Counted from the first letter of the stretch, positions 1 to 44,164 are shown. The stretch: DNA of 44,164 nt from a virus (IMGVR_UViG_3300037071_001952:1-44164), one strand, 5' to 3'. Made by a program: numbers and translations. The notes: generated by a model not told the origin, from the letters alone.

Positions 1-129
1 GAGGATGCACAGAAAGTGCAGCCCTTGTTCACGGCAGCAGGCGCAACGCAGGGTGCCGTTGGAGTAATGGGTCAAACAGGTCAGTCGCTGGTTACGGCTG
101 AACGCCTTCTTCCGTTCGTTGGAGCATGC
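1..129. repeat. Terminal direct repeat, first copy (circular-assembly overlap)
   Basis: Positions 4-129 are identical to 44039-44164. Positions 2-3 differ (ag here, tc there). The overlap lies inside an intact gene that reads across the join, so it looks like an assembler overlap of a circular or circularly permuted molecule, not a biological terminal repeat. Confidence 0.9.
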
Positions 130-480
130 GCGGCACTGCCAGAAGTAGACACCGTCACGGTGCGTGAAGTACGCCGTCAGCGGCTTGCTTTGCTTGCACC
201 GCGAACAGATGCGCTCCTCGGCCTCGGACACGGTGGGCGGTGGGTTCAGCCGGTGACGTTCCCGCCAATCGCGCATATGGCGACGACGGCACTCCGCACA
301 CTGACCGCGTCCGTCGCGTTCCTCCGCACCGCACGCCTTGCACGGCAAGACGGCGGCTTCCGTCCGTTTGCGTTCCTCATAGGCACGCTTACGTCGGATG
401 TAGCACGGGCGACAGTTGCCGTTCTTGTAGCGGTCGGTGCCGCCGCACGTTGGGCAGGGTCTGGTACTCTGTTCTTGCAT
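1..480 (-). CDS. HNH homing-type endonuclease, N-terminal 160 residues (gene crosses the circular join)
   Basis: This is the first part of a 221-residue protein that continues at 43850-44164 once the circle is closed. The ATG at 480 follows an AGGAGG site. The protein carries a series of paired cysteines (CPTC...CRPC, CKAC...CAEC, CSRC...CRAC, CACC), so about three zinc ribbons precede the HNH core. The last codon in this segment (positions 3-1) reads Leu, but the repeat copy at 44036-44038 gives Asp, part of the expected IDH-x-NNDG motif. The mismatch is probably a contig-end error. The gene is antisense to the flanking virion genes. Free-standing HNH genes of this type usually cut a homologous site in related phages and spread by recombination. 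That role is inferred from the family. Confidence 0.88.
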   Translation of the reverse strand, partial: MQEQSTRPCPTCGGTDRYKNGNCRPCYIRRKRAYEERKRTEAAVLPCKACGAEERDGRGQCAECRRRHMRDWRERHRLNPPPTVSEAEERICSRCKQSKPLTAYFTHRDGVYFWQCRACSNERKKAFSRNQRLTCLTHYSNGTLRCACCREQGLHFLCIL

Positions 481-506
481 CACGGGTCATCCTCCTGTGG
501 TGCCAC

Positions 507-536
507 GCTCCCGGCTGTTACGACCAGCGCGGGAGC
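507..536 (+). terminator. Hairpin terminator before the 445-residue virion gene
   Basis: GCTCCCGGCTG pairs with CAGC-g-CGGGAGC (11 bp with one bulged g) around a 7-nt loop, followed by CTTTGTCT. It lies between the HNH start (480) and the GTG at 573 and would stop rightward late transcripts arriving from 43869. Confidence 0.5.
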
Positions 537-553
537 CTTTGTCTACCCTGACA

Positions 554-563
554 TACGCTAGGA
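554..563 (+). promoter_or_regulatory. TANGCTAGGA motif, candidate -10 element
   Basis: TACGCTAGGA lies just after the terminator hairpin and 9 bp before the GTG at 573. Near-identical boxes precede the small terminase (TATGCTAGGA, 35439), scaffold (TAGGCTAGAG, 7903) and the gene at 10516 (TGCTAGGA, 10499). No -35 box is evident here, and the Shine-Dalgarno overlaps the end of the motif. Confidence 0.3.
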
Positions 564-572
564 AGGTGACCC

Positions 573-1910
573 GTGGTTGCACGTGCCAACGAAGGTCTTG
601 GCGGTCTATTACAGGGCAATGCCAGCCAGTGGCGGGCCTACCTGTCGGGGCTGATGCGGCAGCAGGGCATCGACCCGTCACGCAACATCTACGCGGCGCA
701 GATCCTGCAACGCGCTCCTGAGGCGCAATGGTTGGGCCAGGCGGCCAACGTCCAGGACACGGGCATGGAGGACTTCGCCAGGCAGTGGATCAATGCGCGT
801 TTCAACGGCGGTGGCAACTACGGCGGTGTCGACCTGTCGCGCCAGGGCACGACCGCCTACCTCCAGGGTGCGCTCGCCAACAACGACCCCAACAGCCTGC
901 AATATCAGATGTTCAACAGCGGCGACCCCGAGGCCGACTACGCCAACCTGGGGAGCGCGATGGGCATCATGCAGGGCGGCTACAGCCCGATGGCGCGGGC
1001 AGCCAGCCAGCGCACGCTGGGCAACTGGTACGAGCGTGCGCTGAGCCAGATGCAGGCAGCGGGACCGGGCACGCCGACCAACCTGCTCAACTACTACTTC
1101 AACCGCCAGGATGCGGGGCCGGGCACCCCGGCCGGGGCCGCGCCGCTCGCGCCCGTGCCGCCAGGACAGGCGGGTCAGGCCGCAGCGGCAGGGCAACCCG
1201 GTGCCGTGTCAGCGACGCAGTCGGCGCTCAACCCGTCGGCCGTCAACCCCAACCCGTCGACGGTCCAGGCCAACACCACCGCCTACGCCCGACCGGCCGG
1301 GGCGGGCACCAACCCGACCGCCTACGGCATCAGCGCGGCGGGGCCGCAGGGCAGCCTGACGCCACCCCTCACCAACGCCAACAGCGTGGGCGGTGCGCTC
1401 AACCCCAACCTGAGCAGTTTCATCTCTGCCCCCGGCGTTGCGAACGCCTGGACCCCGCTGGCTGGCACCGTCGCGACACCGGGCGGCAATCCCTACGCCA
1501 ACCCACAGGGCGTGCAGCAACCTGGGCAACCGGGACAACCGGGGCAGCCGGGCGCGATCACCTCGTGGTCGCAACTGCTCGACAAGTACAAGGGCCAGCA
1601 GCAGAACTGGGGCACACGCGGGTTCCGTCCAGAGCAAGAGGCGTTCAACATTGGTGGTATCGCCTACAACCCGCAGGCCGATCAGGTCAACGGCTGGAAC
1701 AACATGAGCGGTCAGGGGCGGGTGACCAATAGAGGGAACTTCATGGGGCAGTTCCTCTACTACCTCAACCTGCTCCGCAATCAACGCGATGGCACGGGCA
1801 ACGCCGCGCTCGGCATCACCAGGGCCACGACCGACGATCAACTGGCCCGTATCGCGGCGCAGCGCATGGGCAAGAACGCCATCGGGTCAACGGGGATGAC
1901 AGGCTACTAG
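573..1910 (+). CDS. Probable virion protein, helical module plus Pro/Gly/Ala-rich linker
   Basis: 445 residues, GTG start with AGGAAGG upstream. Residues about 15-180 are predicted helical, with short motifs such as GIDPSRN and SPMARAASQR. A long low-complexity stretch rich in Pro, Gly, Ala, Asn and Gln follows (about 180-330, with repeated GQP), then a structured C-terminus. The first module resembles the C-terminal part of the protein encoded at 42118-43464 (GMNPDRN, then APMAASARAR in the same order), so the two are probably paralogous. It is the first gene of a block ending in the ejection-type protein, and its stop overlaps the next GTG by one base. No enzymatic motif is visible. A role as an internal virion protein is inferred from position. 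Confidence 0.75.
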   Translation: MVARANEGLGGLLQGNASQWRAYLSGLMRQQGIDPSRNIYAAQILQRAPEAQWLGQAANVQDTGMEDFARQWINARFNGGGNYGGVDLSRQGTTAYLQGALANNDPNSLQYQMFNSGDPEADYANLGSAMGIMQGGYSPMARAASQRTLGNWYERALSQMQAAGPGTPTNLLNYYFNRQDAGPGTPAGAAPLAPVPPGQAGQAAAAGQPGAVSATQSALNPSAVNPNPSTVQANTTAYARPAGAGTNPTAYGISAAGPQGSLTPPLTNANSVGGALNPNLSSFISAPGVANAWTPLAGTVATPGGNPYANPQGVQQPGQPGQPGQPGAITSWSQLLDKYKGQQQNWGTRGFRPEQEAFNIGGIAYNPQADQVNGWNNMSGQGRVTNRGNFMGQFLYYLNLLRNQRDGTGNAALGITRATTDDQLARIAAQRMGKNAIGSTGMTGY

Positions 1911-3229
1911 TGGTCGACCGCTTTCGTGACTTCTTCGATAACGCGCTGCTCAGGGCGCGACCACCGGGTGGCGACCCCACCGCCACCAGCTTCGCCATCC
2001 CTCAGATGCAGCCTATGCCCTACCCCATCGCCCAGCCCATGCCGTTCATGCCGCAGTTGCCCAGCACGCTGGGCGGTATGGGCGGGTTCGGCGGCATGCC
2101 CTACGCCGCGTCGAACCTGGGGCCACCGCTGTCCGTCATGGGACGGAAGGGCCAGGCCACGGCTGGTGCCGACCTGGGGCCGTCGCTGAACCAGATCCAG
2201 CAGCAGAGGAAGACAGGCACGCCAGGGACGACGACCACCACCGGGTCAGGGGCGGCGGGCGGGAGCGCGTCAGCGGTGGCCGCTTCCGGCCCTCCACCCA
2301 CCCATACCGGGGCCACGCCCGTTGGCACCCGCGCCACCGTGTTGCGCTGGCTGCCGCAGATCACCGAGATGGCACGCAAGTACGATGTGCCGCCCGAGTT
2401 GATCATGGCGGTCATGCACAACGAGAGCGGCGGCGACCCCAAGGCCCAGTCGCCCTACAACCCCGGTCAGGGCTATGCGCGTGGGCTTCTTCAAGTTATG
2501 CCGTTTCACTTCCAGGCGGGTGAAGACCCGTTCGACGTCATGACCAATCTCGACAAAGGGGTCAAGTTACTGGCCTCGGGCTACCACAAATACGGCCGTT
2601 CACCCGATCACGCGATGGCGACCCACTTCGGCGGGCCTGGTGCCATCGACAGCAACGGCAACATCCGCACCAACTTGAGCGACGTCAACATCTCCATCGG
2701 CAACTATGTCAACAACAAGTTCCGGCCCGCCTACGCCGCCTACAGCAACTACATGCGTGGGCTGAGCACGTCGGGCCTGCGCGACACGACCGCCACCCAG
2801 CCAGCCCCACAAGCCGCCAATGGCCCCGCCGACCTGGCCGACCTGTGGGGCTGGCTGGGCGGCAGTCGCCAGCCGGTGACCGGCCGCTTCGGTGAGCAGG
2901 ATGGTCCCTATCCCGGCACGGGACACAGGGGCATGGATATCGGCGCACCGCTGGGCACGGCGCTGACCAGCCCCATTGCTGGCACCGTCATCGCGGCGGG
3001 TGATGTGGGTGGCGGTTATGGCAATCAGGTGCGGATCCAGACCGCCTACGGCAGCGTGCTGCTGGGCCACCTGGGCAGCGTCAACGTCCAGCGCGGGCAG
3101 CAGATCGCGGTGGGTACGCCGCTGGGTGTGACGGGCAGCACGGGTAAGTCGACCGGTCCCCACCTTCACTTTGAGTTGCGCGACCCCAACGACAACGCCA
3201 TTGACCCGGCGCGGTACTACAGGTGGTGA
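1910..3229 (+). CDS. Virion-associated lysin: lytic transglycosylase + M23 metallopeptidase
   Basis: 439 residues, GTG start sharing one base with the previous TAG stop. After a Pro/Met/Gly-rich N-terminus (1-130), residues about 145-285 form an SLT/goose-lysozyme-like domain with the catalytic Glu in HNESGGDP (E172), then GLLQVMP and a late TNLDKG. Residues about 320-439 are an M23 (LytM) peptidase with all metal ligands visible: HRGMD (H339, D343), a central His near 387 and HLHFE (418-422). The two domains cut glycan strands and peptide cross-links respectively. Its place among virion genes, far from the holin/endolysin cassette, points to local cell-wall digestion during DNA entry, not lysis. 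Confidence 0.93.
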   Translation: MVDRFRDFFDNALLRARPPGGDPTATSFAIPQMQPMPYPIAQPMPFMPQLPSTLGGMGGFGGMPYAASNLGPPLSVMGRKGQATAGADLGPSLNQIQQQRKTGTPGTTTTTGSGAAGGSASAVAASGPPPTHTGATPVGTRATVLRWLPQITEMARKYDVPPELIMAVMHNESGGDPKAQSPYNPGQGYARGLLQVMPFHFQAGEDPFDVMTNLDKGVKLLASGYHKYGRSPDHAMATHFGGPGAIDSNGNIRTNLSDVNISIGNYVNNKFRPAYAAYSNYMRGLSTSGLRDTTATQPAPQAANGPADLADLWGWLGGSRQPVTGRFGEQDGPYPGTGHRGMDIGAPLGTALTSPIAGTVIAAGDVGGGYGNQVRIQTAYGSVLLGHLGSVNVQRGQQIAVGTPLGVTGSTGKSTGPHLHFELRDPNDNAIDPARYYRW

Positions 3230-3234
3230 GCTAG

Positions 3235-6200
3235 ATGGTGCAGCAGATCCTTGAGGCGTTGCGTGGCACGCTGCCCAGCGGCGAGGACGTGCTGGAAACC
3301 TACCGCCCGATCATCCCGCCCGAACTCTACAACGCCATCAAGTTCCGTGCGCCAGAGAGCCTGCTCAACCCGAAGACGTGGCTGGAGACACGCGACCAGT
3401 TGGAGAGCCCGTGGCAGCGTGCCACCTACGGCACGGCGGCGGGGGTGCCCGAGGTGGCGCTGAACCTGAGCGGCGTGGCGGGGCGTGAGTTCGGGCAACC
3501 GTTGCTCGGTCTGGGCGCGGCGGCGTACACGGGCGTGCAACGTGCGGCCGAGAGCCTGCTGCCACCACAGGTGACCGAGGCGCGACGCATGCTGGCCGAT
3601 TCGACGCTGGCGAAGACGGGCCTGCTTGGCCCGCTGGGCGATCAGGTTGATCGTGAGACGCCCCTGCCCAGCCTCACCCGCGAGAGCCTGCGCGAGTTCG
3701 GGCGTGCTGCGGCGCATGCCAAGGCGGGTGGCGTGGGCGAGTTCGCCTTTGAATCAGCCGCCGACCCGATGAACTACCTGCCCATCGGCCGACTGGGTAA
3801 GGTGGCGCAGGAGACGGGGCTGGCGCTCAAGGGTCAGGGTGGAGCACGGGCGCTGCTGGGTGGGCTGTTGGAGCACGCGGGCCAGACGGGGCAGGGCTAT
3901 CAAGAGGCGACCGACATGATCGGGCCGCTCATCAAGCAGGGGGTGGGTGGCGGTCTGCGCGGCGCGGTGTCGCTGGGCGGGCGCATCCCAGGCGTCGAAC
4001 CCGCCGTCGAGCATCTGTTCTCGCCGTCGGCCCGCTCCAACGTCAACAAACTGGTGCAGAACGTTGGGCGCAGCCTGGAGTCGGTGGTGGCGGCGCTGCC
4101 CGACCGTGTTACCGATGCGGGCGAGAAGATCGCTGGCACCTACCGCCAGATCGTCGAGCCGCTGGGCATGGCCCTGCCCGAGGGGCAGCGCATGTGGCCC
4201 AACCTGCAACAGTTCTGGACGGCCATCGAGGACAGCACGATGGCGCTCGACGGCTGGCAGCGCAAGACGGCGGCGCTGTCGTTGCTCAAGAAGGTCCACC
4301 TGGACAAAGACCTGATTGACGCGGCGGGCGCGGCCGAACGTACTGCCGCCAGGAAGCAGACGCTGCTGGGTGAGGCCGACCCGAACTACATGTACCCCGA
4401 CGAGTTCGATGCCTTCAAGCGCGTCAGCTACAAGCGTCAGGGCGACAGCCAGCGTGCCCTGCAAATCAGCACCCAGGAGCACCTGGACGCGCTCCGCGAT
4501 GACATCACCATCCCCGGTGCCGACGGCAGCGCCCATGACGAGCAGATCAGCCGCCTGGTCGACACCACCGTCGAGCAGATGCGGCAGGATGTGTTCAGGA
4601 AGCGCAACCTCGCCCAGGTGGCGGGCGAGGTGCTCCTGCCTGGCAACGAGGACGAGTTCGACGAACTGGCCGGGGCGATGGATACCTTCTACCGCCAGGG
4701 TCGCGCCGCCGCCATCAACACGGCGGCACGCGGCGTGGATGAGATCGCTGGCCTGCTGCCTGGTGGCCTGCCCGAGGCCACGGGCAAGCTGATCGACGGC
4801 ACCATCCACGGCTACATGTCGAGCACGGCCGACCTGATGAAGCAGGTCGGGCCGCTGGAAGATCGACTGTCGTCGATGGCGGTGTCGGAGCAGGGGAAGC
4901 GCGTGCTGGTCGACCAGGAGGTGGCGCTGCGTGCCGCCGACCGCAAGACGCAGGCGCTCTACTACAACGTGACGCGCACCGCCACGCCCATCCTGCGTCA
5001 GGCGCTGGCCGACAACCTGCTGCCGATGCTGGACGAGGGGGCCGAGGCCAGCGTCAGTCACTATCTGCGTGACAGTTTCACGGCCGTGCAGGCGATGCAG
5101 GACATCAAGGCCAAGCGGCTGGCGTCGGGACTGCCGGGCGATCAGGCGGGCATGCAGAAGGTCATCACCACCTTGCAGAAAACCATCGGTGACGGCGACA
5201 TCCTGCAAGACGGCGACTGGTTGCAACTGAGCATGCGGAACTTCCGCAACGCCGTCGCCCCTGGCATGGGTGTCAGCACGCCGCCGCCGTGGCTGACCTG
5301 GCCCGCTGGCGTGCTCAACATGTGGAAGGGCACGGCGCTGCTCAGCCCGCGCTTCCAGTTCGCCAACCTGGCCTTCGGCCTGTTCAGTGGTGATCGCGAG
5401 GGCGTGGCGGCGGGTGAGGTGGTCAAGCACCTGGGTCGCAACCTGTCCAGTCTCAACCAGCAGATCCTGGACATGTACGCGCAGCAGCACGGCACGACGG
5501 CGGCGGGTATGGGCAACCGGCAGACGGTGCAGGCGTACCTCGCCGCCATCATGGACCGGCCCGACTTCAAACCCACCGTGGCGAAGGACAGCGCACGGTT
5601 GCAGTGGGGGCTGGGGCGCAGGCAGGGTGACGCTGCCCTCTTCCCAGGCGGTGACGCCGGGTCGAGTGTCGACACCAACTTTCGCGGTGTGCCGATCAGC
5701 GGGCTGAAGGCGCAGGGTATCTGGGCTGGCGCGATGGGGGTGGGCGGCGCGACGGGTGGAGCCATCCTGCCCGCCGAGGACGACGAGCAACGGCGCGAGC
5801 AGATCATGCGCGGTGCGATCACGGGCGCGGCGTTTGGTGTCGCCACGCCGTCGCTGCTGTGGGCCAACAAGTTGCTCAACCGCGCCTCGGAAGAGGCGAT
5901 GCGGAAGACGGCCATCCACACCGGGATGAAGCGGCACATGGTCGGGGCGCACGAGGAGATGCTGGCTGGCATCCCTGCTGCTCAGGGGACCAAGGTGGCG
6001 ACGGACGTGCGCGACGTGACACGCGGTGGCGTGCCGGTCGAGAGCATCGAGCATGTGACGGGGCTGCCCGTGGCCGAGGTCGTGCCAACCGGCACGTCGC
6101 CGGGGGCGCGTGGCAGTACGCCGTGGGCGGTTCGCATGACGGCTGATATGTCGATGGGCGAGGCGGCGCGTATCGCGGCCGAACGTGCCGCGACGGAGCA

Positions 6201-7878
6201 GGCGCGACGCCAGTTCGCCACCCACGGTCAGGTCCAGACGGTGCTCGATGCGTTTCGTGACGAACTCCGCGCCACGCACGGCCCCGACATTCTGAGTAAC
6301 CAGTTCCAGTTGCCGGGTGAGGATGCCGAACGGCTGGCCCTGCTGGAAGAGGCGGTCGTGCGACTGAAGAAGGCACAGTCGCTGACGCCGCGCATGCAGG
6401 AGGTGCTGGCCGACCTCGCGCCGCTGGAGGATATCAGCCAGTTCCCGGTTGACGTCAGCGCACCGACGGGCATGATGCTTCAGGGTGACGTGCCGGAAGG
6501 GGCGCTCTGGAAGCTTCAGACCTGGCTCCAGTCCCGCGTGCAGACTGAGGGTGAACTGGCGGGCATCATGCTCGTCGCCCCCAGAGAGATCGCTGAGCAC
6601 GCGGTGGGGCTGGGTATTGACGAGCGCACGGCCGCGAGCCTGGGCGGGCAGTGGGACGCCATCATTCGTGAGGGCGAGGCGGCGGGCATGGGCCTGTCCA
6701 ACCAGATCCACGGCGACTACGGCGACGTCAACGTCATGACCGAGTGGCTGCGCGGCACGGGCGTCTTCCCGTTCATGACCTTCGCCGTCAAGCAAGCGCC
6801 CAACATGCTGACCTGGCTCATTCAAGACCCGCGCCTGGTGATCGCCATCGACCGGCTCAACAACCTGAGTGAGCAGGAGATCAGCGAGGCGGGCCTGCCG
6901 CCCAAGTTCGAACGCCTGGCGAGCACCGGCATCCTGGGTGACGCCATCGCTGGCTTCATGATGGGCCGACCCGACGCCACGCTGATGGCGAACGTGGCGG
7001 GCCTCATCAACCCCTACGCCGAGATCGGACGTGGTGTCAATCAGGTTGCGCCAGCACCCGACCGGCGACCGGCCGGGTTGCAGCAGGCCAGCGACGTGCT
7101 GAGCGGGCTGGGCCTGGGTCTCGGCCCCGTGCCGTCGTTGGCGGGCCGGGTCACGGGTCTGCTGGAAGACTTCGGCGGGCCACAACTGCGGACCAGCAGC
7201 TACATCGAGGCGCTGTCGGGCGCGGGGGGTGGGCCGCAGGTCAACCCAGAGCAGGTGCCGATTGAGATCATTCGCGCCCTGCGCGGCGGTATCACGGGTG
7301 AACGCCAGGACACCCTGACCGGCAGCAGCACCAAGGACTACGCTGTACGCCAGCGCATTGCTGAGATGGCCTACGAGAAGACGGGCAAGCCGCCGTCGCA
7401 GGCCAGGGGCGACTGGCTGGAAGCGATGGACGACCCGAGTAGCCCGATCTGGAAGCAGGCGCTGCGCCAGGTGGAGCGTCAGCGTGCTGGTCAGACGCTG
7501 GTGTCGAGCACGCTGCCGTTCAGGACCAAACTGCTCAGCGACACGGAGCGCACGGTGACGGAGGCACGGACGCGAGCGGGCACCAGCGCGGCGCAACTGG
7601 CGGCGCTGCCCAAGGGCACGGCCGAGGAGAAGGCGGCGTCGGCGGTTGAACTGTCGCGCCGGTTCAAGGCGGCGTCGACGCAGAACCCGACGGCGCTGGT
7701 GATGAGCAACCTGGGTGGCACCGACGAGCAGACGGGCGGGCGCATGTACAGCGCCTACCTGACCAAGCAGAAGTCGTGGAAGGGCATGAGCAAGCAGCGG
7801 CACGACGCTGAGCGCAAAGCCTACATCCAGGCGCGACCGCCGTTGGGCCGGTATCTGGCAGCGCACGGGTATTTCTAG
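3235..7878 (+). CDS. Giant internal/ejection virion protein
   Basis: 1547 residues, the longest gene, starting at ATG 3235 just after the lysin stop with a GGTGGTGAG site. Mostly helical and rich in Ala, Arg, Leu, Glu. It holds scattered hydrophobic helices, including a Gly/Ala-rich pair near residues 825-870 (GVGGATGGAILP, then ITGAAFGVATPS) and a WKGTALLSPRFQFANL segment typical of large phage proteins. No polymerase, helicase or peptidase motif is apparent. In podoviruses, proteins of this size next to a virion lysin are usually stored in the capsid and ejected to make a trans-envelope channel, and I infer that here. The reverse strand is also open over most of the gene, but that is a by-product of codon bias. 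Confidence 0.85.
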   Translation: MVQQILEALRGTLPSGEDVLETYRPIIPPELYNAIKFRAPESLLNPKTWLETRDQLESPWQRATYGTAAGVPEVALNLSGVAGREFGQPLLGLGAAAYTGVQRAAESLLPPQVTEARRMLADSTLAKTGLLGPLGDQVDRETPLPSLTRESLREFGRAAAHAKAGGVGEFAFESAADPMNYLPIGRLGKVAQETGLALKGQGGARALLGGLLEHAGQTGQGYQEATDMIGPLIKQGVGGGLRGAVSLGGRIPGVEPAVEHLFSPSARSNVNKLVQNVGRSLESVVAALPDRVTDAGEKIAGTYRQIVEPLGMALPEGQRMWPNLQQFWTAIEDSTMALDGWQRKTAALSLLKKVHLDKDLIDAAGAAERTAARKQTLLGEADPNYMYPDEFDAFKRVSYKRQGDSQRALQISTQEHLDALRDDITIPGADGSAHDEQISRLVDTTVEQMRQDVFRKRNLAQVAGEVLLPGNEDEFDELAGAMDTFYRQGRAAAINTAARGVDEIAGLLPGGLPEATGKLIDGTIHGYMSSTADLMKQVGPLEDRLSSMAVSEQGKRVLVDQEVALRAADRKTQALYYNVTRTATPILRQALADNLLPMLDEGAEASVSHYLRDSFTAVQAMQDIKAKRLASGLPGDQAGMQKVITTLQKTIGDGDILQDGDWLQLSMRNFRNAVAPGMGVSTPPPWLTWPAGVLNMWKGTALLSPRFQFANLAFGLFSGDREGVAAGEVVKHLGRNLSSLNQQILDMYAQQHGTTAAGMGNRQTVQAYLAAIMDRPDFKPTVAKDSARLQWGLGRRQGDAALFPGGDAGSSVDTNFRGVPISGLKAQGIWAGAMGVGGATGGAILPAEDDEQRREQIMRGAITGAAFGVATPSLLWANKLLNRASEEAMRKTAIHTGMKRHMVGAHEEMLAGIPAAQGTKVATDVRDVTRGGVPVESIEHVTGLPVAEVVPTGTSPGARGSTPWAVRMTADMSMGEAARIAAERAATEQARRQFATHGQVQTVLDAFRDELRATHGPDILSNQFQLPGEDAERLALLEEAVVRLKKAQSLTPRMQEVLADLAPLEDISQFPVDVSAPTGMMLQGDVPEGALWKLQTWLQSRVQTEGELAGIMLVAPREIAEHAVGLGIDERTAASLGGQWDAIIREGEAAGMGLSNQIHGDYGDVNVMTEWLRGTGVFPFMTFAVKQAPNMLTWLIQDPRLVIAIDRLNNLSEQEISEAGLPPKFERLASTGILGDAIAGFMMGRPDATLMANVAGLINPYAEIGRGVNQVAPAPDRRPAGLQQASDVLSGLGLGLGPVPSLAGRVTGLLEDFGGPQLRTSSYIEALSGAGGGPQVNPEQVPIEIIRALRGGITGERQDTLTGSSTKDYAVRQRIAEMAYEKTGKPPSQARGDWLEAMDDPSSPIWKQALRQVERQRAGQTLVSSTLPFRTKLLSDTERTVTEARTRAGTSAAQLAALPKGTAEEKAASAVELSRRFKAASTQNPTALVMSNLGGTDEQTGGRMYSAYLTKQKSWKGMSKQRHDAERKAYIQARPPLGRYLAAHGYF

Positions 7879-7908
7879 TTGTGCAATGGACGTGGTGTGC
7901 AGTAGGCT
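7879..7908 (+). promoter_or_regulatory. Candidate promoter for scaffold/capsid genes
   Basis: TTGTGC (7879-7884), 18-nt spacer, TAGGCT (7903-7908), followed by the AGGAGG ribosome site. It fills the 47-bp gap after the giant protein gene. The TAGGCTAG box matches those before 573, 10516 and 35483. Confidence 0.4.
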
Positions 7909-7925
7909 AGAGCGAGGAGGACGGC

Positions 7926-8729
7926 ATGGTCGAGCAAGCTGGTGGACCACAGCCCCTGGATTGGGGTGGTGAGGGTGCAGGCACGGGGCCGTCGCAGTCG
8001 GTCCCGTCCGAGGGGTATACCCCTCCCGCGCCCGAGGCACCCCAGGAGCAGCAGGCGCTTGAGACGCCATCCTCGTCTCAGCCTGCGGCTCCCCCCTCCA
8101 CCTTCTGGCAGCACGGCGACCCGCTGCCGTGGCAGGGCAGCGCCGACGCCCCGGCCCTGCCACCCTCGGCACCGCCACCGCAGGTGGATATCCAGCAACT
8201 GCACCCCGCCACCGTCGCCGCCAACGAACGCGCCATCGTGGCCCACTACAGCGCCCTGATCGGCCAGGCCCAGGACCAGGGTCAGCAGCAAGCCATCGAC
8301 TATCAGTACCGGTTGGCGTTGAAAGAGTACCGCCTCAACGTGGCCGAACAGATGCAGCAGGTCAAGGCGTATCAGGCCGAACAGCAGCAGCAGCAGATCA
8401 TGGTCAACATGGTGCCTGCCCTGCGCGAGATGCACGCCGACGAACTGGCACGCAAGACGGGCGTGCCGCGTGACCTGCTGATGCACGACTACTTTACGAA
8501 ACAGCCGTTATGGAATCATGCGGCGATGGAGCGGCAGGCCCAGTTCCTGGCCCAGATGGGCCACGCTCAGCGCGTCCAGGACCGTGGCGGTCGCGATGCG
8601 GGGGTGGCCTCGACCGGTCAAGCCGCCAGTGACCCAGGTGACGTGTCGCGCATGTCGAGCGAACAGTTCTCCAAGTTCCGCGAACAGGTCCGTAAAAGCG
8701 GCGGTCGATTGTTGAACCGCGTATCCTGA
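7926..8729 (+). CDS. Scaffolding protein
   Basis: 267 residues, ATG at 7926 with GAGGAGG upstream. The N-terminal 90 residues are disordered (Pro, Gln, Ser, Ala). Residues about 95-180 form a Gln/Glu-rich helical or coiled-coil region with a run of five Gln. The C-terminus is basic (FREQVRKSGGRLLNRVS). A disordered N-terminus, helical centre and basic C-terminal tip directly upstream of the major capsid gene is the usual layout of a phage scaffold, which organises capsid assembly and then leaves. Called on position and composition, not on a recognised domain. Confidence 0.75.
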   Translation: MVEQAGGPQPLDWGGEGAGTGPSQSVPSEGYTPPAPEAPQEQQALETPSSSQPAAPPSTFWQHGDPLPWQGSADAPALPPSAPPPQVDIQQLHPATVAANERAIVAHYSALIGQAQDQGQQQAIDYQYRLALKEYRLNVAEQMQQVKAYQAEQQQQQIMVNMVPALREMHADELARKTGVPRDLLMHDYFTKQPLWNHAAMERQAQFLAQMGHAQRVQDRGGRDAGVASTGQAASDPGDVSRMSSEQFSKFREQVRKSGGRLLNRVS

Positions 8730-8810
8730 CCCGTGTCGCAGGACCACCGCCCTGCCCGTTCTCATTCCCGCCGTCGTGTGACGCGGGGCGTGTGTACAGG
8801 GAGGGTTGTC

Positions 8811-9881
8811 ATGGCTGTTGCCGCACCGCAGGTCACAACGTCAGTCGAAGAGCGCAAGAACGTCAAGTCGTACTGGGACCGTGGGCTGCTCGAACGCGCC
8901 CACCCGTTGCTGGTCCACACCGACTTCGGCAACAAAGAGGGCGTGCCGAGGGGCTACGACGCCAGCAACCCCGGCGTCGTCGATGCCTACGAGTGGATGC
9001 GACCCGAGGCCATCCCCGTCAACCAGATCTGGACGGCAGCCAATGCGGCGCAGCGGCCCGAGGCGCTGTACTCGGCCGAGACGCTCGCCAACCACGTCCT
9101 CAATCTGGGCGGCTACCAAATCAGCCAGGGGCTGGACCCGACCTCGTCTGACGCGCAGCCCGTGGCGAAGAAGATCGCCATCACCCTGGTTTCGGCGACG
9201 CCGCAGGAGTACGGTGCCTACTACATCGGCAGCGCCCGCCTGGCGCGGTCGGGCCTGCACAACTTCCGCGAGATGGTGACCGACATCCTGGGCCAGAACA
9301 TGGGCGAGGTGCTGGATATCATCACGCGCAACCAGTTGTACGGCAACTTCTCGGTCATCTACGCCGGGGCCGCGACGAGCATCGACACGGTGGCGGCGGG
9401 CATGAAGCTCGGCTTCCAGGAGATCGTCGAGGCGGTGGCGCTGCTGAAGAGCGTGACCGCGCCGTACCAGCGCAACGGCCACTACGTCGCCATCATCGGC
9501 CCCAGCACCTGGGGGTCGATCATGCTCGACGCGCAGTTCCAGCAGACGGTCATCTTCGGCCAGAAGAACACGATGTTCGAAGGCAAGCTGGACAAGGGCG
9601 TCGTGCCGTGGGTCGGCGTCGAGTTCTACGAGAGCCCGTTCTCGTTCCATATGGCGGGGGCGCTGACCGAGGTGCATTCAACGTTCGTTTTTGCGCGTGA
9701 CGCATACGGCGTTGTGGACCTTGAGGGGATTGGGTCAAAAAACATCTTCCACGATGTTGGTTCAGCAGGATCCCAAGACCCACTGAACCAACGCTGGACA
9801 CAAGGTTGGAAGGGTTCGCATGTAGCCAAGGCGCTTGATAGTACACGAGGCGTAGAAATCAGGCATGCCGTCGCTATATAG
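8811..9881 (+). CDS. Major capsid protein, N4gp56 type
   Basis: 356 residues. I chose ATG 8811 because it follows a clear GGGAGG site. The frame stays open further upstream, without a ribosome site. Features of the N4gp56-type HK97-fold capsid family include the central GHYVAIIGPSTWG segment and the C-terminal W-x-Q-G-W-K-G-S-x-V-A-K-A-L-x-x-x-R-G-V signature. It follows the scaffold gene. From about 9670 to the stop, base composition changes sharply to AT-rich codons (for example gttttt, tcaaaaaac), while the family signature is kept. The stop overlaps a convergent HNH gene by 8 bp. Confidence 0.92.
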   Translation: MAVAAPQVTTSVEERKNVKSYWDRGLLERAHPLLVHTDFGNKEGVPRGYDASNPGVVDAYEWMRPEAIPVNQIWTAANAAQRPEALYSAETLANHVLNLGGYQISQGLDPTSSDAQPVAKKIAITLVSATPQEYGAYYIGSARLARSGLHNFREMVTDILGQNMGEVLDIITRNQLYGNFSVIYAGAATSIDTVAAGMKLGFQEIVEAVALLKSVTAPYQRNGHYVAIIGPSTWGSIMLDAQFQQTVIFGQKNTMFEGKLDKGVVPWVGVEFYESPFSFHMAGALTEVHSTFVFARDAYGVVDLEGIGSKNIFHDVGSAGSQDPLNQRWTQGWKGSHVAKALDSTRGVEIRHAVAI

Positions 9882-10434
9882 GTTTTTCGAGGGTTGGGGT
9901 TGGTGGACTCAGGTCTGGAAGCCCCTGCCAGACCTTCCGTGTCACGATGTCGGAGATGGTTGCCGGGTTGGACGAGAACCACCGCGAGAGATCGGCGTAG
10001 GTCACATGACGCTCGGCGTGCAAGAACCGAATAACCTGAGCGTCAATCGCTCTGAGCCAGAGATCTGGCGGCACCGAACGACGGCCACCCCACGGCGCGT
10101 CGGGGTTCTGCCACGCGGCACGACCGGCTGCTTTCATCTCCTCGATGTTCTCCAGATGGGTGCCGAGGTGCAGATGGCTGGGCCTGACGCAGGCGGGCCT
10201 GTGGCAGTCGTGCAGCACGAACAGACCGGGCGGCACCGGACTGTTGAACCATTCATACGACAGGACGTGAGCGCGACCGGGACGACCGTTGAACCGAAAC
10301 TGCCCGTAGACGTTGGGGCCGCGCCATTCGCCCGTGTCTCGGGCGTAGGTCATGAACAGCCAACAGCCGTCGGGGTCGTCGGACTTCTGAACCCGCGCCC
10401 AGAAATCAGCCACGGTGTTACGATGCGATGGCAT
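9874..10434 (-). CDS. HNH homing-type endonuclease with C-terminal helix-turn-helix
   Basis: 186 residues, antisense within the late operon. Residues about 35-110 match the HNH_3 layout: a YGQFRFNGR segment, AHVLSYE, then VLHDCHRPACVRPSHLHLGT with its His and Cys residues, and ENIEEM. Residues about 135-175 (VTYADLSRWFSSNPATISDI) look like a DNA-binding helix-turn-helix. Start ATG 10434 has only a weak AAAGG site. The stop overlaps the capsid stop by 8 bp. It is unrelated in sequence to the zinc-ribbon HNH gene at the join but sits in the same relative place: 3' of a virion gene, antisense, just before a hairpin and a GCTAGGA box. Confidence 0.92.
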   Translation of the reverse strand: MPSHRNTVADFWARVQKSDDPDGCWLFMTYARDTGEWRGPNVYGQFRFNGRPGRAHVLSYEWFNSPVPPGLFVLHDCHRPACVRPSHLHLGTHLENIEEMKAAGRAAWQNPDAPWGGRRSVPPDLWLRAIDAQVIRFLHAERHVTYADLSRWFSSNPATISDIVTRKVWQGLPDLSPPTPTLEKPI

Positions 10435-10456
10435 GGGAGCTACGACCTTTCATGCA

Positions 10457-10487
10457 ACGACGGCCGGGTGGTTACACGCCCGGTCGT
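10457..10487 (+). terminator. Bulged hairpin after the capsid/HNH insert
   Basis: CCGGG (10464-10468) pairs with CCCGG (10479-10483), extended by ACGA/TCGT across a 3-nt bulge, followed by CCCTATT. It could end rightward capsid transcripts. Weak T-run. Confidence 0.3.
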
Positions 10488-10515
10488 CCCTATTCACCTG
10501 CTAGGAGTATAGCCT

Positions 10516-11265
10516 ATGGCGACCCCGTCAGCCCCTGAGAAGGTGAACCACAAGGCAGGACCAGACGAACTGCAAGCCGCCGTGGCCCCGGCCGTCCACG
10601 ACCTGATGGACGACCTGAGCCAGACGACCGCGCCCGAGGTGCGCGAGGCCGTGGTCGAGGCCGTGGCGGCTGATGTCACGCCAGGACACATCGGTGACGC
10701 GCCGCTGGACATGAGCCGCCTGGTGGCCCAGGCGATTGCCGAGGTCTACCGCCAGGCGGGTCTGTCACCACCCGACGCCGCCGCGCTGGAAGCCGCCGCG
10801 CTCTCCCACGGCGTGGGCGTCTCCGGTCCCATCCCAGGTCATCCCGACCAGTCGATGCCGCTGACAACCGACGAGGTCAAGGAACGGGTGAACAAGGCCA
10901 GGATGTGGGAGCGCCAGATCTTGAGCCACCCGTCGGAGAAGAAGCAACGCACCATCGACGCCATCATGAGTAGCCCACCGATGACCTTCTTCTCGCCAGA
11001 GCCACGCCGCTTCTCCGTCAACACCGTCACCATCACCGTGCCGGAAGGTGAGATCAAGGCGAGGAACCACACCGACCGCTTCGGCAAACCCGACGGCGAC
11101 ATCACCGGCTGCGTCTACGTGGCGCGGCTGGTGGCAGAGCACAGCCAGGCGCGGCGCATGGAGATGACCGAACAGCGGCGGCTCAAGGAAACCATCATCT
11201 ACGGCGAGGTCGAGGACCGGCCCGAGGGGTTGTCGGGTATCCCCACACGCGGCAGTATCGAATAG
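10516..11265 (+). CDS. Conserved virion protein of unknown function
   Basis: 249 residues, ATG at 10516, AGGAG eight bases upstream. The N-terminal 110 residues are acidic and helical (Ala/Val/Glu/Asp-rich). The second half is mixed and includes PRRFSVNTVTITVPEGE and a Tyr/Arg-rich region. It follows the capsid and is separated from it by the inserted HNH gene. The helical N-terminus would suit a capsid-binding or head-completion protein, but there is no family signature I recognise. It is probably co-transcribed with the beta-rich gene 15 bp downstream. Confidence 0.7.
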   Translation: MATPSAPEKVNHKAGPDELQAAVAPAVHDLMDDLSQTTAPEVREAVVEAVAADVTPGHIGDAPLDMSRLVAQAIAEVYRQAGLSPPDAAALEAAALSHGVGVSGPIPGHPDQSMPLTTDEVKERVNKARMWERQILSHPSEKKQRTIDAIMSSPPMTFFSPEPRRFSVNTVTITVPEGEIKARNHTDRFGKPDGDITGCVYVARLVAEHSQARRMEMTEQRRLKETIIYGEVEDRPEGLSGIPTRGSIE

Positions 11266-11280
11266 CGCGAGGAGCGTGGC

Positions 11281-11949
11281 ATGTCCTACGGCGTGATGGC
11301 CCCCAGCACGGTCAAGCAGCAGCCCGCCACCATCCTATCGGGCAAGACGGTCGGCCCGGTCGTCGACATCTCGCGCTGGCGGGCGGGTGCCTTCCGCACC
11401 CCGGCTGGCGCGACGGCCACCAGCTACACCTTCAACGTGTCGAACACGGGCCTCGTCATGTACCCGTTGCGCGATGCGGCAGGCGCGGCCATCAGCCAGA
11501 CGGTGGTGGCGAACAAGTGGTTCGCGCTGCCACCCAGCGCGTTCAACTACAAGCAACTGCAACTCGTGCCCAACGCCGCGCCAGGCACCAACCAGGGCGT
11601 CTTCCTCACCGGCACCGACGGCCCCGCTTCGTGGGTGGAGATCGTCGCGCCCGTGGCGGTGGGGGCCGCGCCCACCATCACCGTGCCGCTGGAAGGCGCG
11701 AGCGCAGGCTCCTTCCTTATCCCGGCTGGCTGGACCGGCGCGACCGTCACCTTTGAGCGCGGCGCTGGTCCTGGCGACCTGTCGCCGCTGGTCGACGCTG
11801 CCAACGCCAACGTCACCCAGGCGGTGGCGGCTGACCGGTTGCTGACTATTCCTGCTGCCGCCTTCGGCGCGTCGCACCTGCGCGTCGTGGCCGTGTCGGT
11901 CCAGGCGGGTGGTGGCCTCGTCCGGTTCTGGTTGAAGCAAGAGGGGTAA
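11281..11949 (+). CDS. Beta-rich virion protein with two repeated domains
   Basis: 222 residues, ATG with GGAG site. Two similar halves are visible: residues about 38-105 and about 140-210 each run PAG..T..T(F)..., ...L.DAA.A...Q.V.A...., then (L/I)P..AF....L..V. This suggests an internal duplication of an approximately 65-residue beta-sandwich. Composition (Ala, Val, Gly, Thr, Ser) fits an exposed capsid decoration or head-fibre protein, inferred only from the fold-like pattern and its place after the capsid genes. Confidence 0.7.
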   Translation: MSYGVMAPSTVKQQPATILSGKTVGPVVDISRWRAGAFRTPAGATATSYTFNVSNTGLVMYPLRDAAGAAISQTVVANKWFALPPSAFNYKQLQLVPNAAPGTNQGVFLTGTDGPASWVEIVAPVAVGAAPTITVPLEGASAGSFLIPAGWTGATVTFERGAGPGDLSPLVDAANANVTQAVAADRLLTIPAAAFGASHLRVVAVSVQAGGGLVRFWLKQEG

Positions 11950-11952
11950 CCC

Positions 11953-12849
11953 GTGGTGGCGACGGCGCAGGCACTGCTGACGCGGGGCGACCTGCGCTGG
12001 CGCATCGCCAATCGGCTGGGCGGCTCAGAGGAGTGGGCCTGGCGCTCTGTCGCCGCGCCTGGCGCGACCCAGATCGTCGCGCCCCTGCTCGACCTCGTGG
12101 TCGGTGGGCTGAACGAGCAGCGCGGGCTGTGGGCCTTCTTCCCCGACGGTGCCAACGCCGGCCTGGAGCGGCGGGTGGTGGCCTTTCGGCCGTGGGATCC
12201 CGGCGACCCCGACGCCGTGCCGCCCGTGCCCGAGGAACTGCCGATGGTGGAATGGGCACCCAGCCTGCCCAGTCCGGTCGAGATGGGCGACCGCGTCGAC
12301 CTGAGCGTGCTGCGCCCCAGCCGCATCAACGACGCGATTGATGACGCCCTGCGCCTGATGGCCGAACCCACCGCCATCCCCGCCCAGATCGTGCTGGTCA
12401 CCGACGGCCTGTCCGACACACTGACGCTGCCCGCCAGCGCCGTGAGCGTGGCCGATTGCTCGTGGCTGGGCGAGGCCGATGTCGTCATCAACGGCGCGGA
12501 GGACGAGACGCGCAGCCTGCTGCCGCGTGGCAGTTGGGAGATGGTGCCAGGGCGTGGGCTGCGCGTGGGCAGCGTCGGGACGTGGGGGCCGCTGGGTTGG
12601 CACACGGGGCTGGTCCCGGCTGGTTGGCGGCTGCACGTTGACTATCGCCAGGCGGTGCCGCTGCCCGATCACGACGACGATCTGGTGCCGTGCCTGCCCC
12701 AGGCGGTCGTGGATAGCGCGGTCAGTGACCTGGCGATGGGCATGGCCGAGATGCGCCCGCTGCTGCCGTTGCTGTTGGACCAGGCGCAGCGCAGCAGATC
12801 GCGAGCGTCGCGACACGACTACGGTGCCGTCCGACCCGTTCAACCCTAG
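11953..12849 (+). CDS. Probable head-to-tail connector/adaptor protein
   Basis: 298 residues, GTG start three bases after the previous stop. Mixed alpha/beta. The C-terminal third (YRQAVPLPDHDDDLVPCLPQAV, followed by a helix ending LDQAQRSRSR) resembles the end of podoviral tail-tube/adaptor proteins, where a long helix follows a beta domain. This is an impression, not a firm family match. It lies between capsid-associated genes and the lysis cassette, a usual position for connector genes. Confidence 0.6.
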   Translation: MVATAQALLTRGDLRWRIANRLGGSEEWAWRSVAAPGATQIVAPLLDLVVGGLNEQRGLWAFFPDGANAGLERRVVAFRPWDPGDPDAVPPVPEELPMVEWAPSLPSPVEMGDRVDLSVLRPSRINDAIDDALRLMAEPTAIPAQIVLVTDGLSDTLTLPASAVSVADCSWLGEADVVINGAEDETRSLLPRGSWEMVPGRGLRVGSVGTWGPLGWHTGLVPAGWRLHVDYRQAVPLPDHDDDLVPCLPQAVVDSAVSDLAMGMAEMRPLLPLLLDQAQRSRSRASRHDYGAVRPVQP

Positions 12850-12858
12850 GAGGTCACC

Positions 12859-13005
12859 GTGCAAGTCGGCATCGCCCCCATCGGTATTGGGTTCATCATC
12901 GCTGTCATCGTGCTGATCGCGGCCATCGTGTTCACGCTCATCGGTCAACTCGACATCAAGCTCGGATTGCTGATCGCTGCGCTGGCCGTGGCCCGTTTGA
13001 CGTGA
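12859..13005 (+). CDS. Small two-helix membrane protein, candidate holin
   Basis: 48 residues, GTG start preceded by a perfect AGGAGG five bases away. Almost all hydrophobic: segment 1 about residues 8-28 (GIGFIIAVIVLIAAIVF), a polar hinge GQLDIKLG, then segment 2 about 36-47 (LLIAALAVA). The stop overlaps the next GTG (GTGA). It is immediately upstream of a TM/coiled-coil protein and the endolysin. Two short membrane segments in a lysis cassette fit a class II/III-like holin, which would release or trigger the endolysin. Hydrophobic character and position are direct observations. Holin function is inferred. Confidence 0.7.
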   Translation: MQVGIAPIGIGFIIAVIVLIAAIVFTLIGQLDIKLGLLIAALAVARLT

Positions 13006-13250
13006 GCGAGCGACAGTCTGGACCGTGGTATGCCAGACTGGTGAGTGAGCGCGGTATCGCTGCGGTCATGGTGGTCATCCTGCTGCTCGGGTTGTGGCAG
13101 ATCGTCGGCTCGCAGCAAGCCTTCCAGACCACGATGGCGGCTGAGGCGGTGCGGACCAACGAGAAACTGGGGCAGATGCAGATCGACCTCGCCGTGGTGA
13201 AGGGACAACTGGACCGCATCGAGCGACAGATGACGTCAGGTGGGCCATGA
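13002..13250 (+). CDS. Membrane-anchored coiled-coil protein of the lysis cassette
   Basis: 82 residues, GTG at 13002 overlapping the holin-candidate stop, and its own stop overlapping the endolysin ATG (ATGA). One transmembrane helix (about residues 19-38, GIAAVMVVILLLGLWQIVG) is followed by a heptad-like region (about 45-78, EKLGQMQIDLAVVKGQLDRI). Such small TM plus coiled-coil proteins in lysis operons are often second holins, holin regulators or spanin-like proteins. The sequence does not say which. Confidence 0.75.
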   Translation: MSERQSGPWYARLVSERGIAAVMVVILLLGLWQIVGSQQAFQTTMAAEAVRTNEKLGQMQIDLAVVKGQLDRIERQMTSGGP

Positions 13251-14602
13251 TTACGGCACAGTCACCGTTCCTTGGCGTCTGCTCTATCTCCCGCGACGGG
13301 TTCGTCTTCGTGCTGGCGCAGTACCCTGCCAACGCGGACCTGCTCAACGAGCGCGACCCGGGGCAGTACTGGGAGGTCTGCGTGCGCCACGGCGTGGACC
13401 CGAACTTCGTGCTCGCGATGCTGCAACACGAGAGCGGGTGCGGCACCCAGGGCACGGCTGTCCAAACAAAATCGTGGGGTAACACGCGCAGCCCCAGCTT
13501 CGGCGCGGTGCCCATCGGGCTGGTGGCAGGGCGCAGCGGCCACTTCCCTGCCTATGCCACGTGGCAGAACGGCTGCACCTCGACGGTGGCGCGACTATCA
13601 TCCCTGGTCTGGCCCGCCGTGGCCCCCTACGGTGAGCGGGCCAGTATTCAGGAGGTCTTCTCCCACCCAACCGGCGCGGTCTGGGCACCGGCTGGCGACC
13701 TGAACAACCCGGCTGGCTACCTCAACAGCGTGCTGGTCAGCATGAACCGGCACAGCGACCAGTCGGCCACGACCATCATCGCCACGGCACCGGTCACACC
13801 ACCGGTCTACCAGGACTACATCACCGTCAACTACACGCCTGGTCGGGCGGGCCACGACCCGCTTGCCATCGTGCTCCACGTCACGGCCGGGGCCAGCGCG
13901 TCGAGCGCCATTGGCTGGTTCAAGAACGACCGCAGCAACGTCAGTAGTCACTATGTGCTTGACCGCAATGGCGACATCTACGCCACCGTGCGCGAGCAGG
14001 ATCAGGCGTGGGTGAACGGCGTGGTCGAGCACCCCAATACGACCATCCCCATCATCGACGACTGGGTGCAGACGGGCACCAACCCCAACCTCGAAAGTTT
14101 GGGTATCGAAGTCGCGGGCTACTCGTCGATGCAGCCATCGGGCCAGCCACCAGAACTGGTGGGCTACACTGAGGCCCAGTTCGCGGCGCTCGACTACCTG
14201 TTGCCCGTGCTGAGCGACCGCTGGGCCATCCCGATTGCCGAGGATACGCTGTTCGGGCATCACGACATCAGTGGCACGCAGCGCATCAACTGCCCCGGCT
14301 TGAGCGCCGAGGAGTGGGACCGTGTCTACGCCAGCGGCCAGGCGATGACGCCCCACCCGTCGCGCAGTCCCGCCGACGCGGCGTTCGACGACTGGTGCGC
14401 GTTGTGGGATGACGAGGTAGTCTGGGCGGGCCAGATGCTGGGGCGGTATCACTGGTACAGCCTTGACCCGCTGCCGGTCGCGAGAACGGTGGGCAACCGC
14501 CTGCTCGCCTTCGACGGCGAGGTGGCCCACGACGCCACGGGCTGGACGCTGGACGAGTTCGAAGAGGCGGGCCAGGCGGTTGGTCAACTGATGATCTATT
14601 AG
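13247..14602 (+). CDS. Bifunctional endolysin: glucosaminidase-like domain + N-acetylmuramoyl-L-alanine amidase
   Basis: 451 residues, translationally coupled to the preceding gene. Residues about 40-170 resemble the glucosaminidase/lysozyme-like fold (catalytic Glu in QHESGCG, E62, then KSWGN and a C-terminal AGYLNSV). Residues about 190-355 form an amidase_2 (PGRP-like) domain with zinc ligands H212 (VLHVTAG), H339 (FGHHD) and C350 (INCPGL). A C-terminal tail of about 95 residues has no clear motif and may bind cell wall or assist folding. No signal peptide is visible, so export must depend on the adjacent holin candidate. Confidence 0.93.
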   Translation: MITAQSPFLGVCSISRDGFVFVLAQYPANADLLNERDPGQYWEVCVRHGVDPNFVLAMLQHESGCGTQGTAVQTKSWGNTRSPSFGAVPIGLVAGRSGHFPAYATWQNGCTSTVARLSSLVWPAVAPYGERASIQEVFSHPTGAVWAPAGDLNNPAGYLNSVLVSMNRHSDQSATTIIATAPVTPPVYQDYITVNYTPGRAGHDPLAIVLHVTAGASASSAIGWFKNDRSNVSSHYVLDRNGDIYATVREQDQAWVNGVVEHPNTTIPIIDDWVQTGTNPNLESLGIEVAGYSSMQPSGQPPELVGYTEAQFAALDYLLPVLSDRWAIPIAEDTLFGHHDISGTQRINCPGLSAEEWDRVYASGQAMTPHPSRSPADAAFDDWCALWDDEVVWAGQMLGRYHWYSLDPLPVARTVGNRLLAFDGEVAHDATGWTLDEFEEAGQAVGQLMIY

Positions 14603-14617
14603 ACGGGGGATCGCCGC

Positions 14618-14830
14618 GTGCTGACAGAAACCGGAAGCGCCGTCGTGATCGAACCGCTGGAGACACGCCTGCGTGCGCGGGTCGCCACGCTGCGCGAGAA
14701 CCGCGAGCGTTTCATCGCTGACGCGCAGCGCCAACTGGCCGCGCTCGACGCCGCCATTGCGGAGATGGACGCCATCCTCAACCCACCACCCGCCAACGAG
14801 AACGGGACGGAGCCGCATGAAGCAACTTGA
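14618..14830 (+). CDS. Small coiled-coil protein upstream of the tail fibre
   Basis: 70 residues, GTG start. Residues about 14-54 form a charged helix with heptad spacing (RLRARVATLRENRERFIADA...), ending in a short Pro/Asn tail. It overlaps the next gene by 14 bp in another frame, so it is probably translated with the fibre. Could be a fibre-assembly or attachment factor. Function unknown. Confidence 0.6.
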   Translation: MLTETGSAVVIEPLETRLRARVATLRENRERFIADAQRQLAALDAAIAEMDAILNPPPANENGTEPHEAT

Positions 14831-17639
14831 GGGCTACGTCGATGACGGTCGCGCCGCGCCGCTAGCCGGTGTCCCTGCCATCGCGACGGTGGTGGGCACG
14901 GGCGTGGTGGTGGGGTCGACCGCGACCGACGCCAACGGCCACTGGCAGTTCGACGATCTGCCCGAGGGCCAGGAGTACTTCGTCAACGTCGTCGATATCG
15001 ACGGCAATGCTGTGGTGCGCGGCCCCTGGTCGGGCGAAGTACGCGACGTGTGGGTGCGCGACCGTCTGTCCATGTCCACCACGGGCGTGGCTGACCTGCC
15101 CAACAGTGGCCGCACGCTGGTGGGTGGGTTGCCGCTGGTGCTGGACCCGTCTCCAGCCAACGGGTTGGAGTGGAGCGCGACGGGGCTGTTCAGCGCCAGT
15201 GGTGGCCTGACGCAAGACCTGGCCGACACGCTCTACGAGCCACTGGACAGCGCCTACACGAAGAGTGAGAGCGACGCTCGCTACGCCGAACTGACCGACG
15301 TGGACCCGTTCCCCCAGTACCTCACCTCGACCGAGGCGGACGCCCTGTTCCTCACCCCCGCCGAGGGCAACGCGGCCTACGCCACCACGGCCCACAATCA
15401 CGCTGCTGCCTATGTGGACGTGAGTGGCGATACGATGACCGGTAATCTGATCGTGAACCCCGGCACCCTGGACGTGGTCGGCGCGGTGTCGGTGTACAGC
15501 GGCCTCTGGGTCAACGGGCCGGTTGTCCTCGACACCATGCCGACCGTCGGTGGGGTGTCGTTGATAACACAGACCACCGCTGACACACGCTACCTGCAAC
15601 TGACCGGTGGCAGTGTCATGACCGGCCTGCTCGGCCCCAGCACCCACAACACCCGTGACCTGGGCACCACCGGCACGCGCTGGCGTGCGCTGTACGGTAT
15701 GACCGGCGACTTCACGACCAGCCTGACCGTGGCGACCAAACCGATCACGCCGTCGCCTGACGCGGCCAACATCATCGAGTTCCGCGCCAACGGGCTGTAC
15801 GCGGCAGCCGGTGCCGTGACCGACATCTGGGTCAATACGGGTGGCGACACGATGACCGGCGATCTGAACATGACCGCCAACGTGCTGCCGACCGTCACCA
15901 ACACCCACGACCTGGGCAGCACGTCCTTGCGCTGGCGCAAGGTGTGGGCGACGGATGTCGAGGCCACGGCCGCGTTACGCGCTGCCACAGTGGCGGTGGG
16001 TGGGTACGCCGTGCAAGCCTGGCCCGCCAATCGACCACGGCTTCAGATCGGGCAGGCCGGGACGATCCACGCCGTCGATGGCCTCTCGATGATGGAGTTT
16101 CGCGAGAACGCGTTCTATGACGGTGCGAACAAGGCGACGGTGACTGGCCCCAGCGGCCTGTTCCAGATGTACAGCGGCTACTTCTCGTTCCATACCGGGC
16201 CATCGGTCGCGGCTGGCGCGGCGGTGACGCTGACGGAACGGCTACGGCTCGACAATGACGGTCGGGTCTGGATCAGCCCGTTCACGTTCACGCCCAACGG
16301 CTACACGGCCAGCACGGGTCTGACCATCCATAGCCACGAGGATAGCTCCACCCGCGAGATGCTGACCCTGCACAAGGCAGGACCGCTTGGGTACGCCCGT
16401 ATTGCCACGCGCACGTCGCGTGGCGCGATCAACGCTCCCAGCGGCCAGGCGTCGGGCGACGACCTGTCCGCGTTCGAGGCGTGGGGGCATGACAACGCCA
16501 ACTACCGGCGTGCGACACGCATCACCGCGAACGTCGATGCCGCCACTGGCGCGACCTGGGTGCCGGGTCGCATCGGGATGTGGACGACCAGCACCACGGG
16601 AACGGAAACGGAGCGCGTGCGGCTCGACAGCGCGGGTGTCGTCAAGATCAACCCGCTGACCGACCCGGCGTTCCCGGCCGCGTACACCGGTCAGCCCGGT
16701 CTGCTCGTCCAGCACGAGGGTACGGGGCAGAACAACGGTCTGTCACTGGCGCGTGCCGCGAGCGAAACCGTCAGCGAGAAACTCACCTTCTGGCGCTCGC
16801 GTGGAACGTGGGCGTCGAAGGTGGCGATTGCCAACGCCGACGTGCTGGGCGCGATTGAGAACTGGGCCTGGAGCGGCGCGAACTGGCTCACCGCCAGCAG
16901 CATTCGCGCCTATGTCAGCGGCACGGTGACGACGACAGCGGTCCCAACGGCGCTCGACTTCCTGACCGCCGACAGCGCCGGGACGCTCGCCACGCGGCTG
17001 AGCATCGGACCTGATGGCGCGACCGCGATCACGGGTGCACTCACCGCGACGGTGCCAGCCGGGTCAGCCAACCCCATTATCGGTGAGTCACCGATGAGCC
17101 TCGCCACGGGCGGGCAGGGGCAACTGGTCGGCCAGGACACCACCGCGATGGCGATTGACGTGGGTGGCGTCTTGACGCTCAGAGGCAAGTACACGGCGGC
17201 AGGCGCAGTCGCCATGTTTGGGGCGATCAAGGGGGGCAAGTCGAATGCCACGGACGGCAACCTCGACACCTACCTCGCCTTCTACACACGGTCGAACGCG
17301 ACCGCCATCACGGAGCGGCTGCGGATCGGCGCGACCGGCCTGGTCGGCATTGGCGGGATGGTCGGGGGGGCGGCGGTGGCGCAACTCGATGTGATGGCCG
17401 TGGCAGCGGCGACGCCCGCGCTCTACGCTCGCGCCCACGCCAGCGCCGCTGCCGCACTCGCGTACTTTCAGGCCATCGGGCCGGGGGGTGCTGTGTCACT
17501 GGGCGCGAATACCAACGGCGTGGTGACGGGCGTGTCGCAGGCCAAGTCGAGCGTCACGACCGTCGCTCGCGCCGTTCCCTGGTACGACGTGGCCGGGACG
17601 TTCCTGGGCTGGATGCCGCTCTACAGCACGAGCGCATAG
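14817..17639 (+). CDS. Tail fibre / receptor-binding protein 1
   Basis: 940 residues from ATG 14817 (GACGGAG site). The open frame extends upstream but overlaps the small coiled-coil gene. Residues 1-50 look like a carboxypeptidase-regulatory/Ig-like domain (TATDANGHWQFDDLP). The centre has several fibre repeats of the form GDTMTG-x-L and THDLGSTSLRWRKVWA, typical of trimeric phage fibres. A long beta-rich C-terminal region follows, ending GWMPLYSTSA. Probably adsorbs to the host surface. Its C-terminal G-W-M-P-L-Y is matched by G-Y-I-P-L-Y in the second fibre at 20942-22339. Confidence 0.88.
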   Translation: MKQLEGYVDDGRAAPLAGVPAIATVVGTGVVVGSTATDANGHWQFDDLPEGQEYFVNVVDIDGNAVVRGPWSGEVRDVWVRDRLSMSTTGVADLPNSGRTLVGGLPLVLDPSPANGLEWSATGLFSASGGLTQDLADTLYEPLDSAYTKSESDARYAELTDVDPFPQYLTSTEADALFLTPAEGNAAYATTAHNHAAAYVDVSGDTMTGNLIVNPGTLDVVGAVSVYSGLWVNGPVVLDTMPTVGGVSLITQTTADTRYLQLTGGSVMTGLLGPSTHNTRDLGTTGTRWRALYGMTGDFTTSLTVATKPITPSPDAANIIEFRANGLYAAAGAVTDIWVNTGGDTMTGDLNMTANVLPTVTNTHDLGSTSLRWRKVWATDVEATAALRAATVAVGGYAVQAWPANRPRLQIGQAGTIHAVDGLSMMEFRENAFYDGANKATVTGPSGLFQMYSGYFSFHTGPSVAAGAAVTLTERLRLDNDGRVWISPFTFTPNGYTASTGLTIHSHEDSSTREMLTLHKAGPLGYARIATRTSRGAINAPSGQASGDDLSAFEAWGHDNANYRRATRITANVDAATGATWVPGRIGMWTTSTTGTETERVRLDSAGVVKINPLTDPAFPAAYTGQPGLLVQHEGTGQNNGLSLARAASETVSEKLTFWRSRGTWASKVAIANADVLGAIENWAWSGANWLTASSIRAYVSGTVTTTAVPTALDFLTADSAGTLATRLSIGPDGATAITGALTATVPAGSANPIIGESPMSLATGGQGQLVGQDTTAMAIDVGGVLTLRGKYTAAGAVAMFGAIKGGKSNATDGNLDTYLAFYTRSNATAITERLRIGATGLVGIGGMVGGAAVAQLDVMAVAAATPALYARAHASAAAALAYFQAIGPGGAVSLGANTNGVVTGVSQAKSSVTTVARAVPWYDVAGTFLGWMPLYSTSA

Positions 17640-17644
17640 GAGAC

Positions 17645-17992
17645 ATGATGCCGACCAACTTGACCGCTGCTACGAGTAAGTCTGAGGTGGACACGAATCT
17701 CCAGATGCTGTCGCGCATGATCGTGGAGGTGCGCGAGCAGATCGAACTGCTGCACGCCTGGCGTGCGCCACATGAGCCGCAGTACCTGCTCGACCTGGGC
17801 TACACGACGGAGCAGGAGAGCGAACTGAGCGCCTTTCTCAACGTGAGCAAGATGTGGTCGGACCTCATCGGCGCGGGCGGCACCATCAGCACGGCCAACG
17901 GTCAGATGTTCGAAGACCTGTTGCTCGCCGTCTACGGGTTGGGTGGGCAGGCAGGCATCGTGACGGCACCACCACCAGAACCACCGGTCTAG
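17645..17992 (+). CDS. Small helical protein between fibre and tail hub
   Basis: 115 residues, ATG 17645 after AGGAGAC (a second ATG at 17648 is equally possible). Mainly helical: EVREQIELLHAW, then LLDLGYTTEQESELSAFLNV and a Gly-containing C-terminal helix with a Pro-rich tail (PPPEPPV). Its place inside the tail block suggests a tail accessory protein or chaperone. No recognised domain. Confidence 0.65.
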   Translation: MMPTNLTAATSKSEVDTNLQMLSRMIVEVREQIELLHAWRAPHEPQYLLDLGYTTEQESELSAFLNVSKMWSDLIGAGGTISTANGQMFEDLLLAVYGLGGQAGIVTAPPPEPPV

Positions 17993-18002
17993 GAGCGCAC
18001 CT

Positions 18003-20378
18003 GTGCTACGCCAGCGGTTCATCAAGCCACGCGACGAGGTCACGGCGCTCACCGTCGAGACGGCACGCACCGGGCTGGTGCGGCTGCGCTCCTACGGCGA
18101 CCGTGCGTTGGAGATCGTCAAACCGAGTGAGATCGTGCTGGCCGCACCCGACGGCGCTGGTGGGTACACGCTGGTCTGCCGCTTCCGTCTGGCCGAGGGC
18201 ACCAGTGTGACGCCTGTCTTCCAGGGTTTGCAACCGCCCACCATCTCCATCGGTGAGCAGGGTCGCGATACGCAGCCGTTCGCCAGCAGCATCATCTACG
18301 ACGACCTTGAGGGCGGGCTGGGCGTGCTGCACCAGAGCCAGCGCACGGGCAACAACCGCTTCTGGTGGAGCACGCTCGACACACGGCGTCGCGAGCAGAC
18401 GACGCTGCTCAGACGCAAGCGTGACACGGGCAAGCCACCCGGCGTGGTGGCCGAGATCCCGGCAGCGGGCGGCGTCTACGCCAACCGGGTGTGGGTGGCC
18501 TGGGGCCAGCGCGTGCGGCAGTGGACCGAAGCCAACGGTGGCACGGTCGCCATCGCCAGTTCCACCAACCCCGGTCCCACCGCCCCCATCGCCGTCACGA
18601 CGGCGGTAACCCACGGCTACGTCACGGGCTGGACGGTGACCATCGCCGGGCACCTCGTCAACACCGCCGCCAACGGCACGTGGACGATCACCGTCACCAG
18701 TCCGACGACGTTCACCCTCAACGGGTCGACGGGCAACGGCGTGGGCGTGGCGACGGGGTCGGTGGTGAGCGTCAACGGCGGCTGGACCAACGGGTCGGCG
18801 TCGACCGACCGCGTGCTGACCGGCAGCAGCGTGCCGCTGACCAACCCGGTGGAGTGGGAGGGTGGCTGGTTCTGGCCGCTCGGCACCAACGGCATCGACT
18901 ACTTCAACGGCACGGCCTGGTTCACCATCGCCAAACCCTGCGTGGGCCTGACGGCCTACGCCGGGAGCCTGTGGGGTGTCGACAGTGTGGGTCAGGTGTT
19001 CTCGACGAACATCGGCGCGAGCGCGGCCGTCGTGAAGATCGTGGGTGGCTCCCTGCTCGCCGCTGACTTCGCTGACCGGGTCAGGGTAAGTTCGCAAGCG
19101 CAGAGCATGATGACCTTCATGACGGCCGATGCCGCCGCTGACGTCGTGCCCTACGTCGTGGGCTACAACACGTTGTACCAGGTCGACCCCGCCACCTACA
19201 TCGCCCAACCGGCCGGTCCACCCATGCCACCCCACCGCTACCCCATTCGCACCACCGTGCTGGGCAGCGACAACGCCGTCTACATCGGCCAGGGGCTGGG
19301 TGTCACCCAGTGGTCGGGCGATCTCGCCACGCCGGTCGGGCTCGACCTGGACGACGGCGTGCCCAGCGAGCAGCGTGGCGGCATTATCCGTCTGGCGAAC
19401 GGTGGCCTCACCCTGTTCGCGCTCGTCGACGGCACGCGGGCTGAGACGATGGCGGCGATGACGATGCAGGGGTCGGACCCGTCGATGGCGGGCGTGCTGG
19501 GCACGACGTCGGGTGTCAGCACGTTGTACGGGCGCGAACCCACCGGCTGGCACATCCGTGCCACCTCCGACACGTTGCAGGACAGCGGCGCGAGCATGCT
19601 GTTTGTCGCCGCCGCCGAAGGCACGTACCGCACGTGGTTCAGTTGGGGCGGGCTGTGCTACGCCATCAACCTGGAGCAAGGGTTCCTCAACCCCATCGAC
19701 GACCCGATCACCGAGTACGAACCCACCGGTCAGATCTTCTATTCCATCACCGACATGTCGTTCAAAGAGGCGGCGAAGATCGGGCTGATGGCAGAACTCA
19801 GGGTCAGTGGTGTGGGCGGTGACCTGGGCGTGCGACCCTGGATCCAGTATGACGTCGACGGCGCGTGGCACGTGCTACAGAACCCCGACGGCAGTCACGG
19901 TATCACCACGCCTGGGCGGCACCAGTACCTGCTGACACAGCAACCGGGTCGCCTGCTGCCCGCCATCAAGGAAAGCCCTGCCGCAGGCTACAAGACCGAC
20001 TACATGCAGCTACGCCTCGACCTGTGGCGCGGCACGAGCGTACCGACACGCACGCCGGTCGTCGTCTTCGCCGGTCTGCACGCCATCAAGACGATGCGCC
20101 AGGTAACAGGGTACAGGATGACGCTGGACCTGACCCGCTTCTACAACGGCATGACCGCCTGGAGCCAGCGCGTGCGCCTGTTGCAACTGCTCCACACGGG
20201 CCAGGGCCAGTTGTTGCACTTCGCCCACCTGTCGGACAGCGACGGGCCAGCCGGGTCACCCGAGGTGCGGGCCGTGCGGTTGATGTCCTTCTCTGGCCTG
20301 ACGATGGGCGGCATGATGCACGACTACAGTGGCAGGATCCAGTTGATGGTGTCCGAGGTCTTGGTGCCGGATGCCTAA
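18003..20378 (+). CDS. Large tail hub/nozzle-like beta protein with FCCH-like insert
   Basis: 791 residues, GTG start, GGAG seven bases upstream. Mostly beta with recurring aromatic/Gly blades (residues about 100-620) that look like a propeller as found in podoviral tail nozzle proteins. Residues about 195-260 carry NTAANGTWTITVTSPTTFTL followed by NGSTGNG, a segment found widely in phage proteins and resembling the FCCH domain of ubiquitin-activating E1. The C-terminus (FAGLHAIKTMRQ onward) is conserved-looking. Probably a structural tail component. The last 8 bp overlap the next gene. Confidence 0.75.
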   Translation: MLRQRFIKPRDEVTALTVETARTGLVRLRSYGDRALEIVKPSEIVLAAPDGAGGYTLVCRFRLAEGTSVTPVFQGLQPPTISIGEQGRDTQPFASSIIYDDLEGGLGVLHQSQRTGNNRFWWSTLDTRRREQTTLLRRKRDTGKPPGVVAEIPAAGGVYANRVWVAWGQRVRQWTEANGGTVAIASSTNPGPTAPIAVTTAVTHGYVTGWTVTIAGHLVNTAANGTWTITVTSPTTFTLNGSTGNGVGVATGSVVSVNGGWTNGSASTDRVLTGSSVPLTNPVEWEGGWFWPLGTNGIDYFNGTAWFTIAKPCVGLTAYAGSLWGVDSVGQVFSTNIGASAAVVKIVGGSLLAADFADRVRVSSQAQSMMTFMTADAAADVVPYVVGYNTLYQVDPATYIAQPAGPPMPPHRYPIRTTVLGSDNAVYIGQGLGVTQWSGDLATPVGLDLDDGVPSEQRGGIIRLANGGLTLFALVDGTRAETMAAMTMQGSDPSMAGVLGTTSGVSTLYGREPTGWHIRATSDTLQDSGASMLFVAAAEGTYRTWFSWGGLCYAINLEQGFLNPIDDPITEYEPTGQIFYSITDMSFKEAAKIGLMAELRVSGVGGDLGVRPWIQYDVDGAWHVLQNPDGSHGITTPGRHQYLLTQQPGRLLPAIKESPAAGYKTDYMQLRLDLWRGTSVPTRTPVVVFAGLHAIKTMRQVTGYRMTLDLTRFYNGMTAWSQRVRLLQLLHTGQGQLLHFAHLSDSDGPAGSPEVRAVRLMSFSGLTMGGMMHDYSGRIQLMVSEVLVPDA

Positions 20379-20931
20379 GCGTTACGGTGCGGTGGCGCGT
20401 GGTGGTCGACCGCGTGCGCCACGCAAGATGGCGGCACCGCAGGCGCTGCGCCTGGCGAACCTGCCACGCGGGCCAAAGGGGCCACCCGTCGGGCCACTCG
20501 CGCAACTGACACGCGGGCATGCGCCGTGGGCGACGGCCGAGGGTGTGCCCGAGGTCAGCCGTGGCTTCCCGCCACCACCGGTTGGGTGGTCGGACGGTGA
20601 GGCCGAGTGGTCGGTGTATTGGAGTCATCAGCCCCTCGGGCGTGGGCCTGTGGGTCAGCAGTGGGGGTATCGCGTTCCCTTCGGCGGGAGCTTCGGTATC
20701 GCCGGGTTCATCCCCGACTTCCTTGAGTTTGACCTATCAATTGCAATCGACGTCATGGGTCGTGTCGAGCAAAGCGAAGCAGACCCTCGTGCCATCATTC
20801 GCCTTCGCGAGGCGGTACTCGGACACCTCGGAGCTATCTATGTGGTAATCGATGAAGAGGTGGCGCTGACCGATCCCATCGCCGCGCTTAGGCGTGCGCT
20901 TCTCGGCTTGCCGTCCAGCGTCTATCAGTAG
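20371..20931 (+). CDS. Possible PD-(D/E)XK-like nuclease-fold protein in the tail block
   Basis: 186 residues, ATG overlapping the hub gene stop by 8 bp. A basic Pro/Arg-rich N-terminus (1-60) precedes a compact domain: EAEWSVYW helix, then GFIPDFLEFDLSIAIDVMG, an Arg-containing helix and AIYVVIDEE. The helix-Glu, PD, and beta-strand acid order resembles the restriction-endonuclease-like core, but the usual E/Q-x-K lysine is not clear. From about 20710 to the stop, codons are noticeably more AT-rich than upstream. Nuclease function is tentative. It may instead be a structural relic. Confidence 0.55.
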   Translation: MPKRYGAVARGGRPRAPRKMAAPQALRLANLPRGPKGPPVGPLAQLTRGHAPWATAEGVPEVSRGFPPPPVGWSDGEAEWSVYWSHQPLGRGPVGQQWGYRVPFGGSFGIAGFIPDFLEFDLSIAIDVMGRVEQSEADPRAIIRLREAVLGHLGAIYVVIDEEVALTDPIAALRRALLGLPSSVYQ

Positions 20932-20941
20932 GAGCGAACCC

Positions 20942-22339
20942 ATGCGTCGTGCAGGCTATGTCCTCTCACCCACCGGCACCCCCATGTCCCTCCAGCCCGT
21001 CAGCGTCAAGAACAACGCCACCGACGTGGTCGTCGCCACCAGTTCGACCAACAGCGCGGGCCGCTGGGACCACGATCTGGCCGACGAGACGGTGGCCTAC
21101 AAGGTGGAGATCGGTGGCGCTGGCGGCGCGACGCAGCGCGTGGTGCAAGCACCGGCCAGCATCGAATTGGAGTGGTTGTTCGTGCGCTACGGGGCCAAGG
21201 CGCACACGGGTGCGGCCCTCGACTTCGCCAGCGCGGCCAGCGTGACGCTGCCCAGCAACACCACCATCGGCGGGCAGAGTGTCAATCAGGCGGCGCTTGA
21301 TACGCGCTACGTCAACATCGCGGGTGACACGATGACGGGGGCGCTTACGGTGGCGGCTCAGGGCAGTCGGTTTGGCACGGCGGGCGGGCCGTCGGCCACC
21401 ACGCCGGTCGCCTCGACCGACGCCAACCTCCTGCTCTACAACTTTGGCAGCGGGAACTGGGCGGGCCTCGGCGCGGACGGTAGCGGCAATGTCTGGTTGC
21501 GTGCAGGCTTAACCGGCAGTCCCGTTCCGTACTTCGTCGTCACCTCCTCCGGTCAACTCATCGTCCCGGTCGGAACGGCCGCACTGCCCAGTCTCACCTT
21601 CCAGGGCGATACCAACACCGGCATCTACCGGTCGGCCGAGGGGGCCGTGACCGTGGCGAGTAACGGCGTCGTCGCCTTCACCGTCCAACCCAGCAGTGTG
21701 GCTGTGACCCAGGCGCTGGTGGTGGGTGGCCTGGCCTCGCTCAACGGCGGGGTGGCCGTGACCGGGGCCAGCACCCTCAACGGCGTGGTGTCAGCCAACT
21801 CGCTCAACGTCGCCACGAATGCCGCCGTCAGCGGGCTGCTCACGGTCAGCAACCTGACCGTCAACGGGGCCACCACGTTGACAGGCACGACCACGGCGGG
21901 GGCCATCACGGCGGGGGCTATCACGGCCAGCGGGGTGCTGGATCTCCCGACCGGGTCGGCCGGGACGCCTGCTATCCGCTTCGGCGGCAACCTCTACACC
22001 GGCATCTACTCCGAATACACCGGGGGCGATGTCTCGATCTCGGTCCTGAACGACCCGACCCTCCGCGCCTACGCGGATCGGCTCGACGTGTGGGGCTACC
22101 TGACGGTACGCACGACCGAGACGATCTACCCCGCCTTCGCGGTGCGGGGTGGGGGGGATGTCATGCTGCTCGGCGTTGACGAGAACGGCACGCTGCTTGT
22201 CAGTGCGAGCAAGGTCCTCGGGTCGAGCGGTTCGACCTTCCAGAACCTGTGGGGCGCGGCCCCCATCGCTGACCGACGACGCATCAGGGTCAACGACGAG
22301 AGTGGGTCGATCATGGGCTACATCCCGCTCTACAACTAA
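20942..22339 (+). CDS. Tail fibre / receptor-binding protein 2
   Basis: 465 residues from ATG 20942 (GGAGCG upstream). The N-terminal approximately 60 residues form a small beta domain (SSTNSAGRWDHDLADETVAY) like the start of fibre 1. Then come GDTMTGALTV, GDTNTGIYRS and Thr/Ala/Val-rich repeats (VNGATTLTGTTTAGAITAG) typical of fibres. The chain ends RRRIRVNDESG and GYIPLYN. It probably shares an attachment and trimer-ending scheme with fibre 1 but carries a different shaft. It is the last rightward gene and overlaps a small leftward frame by 4 bp. Confidence 0.85.
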   Translation: MRRAGYVLSPTGTPMSLQPVSVKNNATDVVVATSSTNSAGRWDHDLADETVAYKVEIGGAGGATQRVVQAPASIELEWLFVRYGAKAHTGAALDFASAASVTLPSNTTIGGQSVNQAALDTRYVNIAGDTMTGALTVAAQGSRFGTAGGPSATTPVASTDANLLLYNFGSGNWAGLGADGSGNVWLRAGLTGSPVPYFVVTSSGQLIVPVGTAALPSLTFQGDTNTGIYRSAEGAVTVASNGVVAFTVQPSSVAVTQALVVGGLASLNGGVAVTGASTLNGVVSANSLNVATNAAVSGLLTVSNLTVNGATTLTGTTTAGAITAGAITASGVLDLPTGSAGTPAIRFGGNLYTGIYSEYTGGDVSISVLNDPTLRAYADRLDVWGYLTVRTTETIYPAFAVRGGGDVMLLGVDENGTLLVSASKVLGSSGSTFQNLWGAAPIADRRRIRVNDESGSIMGYIPLYN

Positions 22340-22440
22340 TCGGGGATTGCCACGAACTCACGGGTCCACAGCCAGTCCACGCAGGCGTTGACCGGGCCAC
22401 GGCTGACCCAGAGCGAGCACCACTCAAACAACGTTCGCAT
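22336..22440 (-). CDS. Possible 34-residue peptide at the convergence point
   Basis: ATG 22440 follows AGGAGGGAC. The frame gives 34 residues rich in Trp (4) and Cys (2) and ends four bases inside the fibre 2 stop region. It overlaps the end of the upstream gene by 17 bp. The good ribosome site and lack of other content in the gap support it. Its short length keeps it uncertain. Confidence 0.4.
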   Translation of the reverse strand: MRTLFEWCSLWVSRGPVNACVDWLWTREFVAIPD

Positions 22441-22813
22441 GTCCCTCCTCCAGCAACACGGCCAGGGTGCTGACCGGACACGACGGGCTATGCCGTCCGT
22501 CTGGCGACATGCAGATGCGGCAGATCAGCGACCCGGCGAGGTAGACGTTGGTGCTCGGTGACCACACGGCATCCACCACCGCCCGGGCCGCCGCCTCCAG
22601 TGCCGCGATGCGGGCCTCAGTCACGCGCAACCGCTCCCACCATCCACGGCTCGCCTTCAGTTCCGCTTCCAGCGCCGCGATGCGCTCGGCCTGCACGGAG
22701 CTGTGACCCATGAGCCGGCCGATGTCGAACACCGCCATCGTTGGCTCGAAGCCGGTCCAGTCCTCACGGTGATAGCGTTCTCCGATCTCAATCAGGTCGT
22801 CACGGGTCAGCAT
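22424..22813 (-). CDS. Coiled-coil/zinc-knuckle protein, paralogue of the gene at 36058
   Basis: 129 residues, ATG 22813 with a GGGAGGGGGG site, 9 bp after the DUF1064-like gene. Residues about 45-85 are coiled-coil (ERIAALEAELKAS, then RIAALEAAARAVVDAVW). The C-terminus has C-x2-C, then H-x3-C within HSPSCPVSTLAVLLEEG. The same arrangement (RVAALEEAARALVG, CDWC, H..ECPVGKLAVLLEPG) is found in the late gene at 36058-36330, so one is probably a duplicate of the other. A metal-binding regulator or adaptor is possible. Function unknown. Confidence 0.75.
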   Translation of the reverse strand: MLTRDDLIEIGERYHREDWTGFEPTMAVFDIGRLMGHSSVQAERIAALEAELKASRGWWERLRVTEARIAALEAAARAVVDAVWSPSTNVYLAGSLICRICMSPDGRHSPSCPVSTLAVLLEEGHANVV

Positions 22814-22822
22814 CCCCCCTCC

Positions 22823-23182
22823 CTAGGTGTCGAACACTTCACGCACGGTGATGCCGAACACGGCCCGCATCAGTTTGGATTTGATACGGAAGACATCGGT
22901 CACACGACCTTTAACGTCCTCCGTCACACGCTGACCACGGTCCTCGTACTGGAAGTCGCCAATGTAGGTGCAAATCGGGTGGCCGTTGACCACGATCTGG
23001 TAGCGCGGGTGCACCACCAGATCGCTGATGGCACCCGCCCGTTCCAACAGCACGAGTTGCTGCCAGCGGCGGTGTTCGGCCCGAGAATCGAATCGGAACC
23101 CCCCGTCCTCCACCGGGATGTTCTTCCAGGTGGAGGGGCGGCGTGGTGGTCCTGTCGGGTCGTAGTCCAGGTGGATGGGCAT
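22823..23182 (-). CDS. DUF1064-family nuclease-like protein
   Basis: 119 residues, ATG 23182. The family pattern is present: FRFDSRAEHRRW (E36), then a beta hairpin with YIGDFQYE (D76) and TEDVKG (E88/D89, K91), followed by FRIKSKLM. The Glu, Asp, E-x-K spacing is that of the restriction-endonuclease/Holliday-resolvase fold, and the family is common in phage replication regions. It probably cuts branched or damaged phage DNA during replication or before packaging. It follows the ParB-like gene by 15 bp. Confidence 0.8.
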   Translation of the reverse strand: MPIHLDYDPTGPPRRPSTWKNIPVEDGGFRFDSRAEHRRWQQLVLLERAGAISDLVVHPRYQIVVNGHPICTYIGDFQYEDRGQRVTEDVKGRVTDVFRIKSKLMRAVFGITVREVFDT

Positions 23183-23197
23183 CCTGCCCTCGCGATG

Positions 23198-24247
23198 CTA
23201 CTGTCGCGGCCGACGCATGACCTCGTCGGGCAGCGGGCCGTGCGGCTGCTTGCCCGTGAACGGCGTGCCCAGGATGCGGATGGGCGTACTCAGGTCGCGC
23301 ACCACGATGCGGCTGAGCGTGCGCCCCTCGTAGTAGGCGTTCCAGCCTGCCGCCACGTGCCTGGCGTAGTGGTGCCCCGCCATCTCGCGCACACGTGTCT
23401 CAAGGATCCAGTCGTGCACGGTCTTCTCTGGGCTGCCCTGCGTCAGCGCATTGTCGTGCGCCATCGCCGTAAAGAACTCCATCGCCTTGGCTGGCTGGAA
23501 ACGCAGCGCCACCATCGCCACGGCCGTGACGGGCGACGCCGTGATGTAGGCCACCAGGCGTGAGCGACTGCTGGTGACGCAGCTAATCCAGTCGCGTCCC
23601 TCTGCAATCCAGTCAATGATGAACTCGGCACGCTTCTCGGCGTCGACCAAGCCTGGGTTACGCACCTCAAACCCCGTCGACAGATAGCTCTCGGCCTCAC
23701 CGATCAGCCGCAGGTTGTAGTTGCTCAGGCCCAGCGCCTCGGCCAGCCCCATCGCACGGTAGACGTCAACCGGGGTGCGCGTCTTGCCACGGTCCAACCG
23801 CATGTACAGGTGGTGGAGGTCGGCGGGTCGCTGCATCAGGTGGTGCTCGACGAGGAAGGTCGTGGGCATGCCACTCTCGACCACGGCGTTGAGCCGGTTG
23901 CGCCCGTTGATGAGGTAGGTGCCCTGCGGCAGCAGCAGCCCACCCCCCGCGTCGTCACCCTCAGCGGGCGTGCCGTCGTAGGTGGCGAGCGTGATGGTCG
24001 ACACGCCCCATTCACTGCGCGTCATCATGTCGGCGTACAGACGCACGACGCTGGGATACTCGGGTCGCTGGCGCGGGTAATGATATTCATTCAGCCAGAA
24101 CGCCGCGCTCTCACGGTCGAGCAGCACGCACTCCAACCGCACCGTGTGGTGGGCGTCGAGCATGAGCGATGAGGTGTTCGGCAGGCTGTCGTGCGGGTAC
24201 GGCCACGGTGCCGTGAAGGCGCGGGTGACGGTCGTGGTGTTGGTCAT
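23198..24247 (-). CDS. ParB/DGQHR-like nuclease-fold protein
   Basis: 349 residues from ATG 24247. The earlier ATG 24256 is only one base from the GAGAGGA site, whereas 24247 gives the roughly 10-nt spacing used elsewhere in the phage. The core (about residues 45-135) resembles ParB/DGQHR-type domains: a Ser-Val-Val-rich helix, then TYLINGRNRLNAVVESGMP with the family-like N-G-R-x-R in place of D-G-x-H-R. A helical C-terminal part follows. Members bind or nick DNA or hydrolyse CTP. Which applies here is unknown. Part of the replication cluster. Confidence 0.65.
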   Translation of the reverse strand: MTNTTTVTRAFTAPWPYPHDSLPNTSSLMLDAHHTVRLECVLLDRESAAFWLNEYHYPRQRPEYPSVVRLYADMMTRSEWGVSTITLATYDGTPAEGDDAGGGLLLPQGTYLINGRNRLNAVVESGMPTTFLVEHHLMQRPADLHHLYMRLDRGKTRTPVDVYRAMGLAEALGLSNYNLRLIGEAESYLSTGFEVRNPGLVDAEKRAEFIIDWIAEGRDWISCVTSSRSRLVAYITASPVTAVAMVALRFQPAKAMEFFTAMAHDNALTQGSPEKTVHDWILETRVREMAGHHYARHVAAGWNAYYEGRTLSRIVVRDLSTPIRILGTPFTGKQPHGPLPDEVMRRPRQ

Positions 24248-24264
24248 CGGGGTCATGTCCTCTC

Positions 24265-24295
24265 AGTGTAAACAATGTACAGTGTGCTCCCACAA
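24265..24295 (-). promoter_or_regulatory. Candidate leftward promoter/operator before the ParB-like gene
   Basis: On the minus strand TTGTGG (24295-24290) lies 19 bp from TACACT (24270-24265), the same -10 as the promoter before the Xre gene. The region also has TGTA-N7-TACA symmetry and a repeated CAGTGT. The spacing is long, so support is weak. Confidence 0.3.
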
Positions 24296-24312
24296 TGGGA
24301 CCGGCGCGGGGT

Positions 24313-26526
24313 TCAATCATCGCCGCGCATGTCGGTGGCCCACGCCCGCCCATTGACGTCGGGCGTGGTGAACATCTCATCCTGGGCGGGCTGCGGTTGG
24401 CGCTGTTCCATCGCGTCTGCGGTCGGGGCATAGCGGCGTTTCTCCCGGTGATGGCCCTGCGTCTCGACGAGGTGGGCCTCGATGAGCGTATTGACTTTGT
24501 TCACGGCCGTGCGTTCGGCCAGCCCGGTGGCGGCGGCGATCTGTTTAGCCGTCGGCCAGCCGCCAGGCAGCGTCGTGTGCAGGTCGATAACGGCCTCAAG
24601 GATGACGTCGGGGCTGACCGCCTTGCTCTCTGGTGATTCAAACACGGTGAACGCCACCTCCCCACCGTCGTCGTGGACGTCAGGCTTGAAGTCAAGCTTG
24701 AGCATCACCTCACGACGGCCGGTGCCTTCCTTGTGGTGCAGCACCAGGCGCACCGTCTGCTCAGCACTGGTCGGGTAGACCAGGATGCCACCCGCTGTCG
24801 CCGCCCACAGCACGCTGCTGCCACGCAACTCGTCACCCTCACGCGGCGTCTTGCCCACCAAGTTCTCTTTGCCGAAGTGGTGGACCACGTTGTAGCTGGT
24901 GCCGAACTCATCGCGCAGGAACAGCAACCGCTCCATCAGTTGCATCTGCTCGCCAGCATCGTTCTCATTCGTGTGATGCAGGTTGCGATACGGGTCAGCA
25001 AAGATGGCGGCGGGTTGGTAGGGGATGACCACCTCGTTGACCAGCTTGTTGACCTGCTCGTCGTCGTCCAAGCGCCAGTGCTCGTTGGTGATGATGAGCA
25101 GGTTGGGCTCGACGTTGGCGGGCAGCAGTCCCTTGCCGCGAATGATGGCACGCAGCCTGCGACGCACGTCGCGTCGACTGCCTTCCTCTTGCAGGTAGAC
25201 CACGACGCGGGGACGTTCAACGTGGAACGTCCCGCCCAGTGCCGCCACGCCCGCCGCCAGGCTGACCGCCATCTCCATCATGATGAAACTCTTGTACACA
25301 CGTGGCGGGCCTGCCAACCACGACACCACACCCGCACGCAGGAGCCCGTCAATGAGCATCGAGTCACCCTCGTCGGGTTCCTCCAGCAAGGCACGGGCGT
25401 GGATGACGAACGGGTGCGGACGCGGCTCACGCTTGGCGACGAGCAGGTCGTACACGTTGGTGCTGACGGGTGGCACGATGCTGAGCGTGAACTTCGGGCG
25501 GCGCGAGCGCAGCAAGCCGTCGAGCGTCAGCGCGTCGGCGGCGTTGACCAACGGCGACGTGCTATCGGTCAGCTTCGACCAGCCCGACACGGCCACGCCC
25601 TCGCTCGCTCGCTTGTAGGTGCTACGGACGCAGTTGCGAATGTCGCGACGATCACCACCCAGTTCGGTGACCAGCGGCAGCACGATGGCCCACACGTCGC
25701 TTTCCGGCACCTTGTACGAGGCCAGCCAGCCCGCCACGGCTAGCGTCAGGTCGTGGCGCTGGCCGTCGACCCAACTGGGGGCGAGGGCAGCACGCACGCG
25801 GTCGATGTCCTGTTGCGTTAGCGGGTCACCGTCGACGAACGGCAGCGCATCTTCCGGTCCCTGCGTCTTGACCGGGATACCGTGGGTGAGGTGGTCGGCC
25901 TCGACCAGGCTCTCCCACGGCGGGATCTCCCAGGCGTACTCGCCGCCATCGGGGTGGATACTGGGCGGGATGACGGTGTAATGCATGCCGTTCCGCAACT
26001 CCGCTTTGCTGCCGTCGGGCGCTGCAAACTTGGCGTAGGCAGCGACGACACCCGGTGGCGAGCGGAACCAGAGGTGGAACTTGCCGCTGCCCGTCTTGAC
26101 CCGTGTCCAGCGCACGGCGGCGGGATAGCGACGTGCGAAACTGGCGTAGCCCAGCGGCCCGTCAAAGTCGAGGATGTTCAACCACGGCGCGGTGGTGCCG
26201 GGGACGACGGCCAGACCGGTGTAGCCCTTGACGATGAACCAGTCGTACAGCTCGCCGTTGTCGGGTAACCGGTGCCCGTAGACGCCCCACTTGAACCCCT
26301 CGGGCGGCTCTTTGGTGCCCGCCGCAATCGGGATGACGGAGATGCCCATCTTGACCAGCCGCATGGCGGTGGCGAAGACGGGGTTGTCCTTGTCGGCGGC
26401 TGGCGGTCGGGGTGACACAGGCGTGACGAACTCCAACACCCCGGCACGCAACCGTACCGGGGTAGCCGTGGAACGATGGCCGATGTTAGCGTGGTTTGAT
26501 TGGTGCCCACGGGTCGTCGTAGTCAT
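24313..26526 (-). CDS. Replication protein: primase-polymerase fused to RepA-like helicase
   Basis: 737 residues from ATG 26526, overlapping the SSB-like gene end by 41 bp (a GTG or later start cannot be excluded). Residues about 45-220 are a PrimPol (bifunctional primase/polymerase) domain: NILDFDG gives the catalytic D-x-D, SGKFHLWF the nucleotide-binding His, and ELRNGMHYTVIPPSIHPDG the third motif. Residues about 380-600 are a RecA-like RepA/AAA_25 ATPase, Walker A GPPRVYKSF and Walker B-like AAIFADPYR. A winged-helix-like end follows (GWPTAKQIAAATGLAERTAV). It can prime and unwind. It is the only replicase candidate in the genome. Confidence 0.92.
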   Translation of the reverse strand: MTTTTRGHQSNHANIGHRSTATPVRLRAGVLEFVTPVSPRPPAADKDNPVFATAMRLVKMGISVIPIAAGTKEPPEGFKWGVYGHRLPDNGELYDWFIVKGYTGLAVVPGTTAPWLNILDFDGPLGYASFARRYPAAVRWTRVKTGSGKFHLWFRSPPGVVAAYAKFAAPDGSKAELRNGMHYTVIPPSIHPDGGEYAWEIPPWESLVEADHLTHGIPVKTQGPEDALPFVDGDPLTQQDIDRVRAALAPSWVDGQRHDLTLAVAGWLASYKVPESDVWAIVLPLVTELGGDRRDIRNCVRSTYKRASEGVAVSGWSKLTDSTSPLVNAADALTLDGLLRSRRPKFTLSIVPPVSTNVYDLLVAKREPRPHPFVIHARALLEEPDEGDSMLIDGLLRAGVVSWLAGPPRVYKSFIMMEMAVSLAAGVAALGGTFHVERPRVVVYLQEEGSRRDVRRRLRAIIRGKGLLPANVEPNLLIITNEHWRLDDDEQVNKLVNEVVIPYQPAAIFADPYRNLHHTNENDAGEQMQLMERLLFLRDEFGTSYNVVHHFGKENLVGKTPREGDELRGSSVLWAATAGGILVYPTSAEQTVRLVLHHKEGTGRREVMLKLDFKPDVHDDGGEVAFTVFESPESKAVSPDVILEAVIDLHTTLPGGWPTAKQIAAATGLAERTAVNKVNTLIEAHLVETQGHHREKRRYAPTADAMEQRQPQPAQDEMFTTPDVNGRAWATDMRGDD

Positions 26527-27220
26527 CGTCCGTGGGTCCGTCGAAGGCGGCACCGATCTCTGCGTCCACGGTACGCTGGTCCTGACGTGGAGGTGGTACC
26601 TGGCGCTGGGGGTTCGGTTGGGACTGGGGTTGCTGGCGTTGTTGGGGAGCCACCTGTTGGCGTGGTGCCTGCTGCGCCTGGGGTTCGGGGCGGTACGGTG
26701 CCAGGTTGCTCAGCTTGACACCGGGGCTGCCGTTCTCCTTGGTGTAGTTGATGTAGGTCGCCTTGGCCTGCTTGCCAATGAGGTCGGCCACCTCAAGTTC
26801 GTCGTCGTCATCCATGAAGCGTTGCAACAACGCCTCGGCCCACGCCCTGAGCGTGGCCTTTGGCCCCATCGTGGAATTGACCCAGCCATGCACGACGTTG
26901 CCCACGAACTCGGCCGACCGGCGCGGGTCTTCGCTGTCGATGACGTGCTCGACCAGGAAGTCGAACCTGAGCCGGTCGACGTCGGGATTGAACCGGTTCT
27001 CAGCCTCTTTGAAGATGCCGTTGACGGTCACGATGTACAGCCCGGGCGGTGGCACGGTGGCCGTCCTGTTGTGGACCCTGGGGATCCTGAAGTTCGTGTC
27101 GTAGCTCAGTTCCTGCTGGATTTCGACGCCGATCTGTCGGCCCTGCTCGTCATACATGGGCTGGGCAGTGGGCTGCGGGCGCTGGTCCTGCACGCGGTAC
27201 GGTCGTGGGTTACTGCTCAC
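26486..27220 (-). CDS. SSB-like single-stranded DNA-binding protein
   Basis: 244 residues from GTG 27220. The N-terminal 150 residues contain an OB-like pattern with FKEAENRFNPDVDRLRFDFLVE and a helix region (KATLRAWAEALLQRF). Residues about 165-225 are Gln/Pro-rich and disordered. The last 20 carry an acidic patch (DGPTDDDYDDPW) before IKPR. A folded N-domain, Gln/Pro linker and acidic tail next to a primase-helicase is the layout of phage ssDNA-binding proteins. The tail would dock partner enzymes. Assigned on architecture, not a diagnostic motif. Confidence 0.7.
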   Translation of the reverse strand: MSSNPRPYRVQDQRPQPTAQPMYDEQGRQIGVEIQQELSYDTNFRIPRVHNRTATVPPPGLYIVTVNGIFKEAENRFNPDVDRLRFDFLVEHVIDSEDPRRSAEFVGNVVHGWVNSTMGPKATLRAWAEALLQRFMDDDDELEVADLIGKQAKATYINYTKENGSPGVKLSNLAPYRPEPQAQQAPRQQVAPQQRQQPQSQPNPQRQVPPPRQDQRTVDAEIGAAFDGPTDDDYDDPWAPIKPR

Positions 27221-27578
27221 GGTGAACTTCTTTCTGTTGCGCGGCGACGGCCGATGGTTGCTGACGACGTGGGTAGATGGCGGCTTCGGCGTGGTTGCCC
27301 CACACGGGTGCCCAGGTGAAGTGCTTCTCGATGGCGACCTTGACCAGCGCATCTCCTGCTGCGCCAGCACTCGCGACGCTCTCAGCCAGTGCGGAGTACG
27401 AGACACCGAGCGCCTGACAGGCGATCTGCTTGCTGTACCGACCACTCAACAGGCCGACCAGGATGCACGCCTGTTGCAAGGCATCCTCGGTCACGACGGG
27501 GTCGTGGACTGAACGTTGTAGCTGGGGCAGGGGTGGCGGCGGGTGATGTTTCGTCGAAACATCAGGTGGGTCGGGCAT
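27210..27578 (-). CDS. Unknown protein upstream of SSB
   Basis: 122 residues, ATG 27578 after AGGAGGGGGAAC. Pro/His-rich N-terminus, then a helical core (about 30-85) with YSKQIACQALGVSYSALAESV, which could be a helix-turn-helix, and a Gln-rich tail. It overlaps the SSB-like GTG by 11 bp, so the two are coupled. A replication accessory or regulator is possible. Confidence 0.7.
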   Translation of the reverse strand: MPDPPDVSTKHHPPPPLPQLQRSVHDPVVTEDALQQACILVGLLSGRYSKQIACQALGVSYSALAESVASAGAAGDALVKVAIEKHFTWAPVWGNHAEAAIYPRRQQPSAVAAQQKEVHREQ

Positions 27579-27837
27579 GTTCCCCCTCCTGGGTCGAGCG
27601 CAACGTGTGCGCGACGGCGACGGCGTGCCAACATGGCCGCCCACGGGTGGCGTCGGGGCAGGTACAGCGGCCGTCGTGGGTGAGCGCGGTGACGACGGGT
27701 CGCAGACCTGGGATGGCGACAATGGCGAGCGGGTGGGTGGTGGTGGTGGCGACCCAGTCGAGCACCACGTCAATCAAGTGATCGTCGAAGTCGGGGCTGC
27801 GTCCTTTCATGCCCAGCACACGCTTACGACCCCGCAT
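27562..27837 (-). CDS. SWIM zinc-finger protein A
   Basis: 91 residues from ATG 27837 (ATG 27810 also possible; neither has a clear ribosome site, but the start overlaps the upstream gene end, suggesting coupling). The C-terminal part has RCTCPDATRGRPCWHAV, i.e. C-x-C-x8-C-x-H, the SWIM zinc-finger signature. SWIM fingers bind DNA or proteins and occur in Swi2/Snf2-type ATPases, MuDR transposases and RAD51 partners. No other domain is present. Confidence 0.7.
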   Translation of the reverse strand: MRGRKRVLGMKGRSPDFDDHLIDVVLDWVATTTTHPLAIVAIPGLRPVVTALTHDGRCTCPDATRGRPCWHAVAVAHTLRSTQEGEHARPT

Positions 27838-28156
27838 CACGACCGCGTTCGTAGGTGTCGTTCTGAAATAACACGTGGCCCAACAGCACCATGTGGGCAC
27901 AGATGTGGTCGGCGTCGTCGTTGCCACAGGTGCAGTGTGGCAAACCGTCCTGGCCCCAGTTCTTGATGGTCATCACTTCGCCAATGGCTGTGCCGTCGGG
28001 CAGCGGGATGATGGCGACCACCACGGCGCGATTGTGGGCGGCGGCGTAGGTCCGCACGATGTCGGCCAGCGTTTGCGCCTCGGTCTGGTCGAGCGGTGTG
28101 TCGGTCACGCCACGCAATGGACGAACGGTGTTCCAGCGACTGCGTCGTGACCTCAT
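27824..28156 (-). CDS. SWIM zinc-finger protein B
   Basis: 110 residues, ATG 28156 overlapping the TGA of the membrane-peptide gene (ATGA). After an alpha/beta N-terminal part (RAVVVAIIPLPDGTAIGEV) it carries HCTCGNDDADHICAH, again C-x-C-x8-C-x-H. The adjacent gene has a finger of the same spacing, so the pair may be a duplication or a two-subunit device. Function unknown. Located just before the replication genes. Confidence 0.7.
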   Translation of the reverse strand: MRSRRSRWNTVRPLRGVTDTPLDQTEAQTLADIVRTYAAAHNRAVVVAIIPLPDGTAIGEVMTIKNWGQDGLPHCTCGNDDADHICAHMVLLGHVLFQNDTYERGRDAGS

Positions 28157-28350
28157 GCCTGGCCCACCAGTCCGTTGACCCAGACCAGCACCAGCACGAG
28201 CAGTAGGATGGCCAGCGCGTAGGCCCACCAGGCCAGGTGGTGCGGCTCGGGGTGCCGGAACAGCGGGCGGCGCTGGTACTGCTGGCTGCGGTACATGCTG
28301 ACGGTGCGATGCTTGGGCAGGGCGCGTGGTTTACGCAGTATCAGCGGCAT
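28153..28350 (-). CDS. Small basic single-pass membrane protein
   Basis: 65 residues, ATG 28350 (GAGGA five bases upstream), overlapping the Xre gene by 20 bp. A basic His/Arg-rich N-terminal half is followed by one transmembrane helix (about residues 42-60, AYALAILLLVLVLVWVNGL) near the C-terminus, so the basic part likely faces the cytoplasm. An early phage membrane peptide of this kind could act on host membranes or anchor replication. Unknown. Confidence 0.7.
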   Translation of the reverse strand: MPLILRKPRALPKHRTVSMYRSQQYQRRPLFRHPEPHHLAWWAYALAILLLVLVLVWVNGLVGQA

Positions 28351-28642
28351 GCTCGTCCTCGTGTGGTCGGTAGCTGAACAGAATGTGCGGCGGCAGGTGC
28401 AGGACGCTGCACGCTCGGGCGATGAAGGCGGGCGTTGGACGTCGACGCCCGCTCAGGATAAGCGACAGCCAGCTATCGTGATAGCCCATCTGCTTGGCGA
28501 GCCACGGGCGGCGCACACCCTGGTACTCGATGATGTCGCGCAGGTTATCGACGTCAAACTGGGCCGCGTCCTGGCTGGTCACGACCGGGCGCGGCGGTCG
28601 GTACGGCGTGCGACGCCGCGTGGTAACGGGGGCGCGGGGCAT
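28331..28642 (-). CDS. Xre-family helix-turn-helix regulator
   Basis: 103 residues, ATG 28642, AGGAG eight bases upstream. Residues about 32-88 form an HTH_3 domain: NLRDIIEYQGVRRPWLAKQM, then DSWLSLILSGRRRPT as recognition helix and turn. It has its own strong promoter (TTGACA-17-TACACT), with a TGTCA-N9-TGACA symmetric site overlapping the -35, suggesting autoregulation. It could be a repressor or early/late switch. The lack of an integrase gene argues against a standard lysogeny repressor. Confidence 0.85.
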   Translation of the reverse strand: MPRAPVTTRRRTPYRPPRPVVTSQDAAQFDVDNLRDIIEYQGVRRPWLAKQMGYHDSWLSLILSGRRRPTPAFIARACSVLHLPPHILFSYRPHEDEHAADTA

Positions 28643-28681
28643 GGGTCACGCTCCTGGTCGGGGTGAAGTGGACACCTGCCC

Positions 28682-28710
28682 AGTGTAGATCAGACGTGCC
28701 AATGTGTCAA
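28682..28710 (-). promoter_or_regulatory. Sigma70-type promoter of the Xre regulator gene
   Basis: On the minus strand: TTGACA (28710-28705), 17-bp spacer, TACACT (28687-28682), with the ATG about 40 bp further on. Consensus boxes with ideal spacing make this the best sigma70-type promoter in the window. Confidence 0.8.
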
Positions 28711-28723
28711 TACGGGAATGACA
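28705..28723. promoter_or_regulatory. Candidate operator overlapping the -35 box
   Basis: TGTCA (28705-28709) and TGACA (28719-28723) form an inverted repeat with a 9-bp centre that covers the TTGACA box. A dimeric HTH protein such as the adjacent Xre protein could bind here and block its own promoter. Confidence 0.4.
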
Positions 28724-28727
28724 AAAT

Positions 28728-28764
28728 CCCGCAGGTGGTCACGCTGTAGGTGACCACCTGCGGG
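28728..28764 (-). terminator. Rho-independent terminator ending the distal early operon
   Basis: A perfect 15-bp stem (CCCGCAGGTGGTCAC / GTGACCACCTGCGGG) with a 7-nt loop, followed on the minus strand by ATTTTGTC. It lies just after the stop of the gene at 28781 and just before the Xre promoter, separating two leftward units. Confidence 0.85.
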
Positions 28765-28780
28765 GTGTGTGTCGTCCGGA

Positions 28781-29173
28781 CTAGACGGTGGCTGCGGCGA
28801 CGATCTCCTCGATGGTCTGCGGTGGCGTCGGGGTCTTCCTGCGCCGTGACCACGTCGTCTTCTTGCGCTTCGTGCGCGGCCCTGGCTTGCCCGACCTGCC
28901 AGCGACGCGCTTGCGCTGCGTGCTGGCGTCGACGTCGGCCACGGTCACGAAGTAGACCGGGGTTGGCTGACCTGGGTAGCCGCGACGCACGGCGGGGATG
29001 ACGCCGCGATAGATGCTCTTGAGCACGGCGGTCCTGGTCAGGCCCAGGCGTGCAGCCGCCTGGGTGATGGTCAACTCGTCGGGTCCGACCGACGTGGTGA
29101 CGGTGGGCGAGACGACCTTCACCTCACTGAGCCGGGGGCGGCGCTTGGCCGTGGTCGTGGGTGTCGCGGTCAT
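28781..29173 (-). CDS. Helix-turn-helix DNA-binding protein (excisionase/MerR-like)
   Basis: 130 residues, ATG 29173 overlapping the upstream TGA (ATGA), AAGGAG seven bases upstream. Residues about 33-85 match the HTH_17 type: LTITQAAARLGLTRTAVLKSIYRGVIPAVRRG, then a PVYFVTVADVDA wing. A strongly basic tail (KRKKTTWSRRRK) would add DNA affinity. Probably a transcription regulator or DNA-architecture protein. An excisionase role is unlikely without an integrase. Last gene before a strong terminator. Confidence 0.75.
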   Translation of the reverse strand: MTATPTTTAKRRPRLSEVKVVSPTVTTSVGPDELTITQAAARLGLTRTAVLKSIYRGVIPAVRRGYPGQPTPVYFVTVADVDASTQRKRVAGRSGKPGPRTKRKKTTWSRRRKTPTPPQTIEEIVAAATV

Positions 29174-29724
29174 GCGCGTGCTCCTTCTTCCGTCGTGACC
29201 GGGCGCAGGATGCGCTGGCGGTTATAGCCGTTCTCGTTGGCGGTGTCGTTCCACATCAGGGCCAGGCTCGTGATCGGGTTCTCAGGTGGGAACCGGTCGG
29301 TCATCAGCCAGTCGTAGATGGCGGCACGGTCAGCGTTCTGGACGTCGGGGTGGTCGTTGTCGCCGTAGACGTAGGCGCGGATGGCCTCGGACTGCTCGCG
29401 CTCGGTGTCGACCAGCGGGCTGGTGCCGTCGGTCGGCTGGTCCAGCGTCTGCACCCGGTCGGCCGCCAGGCGCAGGAACATGGCGAGCGCGTCGGCCGCG
29501 ACGCCGAACTCCAGCATGCACGCGCCCTCGCCCGTGATGCTGTCTTCCAGCACGTAGAGGGGCCAGCCGGGGCTGACGTCGTCGGCCAGTTCGTGGTCGG
29601 CCACGCGACGCAGCACGAGACGGTAGCGTTCCGGTTCGGCGTCGTTCTGGATGTTGGCCTCGGCCAACACGGTGTCGGGCTGGCCGAACCGGTCGGTGTG
29701 GATGGTGATGCCTGCGGTGATCAT
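29170..29724 (-). CDS. Unknown acidic early protein
   Basis: 184 residues from ATG 29724 (GGAG six bases upstream), overlapping the previous TGA as ATGA. Acidic, mixed alpha/beta: beta-like start (GITIHTDRFG), strand-rich middle (ERYRLVLRRV, WPLYVLEDS), helix ADALAMFLRLAADRVQTL. No motif recognised. Coupled on both sides, so it belongs with its neighbours in the distal early operon. Early acidic proteins of phages often mimic DNA or bind host enzymes, but nothing here proves that. Confidence 0.75.
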   Translation of the reverse strand: MITAGITIHTDRFGQPDTVLAEANIQNDAEPERYRLVLRRVADHELADDVSPGWPLYVLEDSITGEGACMLEFGVAADALAMFLRLAADRVQTLDQPTDGTSPLVDTEREQSEAIRAYVYGDNDHPDVQNADRAAIYDWLMTDRFPPENPITSLALMWNDTANENGYNRQRILRPVTTEEGARA

Positions 29725-30089
29725 GGTGTGCTCCAATCGGTGCGTTCGGCGGCAGGTTCCAGGGTCAGGCGGGTCACGATGGTGGCGGGTCCGTCGCTGG
29801 TGTCGATGTGGTGCTGGATCTGGTAGGTGACACAGGTGGGCCAGGCGTCATAGCTCAGCATCCACAGCTTGTTGGCGCTGCCGCGCAGCACAGGCACCCA
29901 GGGCTGGTCGGTGGCGTCGCGGTGCTGGGCATCGACGATGGCCCCGGTCTTGATGTCGCGGATAATCTCGCGCACGGCGGCGCGTGCCGCGTGTGGTGCC
30001 ATGCCACGGCGCACGGCGTGCTCGATGGGCGTGGCTGGGCCTGCTGGGTTGAGCCGCAGGCGTGCCACCGTCAGGTGGTAGGCGGTCAT
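29721..30089 (-). CDS. Unknown early protein
   Basis: 122 residues from ATG 30089, which overlaps the upstream TGA (ATGA); a GTG at 30095 is in frame. An N-terminal helix-rich half (PIEHAVRRGMAPHAARAAVREIIRDIKTG) precedes a beta-rich half (VPVLRGSANKLWMLSYD, VTYQIQHHI). No recognised domain. Confidence 0.7.
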   Translation of the reverse strand: MTAYHLTVARLRLNPAGPATPIEHAVRRGMAPHAARAAVREIIRDIKTGAIVDAQHRDATDQPWVPVLRGSANKLWMLSYDAWPTCVTYQIQHHIDTSDGPATIVTRLTLEPAAERTDWSTP

Positions 30090-30271
30090 GTCCACCGCGC
30101 TTTCGCCGCCGCGATCTCAGTCAACCGCTGGCGGGCGCAGATGCGGCGCACCTCGTAGTGCTCGGCCTGGGCCGGGTCACCGGCCCTGAGGGCGCGGTGC
30201 ACGAGGTCGTCTGTCTCGGCAATCAGCGCGTCCAGGTAGGCGCGTTCGGCGTCGAGCAGGTGGTCGGTCAT
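30086..30271 (-). CDS. Small helical early protein
   Basis: 61 residues from ATG 30271, with GAGGAG seven bases upstream. The frame is open further upstream but without a ribosome site. Nearly all helix and highly charged (LLDAERAYLDALIAETDDLV). The stop is coupled to the next gene. Unknown. Confidence 0.65.
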   Translation of the reverse strand: MTDHLLDAERAYLDALIAETDDLVHRALRAGDPAQAEHYEVRRICARQRLTEIAAAKARWT

Positions 30272-30296
30272 GGTCGTGCTCCTCGTGGGTGGGTCT

Positions 30297-30319
30297 GCGC
30301 CGGCCCAGTCGACCGGCGC
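30297..30319 (-). other. Intercistronic hairpin, CCCAGTCGA loop (copy 1)
   Basis: GCGCCGG / CCGGCGC, 7-bp perfect stem around the 9-nt loop CCCAGTCGA (plus-strand reading). The same loop on a different stem occurs at 31827-31849. It lies between one gene's stop and the next ribosome site and has no T-run. Confidence 0.65.
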
Positions 30320-30332
30320 GTGGTCGGTCGGG

Positions 30333-30632
30333 CTAGGTGCGCTCGCTGTACGGCTGGAGGTCGTTCCAGTCCTCGATGACGTCGTCGCGCAGCGTCTGCA
30401 ACACGGCGCGGCGGCGGTCGAACTCGGCGCGGGCGCGGGTGTAGGCGTCGTCGTCCAGCGGGTAGTAGTCGCGGCCATGCGGTGCGCCGTCGCACAGCAG
30501 GTCGTAGGCCGTCGATAGTGCACGATAGGTGGCCTCCAACTGGTCGAGCAGGCGCTGTCGGCCGCTGCCGTTGAGGTGGATGATGGGCAGGTGCGAGCCA
30601 TCGGTCGGGCGGCTGGTCGGGGCGGTGGTCAC
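30333..30632 (-). CDS. Unknown helical early protein
   Basis: 99 residues, GTG 30632 eight bases after AGGAG within the box AGGAGCATGCACC, whose internal ATG is out of frame. Helical after a short Thr/Ser start: RQRLLDQLEATYRALSTAYD and DAYTRARAEFDRRRAVLQTL. No motif recognised. Confidence 0.7.
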   Translation of the reverse strand: MTTAPTSRPTDGSHLPIIHLNGSGRQRLLDQLEATYRALSTAYDLLCDGAPHGRDYYPLDDDAYTRARAEFDRRRAVLQTLRDDVIEDWNDLQPYSERT

Positions 30633-30662
30633 GGTGCATGCTCCTTATGGTGCGGGTGGTAC

Positions 30663-30681
30663 GCCTGCCCAGGTGGCAGGC
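30663..30681 (-). other. Intercistronic hairpin (CAGGT loop)
   Basis: GCCTGCC / GGCAGGC, 7-bp perfect stem with a 5-nt loop, between the stop at 30695 and the ribosome site for the GTG at 30632. Confidence 0.6.
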
Positions 30682-30694
30682 ACGGTGTCGTCGG

Positions 30695-30985
30695 CTAGGC
30701 GCGGCTGAGCGCGTAGAAGGCGTCGGACCAGGCAGCACGGGCGGCCTCGCGGGCGTCGAAGGCGCGTCCGAGGACAGCCCAGGTCGTGTGGTAGGCGCGG
30801 GCGTTGGCGCAGTCGGTGCCGAAGTCATCGCGGGTGTACGTCAGGTACGCGCTCCGGTGGGCCTCTGAGGCTGTCTGGTAGTCGGCGTCGGCTGCCAGGT
30901 AGGCAGCGTGGGCGGTGCGAACAGCCTCGTTGGCGGCAGTGTCGTCGCTGACGATGAACATGGGGCCGGTGTCGGACGTGGTCAT
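30695..30985 (-). CDS. Unknown early protein, first gene after promoter M1
   Basis: 96 residues from ATG 30985, AGGAG upstream. Helical and rich in Ala, Asp, Tyr: AVRTAHAAYLAADADYQTAS, then RSAYLTYTRDDF and REAARAAWSDAFYALSRA. Three Ala-rich helices that alternate acidic and aromatic residues. No recognised family. It lies downstream of a TGAAAC-type promoter and its leader hairpin. Confidence 0.7.
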   Translation of the reverse strand: MTTSDTGPMFIVSDDTAANEAVRTAHAAYLAADADYQTASEAHRSAYLTYTRDDFGTDCANARAYHTTWAVLGRAFDAREAARAAWSDAFYALSRA

Positions 30986-31011
30986 GGGTGTTCTCCTGGC
31001 GGTGGTCAGGC

Positions 31012-31035
31012 GGGACGTGCCCTGTTGCACGTCCC
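31012..31035 (-). promoter_or_regulatory. Leader hairpin with AACAGG loop (M1)
   Basis: On the minus strand GGGACGTGC-AACAGG-GCACGTCCC, a perfect 9-bp stem with a 6-nt loop, starting some 10 bp after the promoter. The M2 leader has the same loop on an unrelated stem, and M3 has AACTGA. Confidence 0.65.
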
Positions 31036-31044
31036 ACTGCAAGA

Positions 31045-31071
31045 TACGCAGCGGGTGATTGCGTGGTTTCA
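31045..31071 (-). promoter_or_regulatory. ECF-like promoter M1 (TGAAAC-N17-CGTA)
   Basis: On the minus strand TGAAAC (31071-31066), 17 bp, CGTA (31048-31045), then TCTTGCAGTGGG. M2 and M3 share both boxes, the exact 17-bp spacing and the following CAGTGGG-like segment. Known extracytoplasmic-function sigma promoters (for example Bacillus sigma W, TGAAAC-N16-CGTA) look the same. Confidence 0.6.
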
Positions 31072-31371
31072 CTACCGTGTGACAGCCTTGTAGATGGCGG
31101 CGACAACGACGCAGATGACGGCCACGACGGCCAGCAGCACAGCGCCGATGACGATGACGCCCAGCATGCCCGCCCAGATGGGCACGCGGCTATGGGTCTG
31201 GCCCGATATCCAGTAGGCGACCGGGATGCCGGCCAGCCAGAGCAGCCACATCCAGCCGTTGCCACCGCTGGTGGTGGCGGACGTCGGTGTCGTCGCGGTC
31301 GGTGTCGTCGCGGTCGGTGTCGTCGCGGTCGGTGTCGTGGTCGTGTCGGGCGCGGTCGGGGTGGTGTCCAC
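31072..31371 (-). CDS. Thr/Pro-repeat membrane protein
   Basis: 99 residues from GTG 31371, seven bases after GAGGAG; the ATG at 31377 lies one base from the site and is less likely. The N-terminal 40 residues are Thr/Pro-rich, with a 15-bp unit coding TPTAT repeated three times. Two hydrophobic segments follow (GWMWLLWLAGIPVAYWI; then about 26 residues, MLGVIVIGAVLLAVVAVICV). The Thr/Pro stalk could face outward. Possible superinfection-exclusion or membrane-modifying protein, by analogy only. The stop codon abuts promoter M1. Confidence 0.75.
   Translation of the reverse strand: MDTTPTAPDTTTTPTATTPTATTPTATTPTSATTSGGNGWMWLLWLAGIPVAYWISGQTHSRVPIWAGMLGVIVIGAVLLAVVAVICVVVAAIYKAVTR
31288..31332 (-). 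repeat. 15-bp tandem repeat encoding TPTAT x3
   Basis: Unit GGTGTCGTCGCGGTC (plus strand) three times in a row, in frame inside the Thr/Pro membrane protein gene. A coding repeat prone to copy-number change. The exact edges are set to whole units. Confidence 0.7.
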
Positions 31372-31413
31372 GTGCATGCTCCTCGTGGTCATGAGGCACC
31401 GGCTCATTCGGGC

Positions 31414-31429
31414 GGGGCTACGCAGCCCC
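31414..31429 (-). other. Intercistronic hairpin (GGGGCT stem)
   Basis: GGGGCT / AGCCCC around the 4-nt loop acgc. It is the second of two hairpins between the stop at 31481 and the start at 31371. Confidence 0.5.
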
Positions 31430-31432
31430 ACG

Positions 31433-31464
31433 ACACGCGCCACACGGTGGGTGGTGGCGCGTGT
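31433..31464 (-). other. Intercistronic hairpin with 11-bp stem
   Basis: ACACGCGCCAC / GTGGCGCGTGT, perfect 11-bp stem with a 10-nt loop, beginning 17 bp after the stop at 31481. It is adjacent to the repeated TTTCGCCGTGGTGCG element. Confidence 0.65.
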
Positions 31465-31478
31465 TTCGCCGTGGTGCG
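31464..31478 (-). repeat. 3' element TTTCGCCGTGGTGCG, copy 1
   Basis: This 15-bp sequence lies 2 bp after a stop codon (minus strand) and recurs at 33096-33110, 5 bp after another gene's stop. On the minus strand it reads CGCACCACGGCGAAA. Confidence 0.6.
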
Positions 31479-31480
31479 TG

Positions 31481-31801
31481 TTAGCCGACGATGGCGGTGC
31501 CGGTGCGCTGCGCCTCGACGACGGCGCTGAGCACGTAGGTGGCTTGCAGCATGCCCTCAAGCACCAGGGCGCACTCGCGGGTCGTCATGCCTGAGCGCAG
31601 GCAGTCGGCCATGCGCCAGACGGTGCGTCCCAGCGTGGTGTCGGTGTCGTCGGCGCTGAGCGCGTCATAGATGTCGATGGCGACGTAGCCGTTGCGACGC
31701 TGGGTGAGGTAGCGCGTGGTGGACCCAGACCAGCCCAGGTCGTGGTTGAGGCGCGTCTCGTAGCGGCGCAGGTCGTCGGCGGTGTAGCGGTAGCGTGGCA
31801 C
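31481..31801 (-). CDS. Unknown early protein
   Basis: 106 residues from GTG 31801, seven bases after GAGGAG; ATG 31807 is an alternative two codons earlier but sits one base from the site. Pattern: RYRYTADDLRRYETRLNHDL, a beta segment TTRYLTQRRNGYVAIDIYDA, then helices with CLRSGMTTRECALVLEGM. No recognised family. The closing part (TVWRMADCLRSGMTTRE) loosely resembles VLRRVHGLMRAGMTTQ in the 260-residue protein at 33481, so a shared module is possible. Confidence 0.7.
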   Translation of the reverse strand: MPRYRYTADDLRRYETRLNHDLGWSGSTTRYLTQRRNGYVAIDIYDALSADDTDTTLGRTVWRMADCLRSGMTTRECALVLEGMLQATYVLSAVVEAQRTGTAIVG

Positions 31802-31826
31802 GGGCATGCTCCTCGTGTGGGTACAG

Positions 31827-31849
31827 GCGTGCGCCCAGTCGACGCACGC
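31827..31849 (-). other. Intercistronic hairpin, CCCAGTCGA loop (copy 2)
   Basis: GCGTGCG / CGCACGC, 7-bp perfect stem around CCCAGTCGA, the same 9-nt loop as at 30297-30319, with a different stem. Confidence 0.65.
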
Positions 31850-31862
31850 GGTCGGGGCCGGG

Positions 31863-32255
31863 TTAGCGGCTGGCGTAGCCGCCGACCGTGGTGACGCGCC
31901 AGGTGAACAGCGCGGCACGCACGTCGTCGACGTTGGTCCAGCGGCCGCGCTCGTCGCGACTGGGCCAGACCTGCACCTGCGCTTCCAGGTAGAGCGCCAG
32001 GGCGCGTGCCGCGGCGCGGCTGGGTAGTCGCGTGTCGACGGCCAGTCCGCTGGCGCGGTGGGTGACGGTCCAGGTGGCGTGGAATGCGCCGTCGCGGTAC
32101 CCCGCGCTGCGGTGGTAGGCGACGTGCTCAAACGCCAGGGCGTCGACGGTGCGGAGCGCCAGGGCACCGTGGGTGGCGTGGCGACGTCGAGCGTCGGTCG
32201 GGGCGGCGACGGGCACGGTCACGGTGGTGCGGTGGGCGGTCATGGTGGCACGCAT
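31863..32255 (-). CDS. Unknown basic early protein
   Basis: 130 residues from ATG 32255, nine bases after AGAGGA (ATG 32243 is a possible second start). Basic, Arg/His/Ala-rich, with a beta-strand-rich core (YRDGAFHATWTVTHRASGLA) and a helix (SRAAARALALYLEAQVQVW), ending DDVRAALFTWRVTTVGG. The beta-beta-alpha pattern could be a small nucleic-acid-binding fold. No firm assignment. Confidence 0.65.
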   Translation of the reverse strand: MRATMTAHRTTVTVPVAAPTDARRRHATHGALALRTVDALAFEHVAYHRSAGYRDGAFHATWTVTHRASGLAVDTRLPSRAAARALALYLEAQVQVWPSRDERGRWTNVDDVRAALFTWRVTTVGGYASR

Positions 32256-32283
32256 GGGCGGTGGTCCTCTCGCGAGCGGGTGA

Positions 32284-32305
32284 ACACGCGCCAGACGGCG
32301 CGTGT
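32284..32305 (-). other. Intercistronic hairpin (AGAC loop)
   Basis: ACACGCGCC / GGCGCGTGT, 9-bp perfect stem with 4-nt loop agac. Related C-AGAC centres occur in the hairpins at 33063 and 33422. Confidence 0.65.
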
Positions 32306-32322
32306 GTGGTCGTGGGACGCGC

Positions 32323-32574
32323 CTACTCGCTGGCGTCCAGGTCGCAGACGAGCACGCGCACGGCGTCGGCGTGCGCGGCCAGCGCGGCAGCCTTGCCGCG
32401 GCTGTGGGTGATGACGGGCGGGGTGGTGATGCAGGGGTGCGTCGTGATGGTGGCGTAGCACGCGCCGTAGCGGCGCGGTGTGCCCAGGAAGCGATAGGTG
32501 AACACGGTCTGGTCACCGACGACGGTGCGAGCGGTGTCGGGGCGGCGGGCGACGATGGCAGCGGTGGTGGTCAC
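32323..32574 (-). CDS. Unknown small early protein, first gene after promoter M2
   Basis: 83 residues from GTG 32574, within the same AGGGAGCATGCACC-GTG start box as the gene at 30632. Beta-rich middle (TVFTYRFLGTPRRYGACYAT) and a helical end (GKAAALAAHADAVRVLVCDL). The first residues VTTT resemble the VTTA starts of two neighbouring genes, which hints at descent from a common start cassette. No recognised function. Confidence 0.65.
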   Translation of the reverse strand: MTTTAAIVARRPDTARTVVGDQTVFTYRFLGTPRRYGACYATITTHPCITTPPVITHSRGKAAALAAHADAVRVLVCDLDASE

Positions 32575-32604
32575 GGTGCATGCTCCCTGCGTGTGTGGTG
32601 CGGT

Positions 32605-32626
32605 GGCGCAGCCCTGTTGCTGCACC
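32605..32626 (-). promoter_or_regulatory. Leader hairpin with AACAGG loop (M2)
   Basis: On the minus strand GGTGCAGC-AACAGG-GCTGCGCC, an 8-bp stem with one T/G wobble. Same loop as M1, different stem. It lies between promoter M2 and the GTG at 32574. Confidence 0.6.
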
Positions 32627-32636
32627 CACTGACATC

Positions 32637-32663
32637 TACGGGGCGGGTGGCTGTCTGGTTTCA
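32637..32663 (-). promoter_or_regulatory. ECF-like promoter M2 (TGAAAC-N17-CGTA)
   Basis: On the minus strand TGAAAC (32663-32658), 17 bp, CGTA (32640-32637), then GATGTCAGTGGG. It matches M1 at most positions from the -35 to the CAGTGGG segment. Confidence 0.6.
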
Positions 32664-32682
32664 CAACCAGGTGAATTGACGA

Positions 32683-32973
32683 CTACAGGCGGGAATAGTC
32701 GTCGTACTCAGCCGCCTCCTCCCACGAACTCTCGCAGGCGTCCAGTAGACGCGACACGACCGTGGTGTCGTCGCGTTGTGCCAGCGCGGCACAGGCGGCG
32801 GCGTGGCGGGTGCGGTACGCGCCACGCGTGCCAGCGACGCGCCACACGCGGCCACCTCGGCCGGTGCGGTAGGCGACGCCCAGTGGCAGCGTGGCGTGCA
32901 CGACGTGCCACACGAGCGCCCCGGTGGCGTCGACGAAGCGAAGAAAGGTGAACTGCGTCGTGGCGGTGGTCAC
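32683..32973 (-). CDS. Unknown early protein
   Basis: 96 residues from GTG 32973 with CAGGAGG upstream. Beta-rich first half (QFTFLRFVDATGALVWHVVHA), a basic Gly/Arg loop (YRTGRGGRVWRVAGTRGAYR), then helices (AAACAALAQRD, VVSRLLDACESSWEEAAEY). Not recognised. It ends just upstream of promoter M2. Confidence 0.65.
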   Translation of the reverse strand: MTTATTQFTFLRFVDATGALVWHVVHATLPLGVAYRTGRGGRVWRVAGTRGAYRTRHAAACAALAQRDDTTVVSRLLDACESSWEEAAEYDDYSRL

Positions 32974-32987
32974 AGGGGCCTCCTGGG

Positions 32988-33018
32988 GCACCACAGCGCG
33001 TGTACGCGCACGTGGTGC
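32988..33018 (-). other. Compound hairpin after the 90-residue gene
   Basis: Outer stem GCACCAC / GTGGTGC (7 bp) encloses an inner GCGCGT-gt-ACGCGC stem (6 bp). It lies between the stop at 33116 and the ribosome site for the GTG at 32973. Confidence 0.6.
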
Positions 33019-33062
33019 GTGTGTGGTGCGTCGCGATAAGACGGCTGAGTACGGCTCATCGG

Positions 33063-33079
33063 CACGGGTCAGACCCGTG
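33063..33079 (-). other. Intercistronic hairpin (CAG loop)
   Basis: CACGGGT / ACCCGTG, 7-bp perfect stem, 3-nt loop cag, following the gene that ends at 33116. Confidence 0.55.
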
Positions 33080-33095
33080 GACGCGGTTGCCCGCG

Positions 33096-33110
33096 TTTCG
33101 CCGTGGTGCG
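33096..33110 (-). repeat. 3' element TTTCGCCGTGGTGCG, copy 2
   Basis: Second copy of the 15-bp element at 31464-31478, again just downstream of a leftward stop codon. Confidence 0.6.
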
Positions 33111-33115
33111 CGTGG

Positions 33116-33388
33116 CTAGTCGCGTGTGTCGCGCAGATAGCGTGCGACGATGCGTCGTCCCAGCGCCAGCGCCAGCACGTCGCACGCGTCGTCGACACTG
33201 CCGCTATCTGGTTGGTCGCCGTCGGGTGTGTCCTCGTCGATGCACGCCAGCAGCGTGTACAGGCGGTTCGTGGCTTCGCGAGCGTCGAGGTCGAGCGTGT
33301 CAGCGCGACGCGTGCGCTGCGACGCGGGGATCAGGCGGGCGACGTCGGACAGATCCTGGGCGTCGACGGCGGTCGTGTAGCGTGTCAT
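33116..33388 (-). CDS. Unknown acidic early protein
   Basis: 90 residues, ATG 33388 with CAGGAGG upstream. Helical, acidic: DAQDLSDVARLI, then DTLDLDAREATNRLYTLLAC, an acidic loop (EDTPDGDQPDSGSVDDA), and a closing helix CDVLALALGRRIVARYLRD. The loop is free of hydrophobic residues and probably disordered. No recognised family. Confidence 0.7.
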   Translation of the reverse strand: MTRYTTAVDAQDLSDVARLIPASQRTRRADTLDLDAREATNRLYTLLACIDEDTPDGDQPDSGSVDDACDVLALALGRRIVARYLRDTRD

Positions 33389-33421
33389 GGCATGGCCCTC
33401 CTGGGCATGTGTGGGCGTGGT

Positions 33422-33442
33422 CCGCGCACCAGACGTGCGCGG
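33422..33442 (-). other. Intercistronic hairpin (CAGAC loop)
   Basis: CCGCGCAC / GTGCGCGG, 8-bp perfect stem with loop cagac, between the 260-residue gene (stop 33481) and the next start at 33388. It is followed on the plus strand by a GTGCGCTTAC direct repeat. Confidence 0.6.
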
Positions 33443-33480
33443 CGTGTGTGTGTCGCGTGCGCCGTGCGCTTACCGTGCGC

Positions 33481-34263
33481 TTACGACGTCGCCGCCGTGC
33501 GCTTGCCCACGAACGTCGTGGGCGCGTCGTGCGCTGGTAGCGCGTCCATGCGCGACTGCGTGTCCGGGTACACGGCGTGCACGCGGGCGATGTCGCCAGC
33601 ATCGCGCCAGAGCGCCGCGTGCAGCGTGTCGTACCAGCGAACGTGCTCTCGCGAGACGTCGTCGGCCGTGGGATAGCGGTCTGGCCATTGTGCGCTTGCG
33701 CCGCTGCACCAGAAATCCCACAAGCCAGCGGACCCGCCTTGTGCCGTGCAGAGGTCCGCATAGGCAATCGCGCTGTCGCGCTGGCGCTCACGGCCGGCAC
33801 GTGTGCGCTTGGGCGCGTCGCCGTGCATGCCGCCAACTAGCTTTTTGACGTTGAGCCCCAGCGCCTTTGCGTTGCGACTGTCGATACACCCCATCACGCC
33901 ATAGGCAAGCTGCAAGTAGAACCCGGCCTTGACGTAATCGAGCCACGGCAGAACACACAACGCCATATGCGCTTGTGTTGTCATGCCGGCTCGCATGAGC
34001 CCGTGCACGCGTCGTAGCACGGGCAGCGCCTCACCTGAGCGTATGACGCGCAACGCGTTGCGGCGGACGGTGAACCGCCAGGTCCGTGCACGGTCGCCGT
34101 CGCGCAACGCGCCCAGACAGTGCGAGAGCACGAACGGCGTCTCATTCCGGATGGTCACAGCGACCATGGCATACGTCGTCAACAGCGCGGTGTCATGGGC
34201 ATGCGTCCCAACGGCGGCGGCGTGAATACGGGATGCGATAGCGGACTGATCGACAGCGTACAT
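33481..34263 (-). CDS. Possible helix-hairpin-helix/DNA-glycosylase-like protein, first early gene
   Basis: 260 residues from ATG 34263 (GAGAGGA 11 bases upstream). The central segment VLPWLDYVKAGFYLQLAYGVMGCIDSRNAKAL looks like a helix-hairpin-helix followed by G-C-I-D-x-x-N, as seen in phage relatives of HhH DNA glycosylases, where the Asp is catalytic. The rest is helical, with a conserved-looking GLWDFWCSGASAQW and REHVRWYDTL. It is first behind the leftmost ECF-like promoter (M3). If correct it could act on modified or damaged bases of host or phage DNA. The family call is tentative. Confidence 0.6.
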   Translation of the reverse strand: MYAVDQSAIASRIHAAAVGTHAHDTALLTTYAMVAVTIRNETPFVLSHCLGALRDGDRARTWRFTVRRNALRVIRSGEALPVLRRVHGLMRAGMTTQAHMALCVLPWLDYVKAGFYLQLAYGVMGCIDSRNAKALGLNVKKLVGGMHGDAPKRTRAGRERQRDSAIAYADLCTAQGGSAGLWDFWCSGASAQWPDRYPTADDVSREHVRWYDTLHAALWRDAGDIARVHAVYPDTQSRMDALPAHDAPTTFVGKRTAATS

Positions 34264-34296
34264 GGCGGTTCGTGTCCTCTCGATGTGATGCGGTTC

Positions 34297-34319
34297 GTGG
34301 CGGCTCAGTTGCCGTCCAC
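34297..34319 (-). promoter_or_regulatory. Leader hairpin with AACTGA loop (M3)
   Basis: On the minus strand GTGG-a-CGGC / GCCGCCAC: an 8-bp stem with one bulged A and the 6-nt loop AACTGA, about 10 bp after promoter M3, matching the placement at M1 and M2. Confidence 0.5.
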
Positions 34320-34328
34320 AGTGCATAT

Positions 34329-34355
34329 AACGTTGCCCGTCATGCCTTAGTTTCA
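34329..34355 (-). promoter_or_regulatory. ECF-like promoter M3 (TGAAAC-N17-CGTT)
   Basis: On the minus strand TGAAAC (34355-34350), 17 bp, CGTT (34332-34329), then ATATGCACTGTGG. It is the first leftward promoter of the early arm and differs from M1 and M2 mainly in the spacer. Confidence 0.55.
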
Positions 34356-34408
34356 TCACTGGTGACACGACGGGGCAAATTGGTTGAATTGGCGGGCAAT
34401 TTTTTGCT

Positions 34409-34427
34409 CGTTAGGCGGTCTCTAACG
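34409..34427. repeat. Inverted repeat CGTTAG / CTAACG
   Basis: 6-bp arms, 7-nt centre. CGTTAG also forms part of the longer arms at 34462 and 34517, so the box occurs repeatedly in this region. Confidence 0.5.
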
Positions 34428-34461
34428 GGCAACGACGATAACGCGCATAGCCGTTTACTTT

Positions 34462-34526
34462 TGCGCGTTAGACGAGCCTGTACACCCCCTACGTAGTAGG
34501 GGTGTACGGGCATCGACTAACGCGCA
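34462..34526. repeat. Nested inverted repeats around a CTACGTAG centre
   Basis: Outer arms TGCGCGTTAG (34462-34471) and CTAACGCGCA (34517-34526) enclose inner arms GTACACCCC (34480-34488) and GGGGTGTAC (34499-34507) with CTACGTAG in the loop. Both pairs are perfect. A likely binding site for a dimeric or multimeric protein, or a cruciform. Confidence 0.7.
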
Positions 34527-34747
34527 GAAACGGTCATAGGGTGATGACATATCTACGCGGCCACGTGGGAGGTCGAAGACCGATGCGGGCGTGCGCATAA
34601 AGCGCAACGGTCCACGGTGGTAGCGCCATCCTCAGATGGCGTCTTCCCTATCCCGGCGCTGGCACTACGCGCATCATGTGGGCAGGGCCGACCGCGCATT
34701 CTGCCCAGCCGCGTGAGGCTCGTGCCAGCTGTGGCGTCCCCGTCGTG

Positions 34748-34769
34748 CGACGTCGTGTCGACGTCGTGT
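34748..34769. repeat. 11-bp tandem repeat CGACGTCGTGT x2
   Basis: Two exact adjacent copies, just before the inverted repeat at 34771. Helical-turn spacing (11 bp) is typical of iterons. Confidence 0.55.
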
Positions 34770-34770
34770 C

Positions 34771-34808
34771 GGCCAACTAGCGAGATGTGCCGTTATCGTT
34801 AGTTGGCC
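34771..34808. repeat. Inverted repeat GGCCAACTA / TAGTTGGCC
   Basis: 9-bp perfect arms separated by 20 bp, in the candidate origin. Confidence 0.55.
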
Positions 34809-34840
34809 CTGATATCGGGCTATTCTTGCCTTGCGACCAC

Positions 34841-34865
34841 GGCACGGCACGGCACGGCACGGCAC
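34841..34865. repeat. GGCAC pentamer x5
   Basis: Five exact tandem copies that run directly into the hairpin at 34865. A short simple repeat in the candidate origin. Confidence 0.8.
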
Positions 34866-34883
34866 CTCGACGCACCGTCGAGG
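34865..34883. repeat. Hairpin CCTCGACG / CGTCGAGG
   Basis: 8-bp perfect stem with a 3-nt loop, extendable through GGCA / TGCC with one unpaired t. Among the most stable hairpins of the intergenic region. Confidence 0.65.
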
Positions 34884-34948
34884 TTGCCACGCCACGCACG
34901 CTCCGATCTCCGCGCCTGCCCACGCGCTGGCACAGATCTGCGCCCGCA

Positions 34949-34973
34949 CCCCCACCCCCGCCCACCCCCACCC
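34949..34973 (-). other. Predicted G-quadruplex (minus strand)
   Basis: Five C runs of 5, 5, 3, 5 and 3, separated by single bases, so the minus strand has five G runs with 1-nt loops, an ideal parallel quadruplex. It sits about 20 bp before the AT-rich tract. Confidence 0.65.
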
Positions 34974-34994
34974 GGTCACGCGCTCACCCGCCAC

Positions 34995-35029
34995 GTTATA
35001 TATACGTACACCACTCGCTAAATAATAAC
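34995..35029. other. AT-rich tract, candidate DNA-unwinding element
   Basis: GTTATATATAC and CTAAATAATAAC stand out in a high-GC genome and lie next to the C-run tract, the pentamers and hairpins. Confidence 0.45.
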
Positions 35030-35033
35030 CACA

Positions 35034-35049
35034 TTTGGGATTACCCAAA
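35034..35049. repeat. Palindrome TTTGGG-ATTA-CCCAAA
   Basis: 6-bp perfect arms around ATTA, just after the AT-rich tract. Candidate protein-binding site. Confidence 0.5.
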
Positions 35050-35151
35050 ACGTACCCTTCCCCTACGCTGACCGTTCCAGCGTGCCAGGCCAGAACGAGG
35101 CCACGCAGCCACCATCGGCACGTGCCCGTCAGCCCGTCACATCGTGCTCGT

Positions 35152-35172
35152 CATGCCCGTTAGACGGGCATG
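35152..35172. repeat. Palindrome CATGCCCGT-TAG-ACGGGCATG
   Basis: 9-bp perfect arms around TAG. Candidate operator or packaging-protein site between the arms. Confidence 0.6.
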
Positions 35173-35373
35173 TAACGTGCAGCGAACACCTAGACGTAGT
35201 CGGTGCACTCTCGTGATGCGGCATGAGGGAATGATATATCGCGGCAGTGGGTGATGAAAGAGTTCATGCTATCTTTTGGATACCACTTTGTACCAAAAAA
35301 AGGTTTACGTGTGACAGCTATTCCCCGCCCTCTGATCGTGCTACACTACCCGTGCATGTTCCTTTCTCGTGTG

Positions 35374-35406
35374 GCACACCACCGTCGGTCGGGGGCGGTG
35401 GTGTGC
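35374..35406 (+). other. Inverted repeat with 11-bp stem before the small terminase
   Basis: GCACACCACCG / CGGTGGTGTGC, perfect 11-bp stem, 11-nt G-rich loop. It lies 77 bp before the terminase GTG and upstream of the candidate promoter. A terminase-binding/packaging site or a terminator for upstream transcription are both possible. Confidence 0.5.
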
Positions 35407-35416
35407 TGCCCGCCAC

Positions 35417-35448
35417 TTGCGCCCTGCCACGGTCGTTGTATGCTAGGA
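35417..35448 (+). promoter_or_regulatory. Candidate late promoter before the small terminase
   Basis: TTGCGC (35417-35422), 16-bp spacer, TATGCT (35439-35444), continuing AGGA. The TANGCTAGGA box recurs before 573, 7926 and 10516. Confidence 0.45.
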
Positions 35449-35482
35449 CGACGACCGTCGTGACACGCGAAAGGACACCGCC

Positions 35483-36061
35483 GTGGCCGTGAACCAGAAA
35501 CCCACCCCGCTCAAGCGCGTCACGGCCGTGCATCGTGAGACACCAGGCAGCGGACCCTCCAGGACGCACATGCCGTCCCTGCCCGCTCAGGAGCGCGTGC
35601 TGTTGGATGAGTACGTCGCCACCGGGAACGTGGCTGAGGCCAGCCGTCGTGCAGGCGTTACTCGATCTCGCGCATTGTCCGCGATGCGGAGCCTCGCCTG
35701 GCTGGACGAGTTACGTCGCGCCTACGAGAGCGCCAACCTCACCCCCACCCACATCGGCGTTACCCTGGCCCAGGGTTTGGAAGCCACCACCCCGCTCGCC
35801 ATTCGCGACGGCCAGTTCACCCAGCACGTCGAGTTGTTCCCCGACTGGGCACGCCGCCTCAAGGTCGTCGAGATGATTGTTGGCCTACACCTGACGATGG
35901 CGAAGGCCAGCCCCGAGGAAGCCAAGGACGGCGTGGGCGAGGTTCGACCCGTCTTCGTGACCCCCACCGAGATCGCGGGCATGTCACGGGCTGACGTCCT
36001 CGCGCTGATAAAGGACCGTGCGCGTGACGCGCATGCGCCCGCGCCCGAGAAGACGGGGTGA
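35483..36061 (+). CDS. Terminase small subunit (candidate)
   Basis: 192 residues, GTG 35483, AAAGGA eight bases upstream. Residues about 35-75 form a helix-turn-helix (VLLDEYVATGNVAEASRRAGVTRS) like the DNA-binding end of phage small terminases, followed by a helical region (LRRAYESANLTPTHIGVTLA) and a Pro/Lys tail. It is first in the late arm and two genes before the large terminase, as expected. It would recognise the packaging site and recruit the large subunit. Confidence 0.75.
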   Translation: MAVNQKPTPLKRVTAVHRETPGSGPSRTHMPSLPAQERVLLDEYVATGNVAEASRRAGVTRSRALSAMRSLAWLDELRRAYESANLTPTHIGVTLAQGLEATTPLAIRDGQFTQHVELFPDWARRLKVVEMIVGLHLTMAKASPEEAKDGVGEVRPVFVTPTEIAGMSRADVLALIKDRARDAHAPAPEKTG

Positions 36062-36330
36062 GCGGCGACACGGTCGAGGTGCGTGAGGCGATCTTTCGCA
36101 ACGGCGTGAACGACCTGGCGACACGCGTCGCGGCCCTGGAAGAGGCGGCGCGTGCGCTTGTGGGCGAGCTATGCGATCAGACCGCACCGTCGGGAACGAC
36201 CCTCTGGTGCGACTGGTGCGACAGCACGCCCGTTGGCTCGACGGACCCGCGCTGTGAAGAACGCCCACCGCTGCGGCACTACGCCGAGTGCCCGGTCGGC
36301 AAACTCGCCGTGTTGCTGGAACCAGGATGA
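36058..36330 (+). CDS. Coiled-coil/zinc-knuckle protein, paralogue of 22424
   Basis: 90 residues, GTG 36058 overlapping the previous TGA (GTGA), its stop overlapping the large terminase ATG (ATGA). Residues about 20-38 are helical (LATRVAALEEAARALVGEL). CDWC, a further Cys, and HYAECPVGKLAVLLEPG follow. The helix and the C-terminal CPV..LAVLLE.G match the early gene at 22424-22813. A small metal-binding partner of packaging or a regulator. Unknown. Confidence 0.75.
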   Translation: MSGDTVEVREAIFRNGVNDLATRVAALEEAARALVGELCDQTAPSGTTLWCDWCDSTPVGSTDPRCEERPPLRHYAECPVGKLAVLLEPG

Positions 36331-38126
36331 GCGTCGCAGCCCCCGCGCCGCAGATCAGAGCGCCTGGGCTGAGCGCGGGTGAACTGGCTGAGATCAGGTC
36401 GGCGCTGCTCGCGGCCGTCACGGCGGGTGACGATCTGAAGGAACCGCTGTGGGGTGTCTACCAGGCTGAGAGCATTGCCCGTCGCGATGCGCTCAGGGCA
36501 CTGGCCGAGGGTCCAGGGCGGGAAGCCGCCCAGTTACGCGACGAGTTACGCCACCGATGCCTGCCGCTCCAGCGCGATCTGCCGTCAATGGTCGCCGCCT
36601 GCATCTTCTGGCTGCGTCTGGCGGCGGTCCTGATCGAACCCAGACAGGCCGGTGAAACCGGTGACGGCGACGCGGCGACGAGCACCACGCTCCCCTTCGT
36701 CCCGATGCCCCACCAGGAGCAGTTGGTCTGGGCCATCCTCGGCGCGTATCTCAGTCGCGATAGCCGCGACCGCCTGACCAAGGCCACCGTCTTCATCGAG
36801 AAGAGCCGCGACATGGGTGCCACCTGGGTCGTGCTTGCCATCGTCATCTGGTTGTGGCTGTACGAGACAGGCTTTACGTGTCTGCTGGGCAGCCGCGTCG
36901 AGACGCTCGTCGAGAAGAACCCAGGCTCGAAAAACGAGGACACCTTGCTCGGGCGCTGCGAGGTGATCGCCATGGGCCTGCCCGACTGGTTGCGGCCCGA
37001 GGGTGTGGGCATGACCGACCGCGCCACCAGGCAAGCCATGCTGTGGGTCAACCCGGCGACCGGCAACCGTCTGACGGGCGAGAGCGCCAATGCCAACTTC
37101 GGCCGGCAACAGCGCATGACCTGCGTGGTCTTCGACGAGCTTGCATTCGCTGAGCATCAACGAAGTATCATCCGAGGCACGGCTGATACCTGCCGTCTCA
37201 GGATCTTCCTGACCAGCCCCGACCCTGACGCTGACGCCTGCAAGGAACTGATGCGACGGCCGGGTGTCACCGTCGTCACCCAGGACTGGCGGCTCCATCC
37301 AGACAAGACGGTGGCCTGGTACGAACGCCAGCGGGAGGACCGCAGTGAAGAAGAGATCGCGAATGAACTTGACCTCAGTTGGGAAGGCGGCGCGGAGCGG
37401 CGCATCTACCCAGAGTGGGACGACGTCCCGAAGCGTGTCCTCACCTGGATGCCTGGCTGGACCACATGGGGTGGTATTGACTTCGGCAGGAGCGACCCCA
37501 CCGCCATCATCATCGGCCAGCAAGACCCCGCCACCGGCCGGGTCCGCATCCTGGCAAGTTACATGCGGGCTGGGGAAGCCATCGACTTCTTCCTGCCTTT
37601 TTTCGGCAGCCCTATCGCCTCGGGTCTGCACACCTACGGCGATCACGAACGCCTGCTCATCGACCAGTGCCAGCAGTGGAACCGGCTGAGCGGCGGCATC
37701 ATCTGGTTTGGTGACCCGGCCGGTGCCCAGATCAGTCAGAGCGCCAACACGTCGGTCCTCCAGCAACTGGCGCAACGCGGCATCGTCGTCACCACCAACC
37801 CGAAGATCAACAGTCACGACGAGCGCCAGACACGCACCAAGTTGCTCCTGCGCGTCGCGGAGGTCAACGCACCTCTCTGCACCTCACTCGACCTCGCCAT
37901 GCGGAACTACCGACGGCCAGCGAGGAGAGACTCGGTCGGCTACCAGAAGAAGGCACTCCACGCCCACAGTCACCTGCCCACCGCGCTGGAATATGTTTCG
38001 GTCAATCGTGATATGCTGACCACCAGGACGACCGCCACCAAACCCCTGGTGCGCCACGCGGCCGCCTACGAGAGTGAAACCGCACCCCGTGTGTCATCGC
38101 CGCTGGTCGGGAGGTGGGTGTCATGA
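36327..38126 (+). CDS. terL: Terminase large subunit
   Basis: 599 residues from ATG 36327, coupled to the preceding gene. ATPase domain: Walker A-like EKSRDMGATW (about 158-167) and Walker B VVFDELAF (D269, E270), with a GESANANFGR segment between. Nuclease domain (about 380-560): GGIDFGRSDPTA supplies the first catalytic Asp (D384), then IWFGDPAGA and a C-terminal HSHLPTALEYV. It pumps DNA into the prohead and cuts it. The KSRDMGATW form is typical of terminases from podoviruses and related phages. Confidence 0.95.
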   Translation: MSVAAPAPQIRAPGLSAGELAEIRSALLAAVTAGDDLKEPLWGVYQAESIARRDALRALAEGPGREAAQLRDELRHRCLPLQRDLPSMVAACIFWLRLAAVLIEPRQAGETGDGDAATSTTLPFVPMPHQEQLVWAILGAYLSRDSRDRLTKATVFIEKSRDMGATWVVLAIVIWLWLYETGFTCLLGSRVETLVEKNPGSKNEDTLLGRCEVIAMGLPDWLRPEGVGMTDRATRQAMLWVNPATGNRLTGESANANFGRQQRMTCVVFDELAFAEHQRSIIRGTADTCRLRIFLTSPDPDADACKELMRRPGVTVVTQDWRLHPDKTVAWYERQREDRSEEEIANELDLSWEGGAERRIYPEWDDVPKRVLTWMPGWTTWGGIDFGRSDPTAIIIGQQDPATGRVRILASYMRAGEAIDFFLPFFGSPIASGLHTYGDHERLLIDQCQQWNRLSGGIIWFGDPAGAQISQSANTSVLQQLAQRGIVVTTNPKINSHDERQTRTKLLLRVAEVNAPLCTSLDLAMRNYRRPARRDSVGYQKKALHAHSHLPTALEYVSVNRDMLTTRTTATKPLVRHAAAYESETAPRVSSPLVGRWVS

Positions 38127-38335
38127 CCCGTTCTGTGTATCCGAACTGGCCCCCGCCCGTGATGGTGATCGACCCGTCGTCGACCGACCCGGTCGTGGTG
38201 ACCGCCGACGCTGGCCCGCACGGGCTGACGCTGGTCCTGTCGCAGCAATCACCTGACACCGGGGTTGTCACGCTGCGCGACGTCATCCATGTTCCCGACG
38301 CGCCGTTGCGTTGGTGTTTCGAGGAGGACGTGTGA
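38123..38335 (+). CDS. Small beta-rich protein after terminase
   Basis: 70 residues, ATG 38123 overlapping the terminase TGA (ATGA). Short hydrophobic strands (VMVIDP, PVVVTADAG, LTLVLSQQ, VVTLRDVIHV), probably a small beta barrel. Coupled to the next gene (GTGA). Unknown. Confidence 0.65.
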   Translation: MTRSVYPNWPPPVMVIDPSSTDPVVVTADAGPHGLTLVLSQQSPDTGVVTLRDVIHVPDAPLRWCFEEDV

Positions 38336-38541
38336 GCGCCGACACCGAGGTCCGCATCGGGCTCACGCAGTGCGCGGGCTGTGATCGCTGGTTCAACGCT
38401 CGCCACGCTGATGGCACGCTGACCACCGTCTGCCAATGGTGTGGCGCACCCGTTCACGCCGACCAGCCTACCCAGCACGTGTGGGACCACAAACCTGGCT
38501 GGATGCGGAAACACACAAGGAACCACCATGTTCGATCCTGA
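38332..38541 (+). CDS. Small zinc-ribbon protein
   Basis: 69 residues from GTG 38332 (GAGGAGG nearby), overlapping the previous stop. Two knuckles, CAGC and CQWC, 22 residues apart define a zinc ribbon, followed by a His-rich tail. It could bind nucleic acid or a portal/terminase protein. The next start overlaps its end. Confidence 0.7.
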   Translation: MSADTEVRIGLTQCAGCDRWFNARHADGTLTTVCQWCGAPVHADQPTQHVWDHKPGWMRKHTRNHHVRS

Positions 38542-38842
38542 CATCCCCGACGCCCCCGATGCGCGTGATGAGCTTGACCGCGCCGCCGTGCGCCGACGCC
38601 TGGCCGAACTGCGCCGACGCGGCATGCTCGACCGGTTGAATGAGGTCACGTCCCAACCGCTGTCAGAGGGTAGTCACGATGGGCGTGACGTCACCCAGAT
38701 CATCGACGCCTTCGGGCGCGGCCCGTCCAGCCCGTTCCACATGCCCGACGTCCGCCCGTCCTGGGCACCCGACTGGCAGCCACGACCGTTCCATGCCGCA
38801 GAGGGACCAGACGACGACGGCATCATCTGGAAGGTGGAGTAG
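38528..38842 (+). CDS. Small acidic/basic helical protein
   Basis: 104 residues from ATG 38528 (AAGGAA upstream), overlapping the zinc-ribbon gene by 14 bp. Helix of alternating charge (RDELDRAAVRRRLAELRRRG), then a Pro/Trp/Asp-rich end (SPFHMPDVRPSWAPDW). Unknown. Between terminase and portal. Confidence 0.65.
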   Translation: MFDPDIPDAPDARDELDRAAVRRRLAELRRRGMLDRLNEVTSQPLSEGSHDGRDVTQIIDAFGRGPSSPFHMPDVRPSWAPDWQPRPFHAAEGPDDDGIIWKVE

Positions 38843-38844
38843 CC

Positions 38845-39621
38845 ATGCCGATTACCCTGGAGATCGACCCCGGCACCCTCGTCGCCACCGTGTCGATTAG
38901 CGAGCGACCAGACCAGACGGTCGAGGGCAAGGCCATCTGGGAGTTGGAGGAGCAGGTGCTGCTCGACCATCCCGACCTGTCGTCAAATCTGCGCGGTGGG
39001 AACTTTCAGTATCTGGGCGCGGTCGAGCGCGGCGGGTCGGGCAAGAAACCCGGCACGCGCACCTTGCTCTACACCAGGCCCGAGGTCGACCCCGCCGCGA
39101 TCACGCCGATTGAGGTCGCGGCCCTTGGCCCCGACGGCGCGGGTCTGCCCGACGGTGTCAGCGGCACGCCCGTCGACGAAACCCCCCACGCCGACCCACC
39201 GTTCACGCTGGCCGACCATCAGCGCCGCGTCGACGCCGATATCCAGGCGGTTGCTGAACAGGTGCAGCGCGAGCGCAGCGAACGGAACAGTGCCGCCATT
39301 GCTGACCACCCACGTGACCCAGGGAGGGACATCACCATGCTCACCGACGAGGACAAAGAGAAACTGGCCGAGCAGGCCCGTCGCGACCCCACCATCCAGC
39401 CCGGCCCACCCCACACCAGCCCGCTGTCGGGCACGGGTGGCGTGCAGCGCCCCGACCGCGTCGACCCCCAGACGGGCGAACCGCTGCCGCCCGACGCGCC
39501 CAGCCTGCCGCCCGAGGAGGATGAGACGACCCCTGATGACGCCGAGGCCGAGACGGTGGACGACGATGACGACGCCACTACGTCCGCGCCCACGCGCCGC
39601 GCCACGGCGCAGAAGAAGTAG
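38845..39621 (+). CDS. Unknown late protein with acidic disordered tail
   Basis: 258 residues, ATG 38845 two bases after the previous stop. An N-terminal beta-like domain (about 1-75, ITLEIDPGTLVATVSISERP, then LLYTRPEV), a helical centre (ADHQRRVDADIQAVAEQVQR) and a long Pro/Asp/Glu tail (PPEEDETTPDDAEAETVDDD) ending in a basic RRATAQKK. Placed just before portal, it may be a scaffold-like or portal-associated protein. No firm assignment. Confidence 0.65.
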   Translation: MPITLEIDPGTLVATVSISERPDQTVEGKAIWELEEQVLLDHPDLSSNLRGGNFQYLGAVERGGSGKKPGTRTLLYTRPEVDPAAITPIEVAALGPDGAGLPDGVSGTPVDETPHADPPFTLADHQRRVDADIQAVAEQVQRERSERNSAAIADHPRDPGRDITMLTDEDKEKLAEQARRDPTIQPGPPHTSPLSGTGGVQRPDRVDPQTGEPLPPDAPSLPPEEDETTPDDAEAETVDDDDDATTSAPTRRATAQKK

Positions 39622-39680
39622 TCCCGGCCGTACGTCGGCCTGTCCCACCCTGCCACCGCTGAGAACTGACGCACGACCCT

Positions 39681-41849
39681 ATGGTCGTTGGTCCACCGCC
39701 AGGCATGCTGCCGCCACCAGGGATGCCACCCCCAGGCATGGGACCACCGGGAATGAACGGTGGTCCCCCCGGCATGGGCGGGCCACCGCCCGGCCCACCC
39801 CCACCGCCAGAGAGCACAACCCGCGACCCGTTCCCCACCCGTCGCGAAGAGCGGCAGGCGCGACGGCTGCGCGACTTCACCTTGCCGCCGCTGCCCAAAC
39901 ACAGCAAACCCACGGCGGCGTGGATTGAGGACGAGCGCGGCCGTCGCGTCAGCTACTGGGCGGGCCGCAACGAGGAGATCAACGCCGACCTGGCGATCTA
40001 CTTCATGGACGGCCAGGTCGAGGTCAAGACGACCGGCAAGGGCGGCGAGGAAGTCATTCGCAGAGTGACTGGCCGCGCCATGGTCGACAAGGTCGCCAAC
40101 ATGGTCGACCGCCAGAAGGACCGCATTCAGTGCACACCGCGTTCACAAACGCAGGAGTACGTTGATGCGGCCCAGGACTGCGAGGACTGGCTCTACGACA
40201 TGCGGCGCGAGCAGACGATGCGGAGCGCCATGTCGCTGGACCAGTCGGGCAACCGCACCCAGGCGTGGTACGCGGCGGGCTGTGGCTGGGTGGCGAGCCG
40301 TGAGTGCCTGGCTCCCGGTAAAGCCGTGCCGATCATGAGCCACTACTACGACCCGCGTCACTGCTATCCCGGTCCCGGCGACGGCGACGAGGTCGGCCAG
40401 TTGCGCGACCTGATCTACTACGAGGAGACGGACTACACCACGTTCATTGCCGCCAACCCGAAGTGGGCCGACCGCGCCGCGCTCAAGGGGCTAGAGGGCG
40501 AGGACGCCGTCGAGGTGACCTGGTATGAAGACACGCTGTACAGCATCGTCATTATCAACGGCCAGCGTCTGACACGCGGCGAGGAAGAGGAGCACGACTA
40601 CGGCTTCTGCCCCTGGCTGCTGGTGCCCATCGGCGGCACGCCCATCTGGGACAAGGACCGGCGTCGCCATCACGGTGCTGGCGTCTTGCGTGCCTTGCGC
40701 TCCAGCCTGAAGGGCGAGGACCGCTTCTACAGCCAGATCGCGACCTCGGTCGCCCAGGACGCCAACCCGTCGCGCATGACGACCTACAACAGTAGCCTGG
40801 GTGGTGCGCCCAAAGAGGTCGACCTGCGCCCAGGCGCACAGAACAGCTTCGACACCTACAAGGGCGAAGGCTTCCAACCCTACACGCCCGCCATCAGAGG
40901 CGACCTGCTGGCCCCGATGCGTGACATGTACGACGAGGAGAACAGTCGGGCTGGCGTGGACAGCATGCTGCTCGGTGGCAACCGCGTGCCGCCCAACAGT
41001 GGCTTCCAGTTCACTGTCATGCGCTTCAACGCCGAGGACGTCGTCCAGCCCATCACCCGCGGCATCATCACCCACCGCCAGTGGCAGCACCGGTTGTGGT
41101 TGCAACTGGTGCTGGTGGGTGACCGTTTAAAACTGCTTGAGCCGAATGAGGTGGGTGAGGTGGGCGACGAACCCACCAGCGGCATCCGTTACCGTCGTCA
41201 GAACCGCGCCCCGGGTGCCACATCACCGTATGCCTACAGCCGTGGCAAGGCCGCCGCCAGCGTCTACAGCGTGCTCACACCCGAGAGCGTCAAGCTGCAC
41301 GGCGTGCAGAGCGAGGTGCTGCTCAGCAACCTCACGCCGCAGGACATGGCCCAGATCGGGCAGGTGGCGACGCTGCTCATCGGCCAGAAGGTCATCAGCC
41401 GCCGCACTGCCTGGAACATGATGGCGGGCATGGTCGAAGACCCCGAGTTGGAGAACATGCGGATTATCTACGAAGCGTTCCTGTATGAGGATCCCGACGT
41501 GCTGAAGAATGTGCTGGGGCCGATGGCGGTGAACTACTTCGACCCCAACCTGGGTGCCTATCTGGAGAAGCGCACGGAAGACCAGTACGAGCGTGCCCAG
41601 GATGAGTTCCAGCAGCAGATGCAACTGATGCAGCAGATGCCGCAGGGGCTGCCGCCTGGACTGGAAGGACCGGGTGGGCCACCGCCACCACCAGGGCCAG
41701 GCGGGCCACCGCTTCCCGGCATGGGCCTGGACAGCACCGTCCTGCCGCCGAACATGCAAGCCGTCACCGGCATGCCAGGCGCGGGTGACGAGGCGGCGAT
41801 CCAGGCGTTGCTGGCGTCATTAGCGCAGGGTGGAGGGTTGCCGCAATGA
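39681..41849 (+). CDS. Portal protein
   Basis: 722 residues from ATG 39681. Residues 1-50 are a collagen-like Pro/Gly/Met repeat (PPGM). The body resembles large podoviral portals: helical stem region, YYDPRHCYPGPGDGDE, and an aromatic/charged core with WDKDRRRHHGAGVL and SSLKGEDRFYSQIATSVAQD. The C-terminus is helical and ends in a second Pro/Gly/Met tract (PPPPPGPGGPP). It would form the dodecameric DNA gate at one capsid vertex. Its length and its place between terminase and scaffold fit. Confidence 0.85.
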   Translation: MVVGPPPGMLPPPGMPPPGMGPPGMNGGPPGMGGPPPGPPPPPESTTRDPFPTRREERQARRLRDFTLPPLPKHSKPTAAWIEDERGRRVSYWAGRNEEINADLAIYFMDGQVEVKTTGKGGEEVIRRVTGRAMVDKVANMVDRQKDRIQCTPRSQTQEYVDAAQDCEDWLYDMRREQTMRSAMSLDQSGNRTQAWYAAGCGWVASRECLAPGKAVPIMSHYYDPRHCYPGPGDGDEVGQLRDLIYYEETDYTTFIAANPKWADRAALKGLEGEDAVEVTWYEDTLYSIVIINGQRLTRGEEEEHDYGFCPWLLVPIGGTPIWDKDRRRHHGAGVLRALRSSLKGEDRFYSQIATSVAQDANPSRMTTYNSSLGGAPKEVDLRPGAQNSFDTYKGEGFQPYTPAIRGDLLAPMRDMYDEENSRAGVDSMLLGGNRVPPNSGFQFTVMRFNAEDVVQPITRGIITHRQWQHRLWLQLVLVGDRLKLLEPNEVGEVGDEPTSGIRYRRQNRAPGATSPYAYSRGKAAASVYSVLTPESVKLHGVQSEVLLSNLTPQDMAQIGQVATLLIGQKVISRRTAWNMMAGMVEDPELENMRIIYEAFLYEDPDVLKNVLGPMAVNYFDPNLGAYLEKRTEDQYERAQDEFQQQMQLMQQMPQGLPPGLEGPGGPPPPPGPGGPPLPGMGLDSTVLPPNMQAVTGMPGAGDEAAIQALLASLAQGGGLPQ

Positions 41850-42121
41850 GGGATCCAGCAACGACCGCCAAGGTTCTCGACATGACGGTTGACGAGTACA
41901 CGAACGGCGTCGAACCCGCGCCACTTAGTTCCCCCGTTGTTCCCCCCTCCCCGACCGTGCAGTGGGGCATGAACATCGCGGCCGTCTTGACCGGCATCGC
42001 CGCTGGCCTGCCCGAGGAACTGACACCGCAGTCGCGCTACCAACTGGCGTTGCAACTGACGCAGACGCTCTTGCAGACACAGGCGGCGACCGCGCTCGTG
42101 CCGCCAGGAGGACAGGCATGA
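41846..42121 (+). CDS. Small protein after portal
   Basis: 91 residues, ATG 41846 overlapping the portal TGA (ATGA), its stop overlapping the next ATG. Short DPATTAKVLDMTVDEYTNG helix, Pro-rich middle (APLSSPVVPPSP), then a hydrophobic helix (GMNIAAVLTGIAAGL) and an amphipathic end. Could be a small virion or chaperone-like protein. Confidence 0.65.
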   Translation: MRDPATTAKVLDMTVDEYTNGVEPAPLSSPVVPPSPTVQWGMNIAAVLTGIAAGLPEELTPQSRYQLALQLTQTLLQTQAATALVPPGGQA

Positions 42122-43464
42122 GTTGGTTTGACCAACCGATCCCCAGTGCCGCGATACGCGGTGCCATGCGCGGGCGGCGTGCCGAACCCGGCGCGGCGAG
42201 CATGGACCAGGGTCTGGCAATTCAGGACTGGATCCAGTCATTACTGACCGCGATCAACAGCGGTGGTGGCATCTCGCTCAGCGGGTTGGGTGGCGGGCCT
42301 GGCGCTGGGTTGGGTGGTGGCATGGGCGTGCCAACGGGCACAGACCAGTCACCCATCGCTGGACCAGGGCCAGCGATGGCGCAGGCCGCGCCTGAGAGCC
42401 TGCTGGCCGGTCCACCCGCGCCGCCAGGGATGGCGGGCACACCCCCCGTCGGCCCACCCCCGGCTGGGATGCCGGGTGCAGCACCTGACAGCGTCGTGCC
42501 GTCCGCTGGTGGCGGCAACCCGTTAGAGGCGCTGAGGCAGGCAGCGGGCGGTCTGTTCGGTGGTGGCGGCAACGATCTGGGGCTGCGCGATGCGTTCGCC
42601 AGAGCCCCGGGCAGCTACGAGCGTGCGACCGCCTACAAGGGCAGCACGCCCGAGGAGCAACGCGCCTCTGGGCTGGGCAAGCCGCGCAACCCGCTCAACG
42701 ACCCGGTGGGTGGTGGTGACTACTTCAAGCCGCTACCTGGCGGCACCTCGTCCTTGCTTGACCCCACCACCGGCACGGTGCCGGGTGCGCCGCTGGTGAA
42801 ACCGTCGACCAGCCTGGTGCCTACCGGGATTACCAGCCCGACCAGGGTGGCGGGCGGTGGCCTGACCGGCGCGGGGCTGGGTGGCAGCAGTCTGGCCGAC
42901 GCGCTCAGCGGGCGCATTGGGTCGGAGGGTATTTTGGCTGAGTACATGGCCGACCCCAAGTTCGCCGTGACCGACATCCTGGCTGATGCTGGCATGAACC
43001 CCGACCGCAACAAGTACAGCGGCTACGTGGCGGGCAAGTGGGGGCCGGTGCTGGGTGACTTCGCCACGCTGGCCTCGATGCTCGACCCGTCCTATATGCC
43101 TGGCGAGGACGGTGCACCTGGTGAGGGGGCGACGGGTAACGCCTGGGCGAACTTCGTGCAGCAGTGGGCGGGTGGTGGTGGCGACCCGATGAGCGTGCTG
43201 CGCTCGGCTGTCCAGGCGGCGCAGACCAATACGCCGCAGGGGCAGGCGTTGCAGGAGGTGCTGGGCGGCATGGAGCCGGGTCGTCTGTCAGCCATGATCT
43301 CCACGGCGCGTGGCGAAGCACCGATGGCGGCATCGGCACGGGCGCGGATGGCTGAGCGTGGTGCGCTCGCCGCACGGCGTGCGGCCCAGGACCGCGCCGC
43401 GCAGGGCAACATGGACCCCGACACCAAAGAGTGGTTGCAGTACATGCTCGGCGCGGTGAGGTGA
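42118..43464 (+). CDS. Probable virion protein, Gly/Pro-rich linker plus helical module
   Basis: 448 residues from ATG 42118, AGGAGGACAGGC upstream. Residues about 35-140 are Gly/Pro/Met-rich (GLGGGPGAGLGGGMG, PPAPPGMAG). The C-terminal half is helical with GMNPDRNKYSGYVAGKWG, a Trp-rich helix (NAWANFVQQWAGGGG) and APMAASARARMAERG, in the same order as the N-terminal module of the protein at 573. Likely a paralogue with a swapped linker. An internal virion or portal-associated protein is inferred. Confidence 0.7.
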   Translation: MSWFDQPIPSAAIRGAMRGRRAEPGAASMDQGLAIQDWIQSLLTAINSGGGISLSGLGGGPGAGLGGGMGVPTGTDQSPIAGPGPAMAQAAPESLLAGPPAPPGMAGTPPVGPPPAGMPGAAPDSVVPSAGGGNPLEALRQAAGGLFGGGGNDLGLRDAFARAPGSYERATAYKGSTPEEQRASGLGKPRNPLNDPVGGGDYFKPLPGGTSSLLDPTTGTVPGAPLVKPSTSLVPTGITSPTRVAGGGLTGAGLGGSSLADALSGRIGSEGILAEYMADPKFAVTDILADAGMNPDRNKYSGYVAGKWGPVLGDFATLASMLDPSYMPGEDGAPGEGATGNAWANFVQQWAGGGGDPMSVLRSAVQAAQTNTPQGQALQEVLGGMEPGRLSAMISTARGEAPMAASARARMAERGALAARRAAQDRAAQGNMDPDTKEWLQYMLGAVR

Positions 43465-43467
43465 GAC

Positions 43468-43869
43468 ATGCCAGCGTATGACATGGGCTACGGCAGCTAT
43501 CGCGGGCAACAACCCGGTGCCTACGGCTATCGCCCCCAGGCGCGGTTCGCCAACCCGTTTGCCAACCAGAACTGGAACGACGAATATACTTTTGACTATT
43601 TCAACCAGAATCCTCAGGCGGTTATTGGACAATATCTTGGTGCTAACCAAGTGTCAGGTCCACAAGGTGTTGCCCCGGACATGCGAAGCTTCTTGGAGAA
43701 TTATCTCCCAGACGCATACAAAAGCTATACAGGGTGGAATGCTTCTAACCCTGAAAAGAACTTCGCTCAATACTTAGACATGCAAGATATAGGGAACCAA
43801 TACGAAATGACGAATCCAGGCGCTCGCAGTCTGAGAGCCGGGTATCGCACTAGATTCCTGAGGCGATGA
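43468..43869 (+). CDS. Small virion protein with recoded 3' half
   Basis: 133 residues, ATG 43468. Tyr/Gly/Gln-rich start (YGSYRGQQPGAYGYRPQ), then NPQAVIGQYLG, LENYLPDAYKSYTGW and ARSLRAGYRTRFLRR. It loosely follows the helical modules of the proteins at 42118 and 573. From about 43585 to the stop the composition switches to AT-rich codons (ttt, tat, aat, aaa), unlike the high-GC 5' end. The stop overlaps the convergent HNH gene by 20 bp. Confidence 0.75.
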   Translation: MPAYDMGYGSYRGQQPGAYGYRPQARFANPFANQNWNDEYTFDYFNQNPQAVIGQYLGANQVSGPQGVAPDMRSFLENYLPDAYKSYTGWNASNPEKNFAQYLDMQDIGNQYEMTNPGARSLRAGYRTRFLRR

Positions 43870-44164
43870 AGACGTGCGGGCAGACGCCATCATGGACCCG
43901 TTTGCCGTTGTTGCAGTTGTAGCAGAGTACCTGAAAACCTTCGGGGAAGTTATGACGAACGAGCCAGGCGAAGAATGTGTTCCCGACCGCGCCACCGATG
44001 GACCGGCGATGTTCGGCACCATCGTTGTTGACGTGGTCGATGCACAGAAAGTGCAGCCCTTGTTCACGGCAGCAGGCGCAACGCAGGGTGCCGTTGGAGT
44101 AATGGGTCAAACAGGTCAGTCGCTGGTTACGGCTGAACGCCTTCTTCCGTTCGTTGGAGCATGC
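43850..44164 (-). CDS. HNH homing-type endonuclease, C-terminal part (continues at 480..1)
   Basis: This holds the HNH core and end of the same gene: residues IDHVNNDG give the Asp-His of the beta-beta-alpha metal site, LCYNCNNGK supplies the Asn-rich second half with a CxxC zinc knuckle, and a final CPH follows. Positions 44036-44164 duplicate 1-129, so only 43850-44035 is new sequence. The stop overlaps by 20 bp the 3' end of the convergent virion gene 43468-43869. An internal ATG near 44110 could be mistaken for the start, but the frame stays open to 480 across the join, and the long form carries the extra zinc ribbons. Confidence 0.9.
   Translation of the reverse strand, partial: ACSNERKKAFSRNQRLTCLTHYSNGTLRCACCREQGLHFLCIDHVNNDGAEHRRSIGGAVGNTFFAWLVRHNFPEGFQVLCYNCNNGKRVHDGVCPHVFIASGI
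44036..44164. repeat. Terminal direct repeat, second copy
   Basis: Second copy of the overlap described at 1-129. It sets the unit length at about 44,035 bp. At 44036-44038 this copy has the GAC (Asp) codon expected by the HNH motif on the minus strand. Confidence 0.9.

Follow-up and report, generated by a model that had tools for sequence, protein, structure and literature searches.

The arrangement with which this locus is best compared is that of the ESAS elements of cluster K mycobacteriophages (TM4, Adephagia). These are multi-copy intergenic elements of roughly 50 bp that stand before small non-structural genes (PMC3203893, PMC11373665), and they were later interpreted as a promoter joined to an inverted repeat (PMC11373665). 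Their boxes are SigA-like with a spacing of 17-18 bp, and their inverted repeat is imperfect, 15-17 bp long, with a spacer of 4-13 bp; Pope et al. did not take that repeat for an RNA hairpin (PMC3203893, PMC11373665).

Two types of bacterial promoter also bear on the locus. In Bacillus, the published sigma-W consensus is TGAAAC-N16,17-CGTA (PMC2375139). In the high-GC bacterium Streptomyces, the envelope-stress sigma factor sigma-E, of the extracytoplasmic function (ECF) type, reads promoters having 16-17 bp between the -35 and -10 regions (PMC6767563). A non-exhaustive search of the literature for ECF sigma factors in connection with phage promoters returned an in vitro method only.

The DNA analysed here, called the window below, is one virus record, 44,164 bases long, with a GC content of 61-72% by 1-kb stretch. 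It carries TGAAAC-N17-CGT(A/T) three times, on the minus strand only, and each time inside a gap between leftward genes. A preliminary description had reported these three sites, and a pattern search bore out their coordinates, their strand and the exact 17-nt distance. What that description overlooked is that the boxes make up one half of a larger duplicated module, in which a promoter-like half is followed by a hairpin. The modules, designated A, B and C, and the features around them are as follows.

31045-31071, minus strand: two-box part of module A (TGAAAC at 31071-31066, N17, CGTA at 31048-31045), beginning directly after the stop codon of g7
31012-31035, minus strand: hairpin of module A, GGGACGTGC-AACAGG-GCACGTCCC, from folding (-22.7 kcal/mol, 0 of 60 shuffles as good)
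30695-30985, minus strand: g8, 96 aa, 3' of A, no family match
32637-32663, minus strand: two-box part of module B (TGAAAC, N17, CGTA)
32603-32629, minus strand: hairpin of module B, GTGGGTGCAGC-AACAGG-GCTGCGCCAC, from folding and covariation
32323-32574, minus strand: g4, 83 aa, 3' of B, no convincing family match
34329-34355, minus strand: two-box part of module C (TGAAAC, N17, CGTT), at the head of the leftward gene block
34297-34319, minus strand: hairpin of module C, GTGGACGGC-AACTGA-GCCGCCAC, with one bulged A, from folding and covariation
33481-34263, minus strand: g1, 260 aa, the first leftward gene, 3' of C, no family match
34405-34526, no strand assigned: TGCNCGTTA repeated five times, 50-170 nt 5' of the -35 box of C
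28728-28764, minus strand: intrinsic terminator with a 15-bp stem and a T-rich tail, closing the leftward unit g1-g13
28682-28710, minus strand: promoter of the Xre gene, of the ordinary sigma-70 type, TTGACA-N17-TACACT

The two boxes are rare in this combination. When TGAAAC-N15-19-CGTW was sought on both strands of the genome, exactly three matches were obtained, at A, B and C; shuffled sequences gave a mean of 0.21, and none of 100 shuffles reached three. TGAAAC itself occurs 12 times (8 on the minus strand), and CGTW follows at +17 only in the three copies that lie within leftward gaps. The -35 box is identical in the three modules, as is the 17-nt length of the spacer, and the -10 box is CGTA in A and B and CGTT in C. 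Scored against TGAAAC/CGTA with spacers of 16-18, only A (31071) and B (32663) reach 10 of 10 in 88 kb of strand; C reaches 9 of 10, a score equalled at four other places. A and B are the genome's only perfect matches to the sigma-W consensus. Downstream of the boxes stand TGCAGTGGG in A, GTCAGTGGG in B and TGCACTGTG in C. In all three, the boxes lie 57-66 nt 5' of well-formed ribosome-binding sites and starts, with an AGGAG-like site before the downstream gene.

The likeness to Bacillus sigma-W promoters therefore covers both boxes and the spacing, and is exact in A and B. The differences are that this is a phage genome of high GC content, known here from its sequence alone, and that C has CGTT. 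Streptomyces sigma-E promoters resemble the sites in the distance between their -35 and -10 regions, a likeness of spacing, not base by base. The actinobacterial pattern GGAAC-N15-18-CGTY was also considered, and was set aside as occurring in the phage only at chance level.

The similarity between the sites does not stop at the boxes. A and B agree at 73% of positions over 64 nt, parts outside the boxes included. In a gapless alignment running about 54 nt from TGAAAC, 39 of 54 positions agree between A and B, 32 of 54 between C and A, and 28 of 54 between C and B; what all three have in common is TGAAAC, A, AC, GC, CGT, CA, TG, G, GCAAC, G and GC. A profile made from A and B and run across the genome finds C as the third-best place, with a score of 60, the next place having 55 and the mean being 28.7 (sd 5.8). 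Of 60 first-order Markov simulations of the genome, 3 reached a score of 60; of 500 such simulations of the 1.2-kb control region, none did. A covariance model built from A, B and C matches only these three in the window, and these are, of course, its own training set. The three sites are diverged copies of one module of roughly 54-55 nt, with a first half that resembles an ECF promoter and an RNA hairpin as the second.

Here, C is the weaker member. Its spacer matches that of A at 8 of 17 positions and that of B at 5 of 17, with the TGAAAC and CGT boxes intact. The CAACG that runs up to and into its -10 box is part of a 10-bp repeat (ACGGGCAACG) having an inverted copy at 34425-34434, and because of this overlap the CGTT of C counts as weaker evidence. 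A and B, in turn, are diverged copies of one 64-nt element, and so represent one event plus a duplication. The window thus holds effectively about two independent examples, not three.

The 3' half of the module folds into a hairpin that has AAC-N-G conserved in its loop and stands directly 5' of the ribosome-binding site. The loop is closed by GC/GC in A, B and C, and the sequence of the stem varies while its pairing is kept. Four of nine pairs have changed on both sides, a covariation drawn from only three sequences, and in the same three sequences paired cells amount to 81.5%, against 30-52% for slid structures. Compared with 60 shuffled sequences each, the folding energy is better in every case for A, in 59 cases for C and in 51 for B. 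A search of Rfam gave no match.

Like ESAS, then, the module is a multi-copy intergenic element in which promoter-like boxes are combined with an inverted repeat just 5' of ribosome-binding sites. Unlike those of ESAS, its boxes are ECF-like, and its repeat, placed 3' of the boxes, has 9 bp and a 6-nt loop and shows the covariation of a hairpin. No module contains the ESAS-type 17-bp imperfect inverted repeat with a spacer of 4-13 bp. SAS (GGGATAGGAGCCC, 13 bp), which adjoins ESAS, has no match at two mismatches or fewer, and matches at three mismatches fall below the chance level. Given the different type of box, the different length of the repeat and the lack of SAS, the module is a similar solution to ESAS, not a member of it. 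Even with the ECF part set aside, a repeated promoter-plus-hairpin cassette carried by a phage for which no relation to cluster K was detected would suggest that this layout arose more than once.

Hairpins are not, of course, confined to the modules. Similarly strong ones stand in most of the other leftward gaps, without TGAAAC. Occurring as they do in gaps from g1 to g10, hairpins characterise the leftward gene block in general, and a hairpin need therefore not belong to a promoter. Several of those at 33442-33422, 32305-32284, 31849-31827, 30681-30663 and 30319-30297 (minus strand) carry CTG in the loop or at its end, and three of the hairpins outside the modules begin exactly 13 nt past a stop codon. 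They are unlikely to be terminators, having no T tails and being located between nearly every pair of genes. A second gap element is duplicated as well, at 33115-32974 and 31480-31372 on the minus strand. Its copies have CGCACCACGGCGAAAC in common, followed by hairpins, and precede g3 and g7, genes that look unrelated. This second family has GCGAAAC, but without a correctly spaced CGTW.

The modules might, then, not be promoters at all. They could be duplicated intergenic RNA or DNA elements that stabilise or process mRNA, control translation or mark the boundaries of gene cassettes, and the boxes would then be merely part of a recent duplicate. The identity of A and B beyond the boxes fits such a history, as do the generality of the hairpins, the constant distance of three of them from a stop codon, and the existence of the second family. 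Further, inspection by eye shows no evident similarity among g1, g4 and g8, which suggests that the elements were moved or kept independently of the genes. However, when C is set against A and B, what remains is the two boxes and the loop, and it would have to be a coincidence that boxes and spacing agree exactly with those of a known promoter consensus. That the modules are elements of this kind is unlikely, although not greatly so.

This leads back to the promoter reading. Boxes that stay intact while the spacer of C has drifted from those of A and B form the pattern expected of a promoter. Together with the consensus match, the lack of a leftward sigma-70 promoter and the repeats upstream of C, this makes it rather likely that the modules are promoters, and plausible that they are of the ECF type. 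That an ECF sigma factor reads them is quite possible, if on balance somewhat doubtful. The preliminary description had proposed just this, and its proposal gains from the agreement of the boxes with the sigma-W consensus, from their distance to the ribosome-binding sites and from the lack of any recognisable sigma-70 promoter in the unit; the sigma factor itself we infer. No sigma domain was found among the phage proteins scanned against Pfam, which cover part of the ORFs.

If A, B and C were one promoter cassette present three times, TGAAAC and CGTW would be bound by RNA polymerase equipped with an alternative sigma factor of the host, of the ECF (group IV-like) type, and transcription would start about 6-9 nt downstream of the boxes, where CA(G/C)TG is conserved. 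The transcript would open almost directly with the hairpin and its AAC-N-G loop, and the ribosome-binding site and gene would come next; the hairpin may shield the 5' end or take part in its regulation. From C, transcription would cover all the small genes of the leftward block, g1-g13, and B and A would renew it at g4 and g8. Transcription would end at the terminator at 28764-28728, which separates the g1-g13 unit from Xre with its own sigma-70 promoter. This cassette explanation, taken as a whole, falls just short of an even chance.

If the cassettes are ECF promoters, the phage would couple a block of genes to a stress sigma factor of its host instead of to the housekeeping one. The fullest form of the idea holds that small accessory genes on the leftward strand depend on three duplicated ECF-sigma cassettes with a 5' hairpin, and that their expression tracks envelope stress in the host, with Xre and the rightward genes left to the housekeeping sigma; in that form it is unlikely. 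That damage to the envelope at entry switches the phage on is speculation, and the leftward genes are called early as judged from gene position only.

The contrast that had been drawn with the Xre promoter is real when the sequence is inspected. On the leftward strand from 28.7 to 35.6 kb, the only recognisable sigma-70-type promoter found belongs to Xre, and the leftward gaps contain no extended -10 in that direction; two rightward ones lie in the control region, at 35267 and 35339. The sigma-70 promoters of high-GC hosts, of course, often have no clear -35 box, and the lack of sigma-70 matches is for that reason a weak argument. Read as sigma-70 sites, A, B and C themselves have poor hexamers at a 20-nt spacing, and were rejected as such.

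A housekeeping sigma factor of the host might still read the modules with the help of a phage activator, whose site would be TGAAAC and its flanks. The HTH protein encoded at 28781-29173, or the Xre protein, could be that activator. The phage does encode HTH proteins of its own, and its scanned proteins, as noted, include no sigma domain. TATCTT in A occupies a possible -10 position and might be a poor sigma-70 -10, and the TGCNCGTTA repeats 5' of C suggest a sequence-specific regulator. These repeats are, however, missing 5' of A and B; the hexamers in B (TAGATG) and C (TATATG) are without the final T of a -10 hexamer; and GTGAAA or ATGAAA stands at least 20 nt from those hexamers. We regard control by an activator with housekeeping sigma as doubtful.

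All seven genomic copies of TGCNCGTTA lie in the divergent control region (34405-35181), against 0.71 copies expected in the genome. The cluster is a candidate regulator-binding or operator array, or a candidate replication-origin array. The region also holds a palindrome with perfect arms, TGCCCGT-TAG-ACGGGCA (35154-35170), and a large inverted repeat (34459-34529). On its plus strand, TGTAAC-N18-CGTA (35171-35198) points rightward, one mismatch from the sigma-W-type consensus, and may be there by chance.

RTGAAAC might instead be a start codon (Met-Lys), with the conserved stretch coding for an N-terminal extension of the downstream genes. At each of the three sites an open frame does continue in phase into the gene that follows (87, 90 and 93 nt), and A and B translate to MKPRNHPLRILQW and MKPDSHPPRRCQW. 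But the codon log-odds, taken per codon, come to -0.05, -0.24 and -0.27, where the leftward genes score 0.33 +/- 0.14; RTG has no ribosome-binding site on its 5' side, while the inner starts have good ones; the first 20 codons of A and B differ by nine nonsynonymous and no synonymous changes; and the stretch folds as a covarying hairpin. Codon usage, the missing ribosome-binding site and the pattern of substitution lead to rejection of a coding extension as very improbable. Chance resemblance of unrelated sequences having two short boxes is scarcely credible: the motifs are short, come from one window without relatives, and C's score is equalled in 3 of 60 simulated genomes, but shuffles give 0.21 where three are observed, the identity of A and B extends over 64 nt, and C, whose score came up in 0 of 500 simulations of its region, precedes a leftward gene at the equivalent position.

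Relatives of this phage are distant. Megablast of the right half of the window against 50,697 phage records gave no nucleotide match; single-protein queries with g1, TerL, the portal and the primase gave no relatives among viral or genome contigs; and tblastn in phages with the phrog_5931 protein (23198-24256) and the portal candidate gave nothing. An alignment search with TerL did return distant relatives, at 25-35% identity. Two of these (L010 and L011; GC 38-44%) have small leftward genes before the terminase, as here, and neither the module nor comparable repeated gap elements. The module was found in none of 22 loci, which comprise the distant relatives and other terminase matches, differ in GC content, and include no close relative from the collections searched. 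One TerL relative lies in a MAG labelled as an archaeon; an archaeal host is unlikely, because the phage encodes peptidoglycan enzymes (M23/SLT and amidase).

Two observations concern other parts of the window. The protein encoded at 24313-26553 (minus strand) is a fusion of Prim-Pol and AAA_25, related only distantly to known phage primases. A start-site motif longer than a plain Shine-Dalgarno sequence, GGAGCATGC, stands just before the GTG starts of four leftward genes (minus strand, 30644-30636, 31382-31374, 31812-31804 and 32586-32578), and is found again, exact, on the plus strand at 121-129 and at 44156-44164, the very end of the window.
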